DNA of 39,944 nt from a virus. The stretch covers positions 1 through 39,944 of the IMG/VR virus record IMGVR_UViG_3300025889_000291. One strand, given 5' to 3'. Both the position numbers and the translations under genes were made by a program. Below, one piece after another: positions 1 to 39,944 of the stretch (within the stretch, counting starts at the first letter, position 1; every line of letters starts with the position of its first letter). Below the pieces are notes generated by a model. The model was not told where the DNA came from. It did not search any database and saw only the letters and a list, made by a program, of their open reading frames with translations.

Positions 1-280
1 GACCGGCCCGGTCCAGGATCTCCTTAGCGGCGGCTAGACGATCCCGGTTACCGAGAGCACTAGGATCGTCTAGGATACCAGCCATAGACAGAACTGCCTT
101 GGGGGCATTAGCAGCAAGCATATACTCGGCACGCTCGATGATCTCATTCTTCATCTGACGAATCAGACGAGCCGGGTATTCTGTAGACGCGTATCCAGCA
201 ATACTCATAGCCTCACGGAAATTACCCTGAGCCTCACCGAATAGTGCGTTTAGGAATTTCTCTTGCTGCTCAGTCATCAT
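1..280 (-). CDS. Terminase small subunit (TerS-like), partial, runs off left edge
   Basis: The reverse strand from 280 to the window edge is open and reads MMTEQQEKFLNALFGEAQG followed by a helical region with an A-x-x-x-A-G-Y-A motif (about residues 25-32). This resembles the N-terminal helix-turn-helix of phage small terminases, which recognise phage DNA for packaging. The upstream gene ends in TAATG, so the two are translationally coupled; AAGGG lies about 5 bases before the start. Two adjacent ATGs (280 and 277) are possible. The large terminase should follow beyond the left edge. The assignment rests on remembered family sequence and position, not on a search. Confidence 0.65.
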   Translation of the reverse strand, partial: MMTEQQEKFLNALFGEAQGNFREAMSIAGYASTEYPARLIRQMKNEIIERAEYMLAANAPKAVLSMAGILDDPSALGNRDRLAAAKEILDRAG

Positions 281-927
281 TAACCCTTTGAACAACCGCG
301 TCGGGTAAATCCAGCCTTCATATTGACCTTGTTAGCTGACCCGCCTTGCTTCTTTTTGACCATACCACCGTAAGCCTTTTTGACCGGGGCTTTCTTTTTC
401 TTAGCCATGCCACCCTTCTTACGACCGGCTACGTTCATCTCCCTTTCCATCTCCATCTCTCTTGTTATCCTCGCGTCCTCGGTGGCCTGTTCCATAGTAC
501 GCTTATCACCCAATGCCTCCATAATACGTTGGGCAATCGGCTTCTTGGACCGGGTGTCTACAGTCGAAGGTCTGCTTGAACCTGAACCAGCACGACGTTC
601 CGCCGCATTACTTGCTAGTTCCTTACCTTCACGCTCAGAGCGAGGACGAGGAGGTGCATTTACTCGGCCAGAGTCCGTTAGTTCCGGGGCACGCTTTGGA
701 CGAGGCTTAGGAATAGGAACAGGCCCTCTCAGGTCTTTTAATTGCTGCTTTACCGACTCAATTTGCGATAGAAGCCTGTTAGCTCCCTTCATACGAGTGG
801 TGCCCGCGTCGCCTTCTTTCTCTAAAAGTTCTTTAGTCTGACCATATCGAGACTGCAAGTCATCCAGTTTATCTTGCAGTTTCTGTTCTTTCGCCGCAAA
901 ACCTTGGCTTCTTAAATTATCAGCCAT
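280..927 (-). CDS. Basic phage protein with N-terminal coiled coil, unknown function
   Basis: This 215-residue protein has a charged, heptad-like N-terminal half (about residues 10-70, rich in K, E, Q and L), a proline/arginine-rich middle, and a lysine-rich tail with repeated GGM plus K-run motifs (GGMAKKKK, GGMVKKKQ) ending in a cysteine. Similar GGM-lysine tails occur in small basic phage proteins of unknown role. It lies directly upstream of the terminase small subunit and overlaps it by one base. It may bind nucleic acid, which is inference from charge only. Confidence 0.7.
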   Translation of the reverse strand: MADNLRSQGFAAKEQKLQDKLDDLQSRYGQTKELLEKEGDAGTTRMKGANRLLSQIESVKQQLKDLRGPVPIPKPRPKRAPELTDSGRVNAPPRPRSEREGKELASNAAERRAGSGSSRPSTVDTRSKKPIAQRIMEALGDKRTMEQATEDARITREMEMEREMNVAGRKKGGMAKKKKAPVKKAYGGMVKKKQGGSANKVNMKAGFTRRGCSKG

Positions 928-929
928 AA

Positions 930-1067
930 CTATTTTTTCCCTTTCTTTGCCTTACCGGCTTTACTATAAGCAATAGCAACTGCTTGCTTCTGAGGCTTGC
1001 CTTCTTTAACAAGAGTGCTGATATTCTTTGATATAGTCTTCTTAGACTTACCCTTCTTAAGAGGCAC
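930..1067 (-). CDS. Small basic phage protein (DUF6496-like)
   Basis: A 45-residue ORF begins at GTG with (M)[16 protein letters not shown] and contains [17 protein letters not shown]. This matches a widespread small phage family, remembered as DUF6496, with the pattern P-L-K-K-G-x-S-K-K followed by P-Q-K-Q-A-V-A-I-A. The start overlaps the end of the upstream gene by 11 bases, with an AGGA-type ribosome site before it. Function is unknown. Confidence 0.72.
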
Positions 1068-1302
1068 GATACTTCCTAACCTTCTTAGCAATCTTATCTG
1101 GTTGCTTTACGTGTTGCTTGCCTGCTTTCGTGCCAGCCCGTTTAGCTTTAGTAGTAGCACCGTATTCAGCAGGAGATAAGGCTTTAATAGCTTTTTCCGG
1201 GAGATACCGTTCCCCGGTCTTGCCAGAAGGTTTACCAGACTTGGTACGCCATTTCTGGGATGTCCAGGCTTTCAGGCTTTTCTGAGATTTCTCGAGTGGC
1301 AT
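1057..1302 (-). CDS. Small basic phage protein (DUF5872-like)
   Basis: This 81-residue protein contains [19 protein letters not shown] and ends with [14 protein letters not shown]. That layout (W-x-x-Q-x-W-R-T-K-S-G-K, then L-P[12 protein letters not shown]) fits a common small family I recall as DUF5872, found in phages and giant viruses; its function is unknown. The stop overlaps the start of the next gene and its own start abuts the stop of the upstream gene, so the group is co-translated. Confidence 0.75.
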
Positions 1303-1484
1303 TATCGATACCCGCCGCCTTTATCTTTATATTCCTTGGCGAGCATTTGTGCCTTCCTAGCCGACCAAGAATTAGGTTTACCGCCTTTAGACCCGGCTTT
1401 GATCTTGTTAAACAGTTGTTTACGCATAGCAGGTTTGGTATAGTTACCTGCCTCGTTAACCTTGCTCTTAGTTTGCTTAGGCAT
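1302..1484 (-). CDS. Small phage protein with SKGGKP...WSARKAQMLAK motif
   Basis: This 60-residue protein contains NEAGNYTKPAMRKQLF and WSARKAQMLAKEYKDKGG. It belongs to a recurrent small phage family often found beside the DUF5872-like gene, which it resembles in length and charge. It starts at ATG after a GAGAGGATCTTAA ribosome-site region and ends one base into the next gene's start. Function is unknown. Confidence 0.72.
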   Translation of the reverse strand: MPKQTKSKVNEAGNYTKPAMRKQLFNKIKAGSKGGKPNSWSARKAQMLAKEYKDKGGGYR

Positions 1485-1548
1485 TTAAGATCCTCTCAAT
1501 GCTTTAAGATAGCATTGCCCCACCATGTAGGATCATCTTCCCATGTAA

Positions 1549-1713
1549 TTACTTCGTCTTAAGACATTTACCGGCTGCTTTACACTTGGCAGGTGTTGGG
1601 CAACCTCTACAAGTCTTAAAGGCCATACCGCCCTTCTTCTTAGCTACTGGTTTCTTCATAGCGGTTCCACCTTTCTTGAATCGGCCCGGTTTCTCCAAGT
1701 TTAATACAGGCAT
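1549..1713 (-). CDS. Cysteine-rich small basic phage protein (CxxC...CKAAGKC)
   Basis: Translation from 1713 gives 54 residues: MPVLNLEKPGRFKKGG, then a lysine-rich stretch, then CRGCPTPAKCKAAGKCLK. The four cysteines (CxxC, x5, C, x5, C) could hold zinc. The PG-R-F-K-K-G-G opening is typical of small phage proteins near terminase genes. An in-frame internal ATG at 1659 has a better ribosome site (GGTGGA), so a 36-residue product is possible. The gene lies in another frame inside the end of the next gene upstream. Confidence 0.55.
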   Translation of the reverse strand: MPVLNLEKPGRFKKGGTAMKKPVAKKKGGMAFKTCRGCPTPAKCKAAGKCLKTK

Positions 1714-1798
1714 TGGTTTGATCTTTCTTATGACATTCGCATCTACAAACTTTAGTATTACAGTTACACTCTAGGCAACTATCGCATTTATTGAGCAT
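1640..1798 (-). CDS. Cysteine-rich microprotein, possible zinc binder
   Basis: A 52-residue ORF starts with MLNKCDSCLECNCNTKVCRC and has nine cysteines and one histidine in the first 31 residues, arranged as CxxC, CxC and CxC pairs. The spacing suggests a small zinc-binding or metallothionein-like knot. It overlaps the following CKAAGKC gene by 74 bases in another frame. No clear ribosome site precedes it, so whether it is translated is less certain. Confidence 0.45.
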   Translation of the reverse strand: MLNKCDSCLECNCNTKVCRCECHKKDQTNACIKLGETGPIQERWNRYEETSS

Positions 1799-1801
1799 AG
1801 A

Positions 1802-2290
1802 TTAAAACTTAATTTTGTATCTAATCATGGCACCATCGACACCTTTTTTAAAATTATCTTTGGGTGTCACAGAAAGAGACAACTCATCCTGGATTCCTAT
1901 CCCGGTTACGTCTTTAATAGAAGCACTTAATTTACGCAGTTGTGCATCTGATATATTAGAAGCATTCTTAATACCAAACTTTTTTAGGTCATCCGAAGGT
2001 AAAAAGAAACTTCCTCCGATATCTCCTTGAGCCTCTACCTTATATTTTTTATCTTCATAACCGATAGCCGCGCCTAGCGTACCTCCGCCAGAAGTTCCGT
2101 ACTCATTTTTCGAACCGCCCCCGTCAACATTTACTCTACCGGTAATTCCAGACTTTGTTCTACCCGAAACTTCCGCAGATAAATTTCCTACTGTATCTTT
2201 TTTATTAGAAGACCCGCTTCCAGAAATAGATCCACCAAAGGAAGGAGGTAAGGATTTCCCCTTATTACGAGGGTTTCTGAAATCTGCCAT
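1802..2290 (-). CDS. Beta-rich phage protein of unknown function
   Basis: The 162-residue product is rich in glycine and serine, with alternating polar/hydrophobic stretches (about residues 35-95) suggesting beta strands, and ends RYKIKF. A terminal phenylalanine after alternating hydrophobics resembles the beta-signal of outer membrane proteins, but there is no signal peptide, so export is doubtful. It sits in the run of small genes between the late promoter and the terminase. I do not recognise the family. Confidence 0.65.
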   Translation of the reverse strand: MADFRNPRNKGKSLPPSFGGSISGSGSSNKKDTVGNLSAEVSGRTKSGITGRVNVDGGGSKNEYGTSGGGTLGAAIGYEDKKYKVEAQGDIGGSFFLPSDDLKKFGIKNASNISDAQLRKLSASIKDVTGIGIQDELSLSVTPKDNFKKGVDGAMIRYKIKF

Positions 2291-2293
2291 AGA

Positions 2294-2572
2294 TCACCAT
2301 TTTTCCTTATCGGCCCAGTAGGCAGCAGACATCTTACCCTTCTTAATATTCTTGGCGTGTCTGGCCTTAAAGCTGGCCCGCTTCTTCTTCATATGGTCTG
2401 ATTCACCAGACTTAGGCTTACCGGCAGTCTTAGCACCTTGCTCACCGAACCGGATCAGCTTGACCTTATCACCTTCTTTAGCCAATACAGCGTGACTTTT
2501 CTTAGGATGATCGGGAGTACGCTTGGGTTTATTGTACCCGCTAAACTTTTCTCCACGGTGATCAATAGCCAT
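2294..2572 (-). CDS. DUF6321-like phage protein, first gene of the late operon
   Basis: This 92-residue basic protein contains GYNKPKRTPDHPKKSHAVLA, then KVKLIRFGEQG, and ends with KARHAKNIKKGKMSAAYWAD. I recall this as the DUF6321 family, frequent in marine phages and of unknown function. It is the first gene downstream of the perfect sigma70 promoter at 2704-2732 and of a stem-loop in the leader, so it should be strongly expressed with the late genes. Confidence 0.78.
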   Translation of the reverse strand: MAIDHRGEKFSGYNKPKRTPDHPKKSHAVLAKEGDKVKLIRFGEQGAKTAGKPKSGESDHMKKKRASFKARHAKNIKKGKMSAAYWADKEKW

Positions 2573-2588
2573 AACTAAACCTCATAGT

Positions 2589-2634
2589 GGATGCTGGTTA
2601 ACCGTAGAATCACAGGCTCCGTTTGCCAGCATCC
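2589..2634 (-). promoter_or_regulatory. Stem-loop in the late-operon leader
   Basis: GGATGCTGG at 2589-2597 pairs perfectly with CCAGCATCC at 2626-2634, leaving a 28-base loop. It lies between the minus-strand promoter and the first late gene and has no T run, so it looks like a leader RNA structure (stability or translation control) rather than a terminator. Confidence 0.5.
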
Positions 2635-2703
2635 GATATTCTCTTGTCCACCTCAAGCCCCGCAAGTACAAGGATGGATCAAGTCAACGGAATATAGTGT
2701 AAT

Positions 2704-2732
2704 ATTATAGACACTATTAAAAACCATGTCAA
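2704..2732 (-). promoter_or_regulatory. Perfect consensus sigma70 promoter, leftward
   Basis: On the minus strand, TTGACA (plus-strand TGTCAA, 2727-2732) is followed by a 17-base spacer and TATAAT (plus-strand ATTATA, 2704-2709). All 12 consensus bases match. Transcription should start near 2697 and read into the 2572-to-280 gene run. Confidence 0.85.
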
Positions 2733-2864
2733 GAAAAAAGTTTATCTTTGTTGATTAAATATTCTTTTACCAGACCAGACCGGACTACATCCTGTACGCC
2801 GAACTCGATCCGGCTAAAGCTACGCATATTCGCCAGGATCTTTAGGAAATCCTCAATTGATATA

Positions 2865-2879
2865 CAGACCTATAGTCTG
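2865..2879. promoter_or_regulatory. Inverted repeat, candidate operator
   Basis: CAGAC and GTCTG flank five bases (ctata) as a perfect inverted repeat just downstream of the promoter at 2889-2917. Related AGAC/GTCT words recur near 2773 and 3060. A repressor-binding role is inferred. Confidence 0.4.
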
Positions 2880-2888
2880 GTGAGGAAT

Positions 2889-2917
2889 ATAGTATAGAAA
2901 TACAGGATATATGTCAA
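2889..2917 (-). promoter_or_regulatory. Strong sigma70 promoter, leftward
   Basis: On the minus strand, TTGACA (2912-2917) is followed by a 17-base spacer and TACTAT (2889-2894). An inverted repeat CAGAC-ctata-GTCTG (2865-2879) sits at or just past the expected start, where an operator could block it. It shares ACTATATTCC around and after the -10 with the promoter at 2704-2732. Confidence 0.75.
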
Positions 2918-2993
2918 GAGAAGATATTAAGAAGGTTAATAATACGATATATTAGATTACCAAACCCTATATATGGTAGGTTAGACTTCCCAC

Positions 2994-3024
2994 GTAACAT
3001 CATATATTTATTATGATACGTTAC
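2994..3024. promoter_or_regulatory. Imperfect palindrome with GTAAC/GTTAC ends
   Basis: GTAACATCATA (2994-3004) is nearly complementary to TATGATACGTTAC (3012-3024), with a 2-base bulge. The same end words recur at 3362-3376, suggesting a shared binding protein. Confidence 0.35.
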
Positions 3025-3218
3025 TTAGATAATATTTTATATATATTTTATATATTATATAGTCTGTAGTCTAAATTACGATCTAGATATTTATCTTAAT
3101 GTATGTTTAGGAAATAATCTATATATTTTCTTAGTTATTGGTCTAATATATATTAAGAATAGGTCTGATATACACCTAATCTCTTAATACGGTATTCGTA
3201 TTCAACTGAATACTCATA

Positions 3219-3247
3219 AGAGTATCATATATCCAACCAAAAGTCAA
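3219..3247 (-). promoter_or_regulatory. Sigma70-like promoter, leftward
   Basis: On the minus strand, TTGACT (3242-3247) is followed by a 17-base spacer and TACTCT (3219-3224). The -10 lies inside the inverted repeat ATACTC-ataa-GAGTAT (3209-3224 area), which could be an operator. Confidence 0.6.
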
Positions 3248-3361
3248 CCCCTAAAATGCTATATACGGTAAATAATTCAACTGCCACCGTCTGTATCCCC
3301 TGATTTTACCTGTTGCATATCCGTATTTCCCTGGCATTTCCGTGACTATTTGTAATACTTG

Positions 3362-3376
3362 GTAACATTTGGTTAC
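3362..3376. promoter_or_regulatory. Inverted repeat GTAAC-atttg-GTTAC, candidate operator
   Basis: A perfect 5-base inverted repeat with a 5-base spacer. It shares its arm words with the palindrome at 2994-3024, and GTTAC occurs again near 3462. Confidence 0.35.
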
Positions 3377-3465
3377 ATTAAACTCGTGTCGGGGATTGAT
3401 ACGGGTATATATGCCATGTGTTTACATTGATTTGGGTGAATTTTGTATGATCGGGTATAACGTTA

Positions 3466-3502
3466 CCCCGAACCCCCCCGTGGCTACCGCCCGACCCCCC
3501 CC
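3466..3502 (-). other. Four G runs on the minus strand, candidate G-quadruplex
   Basis: On the plus strand, C runs of 4, 7, 3 and 8 bases (3466-3469, 3473-3479, 3490-3492, 3495-3502) are separated by 3, 10 and 2 bases. The minus strand could therefore fold a G-quadruplex within the control region. Confidence 0.45.
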
Positions 3503-3812
3503 GATCAACCCTGATAAACCGCAATCAATTTAATTTCTTTAGACTTACTGAACAAATTTAACCTGCGATTAACCTGTTTGGGTTTATCGGAGACTATTGG
3601 GATAGGCTAAACTGGCACGGAAATTGCACTACCGGCCGCGTGCAAGGATGCATACCTATACAACCAATCCGTTCTCATTATATATACACGCGAGACACAA
3701 CCTGTCCGCGATAAATAAAAATAAACTCGCCTTCGTTTTTTTTGTGGTTTATCTTTTCGTGATGTGATTAAAAGGCGCTCGGGATTTTTTTCGGCGACGA
3801 GGAGTGCCCACT

Positions 3813-4598
3813 ATGTCCAACGGTCTAGTAATCTATCGCGGCCCGAGTGTCCTCGACGGTTCGCCTATCGTCGTCATTGCCACTGGGCTAGGTTCCGGTT
3901 CGAGCAATCGAAAAACCGGGGCGCTTGTCCAGACTTGGATACTTCGCGAGGACGTGTCGCCTATCAAGGCGATCCAGAACGGGTCCGACGTTTCAATCTG
4001 TGGCGCTTGCCCACATCGCGGGCGTATTGAGGACGGGCGAAACGTGGGCCGGTCATGCTATGTTAACGTGGGCCAAGCGCCGCTTAACGTGTGGCGGACG
4101 TTCCACCGCGTACCGCTCGCCAATGGTAAGCCGCGTTCGGGATATCCTGAAGCTCGCCCAGATGAATTGTCGGCAATGTTTGCGGGGCGCTTGGTTCGCT
4201 TGGGATCATATGGCGATCCGGCGGCGGTTCCGGTCTGGGTATGGCAAGCGGTTATGGCGCAAGCGGACGGCGGGACCGGTTACACTCACCAGTGGAAGGA
4301 TGCCGCGCCCGAACTTGCTCAATGGTGCATGGCATCATGCGACAGTGAGGCCGACCGTGTTTTCGCCAAGCTCGTGGGCTATAGGACTTTCCGCGTCACT
4401 GCGCAGGATAGTCGGACGGACCGTGGCGAACGTGAAGTGATATGTCCCGCGTCGGATGAAGCGGGCAAGGTCACGCTTTGCGCGGCGTGCAAAGCGTGCG
4501 GCGGACTATCTGCGAAAGCTAAGGCGGACATTGTGATCACGGTTCACGGCCCGACCTATGCTAAGGCGAACGGCAGGCGGAACCTTGCCAACGTCTAA
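3813..4598 (+). CDS. Early phage protein, DUF7227-like, unknown function
   Basis: Starting at ATG 3813 (GGAG at 3801-3804, 8-base spacing) the product has 261 residues. It opens YRGPSVLDGSPIVVIATG, then QTWILREDVSPIKA, then SICGACPHRG...GRSCYVNVGQAP. This GPS-x-L-D-G-x-P-I-V-V-I-A-T-G and C-x-x-C-P-H-R-G layout recurs in phage proteins that I believe are classed as DUF7227. A second cysteine group near the C-terminus (CAACKACGG) could bind metal. It opens the rightward operon; the region is richer in GC than the replication genes. Confidence 0.65.
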   Translation: MSNGLVIYRGPSVLDGSPIVVIATGLGSGSSNRKTGALVQTWILREDVSPIKAIQNGSDVSICGACPHRGRIEDGRNVGRSCYVNVGQAPLNVWRTFHRVPLANGKPRSGYPEARPDELSAMFAGRLVRLGSYGDPAAVPVWVWQAVMAQADGGTGYTHQWKDAAPELAQWCMASCDSEADRVFAKLVGYRTFRVTAQDSRTDRGEREVICPASDEAGKVTLCAACKACGGLSAKAKADIVITVHGPTYAKANGRRNLANV

Positions 4599-4686
4599 GG
4601 CGAAACGGGGCCACGCGCCCTGTCGACCGGACAAGCGGCCCCCGGTCCTGATGAGCCGGCCGCGCGAAGCAAGAGGAAACAGAACC

Positions 4687-4929
4687 ATGCCACGCCAAAT
4701 CGACAACGATACCGCCATCGCTTTCACGGGGCTTTCCATGGGCCATATCGTCAAGGTTTACAGCCGCGACGACGACTGGCAGGTTCTTGTTTACGATCCG
4801 CATGGAGTAAGGATTAGTGAGCATTGGTACAGTCAGTGTCGAGTAGATCGTCCGGGCATCCTGTATCGCACGTCGTATGTTTCGGATATCACACGCGAAG
4901 AACGGCTAGCCGCGTACCGTTTTAATTGA
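4687..4929 (+). CDS. Hypothetical early protein, 80 residues
   Basis: ATG 4687 is preceded by AGAGGA at 4672-4677. The product is short, soluble and rich in R, D and Y (for example VYSRDDDWQVLVYDPHG near residues 25-41). A longer in-frame reading from 4558 exists but would overlap the previous gene. I do not recognise the family. Confidence 0.6.
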   Translation: MPRQIDNDTAIAFTGLSMGHIVKVYSRDDDWQVLVYDPHGVRISEHWYSQCRVDRPGILYRTSYVSDITREERLAAYRFN

Positions 4930-4959
4930 AAGCGTAACACATCATCGGAGGAAATAAAT

Positions 4960-5448
4960 ATGTATGAGCCTGTAAACTTGCGCCGCCGGGCCTGCTTCGA
5001 TTACTACGCGGGCGCTGAATGGACTCAATTCTACTCGTCAGGCGTAGGGCAGTCTCGCGATAGCAACGCGCTCGAACGCTCTAACTTTGTGTGTATGCTG
5101 AATGCTCTCGGAGGCGAGAGCGATACCGTTATCGTGGTAAGAGAAGGGCATTGGGCTGTCGGCTGGATTGAATGGATTGCGATCCACGAAACCGATGCGC
5201 GCGCGCTGGAGGAAGCTGACGAGATTGCCGGTGCGCTGGAAGATTACCCTGTAGTCGATGAAAGCCATTGGTCTGAATTGGAGATGGAAGAAGCGAATGA
5301 AGTCTGGGCGCAATGCTATGACGTTCGAGAACGGATTGCGTACATCCGTAAGCATCGGGATCAATTCGAATTCCATAACTTCGCTGATATGCTAGGCTGT
5401 ATTCGCGGTAATTACTTCGCTGGATACGCAAGCGACTTACTCTCTTAA
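4960..5448 (+). CDS. Hypothetical phage protein, 162 residues, acidic
   Basis: It starts at ATG 4960 after a good GGAGG site. The central region (about residues 58-90) reads VVREGHWAVGWIEWIAIHET, then an acidic helix and DYPVVDESHW. This order recurs in phage proteins of unknown function found near the GP88-type gene. The strongly acidic charge would suit a protein-binding early product, but no function can be assigned. Confidence 0.68.
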   Translation: MYEPVNLRRRACFDYYAGAEWTQFYSSGVGQSRDSNALERSNFVCMLNALGGESDTVIVVREGHWAVGWIEWIAIHETDARALEEADEIAGALEDYPVVDESHWSELEMEEANEVWAQCYDVRERIAYIRKHRDQFEFHNFADMLGCIRGNYFAGYASDLLS

Positions 5449-5466
5449 TAGGCTTTCGCTTTGATC

Positions 5467-5495
5467 CTATCTAGGGATAGAATGTTCCTAGATAG
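5467..5495 (+). promoter_or_regulatory. Perfect 9-bp hairpin between early genes
   Basis: CTATCTAGG (5467-5475) pairs with CCTAGATAG (5487-5495) around an 11-base loop. There is no T run, so it is more likely a processing or leader structure for the GP88-type gene than a terminator. Confidence 0.4.
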
Positions 5496-5531
5496 ATTGA
5501 GAGCGTGACCTATAACACACGGAGTAGAACC

Positions 5532-6161
5532 ATGACCGCCGTTCATATCTCAAAAATGACAGGCAAGCTTGACGGCCTACGCGCCATCAGCACTAACACC
5601 GTGACCAATCCGTTCTGTCAGAAGATGAATACGTCCGGCGATACCATATGCCGTCAGTGTTATTCCCATGGTATGCTGAATTCATACCGTAAGAACATGC
5701 AAGCCAGTCTGCAGCGCAATTCGGATCTGCTATCAGACCGCGTGCTGGATCAATCGGAATTGCCGACAATCCTAGATGCTTTCTTTCGGATCAACGCGCA
5801 TGGCGAGCTTATCAACGCAACACATCTGGAAAATATTTGCCGCATCGCAGAGCACAATCCGCATTGCAATGTGGCAGTGTGGACTAAGCGCAAAGATATC
5901 GTATCGCGTATGTTTGCCAAGCGGGCTAAGCCTAGCAATCTCATACTGATATGGTCTAATCCCAAGGTCGACGCGGTGGTGTACGATCCGCCGAAACACT
6001 TTGACCGAGTGTTCAACAACGTGTCCTATGAACACAAGCGCACCGAACAGAACTGCACCGGTCAAAAATGCCGCGATTGTCTGCTATGCTATAAGCTTGA
6101 TACAACCAAGGTAATCGTGGAAGCCGTGAAGCTTAACGGACGCACTGTCAAAGCCTCCTGA
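5532..6161 (+). CDS. GP88-family phage protein
   Basis: From ATG 5532 (GGAG at 5521-5524) the product is 209 residues. Diagnostic stretches are HISKMTGKLDGLRAISTNT, NPFCQKM, ICRQCYSHGML, AHGELINATHL, HNPHCNVAVWTKRKDIV and ILIWSNPKVD. These match the family I recall as Pfam GP88, named after mycobacteriophage L5 gp88. Paired cysteines near the N-terminus and in NCTGQKCRDCLLCY near the C-terminus suggest a metal or iron-sulphur site. Function is unknown. An upstream in-frame GTG at 5505 is less likely. Confidence 0.8.
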   Translation: MTAVHISKMTGKLDGLRAISTNTVTNPFCQKMNTSGDTICRQCYSHGMLNSYRKNMQASLQRNSDLLSDRVLDQSELPTILDAFFRINAHGELINATHLENICRIAEHNPHCNVAVWTKRKDIVSRMFAKRAKPSNLILIWSNPKVDAVVYDPPKHFDRVFNNVSYEHKRTEQNCTGQKCRDCLLCYKLDTTKVIVEAVKLNGRTVKAS

Positions 6162-6170
6162 TATCAACCG

Positions 6171-6195
6171 GAACGGCTGGCCGTGCTGGCCGTTC
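6171..6195 (+). promoter_or_regulatory. Hairpin after the GP88-type gene
   Basis: GAACGGC (6171-6177) pairs with GCCGTTC (6189-6195) around an 11-base loop. No U tract follows, so it may be an RNA processing or stability element. Confidence 0.35.
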
Positions 6196-6197
6196 TA

Positions 6198-6215
6198 GTG
6201 GATACCAGAGCAATC
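6198..6215 (+). repeat. 18-bp leader repeat, copy 1
   Basis: GTGGATACCAGAGCAATC occurs here and again at 6434-6451, each time 20-40 bases upstream of a small gene. It looks like a duplicated leader or regulatory element. Confidence 0.6.
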
Positions 6216-6232
6216 GAAGGAGGAACAGAGTT

Positions 6233-6421
6233 ATGAAAGAGATCAGGTATGTTTATGGGGCTTTCACCTCATGGGAAAAAGCGGGAGATGCTCTTGAGAA
6301 TTACTATGCAGACGGTGAAATCAGCGCATGTGAGATGCCAAGGATTGAGTATAAGGGGGCCGCTTGTTACACGATAACCCTGCGGGATATTAACGCAACA
6401 GAGGCGCTCAGTCGTTCCTGA
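6233..6421 (+). CDS. Hypothetical small early protein, 62 residues
   Basis: ATG 6233 has a strong AAGGAGGA site. The product reads MKEIRYVYGAFTSWEKAGD and then an acidic middle and YTITLRDI. It is compact and probably alpha/beta; the family is not recognised. It follows the first copy of the 18-bp leader repeat. Confidence 0.6.
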   Translation: MKEIRYVYGAFTSWEKAGDALENYYADGEISACEMPRIEYKGAACYTITLRDINATEALSRS

Positions 6422-6433
6422 TACTAAGCTTAC

Positions 6434-6451
6434 GTGGATACCAGAGCAATC
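6434..6451 (+). repeat. 18-bp leader repeat, copy 2
   Basis: Identical to the copy at 6198-6215 and placed just before the start of the gene at 6472. Confidence 0.6.
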
Positions 6452-6471
6452 AAACGCAAAGAGGTGTCGTC

Positions 6472-6759
6472 ATGGCGAACATTCGAAAGCGTACCGTGAA
6501 GATATCCACTATCCTAAATGCTACGGCATTCTCGGTCGGATATGAGGCAGCATCAAAGGGCATCCCGTTTGATCCAGACGCCCACAAGGGCGAGAAAGAT
6601 CACGGATTTTCCGCGCCGTACCTGTACGAAAACGGCAGATATTTCGCGGCGCATTGCAAGGCGGAACTAGGTCGCTGCATCCCGCTTAAGTATGGCAGGA
6701 TCGTATCCAGGGAAGCTATCAAGGAATACCACAACGCCATGCGAAGCGGATCGGTCTGA
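6472..6759 (+). CDS. Hypothetical early protein, 95 residues
   Basis: ATG 6472 follows AGAGG. The protein has a basic N-terminus (RKRTVKIS) and a centre reading FSVGYEAASKGIPFDPDAH. No catalytic motif is visible. It is the last larger gene before a set of very small ORFs. Confidence 0.6.
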   Translation: MANIRKRTVKISTILNATAFSVGYEAASKGIPFDPDAHKGEKDHGFSAPYLYENGRYFAAHCKAELGRCIPLKYGRIVSREAIKEYHNAMRSGSV

Positions 6760-6760
6760 T

Positions 6761-6889
6761 ATGATTTACACTCTATACATCCACGATAAGCCTGTGATAT
6801 GGTCCAGCCGGATCGAGGTGATCGACGCCAACATAGCCGCGCTCGGCAGTCTCGCCAAATGGTGCCGGGTAGAACCGAGGGAGAGTTAA
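6761..6889 (+). CDS. Small hypothetical protein, 42 residues
   Basis: It starts at ATG 6761 one base after the preceding stop and reads MIYTLYIHDKPVIWSSRIEV onwards, ending EPRES. The ribosome site is weak, so translation would depend on coupling. The tight packing supports it; the sequence itself gives no function. Confidence 0.42.
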   Translation: MIYTLYIHDKPVIWSSRIEVIDANIAALGSLAKWCRVEPRES

Positions 6890-6893
6890 TCAA

Positions 6894-6977
6894 ATGACTA
6901 TCATCGTCGCTTGCATCTTCACCGCTGGCCTGATATGGTTGGCAATAGATCAACTGTTCTCGTTTCTGGAGGATTAA
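6894..6977 (+). CDS. Single-pass membrane microprotein, 27 residues
   Basis: ATG 6894 follows GAGGGAGAG. The product opens MTIIVACIFTAGLIWLAIDQ and ends FLED: a hydrophobic segment of about 17 residues and an acidic C-terminus. It packs exactly between its neighbours. It is one of four very small membrane ORFs in this operon. Confidence 0.5.
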   Translation: MTIIVACIFTAGLIWLAIDQLFSFLED

Positions 6978-6980
6978 CCT

Positions 6981-7217
6981 ATGCTCGACAGATCGCTGAA
7001 CACTTTGCTTGATTCCGATCTCCTATGGCTGGCAATGCGGGCTAGGGCGGATAATATAATTTGTCCCACACCAGAGTCGCGCCGAATCGAGATAGACTGT
7101 CAGCACGAATTGCTGCAGAGGTATTCTGAGGACAGCATCATGGGAGGACTCGTGCGTGAGGGATCGTACACCACTGCCTATCTGAAGTGGGTCAATCAGA
7201 GGGAGACAGCCCTATGA
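6981..7217 (+). CDS. Hypothetical protein, 78 residues
   Basis: ATG 6981 is preceded by GGAGGA, which lies in the end of the upstream membrane ORF. The protein is probably all helical (for example SLNTLLDSDLLWLAMRARAD). No known family is recognised. Confidence 0.58.
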   Translation: MLDRSLNTLLDSDLLWLAMRARADNIICPTPESRRIEIDCQHELLQRYSEDSIMGGLVREGSYTTAYLKWVNQRETAL

Positions 7218-7294
7218 CCTTGATCACCGGGACCGCTATCTGTCTCACCATCGCCTTGCTAATCTGCTTGGCATGGTATACTATCACCAAGTGA
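7214..7294 (+). CDS. Single-pass membrane microprotein, 26 residues
   Basis: The start overlaps the previous stop as ATGA (7214-7217). The sequence MTLITGTAICLTIALLICLA is one hydrophobic helix followed by WYTITK. An AGGGAGA ribosome site precedes it. The role is unknown; the coupling argues that it is translated. Confidence 0.5.
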   Translation: MTLITGTAICLTIALLICLAWYTITK

Positions 7295-7321
7295 ACCACA
7301 CTCAATCAACAGGAGACTATC

Positions 7322-7543
7322 ATGTCTGACTACATCACCATCAAGGCCGCCTCTAATCTGTTCGACGTGCCTGTCATGACCTTGCACAAGGCATTGCGTA
7401 ACAATAAGATTAACGGGGTACATGCTGGCACCGGAGGCGACTCTAAAGCATCGGGCCTAGATGGTCGGCTGGTGTATCACAATCTGGTCAGCGTGAGCAG
7501 CGTTATCAGGTGGAACGCTGACAGGATGAAAGATAAAGTGTGA
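7322..7543 (+). CDS. Small HTH-like DNA-binding protein, 73 residues
   Basis: ATG 7322 is preceded by AGGAGA. The N-terminus, YITIKAASNLFDVPVMTLHK, followed by ALRNNKINGVHAG and later GRLVYHNLVSVSSV, resembles excisionase/MerR-type winged-helix proteins: a helix-turn-helix from about residue 6 to 27, then a short wing. It may regulate the operon or act in excision, although no integrase is visible. Its stop overlaps the start of the first QV-repeat ORF as TGATG. Confidence 0.55.
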   Translation: MSDYITIKAASNLFDVPVMTLHKALRNNKINGVHAGTGGDSKASGLDGRLVYHNLVSVSSVIRWNADRMKDKV

Positions 7544-7752
7544 TGAATGATGTCAGGGACCAGGTCAGGGATCAGGTCTGGGATCAGGTCTTGGATCAGA
7601 TCAGGGATCAGGTCGGGGAGCAGGTCTGGGATCAGATCAGGGATCAGGTCTGGGATCAGGTCACGGATCAGGTCTGGGATCAGGTCAGGGATCAGGTCTG
7701 GGATCAGGTCTTGGAGCAGGTCACGGATCAGGTCGAGGAGCAAACTAGATGA
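7543..7752 (+). CDS. QV-repeat ORF 1 (69 residues)
   Basis: The ORF starts at ATG 7543, overlapping the HTH gene's stop (TGATG). After MNDV it consists of about 15 tetrapeptides X-Q-V-Z, with X mostly D and Z being R, W, L, G, T or E, and ends EEQTR. The stop overlaps the next start as ATGA, preceded by GGAGC. It has no signal or hydrophobic segment. Such tracts are known to me as internal parts of DUF6745 proteins; here the tract stands alone. Confidence 0.75.
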   Translation: MNDVRDQVRDQVWDQVLDQIRDQVGEQVWDQIRDQVWDQVTDQVWDQVRDQVWDQVLEQVTDQVEEQTR

Positions 7753-8051
7753 AACAGGTCACATATCAGGTCTGGGATCAGGTCAGGGATCAGGTCAGGG
7801 ATCAGGTCGGGGATCAGGTCAGGGATCAGGTCAGGGATCAGGTCTGGGCTCAGGTCTGGGCTCAGGTCGTGGATCAGGTCGGGGATCAGGTCAGGGATCA
7901 GATCAGGGATCAGATCAGGGATCAGGTCAGGGATCAGGTCGTGTATCAGGTCTGGGCTCAGGTCGGGGATCAGGTCGGGGATCAGGTCTGGGATCAGGTC
8001 TGGGATCAGGTCTTGGAGCAGGTCTTGGAGCAGGTCAGGGATCAAGTCTAG
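7749..8051 (+). CDS. QV-repeat ORF 2 (100 residues, longest)
   Basis: This ORF starts at ATGA with GGAGCAAACTAG before it and has about 25 X-Q-V-Z units. It ends without the usual Q-T-K/R cap: a TAG at 8049 replaces what would be a TGG (W) codon, and the frame would otherwise stay open for another 14 codons to about 8095. It therefore looks like a repeat ORF cut short by one substitution. Confidence 0.72.
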   Translation: MKQVTYQVWDQVRDQVRDQVGDQVRDQVRDQVWAQVWAQVVDQVGDQVRDQIRDQIRDQVRDQVVYQVWAQVGDQVGDQVWDQVWDQVLEQVLEQVRDQV

Positions 8052-8098
8052 GCTCAGGTTAGGTATATAAAACAACTCACGAACAGGAGTATCTAAAA

Positions 8099-8941
8099 AT
8101 GCGTGTATCTTTTGGGCATGCCGGATCGGCAGATCATACCGGAGAGGGTTGGGATTTCGAAGTAGCATTCGAGCCGACTCGATTCGATAAGAGCAAGTAC
8201 GTACTCAATGCCGATACCGGGGACGTGTTAGGTATCGTCGGCAAAGACTTCAATTGCGTCAGTCATGCTGAGTTCTTCGAGGGGATCGAGGACGGTTTCC
8301 CTGATGGATTCGGGTCGGCTACCACTCGAACCTTCACCAGTCGCAAAGGTGCTTGGGCATTGCGTGAATGGGCATTCGAGGGTATGCAGTCCCTGATCTC
8401 TACTGATCAGAAGGAAAGCTCACTGGTCTATAAGATCGTGGCGTGGCATGGTCTGGATGGTCTGACATCCAATAACGTCCTGTCCGGGTCGCGTCTGTCC
8501 TGGTGTCTTAATACCTGTGTATGGGGTGAAGATATCTCTCATATCCGCAGGAAGAACAGCCGACACTTTGATCTTGACAAGTTCCTTCTTGAAGTACAGG
8601 ATGGTTCTGTTATCTTCGCTCAGCATATCGAAGCCATGAAACGGATGGCGCAGCGTAAGATCACACTGGATCAGGCAGAAACGGTGATCAATAATATCAT
8701 CCCGTTCGAGCGTACCCAGAAGGCTATGATTGAACTGGCCGCAGATAATATGGACCAGTGGGGCAACAATACCTTCGGGCTGTATAATGCCTTCACTAAC
8801 TACGCAACCTATGCCGATGAACGGAATGGGTTTGCTATGCGAGACAGTTCAAACGATAATCAGATTGAACGCTTGCATTCCAGGTCATTTGATGTTATGA
8901 ACTGGGTCAACACCGCTGCATTTCAGTCGATTGCAGCTTAA
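8099..8941 (+). CDS. DUF932-like phage protein
   Basis: The 280-residue product contains YVLNADTGDVLGIVGKDFN, then AWHGLDGLTSNNVLSGSRLS, then LNTCVWGEDISHIRRKNSRH. This matches the DUF932 (phage/plasmid-like, TIGR03299) pattern: a domain that recalls an allele state, then HG-x-D-G-x-x-S-N-N and C-x-N-x-x. The function is not settled; members often sit in phage and plasmid accessory operons. ATG 8099 follows an AGGAG site. It lies between QV arrays 1 and 2. Confidence 0.8.
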   Translation: MRVSFGHAGSADHTGEGWDFEVAFEPTRFDKSKYVLNADTGDVLGIVGKDFNCVSHAEFFEGIEDGFPDGFGSATTRTFTSRKGAWALREWAFEGMQSLISTDQKESSLVYKIVAWHGLDGLTSNNVLSGSRLSWCLNTCVWGEDISHIRRKNSRHFDLDKFLLEVQDGSVIFAQHIEAMKRMAQRKITLDQAETVINNIIPFERTQKAMIELAADNMDQWGNNTFGLYNAFTNYATYADERNGFAMRDSSNDNQIERLHSRSFDVMNWVNTAAFQSIAA

Positions 8942-8959
8942 CATGAGGAGACTAAGCAT

Positions 8960-9310
8960 ATGAAAACCTTCACCAACATGGCCGCTCAAGGTGACTTCAT
9001 CATCTTCCGGGTTGACACAATCCCGGAGAACCTAGAGAAGATCCAGCCGGATCAAGGCTATCTGACCATCGCTCACAGTGAGACCGGGCATGATCATGTC
9101 ATGCTGGCTGAACGCACCACCGCATACAAGGATCGTATGACCTCGGACGACAAGCTGTTCGAACTGTTCCTGTCAGTCGAAGCACCCACCGAGATCATTC
9201 ACAAGCGGTCCTATGATACCCATGAAACCCTGCTTGTTCCCGCTGGTAACTATGTTATCAAGCGCCAGCGTGAGTACACCCCGGAGGGATATCGCCGGGC
9301 TGCTGATTGA
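8960..9310 (+). CDS. Small partner protein with ETGHDHV and REYTPEG motifs
   Basis: The 116-residue protein begins MKTFTNMAAQGDFIIFRVDT and contains IAHSETGHDHVML, then KRSYDTHETLLVPAGNYVIK, then RQREYTPEGYRR. From memory, this family (H-S-E-T-G-H-x-H-V and R-E-Y-T-P-E-G) is commonly encoded beside DUF6745 genes in bacteria and phages. The histidine/glutamate set and predicted beta content suggest a cupin-like metal site, which is inference. A terminator follows at once. Confidence 0.65.
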   Translation: MKTFTNMAAQGDFIIFRVDTIPENLEKIQPDQGYLTIAHSETGHDHVMLAERTTAYKDRMTSDDKLFELFLSVEAPTEIIHKRSYDTHETLLVPAGNYVIKRQREYTPEGYRRAAD

Positions 9311-9318
9311 TCTAAACT

Positions 9319-9353
9319 AGGGCGGGCTGTGTCTGATATGGCCCGCCCTTTCC
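9319..9353 (+). terminator. Rho-independent terminator
   Basis: AGGGCGGGC (9319-9327) pairs with GCCCGCCCT (9341-9349), followed by TTCCTT. The 9-bp GC-rich stem ends the transcript after the partner gene and stands directly before QV ORF 3. Confidence 0.78.
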
Positions 9354-9370
9354 TTGGTGGAGCAAACAAA

Positions 9371-9577
9371 ATGAATCAGGTCGGGTATCAGGTCAGTGAT
9401 CAGGTCAGGGATCAGGTTTGGGGTCAGGTCTGGGATCAGGTCTGGGATCAGGTCGATGGTCAGGTCAGTGATCAGGTCAGGGATCAGGTTTGGGGTCAGG
9501 TCGATGGTCAGGTCAGTGATCAGGTCAGGGATCAGGTCAGGGATCAGGTAAAAAATCAGTCTAACAACTCAGTATAA
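9371..9577 (+). CDS. QV-repeat ORF 3 (68 residues)
   Basis: ATG 9371 follows GGTGGAGCAAACAAA, the same joint that separates the chained repeat ORFs, although no repeat ORF ends here. The sequence [20 protein letters not shown] continues for about 15 units, with several D-G and S-D pairs in a higher-order pattern. It ends VKNQSNNSV rather than the usual Q-T-K cap. An earlier in-frame ATG at 9329 lies inside the terminator and is unlikely. Confidence 0.72.
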   Translation: MNQVGYQVSDQVRDQVWGQVWDQVWDQVDGQVSDQVRDQVWGQVDGQVSDQVRDQVRDQVKNQSNNSV

Positions 9578-9602
9578 CATCATCAACTTAGGGAGACGTG
9601 TC

Positions 9603-10466
9603 ATGTTGAATAACCTCAACGACGAACAAATCAAAGGTATCGAAGTCTGCCGTGACAAGTGGATCAAGATTGGTCTACAGACAGGGCCGATTGACCGTGA
9701 TGCTGCTATCGTAGCAGTTAACAAAGCCTACAAGCGTGCCGGTCTTGAGCATCCCAAGGAAGTTGTGTTCTGTTCTAGCCCTCTGGATATGGATAAGAAG
9801 ATCCGAGGGGCAAGCAAAGATCAGCACAACTTCGTTTCCAGCAACGGATTTGCCAACTGCTGGACCGGTTGGGTAGCATTTACCGACTACTTCCACACCT
9901 ATACAGACGTGAAGAACTTGGAAGTATTCGAGGGTCTGCGTGATCTGTCTTACAACTGTGGGTTTGTCAGCTTCTTCGATACTCACGTCTTTATCTCGGA
10001 ACGTCCTGAGTATATCAAGATGGATGATACCGGTCTCACCCACTGCGAAAACGGCCCTGCTATCCGATATGCTGATGGGTTCGAAGTGTACATCTGGCAT
10101 GGTGTCCGTGTCCCTAAGTCTTGGATCACCGACGGGCCTGACATTAAGCAGGCTCTCCACAACAGCAACCTAGAAATGCGTCGGGTAGCATCCGAGATCA
10201 TCGGCTGGGCTAAGATCCTGGATCATTATCAGGCCGAGGTTATTAACGAGGACGCAGATCCTCAGATCGGTACTCTGCTCAAGGTCAATATCCCAGATGT
10301 TGGCGAGGAGTATTTCCTTAAGGTTCTGTGTGGAACCGGTCGTACGTTTGCTATCCCTGTTCCTGAGACGGATGAGGATGGTAAGCTTATCGACACCGCC
10401 CTGGCTGCTAATGCTTGGACGTATGGTATCAAGCCTTGGGAGTACAAGCCGGAAGTCAGAACCTAA
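9603..10466 (+). CDS. DUF6745-like protein without the internal QV tract
   Basis: The 287-residue protein reads RDKWIKIGLQTGPIDRDAA near the N-terminus, then SSPL (about residues 60-63), WTGWVAFTDYF, ISERPEYIKMDDTGLTHCEN, GPAIRYADGFEVYIWHGVRV, MRRV and finally AWTYGIKPWEYKPEVRT. This is the domain order I recall for DUF6745. Known members often carry a D-Q-V-R/W repeat tract between the S-P-L and W-x-x-F-x-D-Y-F elements. Here only about 26 ordinary residues lie there, and the repeats are encoded separately. Function is unknown. A terminator follows. Confidence 0.75.
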   Translation: MLNNLNDEQIKGIEVCRDKWIKIGLQTGPIDRDAAIVAVNKAYKRAGLEHPKEVVFCSSPLDMDKKIRGASKDQHNFVSSNGFANCWTGWVAFTDYFHTYTDVKNLEVFEGLRDLSYNCGFVSFFDTHVFISERPEYIKMDDTGLTHCENGPAIRYADGFEVYIWHGVRVPKSWITDGPDIKQALHNSNLEMRRVASEIIGWAKILDHYQAEVINEDADPQIGTLLKVNIPDVGEEYFLKVLCGTGRTFAIPVPETDEDGKLIDTALAANAWTYGIKPWEYKPEVRT

Positions 10467-10472
10467 CAAGCC

Positions 10473-10503
10473 GAAGGCAGGATATAATCCTGCCTTCTCT
10501 TTA
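10473..10503 (+). terminator. Rho-independent terminator
   Basis: GAAGGCAGGA (10473-10482) pairs with TCCTGCCTTC (10488-10497) around a 5-base loop, followed by TCTTTACC. It ends the DUF6745-like gene and precedes the largest QV array. Confidence 0.8.
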
Positions 10504-10525
10504 CCTAAGTCAGGGAGCAAACAAA

Positions 10526-10735
10526 ATGAAGCAGGTCTGGGATCAGGTCAGGGCTCAGGTCGGGGATCAGGTCTGGGATCAGGTCGATGGTCAGGTCGGG
10601 GATCAGGTCGCGTATCGGGTTAGGAATCAGGTCAGGAATCAGGTCGGGGATCAGATCGGGGTTCAGGTTGGGGATCAGGTCTGGGATCAGGTCTGGGATC
10701 AGGTCAGGGCTCAGGTCCGGGGGCAAACAAAATGA
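10526..10735 (+). CDS. QV-repeat ORF 4 (69 residues)
   Basis: ATG 10526 follows GGGAGCAAACAAA just after the DUF6745 terminator. About 16 units follow [16 protein letters not shown], including one degenerate A-Y-R-V unit, and the ORF ends RGQTK. Its TGA overlaps the next ATG. Its length equals that of QV ORFs 1, 7 and 10. Confidence 0.72.
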
Positions 10736-10965
10736 ATCAGGTCGGGTATCAGGTCAGGGCTCAGGTCGAGGTTCAGGTCAGGGCTCAGGTCTGGGATCAG
10801 GTCTGGGATCAGGTCGGGAATCAGGTCGCGTATCAGGTCTGGGATCAGGTTAGGGCTCAGGTCTGGGATCAGGTCAGGGCTCAGGTCAGGGCTCAGGTCT
10901 GGGCTCAGGTCTGGGATCAGGTAGGGGCTCAGGTCGGGGCTCAGGTCAGGGAGCAAACAAAATGA
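10732..10965 (+). CDS. QV-repeat ORF 5 (77 residues)
   Basis: Coupled by ATGA to ORF 4, it has about 18 units from [16 protein letters not shown] to GAQVREQTK. Alanine often replaces aspartate in the first variable position here (R-A, W-A, G-A pairs). The joint before it has GGGGGC in place of GGAGC, a weaker ribosome site. Confidence 0.7.
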
Positions 10966-11015
10966 ATAAGGTCTTAGTTCAGGCCAGGGCTCAGGTCGGG
11001 GGGCAAACAAAATGA
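10962..11015 (+). CDS. QV-repeat ORF 6, minimal (17 residues)
   Basis: The reading [17 protein letters not shown] keeps both end caps but only about three units between them. It sits between two joints in the same coupled chain. It is probably a deletion product of a longer repeat ORF whose frame and caps were preserved. Confidence 0.55.
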
Positions 11016-11221
11016 ATAAGGTCGAGGTTCAGGTCAGGGCTCAGGTCTGGGATCAGGTCAGGGATCAGGTCTGGGATCAGGTCAGGGCTCAGGTCAGGAA
11101 TCAGGTCTGGGATCAGGTCTGGGATCAGGTCAGGGCTCAGGTCGAGGATCAGGTCTGGGATCAGGCCAGGGATCAGGCCAGGGCTCAGGTCGGGGCTCAG
11201 GTCGGGGGGCAAACAAAATGA
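11012..11221 (+). CDS. QV-repeat ORF 7 (69 residues)
   Basis: Coupled by ATGA, it has 16 units starting [16 protein letters not shown] and ending GGQTK, with two units where valine is replaced by alanine (Q-A). The same MNKVEV opening and the same joint are used by ORF 8, so the two are probably a recent duplication. Confidence 0.7.
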
Positions 11222-11439
11222 ATAAGGTCGAGGTTCAGGTCAGGGCTCAGGTCTGGGATCAGGTCAGGAATCAGGTCGCGTATCAGGTCTGGGATCAGGT
11301 CGCGTATCAGGTCAGGAATCAGGTCGCGTATCAGGTCAGGGATCAGGTCAGGAATCAGGTTGGGGGTCAGGTCAGGGATCAGGTCTGGGATCAGGTCTGG
11401 AATCAGGTCAGGGCTCAGGTCAGGGAGCAAACAAAATGA
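11218..11439 (+). CDS. QV-repeat ORF 8 (73 residues)
   Basis: It has about 17 units with a strong secondary pattern of R-N, A-Y and W-D pairs (residues 17-45) and ends REQTK. It is coupled to its neighbours by ATGA at both ends. Confidence 0.7.
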
Positions 11440-11651
11440 ATAAGGTCTTAGTTCAGGTCAGGGCTCAGGTCTGGGATAAGGTCTGGGATCAGGCTGATGG
11501 TCAGGTCAGGGCTCAGGTCGCGTATCAGGTCAGGAATCAGGTCGGGGGTCAGGTCGGGGCTCAGGTCGGGGATCAGGTCTGGAATCAGGTCTGGAATCAG
11601 GTCTGGAATCAGATCAGGGCTCAGGTGTCTGGTGATATTGGGAATCACTAA
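11436..11651 (+). CDS. QV-repeat ORF 9 (71 residues), last of the chain
   Basis: It opens [16 protein letters not shown], identical at first to the minimal ORF 6, and continues with about 15 units including three W-N pairs. It ends VSGDIGNH instead of the Q-T-K cap, leaving the repeat at a new junction before the membrane microprotein gene. Confidence 0.7.
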
Positions 11652-11667
11652 CGAAAGAAAATAATAC

Positions 11668-11799
11668 ATGAATACTTTGGAGTCACTAGGTCTTGTTGAC
11701 TGGTTTATATATCTTGGGTTAATATCGGTTTACCTATTGGTATTCTGGTTCCTGCATCTAGTGAACCAAGCGGATAACGGAGAACTTGATGATCATTAA
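11668..11799 (+). CDS. Membrane microprotein, module copy A (43 residues)
   Basis: From ATG 11668 the product opens [20 protein letters not shown], with one hydrophobic helix (about residues 11-32), and ends with an acidic tail DNGELDDH. It shares layout and the W-x-I-Y-L pattern with the ORF at 13124-13261. Its end overlaps the next start. It is the first gene of a three-gene module that occurs twice. Confidence 0.6.
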
Positions 11800-12019
11800 T
11801 AGTATGTTTCTTGTTGGTACGGACGAAGATGATCTTGACTTTGATCAAGATTTCGAGGATATTTTATGGACCGAAAAGAGTATGTTTATCGTTGAAGAAA
11901 ATATCAGGTTGAAGCCCTGGGATGTAGACTTCAACAGAGGGGTGTGGTCAGATGAAGACGCACAAACAGAAAGGGAAATCCAATCCTTTCGCAAAACAAT
12001 TGAGGACGAGTCTGTATAA
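11789..12019 (+). CDS. Acidic protein, module copy A (76 residues)
   Basis: ATG 11789 follows GGAG by 6 bases, as in the second copy. The product is very acidic (DEDDLDFDQDFEDILW), then VEENIRLKPWDVDFNRGVWS and DEDAQTEREIQSFRK. The paralogue at 13251-13463 shares VEENI-x-x-K-P-W-D and RGVWSDE. The last third also encodes another protein in a different frame. Function is unknown; such acidity could allow a DNA-mimic role, but that is speculation. Confidence 0.65.
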   Translation: MIINSMFLVGTDEDDLDFDQDFEDILWTEKSMFIVEENIRLKPWDVDFNRGVWSDEDAQTEREIQSFRKTIEDESV

Positions 12020-12116
12020 ACCCAAGGTCGCACAGAACAAGAGTAAGTACGACAGAAAAAAACAGGGAAAGGTGGATCATGGTCTTAGACGAAACATCGC
12101 TAGACTGGACGATTGA
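11952..12116 (+). CDS. ArfA-like small basic protein, module copy A (54 residues), overlapping frame
   Basis: Within and beyond the acidic gene, another frame reads MKTHKQKGKSNPFAKQLRTS, then LYKPKVAQNKSKYDRKKQGK. A GAGGGG site precedes the ATG and is identical in the second copy. The K-x-N-P-x-A-x-x-L...LY-x-x-x-V-x-x-N-K-x-K-Y-x-R-K pattern aligns by eye with the ribosome-binding core of ArfA (alternative ribosome-rescue factor A). This would act at stalled ribosomes with a host release factor. The similarity is short, so it is a proposal. The end overlaps the MazG-like start. Confidence 0.5.
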   Translation: MKTHKQKGKSNPFAKQLRTSLYKPKVAQNKSKYDRKKQGKVDHGLRRNIARLDD

Positions 12117-12588
12117 AACGCTGGTTCTTGATGCTAACAGCTTCGCCGGTTTAACCTGGAATGAAGCTCTTATGGCCGAGAACATGCGACGGGCTGCTGA
12201 TTATCTATCAGAAATGAAAAAGGAAAAGGAACAGATCATGGATATGGACAAGTATCAGACTGAATCACTCAAGACCGCCGTGTATCCCGAGGGTCAGGGC
12301 AAACTGTATACGGTTCTGGGTCTGGCGAATGAGGCCGGTGAAGTAGCCGGTGTGGTTAAGAAGATTATCCGGCAGGATGTTCATCTTCCTCGCTGCCTGA
12401 CAGAAGAAGAAAACGACAGGATGAACCAGGAAAAGATCCGCGCTGAACTTGGCGATGTGCTATGGTACTTGGCTGCTGTAGCAAAAGAGTATAACCTTAA
12501 GATGTCTGATGTCGCTCAGTATAACCTGGATAAACTAAAGGACCGGGCAGAGCGTGGTGTTATTAAGGGGTCGGGTGATAACCGATGA
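12079..12588 (+). CDS. MazG-like nucleotide pyrophosphohydrolase
   Basis: The 169-residue ORF has a MazG-type domain from about residue 56: YQTESLKTAVYPEGQGKLYT, then GLANEAGEVAGVVKK (E-A-G-E motif), then RAELGDVLWYLAAVAKEYN (E-x-x-D metal site). Such phage enzymes hydrolyse NTPs or dNTPs, and possibly ppGpp. The first 53 residues are an extra acidic/helical extension; an internal ATG at 12238 would give only the MazG part. The stop overlaps QV ORF 10 as ATGA. Confidence 0.78.
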   Translation: MVLDETSLDWTIETLVLDANSFAGLTWNEALMAENMRRAADYLSEMKKEKEQIMDMDKYQTESLKTAVYPEGQGKLYTVLGLANEAGEVAGVVKKIIRQDVHLPRCLTEEENDRMNQEKIRAELGDVLWYLAAVAKEYNLKMSDVAQYNLDKLKDRAERGVIKGSGDNR

Positions 12589-12794
12589 ATGAGGTTAATA
12601 ATCAGGTCAGTGAGCAGATCATGGGTCAGGCCAGGCATCAGATCATGGATCAGGTCAGGAATCAGGTCTGGGATCAGGTCTGGTATCAGGTCAGGAATCA
12701 GGTCAGTGGTCAGGTCAGTGGTCAGGTCTGGGGTCAGGTCAGTAGTCAGGTCTGGTATCAGGTCTGGGATCAGGTCAGGGGGCAAACAGGATGA
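12585..12794 (+). CDS. QV-repeat ORF 10 (69 residues)
   Basis: Coupled by ATGA to the MazG-like gene, it opens MNEVNNQVSEQIMGQARHQI, the most divergent units in the window, then settles into regular Q-V units and ends RGQTG. About 16 units give the same 69-residue length as ORFs 1, 4 and 7. Its stop overlaps the zinc-finger gene that follows. Confidence 0.7.
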   Translation: MNEVNNQVSEQIMGQARHQIMDQVRNQVWDQVWYQVRNQVSGQVSGQVWGQVSSQVWYQVWDQVRGQTG

Positions 12795-13009
12795 CTATCA
12801 CATCACCGTTAAAAGCTATCCGACAAAACTGTATCGAGTGTTGTGGAGGCAGCAAGCATGAGGTCAGTCTATGCCCCGCTACTGGATGCTCGCTCCACCC
12901 CTTCCGCTTTGGTAAGAATCCATATAGTAAACGTACACTTTCAGACGAACAAAGAGAAGCTGCTAGGGTACGCCTACAGAACTATCACGAAGCGAATAAA
13001 ACAACATAA
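12791..13009 (+). CDS. Small zinc-finger phage protein (72 residues)
   Basis: It is coupled by ATGA to QV ORF 10. The sequence LKAIRQNCIECCGGSKHEVS, then CPATGC and LHPFRFGKNPY, is a recurrent phage pattern: K-A-I-R-x-x-C-x-x-C, G-G, C-x-x-x-x-C, P-[FY]-R-x-G-x-[NR]-P. The cysteines probably bind zinc. Members are common in phage replication or regulation regions; the exact role is unknown. Confidence 0.72.
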   Translation: MTITSPLKAIRQNCIECCGGSKHEVSLCPATGCSLHPFRFGKNPYSKRTLSDEQREAARVRLQNYHEANKTT

Positions 13010-13026
13010 CTAAACATAAAACAGAG

Positions 13027-13103
13027 GCTTCCGTAGCTCAACTGGATAGAGCATGAGACTTCTAATCTCAGGGTTGCAGGTTCGAGCCCTGCCGGGAGCA
13101 CCA
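13027..13103 (+). tRNA. tRNA-Arg (anticodon UCU)
   Basis: A full cloverleaf is visible: acceptor GCTTCCG (13027-13033) with CGGGAGC (13093-13099, one T-G pair), anticodon stem GAGA/TCTC around loop CTTCTAA with anticodon TCT, a T arm with GGTTCGAGCCC, and an encoded CCA at 13101-13103. It reads AGA and, by wobble, AGG. AGG is the main arginine codon of the QV-repeat ORFs on both sides of it. Confidence 0.92.
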
Positions 13104-13123
13104 ATCTATCTTAAGGAAACTAT

Positions 13124-13261
13124 ATGCTATCAGACTATCCCGAACCATGGACGGTCAGCACTTGGATCATTTATCTGCTGGTGTTAGGGTGCTATTTCGG
13201 TGTACTATATGTATTAAGCGCGGCAGAGCGTATCAATTATGGAGAATCAAATGATGATTAA
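13124..13261 (+). CDS. Membrane microprotein, module copy B (45 residues)
   Basis: ATG 13124 follows AAGGAAA. The product opens MLSDYPEPWTVSTWIIYLLV, has one hydrophobic helix (about residues 13-33) and ends NYGESNDD. It matches the layout of the ORF at 11668-11799: short polar N-terminus, W-x-I-Y-L helix, acidic tail, and overlap with the acidic gene. Confidence 0.6.
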   Translation: MLSDYPEPWTVSTWIIYLLVLGCYFGVLYVLSAAERINYGESNDD

Positions 13262-13463
13262 GAGCGGGTTCGTACCTGACACACTAGAGGATTATGACGA
13301 GTTCGATGACTGGGTATGGACTGATAGGGATACGGAATCAGTCGAAGAAAATATCAAGATCAAACCATGGGATCTTAATATCGGCAGAGGGGTATGGTCA
13401 GATGAAGAGACCGAAACACAAAAAGAAATCGAATCCTATCGCCAAAGATTTGATGACGAGTAA
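13251..13463 (+). CDS. Acidic protein, module copy B (70 residues)
   Basis: It starts at ATG 13251, six bases after GGAG as in copy A. The sequence DTLEDYDEFDDWVWTDRDTE is followed by VEENIKIKPWDLNIGRGVWS and DEETETQKEIESYRQ. The C-terminal half is clearly homologous to copy A, while the N-terminal half has diverged but kept its acidity. Its last 62 bases also encode the ArfA-like protein in another frame. Confidence 0.65.
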   Translation: MMIKSGFVPDTLEDYDEFDDWVWTDRDTESVEENIKIKPWDLNIGRGVWSDEETETQKEIESYRQRFDDE

Positions 13464-13548
13464 ATACAAACCAATAGCATTACCCAATAAGAAGAAAGAA
13501 CAGAAAAAAGTCGGGTACTCTAACCAAGACACAGGTGATAGCAAATGA
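13402..13548 (+). CDS. ArfA-like small basic protein, module copy B (48 residues), overlapping frame
   Basis: The second frame reads MKRPKHKKKSNPIAKDLMTS, then KYKPIALPNKKKEQKKVGYS. The first 24 residues match copy A (MK-x-x-K-x-K-x-K-S-N-P-x-A-K-x-L-x-T-S-x-Y-K-P), whereas the K-Y-x-R-K part is less well kept, so this copy may have changed role. It shares the AGAGGGG ribosome site. Its stop overlaps QV ORF 11 as ATGA. Confidence 0.48.
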   Translation: MKRPKHKKKSNPIAKDLMTSKYKPIALPNKKKEQKKVGYSNQDTGDSK

Positions 13549-13730
13549 AACAGGTCAAGTGGCAGGTCAGGGCTCAGGTCTGGGATCAGGTCGGGGATCA
13601 GGTTGAGGCTCAGGTCTGGGATCAGGTTGAGGATCAGGTCAGGACTCAGGTCAGGACTCAGGTCAGGGATCAGGTCGAGGGTCAGGTCTGGGATCGGGTC
13701 TGGGATCAGATCAAGGAGCAAACTAGATGA
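13545..13730 (+). CDS. QV-repeat ORF 11 (61 residues)
   Basis: Coupled by ATGA at both ends, it opens [20 protein letters not shown] and has about 14 units, with R-T and E-A/E-D pairs, ending KEQTR. It is the last repeat ORF before the replication genes. The joint after it (AAGGAGCAAACTAG) is the same as after ORF 1. Confidence 0.7.
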   Translation: MKQVKWQVRAQVWDQVGDQVEAQVWDQVEDQVRTQVRTQVRDQVEGQVWDRVWDQIKEQTR

Positions 13731-13876
13731 AACAGGATGTAATCTATGGAGACTTAGAGGACATAGTCCTTGATGATATATATGAGACCTATCCTAACAT
13801 AGAGTCAGAAGATTGGTGTGGCAGGATAGATATGTTTTGGAAGGATAAACTAGATGATACAGGATCTTCTCAATGA
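13727..13876 (+). CDS. Small acidic protein (49 residues)
   Basis: It starts at the ATGA after QV ORF 11 and reads MKQDVIYGDLEDIVLDDIYE, ending DDTGSSQ. It uses the QV-ORF joint as its ribosome site and overlaps the primase start by 23 bases. The net charge is strongly negative. No family is recognised. Confidence 0.5.
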   Translation: MKQDVIYGDLEDIVLDDIYETYPNIESEDWCGRIDMFWKDKLDDTGSSQ

Positions 13877-14591
13877 TGTGATCTTGAAGGATGGGGAAAC
13901 CCTGAGACTGAACTGTCCATCCTGCGGTGGGTACAAGACATTCACGATCACTAAGCTGTCCGGGTCTACAGTCTGGAACTGTTACAAGGCATCGTGTAAT
14001 CTTAAGGGAGGCAAGGGTTCAACCTATTCTCTCAAGGCATATCAAGGGTTACGCAACACTGAACCAGCCGATCTTGTATTCGACTTGCCTCACTCGTTCA
14101 CTCTGGATATACCAGACCATATGATTAAGTACCTGGAAAAGAACAATGTTCTCAAGGCATGGCGTCGGGGATTGGTAGATCTATACCATGATGTGTCTCA
14201 GGACCGGGCTGTATTCCTGATCAAGAAAGATGGTAAGCCTGTAGATGCTGTAGGTAGAGCACTCAAGTACGGTATGAAGTGGCTCAGGTATGGTAAGAGT
14301 TCCGAACCGTTCGTGGTCAGGACAGACTTGAACCATGCTATCCTGGTGGAAGATGCAGCCTCAGCTTGTGCGGTATCTGAATATGGGACTGGCATAGCCT
14401 TACTGGGTACAAGCCTTACCTGTCGTGCGCTAGAGGTGGTCACGCAATACAAATCAGTTACCGTAGCCTTGGACCGGGATGCGTTCAACAAATCACTAGC
14501 CTTAACACGTAGACTCAGGCAATATATGGCAGCCAATGCCAAGCTGCTTCGGGAAGATCCGAAGGCATACCCTAGAGGAGTTATTGAGTGA
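13854..14591 (+). CDS. Phage DNA primase (zinc ribbon and Toprim)
   Basis: This 245-residue protein has a zinc-ribbon with cysteines near 21, 24, 43 and 48 (CPSCGG...CYKASC), then a Toprim domain with the acidic LVEDAASA (E166) and ALDRD (D207, D209). It should make RNA primers for replication. Primase and helicase are separate here, unlike T7 gp4, but their GTGA overlap keeps them coupled. ATG 13854 has AAGGA upstream. Confidence 0.82.
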   Translation: MIQDLLNDVILKDGETLRLNCPSCGGYKTFTITKLSGSTVWNCYKASCNLKGGKGSTYSLKAYQGLRNTEPADLVFDLPHSFTLDIPDHMIKYLEKNNVLKAWRRGLVDLYHDVSQDRAVFLIKKDGKPVDAVGRALKYGMKWLRYGKSSEPFVVRTDLNHAILVEDAASACAVSEYGTGIALLGTSLTCRALEVVTQYKSVTVALDRDAFNKSLALTRRLRQYMAANAKLLREDPKAYPRGVIE

Positions 14592-15802
14592 GCGATAACA
14601 CGAACAATCTCTTGCTCGGCCTGTTTCTTAAATACGATTTCTGGGAGAGCAATCATCTGCTCATCGGGGATCAGTATTTCCAGGACGAGAGCAAGCGTAT
14701 CTATTCTATAATCTCAGAGGCGCATAGCAAATACAAGCGGGATCTAACTATCAACGAGGTTGAGGCTTTGTTGATGGCTAAGTATCCTCTGCTTACTTCC
14801 GCTCAGAAGTCTCTGTATATTAATCTGCTTCGGGATATCAAGCCGGTTATCGGTAGCGATGTAGCCGAGGAAGTTATCAAAGCATCCTTTCGTGAGCATG
14901 TGGGTGAGACCATTGCTCAGTTAGGTATGAACCTGATCGAAGGTAACGAGACCGATCTATCAAAGGTCAAGGAACTGGTAGAGAAGTATGAGGGCGGGTT
15001 TATCCCAGAGAAAGAACTAGAGGTTCTGTCCAACGAGTTCGAAGATATCCTGGAGTATGCTAACGATAAGCTACCGTGGAAGTTTAACCTCGCCGGGTTG
15101 AACAGATTGATTCCTGGTATCGGGCCGGGTAACTTCGGTATCATGTTTGCCCTGGTGGAGTCAGGTAAGTCAGCCTTTAATATCTCTATCTGCTTTGGTC
15201 CTGATGGATTTGCAGAACAGGGAGCACGAGTATTGTATGTAGCTAATGAAGAACCCGCCGAGGCTACTCGGTTTCGGGCAGTCATGTCCAACACAGGGTT
15301 CTCTGAGGAGCGTTTGCTACAGAATAAACATGCTGCCAGAGATATGTGGAGAAGGATCAAGGATAACGTACTGTTCCATGAGACAACCGAGATCCGTCAG
15401 CTAGAGGCTTTGGTCAAGAAGTACAAGCCTGATATCGTTGTGGTAGATCAGATGGATAAACTGAATATCAATGGATCATTCGCTCGTGATGATCTTAAAC
15501 TGTCAGAGATCTATCGCCATGGTCGGGAGATCGCTAAGAAGAATCAGTGTTCTGTCATTGCTGTAACCCAGGCTGATGTTAGTGCTGATGGTCGGACCAG
15601 TCTCAGGTTCACACAGATGTCTGGTAGCAAGATCGGTAAACCTGCTGAGGCTGATTATGTTCTTGGTCTCGGTAAGGAATCAACCGAGAATGGTTCTGAT
15701 AACTTCCTACGATACCTAACTGTATCTAAGAATAAGATCGGAGGTAAGCATGGTCGGTGTATCATTACGATCCAGCCAGAAGTATCTCGGTATCGGGATT
15801 AA
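14588..15802 (+). CDS. DnaB-family replicative helicase
   Basis: The start is GTG 14588, overlapping the primase stop, with AGAGGAG seven bases before it. In 404 residues, an N-terminal helical domain is followed by a RecA-type core: Walker A ALVESGKS (K194), Walker B DIVVVDQ (D287) and a VIAVTQ segment. Walker A has A instead of the leading G, which is allowed. It should unwind DNA at the fork together with the primase. Confidence 0.85.
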   Translation: MSDNTNNLLLGLFLKYDFWESNHLLIGDQYFQDESKRIYSIISEAHSKYKRDLTINEVEALLMAKYPLLTSAQKSLYINLLRDIKPVIGSDVAEEVIKASFREHVGETIAQLGMNLIEGNETDLSKVKELVEKYEGGFIPEKELEVLSNEFEDILEYANDKLPWKFNLAGLNRLIPGIGPGNFGIMFALVESGKSAFNISICFGPDGFAEQGARVLYVANEEPAEATRFRAVMSNTGFSEERLLQNKHAARDMWRRIKDNVLFHETTEIRQLEALVKKYKPDIVVVDQMDKLNINGSFARDDLKLSEIYRHGREIAKKNQCSVIAVTQADVSADGRTSLRFTQMSGSKIGKPAEADYVLGLGKESTENGSDNFLRYLTVSKNKIGGKHGRCIITIQPEVSRYRD

Positions 15803-15875
15803 GATTTCTCTTGACTTTTCAGAAACCGTATGGTACTACGTACTTCGTTACGTACGAAGCCACAAAGCGTAGTAC
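15801..15875 (+). promoter_or_regulatory. TTGACT element and nested hairpin after helicase
   Basis: AAGATTTCTCTTGACTTTT follows the helicase stop, and nearly the same words recur after the polymerase gene. Next comes a nested inverted repeat: GTACTACG (15833-15840) with CGTAGTAC (15868-15875), enclosing CTTCG (15843-15847) with CGAAG (15855-15859). The -10 is poor here (TACTAC at 17 bp), so activation or a structural RNA role is possible. Confidence 0.5.
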
Positions 15876-15908
15876 GGAACGTGGTTTGTTGTGACAGGTG
15901 TATCTATA

Positions 15909-16112
15909 ATGTCAGATAAAACTAAAGAAGAACTTATAGAAGAAAATACTAGGCTAAGGAAAGTACTAAGTACCAGCTTTCCTGAAAGATCGGGTGATAT
16001 ATTTATCTGTGGTTCTTCTAAGGATGTATCATCAGATGGTCTACCAGAGTCTGTAATGATCTGTCCTACTTATGGATCAGACTATTTTGTAATCTATAGA
16101 AAGGTTAGGTAA
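15909..16112 (+). CDS. Hypothetical protein, 67 residues
   Basis: From ATG 15909 the product starts MSDKTKEELIEENTRLRKVL, a short coiled-coil-like helix, followed by a beta-rich part with two cysteines (IFICG, MICPT). An upstream in-frame GTG at 15891 would add six residues. No family is recognised. Confidence 0.5.
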   Translation: MSDKTKEELIEENTRLRKVLSTSFPERSGDIFICGSSKDVSSDGLPESVMICPTYGSDYFVIYRKVR

Positions 16113-16115
16113 GGT

Positions 16116-16292
16116 ATGGCTAAGGGTAAGAAGTCTAAAGGTAAGCATTACGTATCCAAAGGTGAGCGGCCTAGTGTTAAGAGATCAATCCTGAAAGCGG
16201 TCAGGAAAGATGTCAGCCCCTTAACAAGGGCTATCTATAAGCTAGAAGCACAAGGTAAGGTCAAGAAAGAGCCTAGCCAATCCGGTCCCTAA
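16116..16292 (+). CDS. Small basic phage protein (58 residues)
   Basis: ATG 16116 follows TAAGGT. The protein reads MAKGKKSKGKHYVSKGERPS, then KRSILKAVRKD. The S-x-G-E-R-P-S/N-V motif is common in small basic phage proteins between replication genes. A nucleic-acid-binding role is plausible from its charge alone. Confidence 0.6.
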   Translation: MAKGKKSKGKHYVSKGERPSVKRSILKAVRKDVSPLTRAIYKLEAQGKVKKEPSQSGP

Positions 16293-16315
16293 TATACATA
16301 GCCATAAGGAATATC

Positions 16316-16705
16316 GTGAAGAATCATATACTTAATAGAATGCGTGATGCAGCCTATGCCGTGGCTTTGTCAGGTCAGGGTGTCGGACAACGATGTGCCT
16401 TCCGACACGGTGCCGTATTGTTTGACCGGTCAGGTAAGATCTTATCAGCTAAGTCTAACAGTCTTAAGACCCATCCTAAGCTGGCTAAGTTCACTGACTA
16501 TCCGTATCTCCATGCTGAGTCCGCGTGTATCATCGGTCACGGTATGGATAACTGTGATGGCCTTAGTCTCCTGGTTCTAAGAGTGTTGAAGAATAATCAG
16601 GTCAGCCTATCTAAGCCTTGTGTTATCTGTCAGAGAGTGATAGAAGATGCAGGACTAAAGAGTGTGTACTATACTGATGTCAATGGAATGGTTAAGAGGT
16701 TGTGA
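16316..16705 (+). CDS. Cytidine/deoxycytidylate deaminase-like enzyme
   Basis: GTG 16316 lies five bases after AAGGA. The 129-residue protein has the deaminase zinc motif: HAE at residues 66-68 and PCVIC (C102, C105), with the glutamate as proton shuttle. It could convert dCMP to dUMP, the substrate of ThyX, which is encoded further downstream. The protein is shorter than typical dCMP deaminases, so cytidine deamination is also possible. Confidence 0.75.
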   Translation: MKNHILNRMRDAAYAVALSGQGVGQRCAFRHGAVLFDRSGKILSAKSNSLKTHPKLAKFTDYPYLHAESACIIGHGMDNCDGLSLLVLRVLKNNQVSLSKPCVICQRVIEDAGLKSVYYTDVNGMVKRL

Positions 16706-18753
16706 TGTACGATCTAGTTGTTGATTTGGAGGTAGACGTACACGGAGACAGGTCAGATCCAACACCATACAACAACCAGAATATTCTATCAGGTATCGGT
16801 TATCTCCGTATCGGTATGGACACTGATCCTGTCTGTGTATTCCCTGACAACCCTGACGGCATAGATACATTCCGTTCTATCCTTAAAGATGCCCGGTGTG
16901 TTATCGCACACAATGCCAAGTTCGATATGTCCTGGTTACGTGAGACCGGGTTCGATACCGAGGCTAAGTTGATCGACACTATGATCAACCAGTATGTACT
17001 TAACAGAGGTCAGCGTGGTCCTCTTTCCCTATCAGCACTAGCAGAAATATACGGTGTTACAAGGAAGCTGGACTCCCTTAGCCAAGCACTAGATGCTGGT
17101 CAGAATTACTCAGATCTAGATAAGGAAACTCAGGTAGCGTATCTGTCTGCTGACGTACTTGCCACCGCTGAGATCTATCAGAAGCAGACTAAGATACTTC
17201 AGGACGAGGACAGCAAATCCCTTGTCCCTATTAGGGATCTTATGTGTGAGTTCTGTTCCGTCTTGACTGATATCGAACGGTCTGGTATGGCTATCGACCT
17301 TGAGGCATTGAACAAGGTGGATCAGGACTATCAGAAAGAGCAGGAAGAACTAACTCAGTTTCTGACCAAGTACACCAGCCATCTCATGGGCGATACTCCG
17401 GTTAACCTTGGTTCACCAGAACAGATGTCCGAGGTTATCTATTCGTGTAAGCTGACTAACAAGGCGCTCTGGAAAGATATCATGAATATCGGTACGGATG
17501 CACGAGGTAAGCCTAAGCGTCGGCCACACATGTCCCTGGTGGAGTTTAAGGATGCACTAAAGAGGTGCTTCGAACGATCCTATAAGACCAAGGCTATGCA
17601 GTGTCCGTCATGCCAGGGTCGGGGATCATTCTATAAGACCAAGAAAAGCGGAGAACGGTTTAAGAATCCTACTAAGTGCTCGGGTTGTGAGGGGTCAGGC
17701 TTTATCTATACAGATACCAAGCAACGTGCTGGGTTGAATGTGTCACCTTCGGTTGCCTTGGCAGCGTCAGGTGGATTCAAGACTGATAAGATCACCTTGT
17801 CGTCTCTACTGAACAAGACAGATAATCCAGAAGCTAAGAAGTTCCTTGAGTCTATCATCCGACTGTCAGCGATTGATACGTATCGCTCGTCTTTTATTGA
17901 AGGTATCAGGAAAGGAATAAAGAGTGACGGTCTTCTTCACGCTAACTTTAATCAGTGTGTTACTGCTACTGGCCGCTTAAGTAGTAGCAATCCCAACCTA
18001 CAGAACTTCCCTAAAGGTAAACTGTTCCCTGTTCGTAAGGCATTCGTTAGCCGGTTCGATGGCGGTCAGCTTATCGAGATTGATTACTCCCAGCTAGAGT
18101 TCCGGGTGGCTGGTATCCTTGCCAGAGACCCTAAGATCAAACAGGAAGTCGAGTTAGGGTTTGACGTACATGCTTATACGGCCCAGGTCTTGACTGATAA
18201 CGGCGAGCCTACAGAACGTGGGCCAGCTAAAGCATCTACATTCCGTCCGCTGTACGGTGGTACAACAGGTACACCAGCACAGATGGCTTACTTTCGGGAG
18301 TTCTTCGACAAGTATCAAGGAGTGTTTCAATGGCATATTGAACTACAGGATCAGGCTATTCGTACTGAACGGGTTGTCACAGCAACAGGTAGACAGTTTG
18401 AGTTTCCCGGCGTACACCGCACCAGGCATGGTACAGCTAGTGCCAAGACCCAGATCGTTAACTACCCGGTTCAGTCTGTAGCTACGGCGGAGATAGTCCC
18501 GCTCGGGGTGATCATCCTGCATAAAACCCTAAGACGGATGCAGCTTAAAAGCCTAGTGATCAACACGGTCCATGATAGTGTGCTGGTTGATACTCACCCC
18601 GACGAAATCAATATCATTAAGCAGGTTGGACCTCAGTGTCTGCTTGATGCACAACAGGAAGCGACTGATCGATTCGGTATAGATCCCTTCATACCCTTGG
18701 CGGTCGAGATGTCTAAAGGAAAAAACTGGATGGAGCAAGAAGATTTCTCTTGA
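16705..18753 (+). CDS. Family A DNA polymerase with DnaJ-type zinc-finger insertion
   Basis: ATG 16705 (TGATG overlap, AAGAGG before it) gives 682 residues. The N-terminal 3'-5' exonuclease shows DLE (D7, E9), VIAHNAKFD and YLSADVLAT. The middle has two CxxCxGxG zinc-finger motifs (C300, C303, C325, C328) as in DnaJ. The polymerase domain has motif A EIDYSQLEFR (D460), motif B RGPAKASTFRPLYGG (R505, K509, Y517) and motif C VHDSVLVD (H623, D624), with S in place of the usual E after HD. I recall the DnaJ-like insertion from the HMO-2011 phage polymerase. Confidence 0.9.
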   Translation: MYDLVVDLEVDVHGDRSDPTPYNNQNILSGIGYLRIGMDTDPVCVFPDNPDGIDTFRSILKDARCVIAHNAKFDMSWLRETGFDTEAKLIDTMINQYVLNRGQRGPLSLSALAEIYGVTRKLDSLSQALDAGQNYSDLDKETQVAYLSADVLATAEIYQKQTKILQDEDSKSLVPIRDLMCEFCSVLTDIERSGMAIDLEALNKVDQDYQKEQEELTQFLTKYTSHLMGDTPVNLGSPEQMSEVIYSCKLTNKALWKDIMNIGTDARGKPKRRPHMSLVEFKDALKRCFERSYKTKAMQCPSCQGRGSFYKTKKSGERFKNPTKCSGCEGSGFIYTDTKQRAGLNVSPSVALAASGGFKTDKITLSSLLNKTDNPEAKKFLESIIRLSAIDTYRSSFIEGIRKGIKSDGLLHANFNQCVTATGRLSSSNPNLQNFPKGKLFPVRKAFVSRFDGGQLIEIDYSQLEFRVAGILARDPKIKQEVELGFDVHAYTAQVLTDNGEPTERGPAKASTFRPLYGGTTGTPAQMAYFREFFDKYQGVFQWHIELQDQAIRTERVVTATGRQFEFPGVHRTRHGTASAKTQIVNYPVQSVATAEIVPLGVIILHKTLRRMQLKSLVINTVHDSVLVDTHPDEINIIKQVGPQCLLDAQQEATDRFGIDPFIPLAVEMSKGKNWMEQEDFS

Positions 18754-18778
18754 CTTTTAGAAACTATAGGATTATATA
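18750..18778 (+). promoter_or_regulatory. Sigma70-type promoter at the end of the polymerase gene
   Basis: TTGACT (18750-18755), a 17-base spacer and TATATA (18773-18778) form a good promoter overlapping the polymerase stop. The preceding AGATTTCTC is shared with the element after the helicase gene, so these may be a phage-specific middle promoter pair. It would drive the SSB-nuclease-RNR genes. Confidence 0.65.
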
Positions 18779-18805
18779 TACCCTCATTAGCAACGCGAGG
18801 ATAAT

Positions 18806-19063
18806 ATGTACGACATGATGCACGATGAAGACGAAGAATGTATCAACCTGTCAATCAATTTAAATTCTGGTAATACCAGTTATCAGTCGGTAAACTTGTC
18901 CTCTAGCCACCCTTACGATGAAACTTGGCTTGTTCTAGTCGAACAGTTTATCAAGGCACTCAATGCCTATGGGTTTGTTATCAGAGGAACTAACCAGTTA
19001 GTTATCGACCCTTACGGAAAAGTCACTCGCACCGAAATTAATGAAGGACATACTTATGAGTAA
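18806..19063 (+). CDS. Hypothetical protein, 85 residues
   Basis: This is the first gene after the promoter at 18750, starting at ATG 18806 with GAGGA upstream. An acidic N-terminus (MYDMMHDEDEECINLS) is followed by WLVLVEQFIKALNAYGFVI. It overlaps the next start by eight bases. The family is not recognised. Confidence 0.58.
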   Translation: MYDMMHDEDEECINLSINLNSGNTSYQSVNLSSSHPYDETWLVLVEQFIKALNAYGFVIRGTNQLVIDPYGKVTRTEINEGHTYE

Positions 19064-19871
19064 TCTAGCTATCATCACTGACTCCACTGATTTTTCCCAG
19101 CTTTACACAACCCTTTCTCCGGCTGGACCTAACATCGCCCGTCTCCGTATCAACCGGGATTCCTCTGTCGAGGGCTCAGATGGTAGCCTACTGACTGTAC
19201 CTGCACCGTCTCTTGCTCTGCGGGACACTGATGATACCGAGCTATACTCGAATGATTGCTATCTTCGGGTTTATCTCGACACGATGCAGACCGCCGTGTT
19301 CGATTCGGATGCCGAAGAATATACTAATATGTCCGCTCATTTCCGAGACTTTAGTAAGCCTGCTATCGATTGGTTAGGTGGTGATAAGTGTGGCTGGGTT
19401 CCGGCTAAGGTGCGTGAGAAGCTACGTGTAGAAGATCCGACTGCTTATGCTACCGCTAGCAAGGTCAAGCTGTACCGACATGTATATGGTACGGTTCGTA
19501 TGGTTGATGCAGTCGATCCTTCAACCGGTGGTACTAAGGATATTGATAGTGTCCCATTCCGCCTCCGTCTTGGTCCGTCTAACTTTATGGAGATCGGAAA
19601 TGTCATCGGCGGTATTGTAAAGCAAGGCGTAAACCCTGCCTCTGTAGAACTTAAGATTGACTTTGAACTTAAGAAGCGAGGTTCTAACAAGTGGTTCAAC
19701 CTTAAGTACAAGCCGATCATGACCAACATCATCGATCTTGATAGTGATTACCAGGAGTTGCTGAGCGACTTTGCTCAATTGGTTAAGGTTGAGAATGAGC
19801 AGATTCTGGATAAGATGCGGGAGAATGCCAGTGAGGTTGTTGACGAGTTCGATGACGTTCTAGAGGCATAA
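19056..19871 (+). CDS. Probable single-stranded DNA-binding protein
   Basis: ATG 19056 follows AAGGA by seven bases. The 271-residue protein is predicted mostly beta in the middle (for example VKLYRHVYGTVRMV, FRLRLGPSNF) and ends in a short acidic tail, EVVDEFDDVLEA. Acidic tails on a beta core, between a phage polymerase and a Cas4-like nuclease, are typical of phage SSBs that use the tail to recruit partners. No sequence signature is decisive, so the call is by layout and context. Confidence 0.5.
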   Translation: MSNLAIITDSTDFSQLYTTLSPAGPNIARLRINRDSSVEGSDGSLLTVPAPSLALRDTDDTELYSNDCYLRVYLDTMQTAVFDSDAEEYTNMSAHFRDFSKPAIDWLGGDKCGWVPAKVREKLRVEDPTAYATASKVKLYRHVYGTVRMVDAVDPSTGGTKDIDSVPFRLRLGPSNFMEIGNVIGGIVKQGVNPASVELKIDFELKKRGSNKWFNLKYKPIMTNIIDLDSDYQELLSDFAQLVKVENEQILDKMRENASEVVDEFDDVLEA

Positions 19872-19874
19872 CCG

Positions 19875-20774
19875 GTGCTTAGTTCTAAGCATCCTTTGCA
19901 GGAAAAGATCGACGGGTTCCTTAGCGGGAACCCTGAGATCCCCCGAGAGGTACTGGCTCAGACCGCTCAACAGTTTGCGGAGAAACTAGAAAGGTTTAAC
20001 GAGACCCGTGGACCTAGGAAAGGTCTTCCCTCTCTATCACAAATCGGTAAGCCGTTCTGTCAGTTACATGCTGAGAAGATCGGTATGGCTATGACACCTG
20101 AGTTACCCAGTTTTAAGATCAAGATGACTTACGGTGATATGACTGAGGTTATCGCTGTTGCTATCCTTAAGTCTGCCGGTGTTGATATCGTAGCCTTGAA
20201 TCAGAAGACACGACTTGAGACACCGTTAGGAGATCTTAACGGAGAGTTCGACCTGATGATTGATATCGATGGCGAACTGTCTATGTGGGATATCAAGAGC
20301 GCATCTAAGTTTGCTTTCGAGCGCAAGTTTTCTTCCTACAAATATCTAAAGGAAGGAGATTCATTTGGTTACGTAGATCAGTTATGGGGTTACACCTTAG
20401 CAGAACGAGTCAAGTATCCTGATCTGAAGATCGGCGGTTGGATCGTTATCAGTAAAGAGACCGGAGAGATGCTGGTATGTCCTGCTGATCCTGGCGATGA
20501 AGACGAATACCGAAGGAAGATCAAGGACACCCTTGATAGGTTTCTGGAAGCTGACGATACCAACTTCAAGCGGGAGTTTTCGGATGTACCAGAGACTTTC
20601 TATAAGAAAGAAACAGGCAATAGGAAGTTAGGAGTTACGTGTTCTTATTGCAGTTTTAAATTCTCGTGCTGGGAAACCTTGGAGTACCGGCCTAAAGCAA
20701 AGTCGAAAGTTAGAGATGCCTACGAATACTACACCTTCTACCAAGAAGAAGAAGATATCCGTAGCGTCTGCTAA
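19875..20774 (+). CDS. PD-(D/E)XK exonuclease, Cas4/RecB-like
   Basis: GTG 19875 follows AGAGG by eight bases. In 299 residues the catalytic elements are TEVIAV (E), NGEFDLMIDI (D), SMWDIKSAS (D-x-K) and a later DQLWGY (Q), in the order of the RecB/Cas4 nuclease fold. A C-terminal CSYCSFKFSC group may hold an iron-sulphur cluster together with the single C near residue 56. It probably resects DNA ends in phage recombination with the SSB-like protein next to it. Confidence 0.78.
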   Translation: MLSSKHPLQEKIDGFLSGNPEIPREVLAQTAQQFAEKLERFNETRGPRKGLPSLSQIGKPFCQLHAEKIGMAMTPELPSFKIKMTYGDMTEVIAVAILKSAGVDIVALNQKTRLETPLGDLNGEFDLMIDIDGELSMWDIKSASKFAFERKFSSYKYLKEGDSFGYVDQLWGYTLAERVKYPDLKIGGWIVISKETGEMLVCPADPGDEDEYRRKIKDTLDRFLEADDTNFKREFSDVPETFYKKETGNRKLGVTCSYCSFKFSCWETLEYRPKAKSKVRDAYEYYTFYQEEEDIRSVC

Positions 20775-21114
20775 GGCTAAGGGCCGTAGGCTACAGCAAT
20801 GGGTCAGAGATTTCTTAAGGTCAAATCTGGCAGGAGTTGAGAACGATGACATTACCTCAACTCCTGGTGGCGTTAATGGTCCTGATATTGGTCTTAGTCC
20901 TCTGGCCCGTCGCGCATTCCCTTGGACCGTTGAGTGTAAAGCACGAGCAAGAGTTGGGTTGTACGATGCCTTAGAGCAGGCAGAGTCTAACCTTATTGAC
21001 AACACACGACCAGTAGCTATATATAAGCAAGACCGCAAAGAACCTATAGCAGTCTTATACGCTAAAGATTTCTTGGAGTTAACCGTATGTCAGACGAAAC
21101 CAAAGAAGAAATGA
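20716..21114 (+). CDS. Small PD-(D/E)XK endonuclease, resolvase-like
   Basis: The 132-residue basic protein overlaps the previous gene by 59 bases. AKAKGRRLQQWVRDFLRS, then STPGGVNGPDIGLSP (D) and FPWTVECKAR (E-x-K), then ALEQAESN and PVAIYKQDRKEPIAVLY form a compact nuclease core of the Holliday-junction resolvase/VRR type. It could resolve branched DNA before packaging; endonuclease VII encoded downstream may do the same, so the division of labour is uncertain. Confidence 0.68.
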   Translation: MPTNTTPSTKKKKISVASAKAKGRRLQQWVRDFLRSNLAGVENDDITSTPGGVNGPDIGLSPLARRAFPWTVECKARARVGLYDALEQAESNLIDNTRPVAIYKQDRKEPIAVLYAKDFLELTVCQTKPKKK

Positions 21115-21395
21115 ATTTCCCTTTCGAGATCCCTAACAACACGGTCGGGATCTTTGTGTATTGTGAGCCGGGATCACAGAACATCCTTCTTCAATCATAT
21201 GAGTTCGTAGATAAGTCGACTGTCGGCACAAAAGAGTATGATGCCGTAGCTGTTCTGTCCACCCAGATCATTGATGCTATCAGGCAGATTATTGATTCAT
21301 TCGTTGAGGAAGTAGACGAAGACTTTACTCAATCCGATTTCACTGACGGCGATCAGTATGGACTACCATTTCCTAAAATTAATCCGGTGAATTAA
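21087..21395 (+). CDS. Hypothetical acidic protein, 102 residues
   Basis: ATG 21087 has GGAG eight bases before it. The protein starts MSDETKEEMNFPFEIPNNTV and has an acidic C-terminal part (SFVEEVDEDFTQSDFTD). It contains no catalytic motif. Its position in the recombination gene run suggests a partner role. Confidence 0.6.
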   Translation: MSDETKEEMNFPFEIPNNTVGIFVYCEPGSQNILLQSYEFVDKSTVGTKEYDAVAVLSTQIIDAIRQIIDSFVEEVDEDFTQSDFTDGDQYGLPFPKINPVN

Positions 21396-21396
21396 C

Positions 21397-21666
21397 ATGG
21401 ACCGCTGTAAGATTATTCTTGAGGCTAATGATCTTATCACGAGTGACAGAGCTAAGGACTATGGGGATGCTCGTCAGAATTTCTTAAACATCTCTAAAGG
21501 GTGGTCGGTTATCTTCGGTGTTAATGTAGCACCTGAGAAGGTGGCACTGGCTATGGATTGGTTGAAGACTTGTAGACTTATCACTAGCCCGGAACATGTG
21601 GATAGTTGGATTGATAAGGTTGGTTACTCCGCTCTAGGCGGTGAAGTTGCTATCAAAGAGGATTAA
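21397..21666 (+). CDS. DUF6378-like phage protein
   Basis: The 89-residue protein contains ILEANDLITSDRAKDYGDAR, QNFLNISKGWSVIFG, KVALAMDWLKTCRLI and HVDSWIDKVGYSALG. This set (R-x-x-D-Y-G-D-x-x-x-N-F, K-x-x-R and D-S-W-x-D-x-x-G-Y) matches a MazG-related small phage family remembered as DUF6378. A nucleotide-pool role is possible given the nearby RNR and ThyX. Confidence 0.72.
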   Translation: MDRCKIILEANDLITSDRAKDYGDARQNFLNISKGWSVIFGVNVAPEKVALAMDWLKTCRLITSPEHVDSWIDKVGYSALGGEVAIKED

Positions 21667-21670
21667 GCAA

Positions 21671-21913
21671 ATGACTATGATTGACGAGATTGCTAAACTA
21701 GAAGAAGAAATCGAGCAGCGTAAAGCTAAGATTAAGTCTATCAAGGAAGACAGCCGAAGCGATATGCTCAATACTATCGCAGATGCACGCGAGAAATACC
21801 GTGAGGCAGCAACAAAGCTAAGCGGTCTGATCGCTGAGTATCAAAAGATGTACCCGGCTTCGCTTCCTCTTACGTATCCTGATCTTCTCCGAGGCACAAA
21901 GTTTCGGCTATGA
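21671..21913 (+). CDS. Coiled-coil protein, 80 residues
   Basis: From ATG 21671 the product reads MTMIDEIAKLEEEIEQRKAK, then a long charged helix with heptad spacing to about residue 50, then YPASLPLTYPDLLRG. It is probably an oligomeric helical protein; the role is unknown. It is coupled to the next gene by ATGA. Confidence 0.55.
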   Translation: MTMIDEIAKLEEEIEQRKAKIKSIKEDSRSDMLNTIADAREKYREAATKLSGLIAEYQKMYPASLPLTYPDLLRGTKFRL

Positions 21914-22080
21914 AGTCTAGGGTACAGATCTTATTAGAGATTGATTCGGAGGCTACCTGGATTCCATCAGACGGGGTGTCCGGTGTAGCCAACGAATTAG
22001 AAGATATGATTACGGATGCCTTAGAACAGTGCATCGACGGATTAACAGTTAATAAAATTAAGGTTGAAGTTAATGACTAG
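21910..22080 (+). CDS. Hypothetical protein, 56 residues
   Basis: It starts at the ATGA overlap and reads MKSRVQILLEIDSEATWIPS, then SGVANELEDMITDALE and a final IKVEV strand. Beta-helix-beta layout and coupling on both sides support a real small gene. Function is unknown. Confidence 0.52.
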   Translation: MKSRVQILLEIDSEATWIPSDGVSGVANELEDMITDALEQCIDGLTVNKIKVEVND

Positions 22081-23779
22081 TTTTAAATCAAATGCTAATC
22101 CGATGTTCCGATCACGGTTCTCGGAGGATATCTTTAATCTTAAGTATTCCCATCCAGGTGCGGATACTTGGGAGGAACTAGCGCATACTCTGATAGAGGA
22201 TGTGTGCGGTAATCTACGCAGTGGTGAGCGAGACCTGATCACCAGGGATGAAAAGGCCCAGCTTAAGAAGTATATCCGTGATCTTAAGTTTGTTCCTGGC
22301 GGTCGCTATCTGTACTATGCCGGTCGGAAGAATCGATACTATAACAACTGCTTCCTGCTTAAAGCTGAGGAGGATACCAGAGAGGATTGGGCTAACCTGT
22401 CATGGAAGTCCGAGTCCTGCCTGATGACCGGTGGCGGTATTGGGGTTGACTATAGTGTCTATCGCCAATCCGGTCGTATCTTGCAAGGTACAGGCGGGGT
22501 AGCATCCGGTCCTATCCCTAAGATGCAGATGATCAATGAGATCGGTCGCCGGGTTATGCAAGGTGGCTCACGCCGGTCGGCTATCTATGCTTCCCTGAAC
22601 TGGGATCATGGTGATGTCAACGACTTCCTAACCGCCAAGGATTGGGACCGGATGCCTGTAGGTAATACCGGTCTCACGTTAAAGCAAATCAAAGAGCAGG
22701 ACTTTAACTTCCCTGCACCGCTAGATATGACTAACATCAGCGTCAATTATAATACGGATTGGCTGCTAAAGTACTGGGAAACCGGAGATGTAGGTGAAGT
22801 ATTTAAGAAGAATGTTCAACAGGCTTTGCGTACTGCTGAACCAGGGTTCTCTTTTAACTTCTTTGAAGATGAGTCTGATACACTTCGGAATGCTTGCACA
22901 GAGGTAGTTAGTTCTGATGATAGTGATGTCTGTAATCTGGGTAGTATTAACCTGGGGCGGATTGAATCTGTAAAAGAGTTCAGCGATATTGTTGAGCTTG
23001 CAACTAAGTTCCTGATCTGCGGTACACTGCGGGCTGATCTGCCTTACGCCAAGGTGTATGAGACTCGGGAAAAGAACCGACGCCTTGGTCTAGGTATCAT
23101 GGGTCTACATGAATGGCTGATCCAACGCGGGTCTAGTTATGAAGTAACCCCTGAACTGCACCGCTGGCTATCTATCTACAAAGGTGTGTCTGATAAAGTA
23201 TCTAAGGAATTTGCTGATAGTCTATCGGTGTCACGGCCTGTAGCTAACCGGGCTATTGCACCGACAGGTTCTATCGGTATCCTGGCCGGTACGACAACAG
23301 GTGTTGAGCCACTATTCGCTGTTGCTTATAAGCGCCGGTATCTGACGAACGGTACTAAGTGGAAGTATCAGTATGTGGTTGATAGTGCAGCACAGGAATT
23401 AATTGATATCTATGGAGCGGACCCTGAGAATATTGAGAGTGCTCTGGATCTTGCTGATAACTATGAACAACGTATCAAGTTCCAGGCTGACGTACAGGAC
23501 TATGTGGATATGTCCATCAGTTCTACAATCAACCTGCCACCCTGGGGTTCAAGGCTAAACAATGAAGACACTGTGGACAAGTTTGCTGACACTCTTGCCA
23601 AGTATGCCCACAGACTGCGCGGCTTTACTTGTTATCCCGACGGGGCTAGAGGTGGTCAACCTCTTACAGTAGTACCATATAAGGAAGCAGTAAACAAACT
23701 TGGTACTGAGTTTGAGGAACACGTGGAGACTCACGATATCTGTGATATCTCTCAGACCGGAGGCAGTTGCGGTGTCTAA
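22073..23779 (+). CDS. nrdJ: Class II (B12-dependent) ribonucleotide reductase
   Basis: From ATG 22073 the product is 568 residues, close to monomeric class II enzymes. It shows NNCF (C93), GGGIGVDYSVYRQSG, GSRRSAIYASL, the active-site NACTE (C275, E277) with VCNLGSINL, the late core ANRAIAPTGSIGILAGTTTG, and C-terminal redox cysteines (C557, C566). It reduces ribonucleotides to deoxyribonucleotides for phage DNA synthesis using host adenosylcobalamin, independent of oxygen. No small subunit gene is present, which fits class II. Confidence 0.86.
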   Translation: MTSFKSNANPMFRSRFSEDIFNLKYSHPGADTWEELAHTLIEDVCGNLRSGERDLITRDEKAQLKKYIRDLKFVPGGRYLYYAGRKNRYYNNCFLLKAEEDTREDWANLSWKSESCLMTGGGIGVDYSVYRQSGRILQGTGGVASGPIPKMQMINEIGRRVMQGGSRRSAIYASLNWDHGDVNDFLTAKDWDRMPVGNTGLTLKQIKEQDFNFPAPLDMTNISVNYNTDWLLKYWETGDVGEVFKKNVQQALRTAEPGFSFNFFEDESDTLRNACTEVVSSDDSDVCNLGSINLGRIESVKEFSDIVELATKFLICGTLRADLPYAKVYETREKNRRLGLGIMGLHEWLIQRGSSYEVTPELHRWLSIYKGVSDKVSKEFADSLSVSRPVANRAIAPTGSIGILAGTTTGVEPLFAVAYKRRYLTNGTKWKYQYVVDSAAQELIDIYGADPENIESALDLADNYEQRIKFQADVQDYVDMSISSTINLPPWGSRLNNEDTVDKFADTLAKYAHRLRGFTCYPDGARGGQPLTVVPYKEAVNKLGTEFEEHVETHDICDISQTGGSCGV

Positions 23780-23954
23780 TAAAGCAAGGGCCACACTACA
23801 GGTAGCTTTCGAAAGTGGTAAGATCGGGTTTAAAAATAATATGGATAATCCGTTCCACCCTGAATCCGATCTTTACAAAGAATGGGAAAGAGGGTATAAC
23901 AAAGAATACTTCGATAACCTGAAACGGTTGACAGGTTCAGCCGGTGGCACTTGA
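23772..23954 (+). CDS. Small RMF-like phage protein (60 residues)
   Basis: GTG 23772 lies eight bases after GGAGG inside the RNR end. The product reads (M)SNKARATLQVAFESGKIGF, then NPFHPESDLYKEWERGYN. The N-P...E-W-x-x-G-Y/F part resembles small phage proteins compared to ribosome modulation factor. It overlaps both neighbours. The link to RMF is weak. Confidence 0.55.
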   Translation: MSNKARATLQVAFESGKIGFKNNMDNPFHPESDLYKEWERGYNKEYFDNLKRLTGSAGGT

Positions 23955-24375
23955 GCACCAAGATCTAGGAGCGGGAGAGGGTAAGGTATGTTCCAAGTGT
24001 GATACATATCTCCCTCTCTCTGCTTATGCGATGCACTCTGGTGGAAACTTTCTCCGACCAGAGTGTCGTAAGTGTAATGAAGAATTAAGGGTGGTTAGAA
24101 GGAAACTGAGGGAGGTCTACGGTATGCCTCCTGAACATTATGTATGTCCTATCTGTAACCAGAATGCAGAACAGGTAAAAGGCAAAGGCAATACTAAGAA
24201 TGGTCCGTGGGTTATCGATCATTGCCATGAGACCGGGGAGTTCAGAGGATGGCTTTGTCACAAATGTAATAGAGCACTTGGAGGGTTTGATGATAATAAA
24301 CAGATCCTTAAGAGAGCTATAGATTATCTAAGTAGCAGAATTAATTTCAACAGAGTAGATGAGATTTGGCGATGA
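23944..24375 (+). CDS. Endonuclease VII-like HNH nuclease
   Basis: The 143-residue product has an N-terminal zinc part (CSKCDTYLPLSAY...CRKC) and a catalytic core CPICNQ...VIDHCHETGEFRGWLCHKCN. The D-H-C-H-x-T-G-x-x-R-G-x-L-C-x-x-C-N motif is the recombination endonuclease VII family, which cuts Holliday junctions and branched DNA before packaging. The GTG start overlaps the previous stop. An HNH homing role is less likely given its tight place in the operon. Confidence 0.85.
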   Translation: MALEHQDLGAGEGKVCSKCDTYLPLSAYAMHSGGNFLRPECRKCNEELRVVRRKLREVYGMPPEHYVCPICNQNAEQVKGKGNTKNGPWVIDHCHETGEFRGWLCHKCNRALGGFDDNKQILKRAIDYLSSRINFNRVDEIWR

Positions 24376-25049
24376 AGGTAGATAAGATTTCCCACATGGG
24401 GTCAGACCTTACTGTAGTTAATGCGGCTAAGGTTAGCCATGATAAGGAGTCTGATTGGGGTCTAGAGGTATCGGATGACCATTCGTACATCAAGCGGGTT
24501 CTTAAAGATGGTGACAAGAGACTGATTAGTTATCTAGCTAAACACAATCACTGGACTCCGTTCGGCCATTGTCAGGTAACACTTAGAGAAACCGTACCGA
24601 TCTTTGTCGCACGAGAGAGGTTCAGGCATACAGTAGGGTTTGTCTACAACGAAGTATCCAGACGATACGTAAGCTATACACCTGAGATCTGGCGACCGGA
24701 GGTATGGCGTAGTAAACCAGAAGGGTCTATCAAGCAAGGTTCCGGTGATCAGTTTGATGATCAGAACTGGGCGGACGATATCTACCTGGAAGCAATAGTA
24801 CACGCCAAGAAAGCATATGACAGTCTGATCAATGCTGGTGTTGCACCGGAACAGGCCAGGGCTGTGTTACCTCAATCAATGTATACCAGTTATTATGTGA
24901 CCGGATCTTTAGCTGCATGGGCTAGGTTCTATAATCTCCGTGTGGCACCGGATGCACAATACGAGATCCGAGAACTTGCTGAGAAAGTAGGAGAGATTAT
25001 CCTACCGTTATTTCCGGTATCATGGGAGGCATTGACAAGTGTTACGTAA
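24372..25049 (+). CDS. thyX: Flavin-dependent thymidylate synthase ThyX
   Basis: ATG 24372 overlaps the endonuclease stop as ATGA. The 225-residue protein holds the ThyX signature region RHTVGFVYNEVSRRY at residues 85-99, with H-W-T-P-F-x-H (60-66) before it. The classic motif begins R-H-R; here the third residue is T, so substrate binding may differ. It makes dTMP from dUMP with FAD and methylene-folate, after RNR and the deaminase. Confidence 0.88.
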   Translation: MKVDKISHMGSDLTVVNAAKVSHDKESDWGLEVSDDHSYIKRVLKDGDKRLISYLAKHNHWTPFGHCQVTLRETVPIFVARERFRHTVGFVYNEVSRRYVSYTPEIWRPEVWRSKPEGSIKQGSGDQFDDQNWADDIYLEAIVHAKKAYDSLINAGVAPEQARAVLPQSMYTSYYVTGSLAAWARFYNLRVAPDAQYEIRELAEKVGEIILPLFPVSWEALTSVT

Positions 25050-25350
25050 CATCTTAGGTGTGGGTTTGTTATGCTTAATGATGACAGTAACACCGTCTAA
25101 GGCTGAGCCTCCATCGGATTGTATAGATATCAAGTCTGCTGAACGCACTCTGATGGCGCTGTATGGGGAGAGTAAGATCTTTGTAGGTGCGTCGGAGAAA
25201 GGTCACTTGATCGTGATCTATTATAATGAGGCTAACGGATCTTACAGTATCGGGTTTGTATACCCGGAATACCCTGACCATATCTGTCCAGAGGATTCAG
25301 GTACAGCGGTATATAAACTGGATAAATATCAAAAAGCAGATGGCTCATAA
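25039..25350 (+). CDS. Secreted or periplasmic small protein (103 residues)
   Basis: GTG 25039 overlaps ThyX by 11 bases. The N-terminus LRNILGVGLLCLMMTVTPSKA is a textbook signal peptide, with cleavage likely after KA near residue 22. The mature part has two cysteines (SDCIDI, HICPED), able to form a disulphide in the periplasm, and beta strands between. Exported phage proteins at operon ends can act on host envelopes or in superinfection exclusion, but no function can be assigned. Confidence 0.6.
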   Translation: MLRNILGVGLLCLMMTVTPSKAEPPSDCIDIKSAERTLMALYGESKIFVGASEKGHLIVIYYNEANGSYSIGFVYPEYPDHICPEDSGTAVYKLDKYQKADGS

Positions 25351-25359
25351 ACAAACAAT

Positions 25360-25396
25360 AACCCCCGGAAGGAATCAGCCAACCGGGGGTTTATTT
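25360..25396. terminator. Bidirectional terminator between converging operons
   Basis: AACCCCCGG (25360-25368) pairs with CCGGGGGTT (25383-25391). T-rich sequence follows on the plus strand (TATTTTA), and on the minus strand TATTGTTTGT follows. It stops both the rightward early genes and the leftward late genes. Confidence 0.85.
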
Positions 25397-25420
25397 TATG
25401 CTTAGTTATGTACGTTTGAA

Positions 25421-25873
25421 CTAACGCTTTGTGAATCCGCTACCGAAGTATAGGCCGGTGATAGCAGCGACTAGGTTTGTATCAAGAGGTGTGATAACCA
25501 GACCTTGGAACGATACCCATTCAGTGGCTTTCTCAGGACCGAATAGCCATGTCAGGAATCCACCCTGCATTTCCAGATAACCAACTGTTACAATCCAAGG
25601 GGTATCAGGGTAAACCAACGGGGCTACTTTAGGTAACACGATGATTGAGAAGATAGCGGATAGGGCAATGATTCGTCTAGTCCAGGCGAAGTGAGTATCA
25701 CGTAGTCCGTATTCCCTGGCGGACTGAACAATCTTAGCTTCCTCAGTGAGAGCGGTGATATACATCTTGTTTCGCTCATGGGATGCTTTGATACTCTGAC
25801 CCCAGATAGACATGATACCACCGAGAACTGTTGAGAACAGTAGGGTGAATATCTCCATAGGTAAGCCGGTCAT
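25421..25873 (-). CDS. Multi-pass membrane protein, possible holin
   Basis: The 150-residue product has three likely membrane segments (about residues 6-25, 67-86 and 126-146), with a charged region ASHERNKMYITALTEEAK between the first two. It is the last gene of the late operon, starting at ATGA over the stop of the giant virion protein, with AAGGA before it. Three-segment phage membrane proteins here are often holins, but no lysin gene lies beside it, so the call is tentative. Confidence 0.5.
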   Translation of the reverse strand: MTGLPMEIFTLLFSTVLGGIMSIWGQSIKASHERNKMYITALTEEAKIVQSAREYGLRDTHFAWTRRIIALSAIFSIIVLPKVAPLVYPDTPWIVTVGYLEMQGGFLTWLFGPEKATEWVSFQGLVITPLDTNLVAAITGLYFGSGFTKR

Positions 25874-28800
25874 TGAGAAGATTCCTTGAGTACCTTTTCA
25901 CCACCAAATGTAATAAAAGGACTTAGAATATTTGTTTCAGACAAAGTTCCGATACCCTTAAGGCGGCGGTAAAGATCAATAGTAGCTAGAAGTCTCTGAT
26001 TATAGTCTTGGTTATCTTCTACTTTCTCGTCCCTGTACCTTAGATCCGGGATGATCTGACTCATAACTTCTTCATCGGACATGTTTCTTGTATTGAATCC
26101 GCTGTCATTCAAGGAGTTCCTGGCGGTAGCAACCACCCCAGGGGTAGGATTACGTAAGCTGGCAAGAACGTCGGCTTCGTCTCCTTTACTGAAACCCTCC
26201 TTAACCCTGTAAAGTTCGTGCAGTACAGGGTATTCTTTCTTCACCAGTTCGTTTGCAATCTGCCTAAAGTTCTTAAACTCTTTAATATCGAGACGCCTTA
26301 GTAAGTCTCTATACTGTTTAGGCTGATCCGAGGATGCTTTACCAAAGTAAACCACCTCTAGCAGTTTACGCTTTCCTGCTGCATCCCGGTCTCTATACTC
26401 TTTTGACCGGATTAGATCCGTACCAAGTACTCTAGATACAACACCTAACATACGATTTCTGACGTTGTCGTACTGAGGTACTTCTGTATAACTATTGAGA
26501 CTATACAAGTTTATACCAGCCTTCTCTAGTTCATTTTTGACTAAATCATCGTCTAGAGTTGGGGTAGCACCAGTTAACTGACGGAAGACCTGTCCTCGAC
26601 CAGTCATTAGTTTACCACCTGTTGGTGATTGAGCGAGTGGAGTATCCGAGAAGACAGCGCCCTCAAGAAAACTTCCTTTAACAGACTCTTTGATCATACC
26701 ATTAAAGAAGCCTTCAATGGATTTGCGTAGAGTAGGGTCTTCCGGTAGCAATGCTTCTGGTAGCAAGACCTGTTGTAGTCTACGATCAATATACTCTCTA
26801 TCAGTAACGCCAAAGGTTTTTAGCGCTTCGTCAACTGGACGCAAAGGAACCGCTAGACCACCAACAAATCCGCCGAGAGAGGTACCGATCATTTCAAAGA
26901 AACCTTTAGCGGCTTCTTCTGCACGGTCAGGATTATTGTCCAACATCGCCTCAAGGTAATCGCCTACCAGAGAAGCACTAGCACCCCGACGTGTAGACAA
27001 CCCAGCTATGATTTCTGGGGCGTCAGTAAAAAATGAGTCTCGTTGCTTTTGACCAGTAACCCACCTGTTCATACTATCAATCATTAGAAGGAAACCGTTA
27101 ATCGGGGCAACAGTACGTATATCGTACTCTTGATCACCGACCTTAATTGTATGCCAGTTATCCCCACCCATCGCCCAATAGATAGTACCAGCCGCCGCGT
27201 ATAAAGATACACCACCAGCAAATTCTACAATTCCTTCCTTAAGTCTTAGGGTCTCTCTTTCAAGAGCGATTTGGTTTTGAACAGTACGACCAGCCTCAGC
27301 ACCTTCCTTTAATAGTTTTTGGACTTTTGTATAGGATAACCCTGATTTAATCAATCCCCCAGGGAGAAACACCCGGTTGGTCATATACACAAAGTTACTA
27401 AATGCGTAGTTAAAGAACGGGACTTGTGTTCTAGCTAAAGCATTCTTATCAAAGAAATTCGACAGGCTGTCCTGTAACTCTTGAAAAAATTTACCACCGA
27501 TAAACATTTTCGACCCAGCTTGTCTATTTTGAAACGACATATCCAAAGCAAACGAAACCGCTTCTCGGTACATCTCGTCTGTTAGTAGATCGAATCTCTG
27601 ATAAGAAATTACATCACGTATGTTGGTGAGCTTCTTAGCGGTTCCGTCAGGTAGAGTAACTACAGGTGCTTTGATTCGATCCAAGTTAACCGCACGAACA
27701 TACTGACGTTCAAGTTCAGTAAGGAACGCAGCCGACTTAAACCAACGATCCTGAGCACGGTTAAGTGTGTTAGCTACAGTGACCGCCTTAGCCGCAGTTT
27801 CAAGACCTTTAACGGATCTTAACTCATTCGGAATAAGATCATCCATAACCTGAAACATTCGGAAGTCTACTTCCTCGTTCATCATAGCGGTATATCGCGC
27901 CATACGAACCACTTCTTCTGGGCTGGCAAAGTTTTGTAATACTTTTAACGGGTTAGTTGTTAAAGCGTCGGTGGCATCAATTGGCTGAAGACCAAGTAAC
28001 TTTCTTTCCCAGTTAATAAGTGAGTTGTCTAGTGCAGAACGGAAGACTTCTTCTGGAAGGCGGGTTGCTGTACCTTGTACGTTACGGACCGTAGTAACCG
28101 GCTGAGATACGAGAGCCGAGCGCCAGATATCTACAAATGTGCTAAAGAACCCAGGAGCTTGACCTTCGGTTTTATCTATCTCATATATTTTCCTTAGATA
28201 GCTGTCCAACTCTTGACGCGCCGCAGCATCAGCCGTGTCGACTGTCTGACCGAAAGCGATGAGTTCATTGATAGCACCGGGCGCTTGCGTTTGCAGTTTA
28301 GCACCGGCTGCACTAATATCAGCACGGTAGATCTTTCCTAGATCTTCTCGCTTAATACCATTATCCGTCAAGAACTGCTTAAAATCATCCAACTTTTCAG
28401 GCGGTAACATATCTACAATCTGGGCGATACGTTCTGTTTCCTTAATACGGGGGTCAAGGTTCTTAACCGCAAACAAGGGATTGTTCGGCATCGCTGTTAG
28501 CGCGTATTCGTTAGCAGTATCCCGTAGTTTAATGATCTGCGTCGGAGATAGCGTTAGGTCTAACTTTTCATTTGGTATATTAGGATCAAGTTGCTTTAAG
28601 AACTTTTTACCTTCTTCCACTTCTTTGGGATCTAGGAATGTTCCATAGTCCTTGATATATTGGTTAGCCATTTTCCTGGCTGTTTCCAGTTTCGGGGATT
28701 GTAAGTTAGATAGAGGTACTTCAATATTAATGGCACCTTTATCAAACATATCTTTACGATACTGGGCTTTTCTCTCAACCTTCGTACCTTTTGGTAGATA

Positions 28801-29793
28801 CTGCACCACGGCTGTCTTTTTGGTTTCATCCAAAGACAGGACACGACCAAGTTTATCGTATCCTTCGGGAACGACATTAACAGCTTCTTTAGCGATAATA
28901 TAGGTGTTGGCGATATCTTTGACCGGATCGATAGGTTTAGTAGTACCACGAACAGTTGGCGGTGCCATAACAGCTTTTTCTAGATCATCGAAAGCAGCCA
29001 GACTACCTTGTGTACTTGACCGATCAGCTTCCGCTAACCATCTATCAGTTTCTTCGGCAGACATTCTACCGAGCTTACCGCCGAGAGCACCGATAGCACC
29101 GCCTGTTAAACCACTGATACCTCCGGCTAGGGCTAGTTCTTGTGGGCTGTAACCTTCCCGTACGTTTAGATCTTTTTCAGCCTTCTGGACCGATGCTTCT
29201 GTAGCTACACCAATTGGGCCTTCTACGGCTGCACCAGTTAAAGCGCCAGCTAAGACAGGTCGTTTAGCTGCGGTACTAAGTGCTTTATTAATTACACCCT
29301 TAAGAGCAACACGACCGGCTGTACTGGCGACAATTTTACCCGCACCAAAGCCCAGAAGGTTGACGGGGTCAGCGATGTTGTAGGCCAGGATTTCACCAGC
29401 GGCCATCAGGCCAGACCCAACCCCTTCAACATCGGCAAAGTTTTCCAGTTCATTATCAAAGGTGTTGTACAGCCGACCTAGCTGTGCTTTATACTCTGGA
29501 TCTTCAATCTCAGACGCATAGTTAGCAAAGGTTAAGGCATTAAAGGTATTGTTCTGGATACCACGATACTCTGACAGGAAGTCTTCTAAGGCTTCGTCTT
29601 GGTCTAAGTAGTCTGTACCATACCTATCCTGAGAATATCTTCGGATAGTCTGCATGACAGAGGGATCTTTTTTTAGATCGTCAAACGTAAGTTTGCCAGA
29701 AGGCTTCGGTTCCTCGGGCTGAACCGGCTGAACTGGTTGAGTTCCTGCCGCTCTCGCTTTGCGTTCTTCTGCTCCGGTAAGATCAATTGCCAT
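25870..29793 (-). CDS. Giant internal virion protein (1307 residues)
   Basis: This is the largest gene in the window. The product has an A/G-rich hydrophobic part (about residues 130-240, with repeated GAxxG runs that could insert in or cross a membrane) followed by a long helical body. Size, charge and place fit podoviral internal core or ejection proteins that pass into the host envelope with the DNA. I see no clear lysozyme or transglycosylase motif. It is coupled to the gene that follows it. Confidence 0.65.
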   Translation of the reverse strand: MAIDLTGAEERKARAAGTQPVQPVQPEEPKPSGKLTFDDLKKDPSVMQTIRRYSQDRYGTDYLDQDEALEDFLSEYRGIQNNTFNALTFANYASEIEDPEYKAQLGRLYNTFDNELENFADVEGVGSGLMAAGEILAYNIADPVNLLGFGAGKIVASTAGRVALKGVINKALSTAAKRPVLAGALTGAAVEGPIGVATEASVQKAEKDLNVREGYSPQELALAGGISGLTGGAIGALGGKLGRMSAEETDRWLAEADRSSTQGSLAAFDDLEKAVMAPPTVRGTTKPIDPVKDIANTYIIAKEAVNVVPEGYDKLGRVLSLDETKKTAVVQYLPKGTKVERKAQYRKDMFDKGAINIEVPLSNLQSPKLETARKMANQYIKDYGTFLDPKEVEEGKKFLKQLDPNIPNEKLDLTLSPTQIIKLRDTANEYALTAMPNNPLFAVKNLDPRIKETERIAQIVDMLPPEKLDDFKQFLTDNGIKREDLGKIYRADISAAGAKLQTQAPGAINELIAFGQTVDTADAAARQELDSYLRKIYEIDKTEGQAPGFFSTFVDIWRSALVSQPVTTVRNVQGTATRLPEEVFRSALDNSLINWERKLLGLQPIDATDALTTNPLKVLQNFASPEEVVRMARYTAMMNEEVDFRMFQVMDDLIPNELRSVKGLETAAKAVTVANTLNRAQDRWFKSAAFLTELERQYVRAVNLDRIKAPVVTLPDGTAKKLTNIRDVISYQRFDLLTDEMYREAVSFALDMSFQNRQAGSKMFIGGKFFQELQDSLSNFFDKNALARTQVPFFNYAFSNFVYMTNRVFLPGGLIKSGLSYTKVQKLLKEGAEAGRTVQNQIALERETLRLKEGIVEFAGGVSLYAAAGTIYWAMGGDNWHTIKVGDQEYDIRTVAPINGFLLMIDSMNRWVTGQKQRDSFFTDAPEIIAGLSTRRGASASLVGDYLEAMLDNNPDRAEEAAKGFFEMIGTSLGGFVGGLAVPLRPVDEALKTFGVTDREYIDRRLQQVLLPEALLPEDPTLRKSIEGFFNGMIKESVKGSFLEGAVFSDTPLAQSPTGGKLMTGRGQVFRQLTGATPTLDDDLVKNELEKAGINLYSLNSYTEVPQYDNVRNRMLGVVSRVLGTDLIRSKEYRDRDAAGKRKLLEVVYFGKASSDQPKQYRDLLRRLDIKEFKNFRQIANELVKKEYPVLHELYRVKEGFSKGDEADVLASLRNPTPGVVATARNSLNDSGFNTRNMSDEEVMSQIIPDLRYRDEKVEDNQDYNQRLLATIDLYRRLKGIGTLSETNILSPFITFGGEKVLKESSQ

Positions 29794-29795
29794 TA

Positions 29796-30989
29796 TTATT
29801 GCTCGCTGATCAGCGTTACATCTAAGATAATTGGTATGTTATTCTCGTCATTGGAGATACGATATACTTTACCACCGTCTTCAAAAGTATAAATTATTCT
29901 TCCATTTTTGTCTCTATCACTATTGTCCTGCCGCCAAGACGGGTTTTTAAGTTTGGCTTGTAACTTTGCCAGAAGATCTTCTGGAACAGGTTGATTAACG
30001 GCTTTACCAGCCTGATCTGGAACCGCCTCGGTAGGTTGTTTATTTACTGTTCCAGTACCACCCGACGGCCTGGGAGGTGTCTTGCTAACAATTTTGTACT
30101 TATCTAAGTTATTAAGAACTTCTGATACACTGGTCTCATTCATATCTTTAGCAATCTGAGTTACGATTGTATTAAACTGATCGCCTGAATTTTCAACTTT
30201 CTTATAGATTTCGTCGACATGACCGATAATACCACCGATATCATCTTCTGTGTAAGCCTGGTTATTACGTAAGGCGTTAATGATACTTAGTTTTGCTTTA
30301 ATTTCTTTTTCGTCTTTTGCGGGATTAAGGAGCGGATCAAGATCGTACTCATACGAAGATTTCATAGAAAGGTTAATACCTTTTGATTTAGCAAGTTCGT
30401 TATACGCCTTGTTCCACGCCGGATCTTCAAAAGATAAAGGATTATAAATCCTATCCAGATTAACGGACGCTTCCCGGATATCCGTGGTAAGTCTTGAAGG
30501 ATCAGTTTCCGCCAGTTCTTGCTGAGAAGGTGCACCGGTAATACCTCGGAAAGCCCTGCCGAAGAACCCTTCCTCGGTCTGGGTCTCTACGTCCATCTTA
30601 GGAGGTTCGATAATATTAAACACTTTTGTAGGATCAAACTTACCTTCCTCGGTCCTACCGCTGAGGAAAAGACTCTTATTGAAATTAGTCGGTGTTAGTC
30701 CCCGAGTTTGTGATTGAATCTTAAAACTCTTACCAGCCGCTGCCAGCAATGCAGGGTCATCCCCGATATGAATTTTAAGTTCAGGTGACAGAACTTCCTT
30801 CGCAAGATCAATGTACTCCTGCTCTGTCATCTTTTTTCTATTTAGTTCTCGTTTAGCCTCACGACTTAACTGATCAAACTGATCACGTCTACGCTCCATC
30901 ATCTCAGCGTTACGTTCCTTAGCATCCTCAATCTGATTAGTGAGGCTACTAGCAGCACCGATAATAAACCCTGGTGAAAAGAAACCCAT
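29796..30989 (-). CDS. Virion-associated protein (397 residues), unknown
   Basis: The protein opens with a short hydrophobic segment (MGFFSPGFIIGAASSLTNQI), then a highly charged helix (AKERNAEMMERRRDQFDQL), and ends with a beta-rich part (YTFEDGGKVYRISND). It starts at a TAATG overlap and precedes the giant virion protein, so it is probably another internal or ejected component. The family is not recognised. Confidence 0.58.
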   Translation of the reverse strand: MGFFSPGFIIGAASSLTNQIEDAKERNAEMMERRRDQFDQLSREAKRELNRKKMTEQEYIDLAKEVLSPELKIHIGDDPALLAAAGKSFKIQSQTRGLTPTNFNKSLFLSGRTEEGKFDPTKVFNIIEPPKMDVETQTEEGFFGRAFRGITGAPSQQELAETDPSRLTTDIREASVNLDRIYNPLSFEDPAWNKAYNELAKSKGINLSMKSSYEYDLDPLLNPAKDEKEIKAKLSIINALRNNQAYTEDDIGGIIGHVDEIYKKVENSGDQFNTIVTQIAKDMNETSVSEVLNNLDKYKIVSKTPPRPSGGTGTVNKQPTEAVPDQAGKAVNQPVPEDLLAKLQAKLKNPSWRQDNSDRDKNGRIIYTFEDGGKVYRISNDENNIPIILDVTLISEQ

Positions 30990-31552
30990 TATTCTGGCCT
31001 CCCCATTAGACCACTTGACGGTGCAGATACTTCTTCTTCTTCAACAGGTGCCTGATCCATTAACGATTCAGTAGGCTCTGATACGCCCTCTTCTTGCATC
31101 ATTTCCGGTTGTTCGTCTTCATCAGTAGGTTCATCAAGACCCTGCTCTAGAGCCTCACGTTTCTTGTAGAGCATGTCAAGAAGGTTTTCGTAGGACTCGT
31201 CTTGCTTTCGTGGAGCTAATGGGATATAGTCCACGCCAGATTTCTCCAGTAGCTTACCGGTTAACTCAAAGATAGGACCGGCGATGAGGTGCATCACGTC
31301 GTTGGTGTAGTAACCCTCAGCCCAACCAGCGAAGACAATAGGTCTGACCATAAGTTCCAGAGGTACGCCTAGTTCTGCTGCTACAGCGATACGCTTAAAC
31401 ACGTCAGGGTTAGCAATACGATCAACCAGAAAATCGTATGCTTCTGTTGGGTCAACATACATAGGAGGACGCTCATCCGGCTGAGACCCTAACTCGTGGG
31501 TTAGAGAAGCACCAGGAATAGGCCCGTTAAAACTTTGATCATTGGGTTGCAT
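30989..31552 (-). CDS. Virion-associated protein (187 residues), acidic tail
   Basis: The middle (about residues 30-110) is ordered and helical (EAYDFLVDRIANPDVFKRIA, then GWAEGYYTNDVMHLIAGPIF), and the last 55 residues are a low-complexity acidic stretch rich in E, P and M. It is coupled to the gene after it. Its location among late genes suggests a structural or assembly role. Confidence 0.55.
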   Translation of the reverse strand: MQPNDQSFNGPIPGASLTHELGSQPDERPPMYVDPTEAYDFLVDRIANPDVFKRIAVAAELGVPLELMVRPIVFAGWAEGYYTNDVMHLIAGPIFELTGKLLEKSGVDYIPLAPRKQDESYENLLDMLYKKREALEQGLDEPTDEDEQPEMMQEEGVSEPTESLMDQAPVEEEEVSAPSSGLMGRPE

Positions 31553-31560
31553 AAGACACC

Positions 31561-31866
31561 TTAGTAATTATATCGACCGATACCACCGGATGATAGAGAC
31601 CCTGACGTACCAGCATCAGCATCGATGGCGCTAAGCATAGCCTCGTGACGATTGATAAGTGTTTGAATTGTACCAAATGAAGCGGATTCTTCCGGTAATG
31701 TTTCCATGCCTTTGGTATCAGGTTCCATAACATTCTCTACGCTTCTACGGAATCTGGCCGGACTACGATCAAATTTAGTGGGTAGGGTCTGGGATCTACG
31801 ACTGCCACCACCAAGAATGGATGATGCTGCACTACCTGCTACCGATGCGATAATACTTCCGATCAT
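31561..31866 (-). CDS. Small late protein (101 residues)
   Basis: It opens MIGSIIASVAGSAASSILGG, an A/G/S-rich hydrophobic helix like those at the N-termini of podoviral internal proteins, and ends with a Ser/Gly-rich SGSLSSGGIGRYNY. It may be a membrane-active virion component. No homologue is recognised. Confidence 0.52.
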   Translation of the reverse strand: MIGSIIASVAGSAASSILGGGSRRSQTLPTKFDRSPARFRRSVENVMEPDTKGMETLPEESASFGTIQTLINRHEAMLSAIDADAGTSGSLSSGGIGRYNY

Positions 31867-31880
31867 TATTTACCTCTTTA

Positions 31881-33770
31881 TTAAGGTTTTTTCGGGGTTG
31901 GGGCAAACACAGAACTAATAATACCGCCAGCGATACTACCAAATAATCCGCCTACAGCCAAGTCAGATGCAAGATCTAGATCCTTATCATAAGCAAAAGA
32001 AGCCAAGGCCAGATTATTCCGATATTCCTGGTCATTCAAAGCCGTAACCCGAGCAAAGTTAATCTCGTCTCGCTGCTGCTGTAGGATCTGAGCCTGAGCA
32101 TTCTGGCTGATATTAAACAGATTGCTTACGTTAAACTCATTCTCAGCATTAGCGATTGCGGTATTAGCGGTATTAATCTGCCTACGATATACAGCGTTAG
32201 CCTGATCGATAACGATGCTGTTCTTAAGATTGAACTGCTCCCGCTGATTTGTCAATTCAGCATTAAACTGTGCTACGGCATTAGTCTGACCGGCGTTAAA
32301 CTGTGAGATGGCATTTCTCTGAGCAGCATTAAACTGTGCGGTCTGGTTAAACAAGCTGGCAAAGAACTGATCATTCTGTTGCTCAGAGGTTGCATTAAAC
32401 TGTCTAGCACTATTAACCGCAGCCTGATCAGTAAATAGAGACTGGATCTGATTCTGTGTGTTGGTTACCCGAGCCTGCTGTTCATTGCTTAGGTTCTGTA
32501 GATCCATCTGCAATGTCATCTGGGCATTGAGGACTTCGGCTTGCTGACGGTTGTTCAGGTTTAGTTCCTGCATACGCCGGTATGTCTCGGCATCGGCAGC
32601 GGCAATAGGGGTGCTGGCCTCCATAGCGGCCTGAACAATAGCAGCACCGGCCATACTAGAGGCACCCATACCTCTGGCAGCTAGTCTCTGTTCAGCGGTA
32701 CGAATAGCACCGGCAGCAAAGGCAGGGATTTGACCGCCTTCAAACTGCTGCATAAGTTCAGCAAGCTGGCCTTGAACAGTAGACTTTACATCCACCTCAC
32801 CTTTAGCAGGTTCTACATAATCTGTCAAGCCCTGCTGTTTAGCGGCCTGGATCTGAGTCTTAGCTACACGATCAGCAACTTGAGTAGCTTCATATGAAGT
32901 AGCACCGGTCTTAGTCGGATCTACAGCCTGAGATACTTGAGCTTGAGCAGCTTGAATATTATATTTAGTAGGAGTAGCCTTGTACTTATCAGCATCAAGG
33001 AACTCATCAGGTTGCGCCTCGAAACGCTCAAGAGATAGTTCTGTACCCGGAGGAAGTTCAGGATTCTCGGCAAGTTCAGCCATCTTGCCTAGAGGTGTAG
33101 TCCGTCCATACGGATCAACATAGGACTGCTTAGAACCTACAGCTTGTTTAAATCTACTATAACCGCCTTCACCGAATACACCTAGATACCCGGTATCCCG
33201 AGCAGTCTTGCGCTCTCCTAGTGTGTCGAGAATAGACTTTAGTTCTAGTACGGCTGGATCATTAGGGTCAGTAGCATTCTTAGCAGCGTCGATCTTTTCC
33301 TGTAGATTTAGATCCTCTGGAATACCTATACCACCTACGAGGTCTTGGCGAATTTTTTTAGTTTCTGGATCTAGGAATGCTGATATACCTGTCTCGTATT
33401 GGCCTACAGTACCTCTAGTAGTTTGATACCCCTGGATCGTTGCCACATCTTCTGCTGATCTACGGAATGGATCAGGAGCCTGTTGCTGGTATTGTCCTGA
33501 TAACTGTTGCTGGGGGTTACTAGGGTATAGACCTTGATAATGCGCATATAGTGCTTCATCGCGGGTAGGCGCTCTACCATACTGCCGCATGAACAGGCTG
33601 GTAGGCTGGTACTGACTCTGACCTGTAAACCCAGGATCTTGAGCAACATCGGGTCGGGCTGTTAGATATGCGTCCGGGTCGAACTCGGCATAAGACAAAG
33701 TTCCTTCTCGTGGCGTATAAGCACCAGAGCTATAATAATCACTATAATTATAGTTGCCGATCTGAACCAT
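31881..33770 (-). CDS. Large Gln/Asn-rich late protein (629 residues)
   Basis: The first 140 residues are Tyr/Gln-rich (DYYSSGAYTPREGTLSYAEF; later QQQLSGQYQQQ). A middle helical part follows, and residues about 380-580 are a very long Q/N/A-rich helix (ARQFNATSEQQNDQF, AQFNAAQRNAISQFNA). It ends in a G/I/A-rich hydrophobic segment. The repeated Q-F-N-A words give it a fibrous look. It is probably an internal virion or tail protein. Confidence 0.58.
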   Translation of the reverse strand: MVQIGNYNYSDYYSSGAYTPREGTLSYAEFDPDAYLTARPDVAQDPGFTGQSQYQPTSLFMRQYGRAPTRDEALYAHYQGLYPSNPQQQLSGQYQQQAPDPFRRSAEDVATIQGYQTTRGTVGQYETGISAFLDPETKKIRQDLVGGIGIPEDLNLQEKIDAAKNATDPNDPAVLELKSILDTLGERKTARDTGYLGVFGEGGYSRFKQAVGSKQSYVDPYGRTTPLGKMAELAENPELPPGTELSLERFEAQPDEFLDADKYKATPTKYNIQAAQAQVSQAVDPTKTGATSYEATQVADRVAKTQIQAAKQQGLTDYVEPAKGEVDVKSTVQGQLAELMQQFEGGQIPAFAAGAIRTAEQRLAARGMGASSMAGAAIVQAAMEASTPIAAADAETYRRMQELNLNNRQQAEVLNAQMTLQMDLQNLSNEQQARVTNTQNQIQSLFTDQAAVNSARQFNATSEQQNDQFFASLFNQTAQFNAAQRNAISQFNAGQTNAVAQFNAELTNQREQFNLKNSIVIDQANAVYRRQINTANTAIANAENEFNVSNLFNISQNAQAQILQQQRDEINFARVTALNDQEYRNNLALASFAYDKDLDLASDLAVGGLFGSIAGGIISSVFAPTPKKP

Positions 33771-33786
33771 GCCTTACTCTTTTCTT

Positions 33787-34794
33787 TTATACAGGATAAT
33801 TCATTAGGCCAGATGAAGACACCGGCTGAGTTACTTGGTCTCGTGGATCGACTGTCATCGGACCCATCGGACCCATAATGGTTTGTTGACCTTGGGCTGG
33901 TGGGGCAAACTTTTGGGTTTGGGCATACTGAGTAGCAGCCTGAGTAGCCCCACCCGGTTGAATACCCGCTGTAGCACCCATAGCAGCAACAGGGGCAGCC
34001 ATACCTCCCATAAGAGAGCGTTGCTGTTCTACGCCGGTATTGACTTGCTGGCCTACATCCGCTACCTGTCTAGCAATCTGTTCTCGACCTGTCATACCAG
34101 AAGTCTGGATCTGAGCACGCTGACGTTGGGCTTCACGCTGATACTGTTCCGCCGCCCGCTCTAGTGCATCAATGTTTTGAGATACGCCGCCGACTGCGCC
34201 AGTGATATCCTGAATACCGCCTGTTAGCTGTTGACCTAGAGCCTGTTGACCGCCCATAAGACCGGCCTGACCGGCAAATAGAGTAGTCGGCTGACCTTCA
34301 CCCGGAGCACCGATTGCACCTTGAATTGCGCCTTGACCAGCACCAAGTGCCTGTTGACCGGCCATAAGACCTTGTTGACCTGTCTCTAGACCTGTCACCC
34401 CGGTTTGAATATTCTGTTGACCGGCCATAAGACCTTGTTGACCTGTCTGTAGACCTGTCACCCCGGTTTGAATATTCTGCTGACCTGTCTCTAGACCGGT
34501 GATACCAGTCTGGATAGGAGAAAGATCCGGTGCCTGTTGAGTCTGATTAGATTGTACGACCGTGGTTGTACCGGGCGCGAAGGAACCAGAACCATAGATG
34601 TTAGACAGAGCGTTATACGAAGCCTGTTGTTCAGGGGTTGCGCCAGTAATATACTGCTGAAACTTTTGAGTAGGATCGGCGGAGAACTGGCCACTGTATC
34701 CAGTTGCTTGGCGAAGGGCGGCATGATACTGGGGTAGACCAGCCTGCACTTCGGCCTGTGAATAGTACAATTGCCCGTTAACTGCTGTAGGCAT
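33787..34794 (-). CDS. Repeat-containing late protein (335 residues)
   Basis: The N-terminal 80 residues look folded (LYYSQAEVQAGLPQYHAALR). Then come 21-residue repeats of type G-L-x-T-G-Q-Q-x-x-x-x-G (about residues 95-170), matched by 63-bp DNA repeats, then a charged helix (residues 210-260) and a Gln/Gly-rich C-terminus. The layout suggests an elongated structural protein between the fibre genes and internal virion genes. Confidence 0.58.
   Translation of the reverse strand: MPTAVNGQLYYSQAEVQAGLPQYHAALRQATGYSGQFSADPTQKFQQYITGATPEQQASYNALSNIYGSGSFAPGTTTVVQSNQTQQAPDLSPIQTGITGLETGQQNIQTGVTGLQTGQQGLMAGQQNIQTGVTGLETGQQGLMAGQQALGAGQGAIQGAIGAPGEGQPTTLFAGQAGLMGGQQALGQQLTGGIQDITGAVGGVSQNIDALERAAEQYQREAQRQRAQIQTSGMTGREQIARQVADVGQQVNTGVEQQRSLMGGMAAPVAAMGATAGIQPGGATQAATQYAQTQKFAPPAQGQQTIMGPMGPMTVDPRDQVTQPVSSSGLMNYPV
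34351..34480 (-). repeat. 63-bp tandem repeat inside the late gene
   Basis: Copies start at 34351 and 34414, with a partial third from 34477. Each encodes 21 residues of the G-L-x-T-G-Q-Q type. The first two copies differ at very few positions, so the repeat is recent and may vary in number. Confidence 0.75.
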
Positions 34795-34798
34795 GATA

Positions 34799-35029
34799 TT
34801 ACCTCTTTTCTAATACTTTGTCAAGTTTATCTTCAAGCCGGTTGAGACTTTCCATAACCCGCCTCATGTCTTCTCTAAGTTCTACACGAGTGGCGTACTC
34901 TTCCCTAGTCTCTTGAAGTTTGGCTTCTAGTCGTTTAATCTCTGAGAATAAGGACTTGAACACCCATGCAGCAGGAGCCACTATAAGAGATAGAACTATA
35001 TTCCAGATAACTGTAGGAGAAAGGTCCAT
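34799..35029 (-). CDS. Membrane-anchored coiled-coil protein (76 residues), possible lysis protein
   Basis: One N-terminal membrane helix (VIWNIVLSLIVAPAAWVF, about residues 7-24) is followed by a regular charged coiled coil to the end (KRLEAKLQETREEY, then ESLNRLEDKLDKVLEKR). This is the layout of small phage lysis proteins such as haemolysin XhlA-type or inner spanins. No outer spanin is evident, so the exact role is open. Confidence 0.55.
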   Translation of the reverse strand: MDLSPTVIWNIVLSLIVAPAAWVFKSLFSEIKRLEAKLQETREEYATRVELREDMRRVMESLNRLEDKLDKVLEKR

Positions 35030-35046
35030 CTACTTTTCTATCCTGA

Positions 35047-35733
35047 TTAAATACTGTCCGCAGATGATGAGACATTAGTAATTCCCCAGTGAGAATTATT
35101 TCTAACATCAATCGCATCTAGTTCTACCGAAGTCATAGAGTCGATACTGTCTTTTAGAACCCAAGCCTTCTCATAAAATGATTGAACATGTGCTTGTACG
35201 ATCAGACCAAGAGCAATAACTTCCTCTGGGGAAAGGTCATGAGTTACATCATTAGCATCACGGAACTTCAAGACTGCATCAGGTGTACCTGCGACAACCT
35301 GAGCAGTTGTAGTCACCGCTTGGATATTACGAAGATCAGTATCATTTCGGGCATCTGCTGGGATGACTAGGCTGCCATCACCTGCTAGGTCACAATTGAC
35401 TGTACCCGGCCAGCGCCGATCACGTTCTTGGTTGACGGATTGTTTTAGTTGAACTTTCTTTTGTTCGATTTCAGACGGGGTGCGGTCTCTGGCAATCTCA
35501 TTATATACCGCGTCGTCATCTGCGCTATAGTAGGGGCTAACAACTTCGCGAGTTTGACCTGCGGTGACAGATGGAATGGGTTGAATCTTATACACCCCAA
35601 ACTCTGTCTTGGCTCGGTCCTCGGGGAAGCCTTCTTTGAAAGGAGAGGCGGGAGCGATCAGTTCGGCAAAGGTGCCGGTCGCAACAACGGAACCCGCCTC
35701 GACTTTGACGCATTGTTGCCTAGAAAAAATCAT
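35047..35733 (-). CDS. Tail-fibre-associated protein, DUF4376-like
   Basis: ATG 35733 follows a strong AAGGAG site. The C-terminal half (about residues 85-200) reads IEQKKVQLKQSVNQERDRRW, then DLRNIQAVTTTAQ, FRDANDVTHDLSPEEVIALG and a final helix. This is the order of the DUF4376 domain found in proteins encoded next to phage tail fibres, often linked to fibre assembly. It lies directly after the glycine-rich adhesin gene. Confidence 0.68.
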   Translation of the reverse strand: MIFSRQQCVKVEAGSVVATGTFAELIAPASPFKEGFPEDRAKTEFGVYKIQPIPSVTAGQTREVVSPYYSADDDAVYNEIARDRTPSEIEQKKVQLKQSVNQERDRRWPGTVNCDLAGDGSLVIPADARNDTDLRNIQAVTTTAQVVAGTPDAVLKFRDANDVTHDLSPEEVIALGLIVQAHVQSFYEKAWVLKDSIDSMTSVELDAIDVRNNSHWGITNVSSSADSI

Positions 35734-35745
35734 TGCGTAGTCTCC

Positions 35746-36633
35746 TTATGATACGGTATGGGTGTATTCGCCTGGGGTGCTGTAGGTGGTGGTGCCAGCG
35801 CCGTCGATGATGACGACTGCGCCTTTTGTTCCGGCAGTATTAAACCCACCGCCATATCCGATGTTGCTTCCTGGATAATCTGGATCAGAGGTCCCGGCAG
35901 GGATCGTCTTGGCTCCTGTGGTTGACCCAGCAACGCCATTGGCACCAGCAGTCAGGGTACTAGCCAGAGCGGTCGCATGGACAAACCCGGAGCCACCACC
36001 GCCGCCTCCGGTTTCTTCGGCGTCCGAAGCGCCAGAAACTCCACCACCGCCACCTCCATAGTAGCCAGAACCACCACCACCGGCACTTATTGCGAAGTCG
36101 GCCCCACCGGCCCCTCCAGCTAAGGCTGCGCCATTGGTAGATCCACCTCCACTACCCGCAGCACCGCCAGCGCTTTGAGTACCGCCTTTACCGTTCCCAG
36201 GGTCGTTCACACCGTCATTACCGGTTGCCCCACCACCGCCGCCTCCGCTTTCGTCTTCACCAGAACGGTCGAAGGAGCCAGCCCCGCCTCCACCACCAGC
36301 AAGGAGGAAGGAATTTGCGTGGCTGACTGTGGTAAGAAAGACACCGGAATAGCTGCCACCGCCACCAGATATGTGACCCCCCTGGGAAACTCCAGCGCCT
36401 CCGCTGTAGTTTCCTCCAGACGGAAGCCCGCCTCCAGATCCGACACGAACCTTTAAGACCGTTCCGGGGGTCAAGGCAAAGGAACCAGATGCGAAACCTC
36501 CAGCACCGCCTGAACCGGCAGAACCACCAGCCCAATAACCGCCTGCGCCACCCGCACCCCACGCCTTGATGGTTACTTCTGAGGCACCAGCACCCGCCGC
36601 ACCCAAAAGCGCCGCTTTACTTGCCCCTAGCAT
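35746..36633 (-). CDS. Glycine-rich tail tip protein, probable receptor-binding adhesin
   Basis: The start is taken at 36633, where ATG overlaps the fibre gene stop (TGATG), giving 295 residues; the longer upstream reading is out of frame with that gene. After MLGASKAALLGAAGAG the protein is dominated by glycine runs (GGGGGGS, GGSGYYGGGGGG) separated by short variable loops, then ends VVIIDGAGTTTYSTPGEYTH. Polyglycine sandwiches with hypervariable loops bind receptors in T4-like gp38 adhesins. A similar function here is inferred. Confidence 0.68.
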   Translation of the reverse strand: MLGASKAALLGAAGAGASEVTIKAWGAGGAGGYWAGGSAGSGGAGGFASGSFALTPGTVLKVRVGSGGGLPSGGNYSGGAGVSQGGHISGGGGSYSGVFLTTVSHANSFLLAGGGGGAGSFDRSGEDESGGGGGGATGNDGVNDPGNGKGGTQSAGGAAGSGGGSTNGAALAGGAGGADFAISAGGGGSGYYGGGGGGVSGASDAEETGGGGGGSGFVHATALASTLTAGANGVAGSTTGAKTIPAGTSDPDYPGSNIGYGGGFNTAGTKGAVVIIDGAGTTTYSTPGEYTHTVS

Positions 36634-38909
36634 CAGCTGAACTCCTGACCTGCGGTGAAGCCGTACCAAGTTGTACCGCCATCTGTCGTGATAAAGGTGA
36701 ATACATCCGTAGATGAAGCTGTTGAAGTAATAGTAGGTGCAGACCCTCCAGCCCATTCAACAGAAGCGGGCCAAGTAACTGTCCTTGATCCTGTACCGTC
36801 CTGGTTTTGGATAAGGGTAAACGCCCCAGCACTGCCAGAAGCAGGTGGGTTGCTAAAGGTATAGGTGCAGTTACCTGTTAGAGTTAGGTTGAATACGTTG
36901 CCGTTTTCTAGGTCGATAGTGTAAGTTGTGCCTGTGTTAGCGACTACGGCTGTTTCTGAATAGTCTTTTAGTTTGACCCGATTGACCTCTTGATCATTTC
37001 CGGACACAACACCTGATAGAGTAACTGCGTCAACGGTCAGCGTATTGCCGTTCATGTCAAACGCACCACCAGCCGTCAGTGCGTCCACATCACTTAGGGT
37101 CCAGCCGCTATTCTGAACGGTACTGCCACCGGTTCCATCAAAGCGAACTAAGGCATTATCCGTGGAACTGGCTGGGCCAATTACTCCCGCTGTTGTTTGG
37201 TCTGTATTATCGGGAAACCTAAACCCGGTGGTAGTGGAATGAATACGTCCTGCTGTAGTTACATTACCACTATCATCAATAGTGACAGAACTGTTTTGGG
37301 TTGTCGAACCAGAGGTTCCATCCCAACGGACAACAGCATTATCCGTAGAACTGCCGGGACCGGAAAGATCTCCTGGATCGCCCTTATCTCCAGACACATC
37401 GATACTAAAATACAGATTATCCGCATCAGAGAACGGTGAGGCACCGCTAGATGCTTCAACAGTACCTACAAGTTTAGTGTACCCGGAAGCAGAGGTAAGA
37501 GTTGTAATCTTCATCGTAATAAAGTTTTCTGGCGCAAACTCTTTACGAATAGTTACATAACCAAGTACAGAGGAAGGATTGTTACCACCTGCTAGTAGTG
37601 CAATAACCCCGCTTACATTTGTACCGTCACTGTCCTCGTCATCGATATAGATTTCCGTAGCAGCGTTCTGTGTAGCATTATTCAGTCTGACATTACCAGA
37701 ACCGGGATCAGAATCGGTTGTGGTGGTACTAAATGTGTATTGGAGAGAAGTTCCTGGGTCACTAAGATTACTGATACCGGAGATAGTGCCGCCTGTGATT
37801 GTTACGTTATTAGCATTCTGAGTAGCAATCGTACCTAGACCAAGTGTAGTCCGTTGAGCAGAAGCACTAGCGTCATCTAACAGGGCTCGACCGGCTGAGG
37901 TGAGACTGGTGGTGGCATAAGTATCGGATGATGTGGTGTAGATCATCTGGTCGGCTGTAGTGGTCAGACCAGAGATAGACTGTAGACCAGCATCGTAGGC
38001 TTGAACATTAGTACCGATTGCTACACCGAGATTAGTCCGGGCGGCAGAAGCAGTAGACGCACCTGTACCACCATCAGCAATTGCTAGATCAGTGATGCCG
38101 GTGATAGATCCACCTGAGATAGTAACAGTGGTAAAGGTTCCCCCATTAGAGACTGTAGCACCTGAGAAATTAATAGTGCTACCGGTTGATACGGTGAGGT
38201 TAGTAACCGTAGCCGCAGCAGGGGCGGTAGCACCGATGATAGTGTTATCAATAGTACCAGCATTAATATCAGCGGTGTCTGCTACCAGAGAATCAATATT
38301 AGCGGTACCGTCGATATATAGATCTTTAAATTCCGCTCCTACCGCACCTAGATCAATATCGTTATCTGTTACAGGAACAATAGAACCGTCTTTAAAAGTT
38401 ACTTGAGCTACACCACCTGACGTATAAGACATCTGGTTTGCGGCATTAAAATACAAACCGTTATCTGTGTCCCCGGTTGTTGTAATCGAAGCAGCACTAG
38501 CGGTGCCAGCCTCTACAACAATAAGAGAGGCTGCTAATGTATCAATATTAGCAGTACCGTCGATATATAGATCCTTGAACTCGAATGAGGATGAACCTAA
38601 ATCAATATCGTTGTCAGTGAAAGGTACAATAGCCCCGTCTTGGATACTGATTTGACCTACCGAAGCGGCACTGGATTCTACATAGAAGTTGATCTGATTA
38701 GCACTGGTATCTACAAAGATAAGATTGTTCTGGTCGGAGTCAGCGATACGATCAATAGGTGGACCTTCGGCAGCAGTACCGTCGTGCTTGTGGCCGGTGG
38801 AATTATTAAACGCCGCAAGGATCTGGTTAAACTCGGCATTAAGCGGCGGAGCAGATACGATCTCACCGTTAAGAATCTGAGCTAAAGACTGACGTGTATA
38901 ACCTGCCAT
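36633..38909 (-). CDS. Tail fibre protein (758 residues)
   Basis: The N-terminus MAGYTRQSLAQILNGEIVSA, then PPLNAEFNQILAAF and GHKHDGT is typical of fibres that join marine podovirus tails. Two similar blocks with NDIDLG...FKDLYIDGTANID (residues about 95-125 and 180-210) suggest a beta-helical or triple-stranded shaft. Two later DNAVVRWDGT/DNALVRFDGT blocks add a second repeat, and G-x-x-G-D-P-G-D marks a flexible hinge. It probably sets host contact with the glycine-rich tip. Confidence 0.8.
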   Translation of the reverse strand: MAGYTRQSLAQILNGEIVSAPPLNAEFNQILAAFNNSTGHKHDGTAAEGPPIDRIADSDQNNLIFVDTSANQINFYVESSAASVGQISIQDGAIVPFTDNDIDLGSSSFEFKDLYIDGTANIDTLAASLIVVEAGTASAASITTTGDTDNGLYFNAANQMSYTSGGVAQVTFKDGSIVPVTDNDIDLGAVGAEFKDLYIDGTANIDSLVADTADINAGTIDNTIIGATAPAAATVTNLTVSTGSTINFSGATVSNGGTFTTVTISGGSITGITDLAIADGGTGASTASAARTNLGVAIGTNVQAYDAGLQSISGLTTTADQMIYTTSSDTYATTSLTSAGRALLDDASASAQRTTLGLGTIATQNANNVTITGGTISGISNLSDPGTSLQYTFSTTTTDSDPGSGNVRLNNATQNAATEIYIDDEDSDGTNVSGVIALLAGGNNPSSVLGYVTIRKEFAPENFITMKITTLTSASGYTKLVGTVEASSGASPFSDADNLYFSIDVSGDKGDPGDLSGPGSSTDNAVVRWDGTSGSTTQNSSVTIDDSGNVTTAGRIHSTTTGFRFPDNTDQTTAGVIGPASSTDNALVRFDGTGGSTVQNSGWTLSDVDALTAGGAFDMNGNTLTVDAVTLSGVVSGNDQEVNRVKLKDYSETAVVANTGTTYTIDLENGNVFNLTLTGNCTYTFSNPPASGSAGAFTLIQNQDGTGSRTVTWPASVEWAGGSAPTITSTASSTDVFTFITTDGGTTWYGFTAGQEFS

Positions 38910-39944
38910 TATCTATATCCTGCTTCTTGGAAAGTAAGGCCCCAGCCTTGAATGCTATAAGGTGCTTGTTGACCTACAGAAGTGATAACAAAGCTAACTG
39001 ATCTACCTGAGCCTTGTATATTCTTTTCTAGAACGGGACTACTAGAACCACCAAAAGTAAAGGTTGACCCATAGGTTCCTCCGGTAGAGAAATAACGAAG
39101 GATTGCACCTTGAGTGGAAAGAGCGTAAGAGTTAGGATTATATTTGTTAGGATCATCCCAATCGTAATACACTGCTAAGTTAAACTCCGACGTGCCTTCT
39201 GGTCGGGTATAAATAGATAGTTTATGAAATACCTTACGTCGTTCTGTACTATCAAAATAGAAGAACGGGGTAGCGTAGATAGCAATAACATCCGCACCGT
39301 TAAACGAGTTACCCGACTCTTGCTTGAATACATACCCGTCTAGGTCTCCATGAACCGTGGTCTCAATACTGTTGATGGAGTCAGAGTACGCCACGAAAGA
39401 TCGGATACCTAGTAGCTCCCCAAACTCCCAGCCTACGCTGTTATTAGCAAACCGGAGACCCCCGATAATACCGAAAGCATCGGTCACGGAACCGGTTTCA
39501 CTAGGGAAAAAATATCGAAACTGAGACTTGTTCTTGATAACTACAGAACTCATCAAATCCAGATTATAGTTTTCAGGAAGGGCTTGTAGGATTTGCTGAA
39601 TTGGTTTAGATACAGTCTGTAGTTCGATATCCCCGATACGGGCTGTACCCTGGATAGGTCGGATGCCATCTGATGCTAGGAACAGGATATCACCACCGAT
39701 CTCGATAATACTATCAGAAGCGATACAACCGATATTACTTGTTACTTCTGAGAGAACAAAGTCTGACGAGTTGTTACCTTGTAGTCGTTTGATCTGCCGT
39801 TCACCGAATATATATAAAGCATCACGGAACTTAGCTATACCAGTAACGGTAAAACCTGCGTTAATCTCTCCTGCACCACCAGCCGGATCATATCTTAGGT
39901 CTGAGTTAGGGTTACTAAAGGTGATACTGTTGGAGTTATCCTCA
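38909..39944 (-). CDS. Tail-tube/stabilisation-type protein, partial, enters from right edge
   Basis: The frame stays open from 38911 to the window edge, so the true start lies beyond 39944 and the internal ATG near 39553 is not the start. The edge-proximal part reads GEINAGFTVTGIAKFRDALY, then IFGERQIKRLQGN, SNIGCIASDSIIEIGGDILF and LASDGIRPIQGT. Such S-N-I-G-x-I-A and F-L-A-S-D-G-I-R patterns are typical of phage stabilisation or neck/tail-tube proteins in podoviruses. At least 344 residues are visible. The fibre gene starts in its stop codon. Confidence 0.7.
   Translation of the reverse strand, partial: EDNSNSITFSNPNSDLRYDPAGGAGEINAGFTVTGIAKFRDALYIFGERQIKRLQGNNSSDFVLSEVTSNIGCIASDSIIEIGGDILFLASDGIRPIQGTARIGDIELQTVSKPIQQILQALPENYNLDLMSSVVIKNKSQFRYFFPSETGSVTDAFGIIGGLRFANNSVGWEFGELLGIRSFVAYSDSINSIETTVHGDLDGYVFKQESGNSFNGADVIAIYATPFFYFDSTERRKVFHKLSIYTRPEGTSEFNLAVYYDWDDPNKYNPNSYALSTQGAILRYFSTGGTYGSTFTFGGSSSPVLEKNIQGSGRSVSFVITSVGQQAPYSIQGWGLTFQEAGYR

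Follow-up and report, generated by a model that had tools for sequence, protein, structure and literature searches.

The closest described relatives of the genes reported here are DUF6745 proteins (PF20530) that carry an internal tract of tetrapeptide repeats. The locus analysed here shares this tract, and a small gene that we call AQ adjoins DUF6745 in most loci, irrespective of whether the tract lies between the N- and C-terminal domains of the protein (cis) or is encoded separately (trans). The system with the internal tract is, however, a single gene, whereas the present locus combines a tract-less DUF6745 gene with eleven separate repeat genes. A second point of comparison is gp54 of mycobacteriophage Tweety (and relatives), which contains a 12-bp repeat encoding a fixed AA pair and two variable residues (G/W/Q, then S/Y), varies at the first and second codon positions, and has repeat-number mutants that tune counter-defence (PMC2884959, PMC9262239, PMC8549241). 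The genes described here resemble it in that each 12-bp repeat specifies a fixed pair and a variable pair of residues, but their fixed pair is QV instead of AA, and gp54 is one protein with N- and C-terminal regions of its own, which our ORFs lack. Tweety gp54 matched no Pfam family up to an E value of 10 and gave no significant score with the DUF6745 and AQ profiles. Short repeats in variable number also occur in bbp36 of Bordetella phage BMP-1, the VR2 of which is a 24-bp element inside one gene (as described in PMC2884959). A screen for TALE-style repeats dealt with repeat lengths of 30-43 only (PMC5472282). PHROG 33514 (labelled unknown function) resembles one of our ORFs by a weak profile match (QV ORF 5, E 6.4e-6, two stretches) but differs in being a 56-position family. 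A repeat domain that lies within a protein in some cases and forms a series of coupled one-domain genes in others was not found in the literature searched.

The window, i.e. the whole stretch of 39,944 nucleotides analysed here, carries on its plus strand eleven ORFs with ~180 units of the form X-Q-V-Z in 2,262 nt, according to the ORF listing and the tract scorer. These QV ORFs consist of repeats nearly end to end, without unique N- or C-terminal flanks. Ten longer ones account for 179 units by the tract scorer, with strict QV or QI in 157 of these, and reach tract scores of 53.5-98 versus a best of 11 in 20 dinucleotide shuffles of the window; the eleventh is a mini-ORF of 17 residues (10962-11015) that is ATGA-linked to its neighbour on either side. 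The preliminary description of this DNA had reported eleven stand-alone ORFs with 2.26 kb of coding sequence and about 170 units, and the inventory bears this out at a slightly higher unit count. The chains encoded in the window are mostly ~14 units long. The features are as follows:

7543..7752, plus strand: QV ORF 1, 69 aa; one base common to its ATG and the stop codon of an HTH-like gene (7322-7543)
7749..8051, plus strand: QV ORF 2, 100 aa; ATGA overlap with ORF 1; TAG stop in the tract; no QTK
8960..9310, plus strand: AQ gene (MKTF..AAQGD..HSETGHDH), 116 aa, His-rich; PHROG 27831 (labelled unknown function)
9359..9370, plus strand: leader GGAGCAAACAAA before the uncoupled QV ORF 3
9371..9577, plus strand: QV ORF 3, 68 aa; longer if the GTG at 9329 is used
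9603..10466, plus strand: DUF6745 gene, 287 aa; N domain fused to C domain with no QV tract in between; 77.1 bits (cut-off 27)
10514..10525, plus strand: leader GGAGCAAACAAA before QV ORF 4
10526..10735, plus strand: QV ORF 4, 69 aa
10732..10965, plus strand: QV ORF 5, 77 aa; ATGA-coupled
10962..11015, plus strand: QV mini-ORF 6, 17 aa; ATGA coupling to both neighbours
11012..11221, plus strand: QV ORF 7, 69 aa; ATGA-coupled
11218..11439, plus strand: QV ORF 8, 73 aa; ATGA-coupled
11436..11651, plus strand: QV ORF 9, 71 aa; last member of the chain; no QTK
12585..12794, plus strand: QV ORF 10, 69 aa; start in the ATGA of the stop of a MazG-like gene; end overlaps gene 12791-13009
13545..13730, plus strand: QV ORF 11, 61 aa; orthologue at 81-254 of the relative L003 (dN/dS 1.53 in this one pair)

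All eleven ORFs begin with M-[NK]-x-V and eight end in Q-T-[KRG], the exceptions being those that end at 8051, 9577 and 11651, so that the conserved start and the frequent conserved end noted earlier are both present. In the first of these exceptions (7749-8051) the TAG stop falls within the tract, and one further unit follows beyond it. The Q-T-[KRG] end occurs in all eight QV ORFs of the window that end in the ATGA of the next gene and in none of the three without that overlap, and it is mainly the ribosome-binding leader plus the ATGA overlap of the following gene. The GGAGCAAACAAA-ATG leader also precedes the ORFs at 9371 and 10526, where no coding gene ends. The M-[NK]-x-V start, in turn, is the first repeat unit bearing the start codon. 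Since the end is mainly a translation signal and the start a repeat unit, the earlier notion of 'capped' genes should not be taken to indicate protein caps. Coupling is widespread: among 124 stand-alone QV ORFs of at least 30 residues from 18 loci, 71 begin at or within the end of the preceding QV ORF, and the length of this QV-QV overlap is usually typical of the given phage. The junction between QTK, stop and start differs from phage to phage, and the pattern of the window's own junction found no match in viral contigs.

The sole DUF6745 match in the window record (9912-10463) belongs to a protein that is not of the cis form, as its domain junction is tract-less. DUF6745 was absent among the families listed for the three QV ORFs scanned of the eleven (for the first of them, the best 25 of 27 were listed). 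Virus records with DUF6745 number at least 68 (19 + 39 + 11, one counted twice), or at least 69 with the window, and 41 of the 69, picked mainly by size, were examined for QV ORFs, with G014, G029, G037 and G106 among those not examined whole. Nineteen of the 41 (near-copies included, ~14 distinct phages) have stand-alone QV ORFs together with a tract-less DUF6745, and the other 22 have an internal tract and no stand-alone ORF as detected by a scorer that requires five QV/QI units and misses mini-ORFs; 13 of these 22 were covered over 40-99% of their length, and G079, the tract of which is cut by the region limits, was classed as cis from the DUF6745 search result. The 3.6-kb loci of G029 and G037 hold a tract-less DUF6745 with QV ORFs adjoining. 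Cis genes have 8-86 tetrapeptide units between the N-terminal (~80 aa) and C-terminal (~210 aa) domains and, in contigs holding both parts, the tract-less (17) and tract-bearing (36) proteins align on either side of the gap. The supported (starred) branches of the tree force at least three cis/trans switches. Judged by these alignments and by the alternation in 41 records, the QV ORFs correspond to the repeat tract of DUF6745 proteins in detached form, in line with the kinship recognised at the outset, and the cis/trans rule lends strong indirect support to the proposal that QV chains may act in trans with another product of the operon. Outside of this rule stand large QV records without DUF6745 and a hybrid jumbo-phage record, in which stand-alone ORFs lie beside a DUF6745 whose N-terminal part is QV-like but degenerate, and in which AQ is ~17 kb away.

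Of 68 non-redundant DUF6745 loci, 32 have 1.2 kb on either side, and in 30 of these, cis and trans alike, AQ is encoded within 700 bp of DUF6745 and in the same orientation. The histidines of AQ include an invariant H-x-H and a further H. The AQ-DUF6745 pair occurs in bacterial contigs too. Profile searches with AQ gave nothing over the cut-off in Pfam and nothing in NCBIfam or PADLOC; neither AQ nor DUF6745 had a match in PADLOC-DB 2.0.0, and in a PDB sequence search both returned only matches with E above 0.4. A model of DUF6745 matched no solved fold at E <= 0.001 in Foldseek (best Z 3.4). For QV ORF 5, AF2 yields a lone helix (pLDDT 86.7, pTM 0.40), and the tract within a DUF6745 scores 31-38. 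Weak Cas2 matches in PADLOC-DB 2.0.0 of the same ORF, the only QV ORF scanned there (best E 0.005), were set aside as composition effects along with F-box and similar matches of QV ORFs. The one strong match among ten of the repeat profile in the PDB, to an ARID domain-containing protein (1.4e-9), was taken as low complexity.

Separate QV genes in numbers are found beyond the window. A search of viral contigs with the QV DNA pattern returned many relatives among the matches listed (these are sample counts), and the records examined carry 1 to 17 QV genes; no relative emerged when viral contigs were queried with just the DUF6745 of the window. From annotated phages, tblastn with a tract-less DUF6745 retrieved 11 records, of which four were inspected (two had different tetrapeptide tracts in cis and the remaining two an insert without repeats), and the AQ query retrieved one. 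One QV ORF query found only a cis prophage gene and another QV-like ORF had no match there, both results being weakened by BLAST masking. Among the matches listed, 21 of 40 records with QV ORFs are without DUF6745, many of the 21 being short, and a record of 249.8 kb has a single QV-like ORF with neither DUF6745 nor AQ found. One could imagine that QV chains act alone as diversifying small binding proteins, e.g. counter-defence decoys, which are independent of DUF6745, share the origin of its tract and merely travel with it. Two records of 102.6 kb and 80.3 kb, in which QV arrays but no DUF6745 or AQ were found, would fit this idea, as would the diversification at the variable residues described below. 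However, the alternation is strict in the 41 records examined, and the relatives L006-L009 (helicase 75-78% identical), whose records lack DUF6745 and AQ over their full length, show no QV ORF in the 11-21 kb examined, so that we regard independent action as rather unlikely.

The repeat length of 12 bases is divisible by three, so that an open frame counts for little by itself, and the single reading frame stressed earlier is instead backed by codon-change spectra over 30 loci and by other phages. In counts over repeat units, which are copied and hence not independent, one-base variants of the V codon are synonymous in 294 and non-synonymous in 206 cases (expected 167 and 333), those of the two variable codons in 16:796 and 24:926 (expected 117:695 and 109:841), and Q codons show a weak synonymous excess only (47:248, expected 37:258). 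In all 30 loci the variable codons have higher entropy at their first and second bases than at the third, and proline makes up 8 of 3482 variable residues. In short, two residues per unit are strongly diversified at the amino-acid level, on a Q-V frame that hardly changes. The close relative L003 provides an orthologue of 13545-13730, for which pS (0.184) is similar to that of two neighbours (0.164 and 0.197), but pN is 0.262 versus 0.026 and 0.011, and dN/dS 1.53 versus 0.14 and 0.05, in a comparison of one pair with 43 differences and repeats that are hard to align. DNA identity to L003 (75.9% in the QV gene, 92.6% in the downstream flank) was set aside in favour of pS and pN, since identity is also low (just 73%) in the 80 bp upstream. 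The QV ORFs are most likely translated and look like real proteins, with a pace of change at the variable residues that is unusually high and recalls an arms race.

These data also bear on the idea of a selfish or neutral coding minisatellite, in which stop-free 12-base units multiply through slippage and recombination while the ORFs themselves are functionless. It would account for the high copy number, the copying of units and whole cassettes, the use, in most loci, of almost a single hexamer for each dipeptide, and near-identical contigs that differ by whole units or whole ORFs (possible assembly artefacts, as array lengths may be altered by short-read assembly). It does not sit well with synonymous change that is favoured in V codons and scarce in variable codons, with the avoidance of proline, with the retained ribosome-binding leaders or with the cis/trans alternation. 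Furthermore, tracts picked without requiring an ORF contain 33 stops in 182 runs (10,596 residues). On visual inspection almost every one lies at the end of a run or in a run that is off-frame, whereas three of the five alternative frames of these tracts are rich in stops. As such, we consider a minisatellite improbable. A role of the DNA or RNA itself, as recombination hot spots that shuffle cassettes or as a translation-coupling spacer with the protein incidental, could be read from the ATGA overlaps that join QV ORFs to unrelated genes (the MazG-like gene and gene 12791-13009) and from the QV ORFs that flank a duplicated block in the window, but has little probability in our eyes given that phages differ in the codons by which they encode the Q-V pattern, that amino-acid-changing variation is favoured at two residues only, and that inside DUF6745 the core becomes Q-L (in a mycobacterial prophage) or S-L (in an uncultured phage) but is still adjoined by W/R/G/E-type residues, so that one protein pattern persists over different DNA.

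In our opinion, the eleven ORFs are probably real coupled genes that represent the detached DUF6745 tract and provide variable binding chains used with DUF6745 (and AQ). The ORFs would be translationally coupled genes for short repeat polypeptides, the two DUF6745 domains being fused to each other and the tract supplied in the form of many single chains. Each chain could be a structured scaffold showing a row of variable dipeptides, and together with DUF6745 (and AQ) the chains may work as an interchangeable set, the variants of which would be supplied by array growth through recombination of whole cassettes and whole units. The fast change at the variable residues suggests a partner protein that itself keeps changing, from the host or a rival phage, and perhaps most plausibly a defence component of host or prophage by analogy with the genetic findings on Tweety gp54. 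One could further speculate, albeit tentatively, that cassettes for such dipeptide-row chains are shuffled and expanded under positive selection and that the chains are loaded singly on a DUF6745-AQ core against changing defence proteins of hosts or prophages, which we hold to be possible but doubtful.

If true, this repertoire would represent a virus-encoded recognition system with variable chains. Amino-acid change that is concentrated on an otherwise almost constant frame is a pointer to an interaction shaped by arms-race pressure, and binding of a chain to the core is a testable prediction. It would further provide a handle on the role of tetrapeptide-repeat counter-defence proteins such as Tweety gp54.

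Ten plus-strand ORFs of the window consist almost entirely of the tetrapeptide repeat, as found by ORF listing and tract scoring, and an apparent gap between neighbouring QV ORFs, i.e. stand-alone genes built of X-Q-V-Z units, is closed by a further short one:

10962–11015, plus strand, QV mini-ORF of 17 residues

The eleven QV ORFs with 2.26 kb of coding sequence proposed in the preliminary description are thus recovered as ten long ORFs and one mini-ORF (2,262 nt together); as tracts, the ten long ORFs score 53.5–98 against a best score of 11 in 20 shuffles of the window. QV ORF 2 stops at a TAG inside the tract (8049–8051) with one further unit lying 3' of it, possibly as the result of a recent truncation. 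The DnaB-like helicase of this virus record (39,944 bases) has its nearest relatives, at 39.5% identity at best, in Roseobacter, Pelagibacter and Puniceispirillum phages, which we take to be HMO-2011-like podophages. A tRNA-Arg (TCT) gene (13027–13103) separates two QV blocks, and a block of three small ORFs is duplicated (11668–12116 and 13124–13548; products alike by eye), with QV ORFs at the left edge of its first and the right edge of its second copy. A 63-bp tandem repeat (34351–34512, 97% match in the best row) lies within the minus-strand ORF 33787–34794.

Since 12 is a multiple of three, an open frame alone is little proof of a protein, and one reverse frame opposite the QV blocks is largely open too (LIPDLIPDL) as a side effect of the 12-base unit. 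The QV frame is conserved and its variable residues are diversified. Single-base variants at the V codon, counted over 30 loci, were synonymous in 294 and nonsynonymous in 206 cases (expected 167/333), with a weak signal at the Q codon (47/248; expected 37/258), whereas both variable codons (16/796, expected 117:695; and 24/926, expected 109:841) showed the opposite trend. Mean entropy was higher at first and second than at third bases in all 30 loci (1741 units), and proline accounts for only 8 of 3482 variable residues. A like codon-position skew is described for gene 54 of mycobacteriophage Tweety (PMC2884959). As units are copied, such counts are not independent, and cleaner evidence than the pooled units is provided by the single orthologous pair of window ORF 13545–13730 and positions 81–254 of the close relative L003 (43 differences), with pS 0.184, pN 0.262 and a dN/dS of 1.53. 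The other two forward frames of this pair gave 0.45 and 0.70, and primase and helicase, compared between the same phages at similar pS, gave 0.14 and 0.05.

The QV ORFs are also coupled to their neighbours. In the window, the start codons of nine among the eleven overlap the preceding gene's stop codon (eight via ATGA, one via a shared base), and the ORFs at 9371 and 10526 have the leader GGAGCAAACAAA before their ATG. Among 124 stand-alone QV ORFs of at least 30 residues from 18 loci, there are 71 whose start overlaps the end of a preceding QV ORF, by 1, 4, 8, 11, 14 or 17 bases and mostly by one length per phage; by a scripted rule, 89 carry an overlapping downstream ATG. A clear Shine-Dalgarno-like match upstream was absent before some ORFs. 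The conserved end noted previously is indeed shared by 8 of the 11 window ORFs, but its standing as a protein feature is weakened: QT[KRG] closes each of the eight ORFs whose stop lies in the next gene's ATGA and none of the other three, and the leader GGAGCAAACAAA, translated in frame, reads E-Q-T-K, the end of a QV ORF. As such, we read these ends as largely putative ribosome-binding leaders that are translated as well.

At least 118 stretches in IMG/VR match the QV DNA pattern, some being DUF6745 (PF20530) genes with an internal tract and others arrays of stand-alone QV ORFs. Within the records analysed, the two forms alternate. DUF6745 was found in 69 records including the window, and 41 of these were analysed for QV ORFs in whole or part. 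The trans form, with 1–17 stand-alone QV ORFs and no internal tract, is present in 19 of them (about 14 distinct phages); the other 22, one of them assigned from a separate search, have an internal tract and no stand-alone QV ORF within the portion analysed (cis). When 36 tract-bearing and 17 tract-less proteins were aligned, both sides of the gap matched wherever the contig covers them, so that the tract-less protein represents the two domains joined. Sixteen of the 17 fall into one supported set of the tree, together with one tract-bearing row, and its supported branches require at least three changes between cis and trans. The median length is 31.5 units for internal tracts (range 11–86; 28 complete tracts) and 14 for stand-alone chains (6–50; 158 chains). 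In locus L110, whose record was the only one with two DUF6745 genes in a search of 40 QV-ORF records, tract-less copies (3531–4544, 5150–6094) lie either side of two QV ORFs.

The neighbourhood is likewise conserved, above all through a His-rich gene, AQ:

8960–9310, plus strand, AQ, 116 residues, PHROG 27831

Its invariant residues are Q-G, H-x-H and one more H (24 aligned sequences), and profile searches of Pfam, PADLOC and NCBIfam gave nothing above cut-off. Of the 32 non-redundant loci with sufficient sequence either side of DUF6745, 30 have AQ within 700 bp on the same strand (19/19 cis, 11/13 trans); of the remaining two, L020 has it 2.8 kb off on the opposite strand, and in L110 it adjoins the other DUF6745 copy. 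A DUF932 gene flanks AQ on the side away from DUF6745 in three phages (window 8099–8941; L046 5664–6617; L083 2005–2958), all three belonging to PHROG 1221. Cyanophage Ma-LMM01 has the DUF6745-AQ pair (MAP_175, MAP_174), with a non-repeat insert where the tract would be, and two DUF6745 genes carry other tracts at this site:

L259, 4356–5633, S-L tract replacing Q-V (uncultured phage), followed by W/R/G/E and then a fixed S
L260, 3182–4627, Q-L tract replacing Q-V (mycobacterial prophage), followed by W/R/G and then D/G

With these tracts, the pattern is preserved in the protein while the DNA differs.

Exceptions occur. In the 368.8-kb record G014, the N-terminal part of DUF6745 is a degenerate QV-like stretch, with stand-alone QV ORFs alongside. 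Of the 40 QV-ORF records searched for DUF6745, 21 gave no match; with a profile made for this analysis, weak or fragmentary matches emerged in three more (G008, G015, G016). Neither DUF6745 nor AQ was found in two QV-array records (102.6 and 80.3 kb) or in a 249.8-kb record with a single QV-like ORF, all possibly partial. Among the matches listed from bacterial genomes, the cis form predominates at loci that have DUF6745, and stand-alone QV ORFs occur on two Bacteroidota MAG contigs, one of which (L221) has tract-less DUF6745 and AQ beside them. Eight of ten neighbour genes tested at four bacterial loci matched PHROG families, one being an integrase, and gene content suggests that these loci are prophages.

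AF2 modelled a stand-alone chain as one helix (pLDDT 86.7, pTM 0.40); inside DUF6745 the tract scored 31–38 and both domains were well predicted. By our reasoning, a four-residue period would not suit a straight coiled coil. A PDB fold search with the DUF6745 model returned no significant match. None of the papers in the collection searched mentions DUF6745 or the repeat terms; among the papers listed in further searches, only the Tweety work appeared relevant. Tweety gp54, a precedent for the mechanism proposed below, is likewise a 12-bp tetrapeptide-repeat protein, and two reports describe repeat-number mutants able to evade a prophage defence that includes a putative (p)ppGpp synthetase (PMC9262239, PMC8549241). 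It showed no homology to DUF6745 or AQ by any test run in this analysis, so that the likeness is one of working, not of family membership.

What is novel is the detached form of the tract, the kind of protein itself being known but unexplained. From our point of view, the QV chains would bind a DUF6745-AQ core and may present their variable dipeptides to a changing partner.

Follow-up and report, generated by a model that had tools for sequence, protein, structure and literature searches.

Apparent displacement and multiplication of a tetrapeptide tract outside a phage DUF6745 protein

Short ORFs built of four-residue QV repeats lie on both sides of a DUF6745 gene in the locus studied here, and the question it raises is whether they represent, in multiplied form, a tract that other DUF6745 proteins carry internally. 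The window, that is, the whole stretch of 39,944 nucleotides analysed, is a 39.9-kb phage record whose replication genes resemble those of HMO-2011-type and Roseobacter phages (helicase 30-40% identical). Elsewhere in the window, a 63-bp tandem repeat (34351-34512) in a minus-strand ORF (33790-34809) encodes GLxTGQQ-type repeats.

The DUF6745 core and the site of the tract

The plus-strand gene at 9603-10466 encodes a protein of 287 aa, residues 104-287 of which matched Pfam PF20530 (DUF6745) with E=1.5e-21 and 77.1 bits, against a curated cut-off of 27. This confirmed both the family and the coordinates given to the gene in an earlier note on this DNA. The note had also placed, correctly, a tract between the SPL and WxxF elements of the family: with the insertion point mapped by alignment, the tract was present in 34 full-length relatives, as 10-54 four-residue repeats of the QV, QL, SSL and AAT types. 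Tracts of SSLx and xxQL occupy exactly this site in the nearest annotated relatives, phage MW202476 and the Mycobacterium prophage prophiGD102-1. Moreover, DUF6745 matches were obtained in 46 of 60 IMG/VR records retrieved with a QV DNA pattern (45 above the curated cut-off), and in nearly all of these 46 the tract lies within the gene, between the same two elements. Note that the residue alphabet of the fused tracts (G/W/R) is biased by the DNA search pattern and was left unused as evidence.

The internal tetrapeptide tract between SP[L/M] and WxxF that characterizes the tract-bearing architecture is absent from the window core. Between S59-P60-L61 and W90-x-x-F93 (WVAF), where alignments and models place the tract site of the relatives (residues 62-89; 9786-9869, plus strand), the core has ordinary, repeat-free residues (lag-4 score 0.14), as had been claimed, although they number 28 and not about 26. 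In the AlphaFold2 model of the single chain the whole tract-less core is predicted to fold on its own (mean pLDDT 92.9), with a helix (60-70), a short loop and a second helix (85-100) at the tract site. The model of the fused member L005 has a confident core (mostly >93), and its tract is predicted to form two long helices of moderate confidence (66-79), placed between core helices 63-73 and 176-191. These flanking helices match the two helices that the loop joins in the window core.

Sequence searches found no useful relative of the core in the PDB. The structure searches gave best Foldseek E-values of about 0.9 to 1.1, with none <0.001, and best Z-scores of 4.0 and 3.8 with a second aligner, failures that are not proof of a new fold. 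NCBIfam and PADLOC returned no match for the core or for its partner, and in the literature searched the DUF6745 name and the QV motif strings were absent from all papers. The partner is a phrog_27831 protein (AQGDFII..AHSETGHDHV; 116 aa; PHROG E=6.3e-9) encoded on the plus strand at 8960-9310, and 81 of 87 loci have it near DUF6745, irrespective of tract state (cis, trans or unseen). Most simply, core and partner would form a pair that works with helical tetrapeptide rods, either a single one in cis or a number of them in trans.

Similar repeats also occur outside DUF6745. QV tracts are also found inside the proteins of an unrelated family (C-terminus SYWAVK...GKKGKFLGEYDE; L024:4623-4997, L039:3203-4012 and L041:5335-6141), so the tract behaves as a module that protein families share. 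In a Pseudomonadota MAG, a further long ORF, with AAxD tetrapeptide repeats (L196:5074-5913), lies a few kb from a DUF6745 gene.

The QV ORFs as coupled, variable genes

Eleven stand-alone QV ORFs, including a 17-aa remnant, are distributed across 7543-13730, all on the plus strand. QV1 (69 aa, 7543-7752) overlaps the preceding ORF by 1 nt (TGATG), and QV2 (100 aa, 7749-8051) overlaps QV1 as ATGA. As the note had stated, two QV ORFs immediately flank the core: QV3 (68 aa, 9371-9577), which has the start cassette GGAGCAAACAAAATGAA and ends 25 nt before the core, and QV4 (69 aa, 10526-10735), which also has the start cassette and begins 59 nt after it. QV4 heads a chain continued by QV5 (77 aa, 10732-10965), the remnant QV6 (10962-11015), QV7 (69 aa, 11012-11221), QV8 (73 aa, 11218-11439) and QV9 (71 aa, 11436-11651), in which every stop overlaps the following start as ATGA; even QV6 has its start and stop cassettes intact and ATGA overlaps at both ends. 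QV10 (69 aa, 12585-12794) and QV11 (61 aa, 13545-13730) are likewise coupled by ATGA overlaps, but to genes that have no relation to the core: QV10 to an upstream MazG-domain gene and a downstream ORF, QV11 to the ORFs on either side. A tRNA-Arg (TCT) gene lies between QV10 and QV11 (13027-13103). In the region 13716-13760, the ORF that follows QV11 (13727-13876) begins with the cassette GAGCAAACTAGATGAAACAG, identical to that of QV2, as if the cassette boundary had been copied onto this gene.

Eight of the QV ORFs begin at the ribosome-site cassette GRGCAAACWARATGAA. The start cassette GAGCAAACAAAATGAA, also given as G[G/A]GCAAACAAAATGAA, occurred nine times at <=2 mismatches, compared to 0.01 expected, and eight of the nine occurrences are at QV starts. 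In 50 shuffled windows there were zero ORFs with >=5 in-register QV. Together, the two results exclude a chance origin of the QV ORFs.

In support of their coding nature, the fixed positions of 2248 units hold Q in 78% and V, I or L in 90%, I and L being the chief substitutes of V, while the codons behind these residues turn over: for Q the window uses CAG and most others use CAA, and V is GTC, GTT, GTA or GTG. The ORFs start mostly with M[K/N]xV, and 41 of 117 neighbouring QV pairs overlap by exactly 4 nt. The QV proteins of one phage all differ, their variable dipeptides matching in only about 0-27% of units (median). Their length is also unstable, and it is chiefly in these ORFs that near-identical phages diverge. 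Across 8.36 kb, a single 12-bp deletion in a QV ORF is all that separates L115 from L116, and other near-identical pairs have array indels of 12, 84 or 110 bp and no core indels. Repeat number in the QV ORFs varies among close relatives by 12-nt-multiple indels, as it does in proteins of the Tweety gp54 type (see below), although short-read assembly error in repeats is a possible source of such differences. A diversity-generating retroelement was considered and set aside, there being no PF00078 (reverse transcriptase) match in the 39.9-kb record, itself a fragment.

Tracts in cis and in trans among the relatives

Searching with tract-less cores yielded 15 relatives in genomes and 172 in viral contigs; 80 of the latter were retained. 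The comparison set comprised 88 non-redundant full-length members and covered only the examined stretch around each gene. Stand-alone QV ORFs lay near 31 of the 54 tract-less genes and near none of the 34 tract-bearing ones (Fisher p about 1e-9, uncorrected for kinship). A QV ORF recorded beside the tract-bearing core L038 (774 aa) proved to be a false positive, with no QV repeats. The 31 loci are the window and 30 others in which a tract-less core shares its operon region with stand-alone QV ORFs; they contain 148 QV ORFs in total, at most 18 in any one locus. In 19 of these loci the first of the QV ORFs downstream begins <=100 nt from the end of the core, and in five it overlaps the core stop codon. 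At the other 23 tract-less cores QV ORFs were absent within the examined stretch; many of these records are fragments, and in L143 the array lies farther off. Two further records, both phage fragments, contain QV ORF arrays and no DUF6745 in the record (L017:2968-3779 and L053:5910-7146).

In the tree, which required tract state to change eight times, the window was placed beside the split members L109 and L110 (support 100/99). Because these changes are so few, a kinship-corrected contrast (5-8 pairs, only 1-2 of them informative, all in the expected direction) was unable to reach significance. In the split lineages the tract was likely lost from the core rather than gained by the others, a polarity that is no more than likely because the root was set at the midpoint. 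Displacement of the tract from cis to trans, with multiplication, is well supported by these results. The proposal of the earlier note that the tract had become a separate, multiplied subunit was thus borne out in part: the tract is missing from the window core and is encoded as a multiplied set of mutually different ORFs adjoining it. The arrangement recurs in about 30 other phages, through few independent switches. The split is a recurrent organisation that apparently has gone unreported.

Other explanations for the association have to be weighed. The QV ORFs could be selfish, minisatellite-like coupled cassettes that spread via the stop/start junctions of operons and are useless to the core, the association being phylogenetic. 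ATGA at both ends would let such a cassette drop between genes, as in QV10 and QV11, but in five loci it is the core gene itself that is directly overlapped. Similarly, the dispersed positions of the QV ORFs and the arrays lacking DUF6745 in L017 and L053 suit cassettes of this kind, whereas the absence of QV ORFs near all 34 tract-bearing cores does not. The small number of independent switches and the recombination products among close relatives also agree with it; against this, Q and V are conserved despite codon turnover, and the four-residue chemistry is that of the internal tract in the neighbouring family. We consider this explanation unlikely.

It is also rather improbable that the post-split core acts alone and that the QV proteins have an independent job, for instance as polymeric helical filaments or decoys. 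This would fit a tract-less core predicted to fold fully unaided, the tract-less cores that have no arrays nearby and the QV tracts within an unrelated protein (L024, L039 and L041), but not the tight linkage of the arrays to the core operon, where 19 of 31 loci have the first QV ORF within 100 nt downstream. Finally, the array could be a silent store of cassettes recombined into the tract of the core, as in antigenic variation, a reading that would explain why many diverse and frequently recombining copies adjoin one core, but that is very improbable and close to refuted because the array-adjacent cores lack any acceptor tract (54 tract-less cores) and the QV ORFs bear their own start signals.

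A proposed role and known tetrapeptide-repeat proteins

By Rosetta-stone logic, proteins that one genome fuses and another encodes as separate neighbours tend to interact, a general rule that speaks for the explanation proposed here. In this explanation, DUF6745 proteins normally carry a helical rod, made of four-residue repeats of the xxQV type and its variants, between two core helices, and in the window phage and about 30 sampled relatives this rod has been displaced from the core and re-encoded as multiplied short ORFs of about 60 aa. Each of them has an M[K/N]xV start, its own Shine-Dalgarno site or an ATGA-coupled start and a distinct series of variable residues, and they grow, shrink and fuse by 12-nt steps. 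Most likely, the QV proteins would still act together with the core and phrog_27831, in the manner of interchangeable rods or adaptors; one core could then present many variants simultaneously, and not just a single rod adjusted through its repeat number. Their likeliest task would be to neutralise host targets that vary, anti-phage defence proteins for example.

Taken whole, from displaced and multiplied rods to QV proteins that serve core and partner against variable host targets, we give this explanation an even chance. Its subunit mechanism is plausible, to about the same degree. Its most specific form, in which the different helical rods of up to 18 coupled ORFs would dock on one shared core and form a simultaneous, fast-evolving repertoire against variable host targets, is tentative and somewhat doubtful. 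Should the components prove to assemble, a virus would have a new means of packing a repertoire into a few kilobases, and the uncharacterised DUF6745 family would gain a testable role, for which natural repeat-number variants already exist.

Among known systems, the tract-bearing DUF6745 proteins, such as those of MW202476 (L002) and prophiGD102-1 gp38, have a homologous core and, at the same site, a tetrapeptide tract with 12-nt units, and in L002 the same partner gene (phrog_27831) adjoins the core as in the window. They differ in having a single tract inside the protein, whereas in the window it has gone from the protein and is multiplied outside. The DUF6745 proteins of the Microcystis phages LMM01 and MaMV-DC have a homologous tract-less core, with about 90 unrelated residues at the tract site, and a QV array was not noticed within the 6.5 kb examined. 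In the description given in PMC2884959, VR2 of the Bordetella phage BMP-1 gene bbp36, a dispensable gene, is a short coding repeat of variable copy number; on that description it resembles the QV ORFs, although its unit is of 24 bp and lies in cis.

The best guide to function is a non-homologous protein, Tweety gp54 of a mycobacteriophage. Its counter-defence against Phrann gp29/gp30 is switched on when the number of its tetrapeptides changes (PMC9262239), and its repeat copy number differs among relatives (PMC2884959). It is not a DUF6745 protein: it had no PF20530 match, hhalign gave 0.1% probability, profile similarity being undetectable, and the N- and C-terminal regions showed no homology. 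The likeness lies in repeats of 12 nt, or four residues, of which two are fixed and two vary, set between unique ends; the difference, in the AAxx repeats and the tract in cis. By analogy with it, the trans form of DUF6745 may carry a repertoire. Tweety gp54 is the sole tetrapeptide-repeat phage protein with a known role found here, and its repeat number sets which defence is overcome; DUF6745 seems to have met a similar variability problem by extracting and multiplying the repeat.
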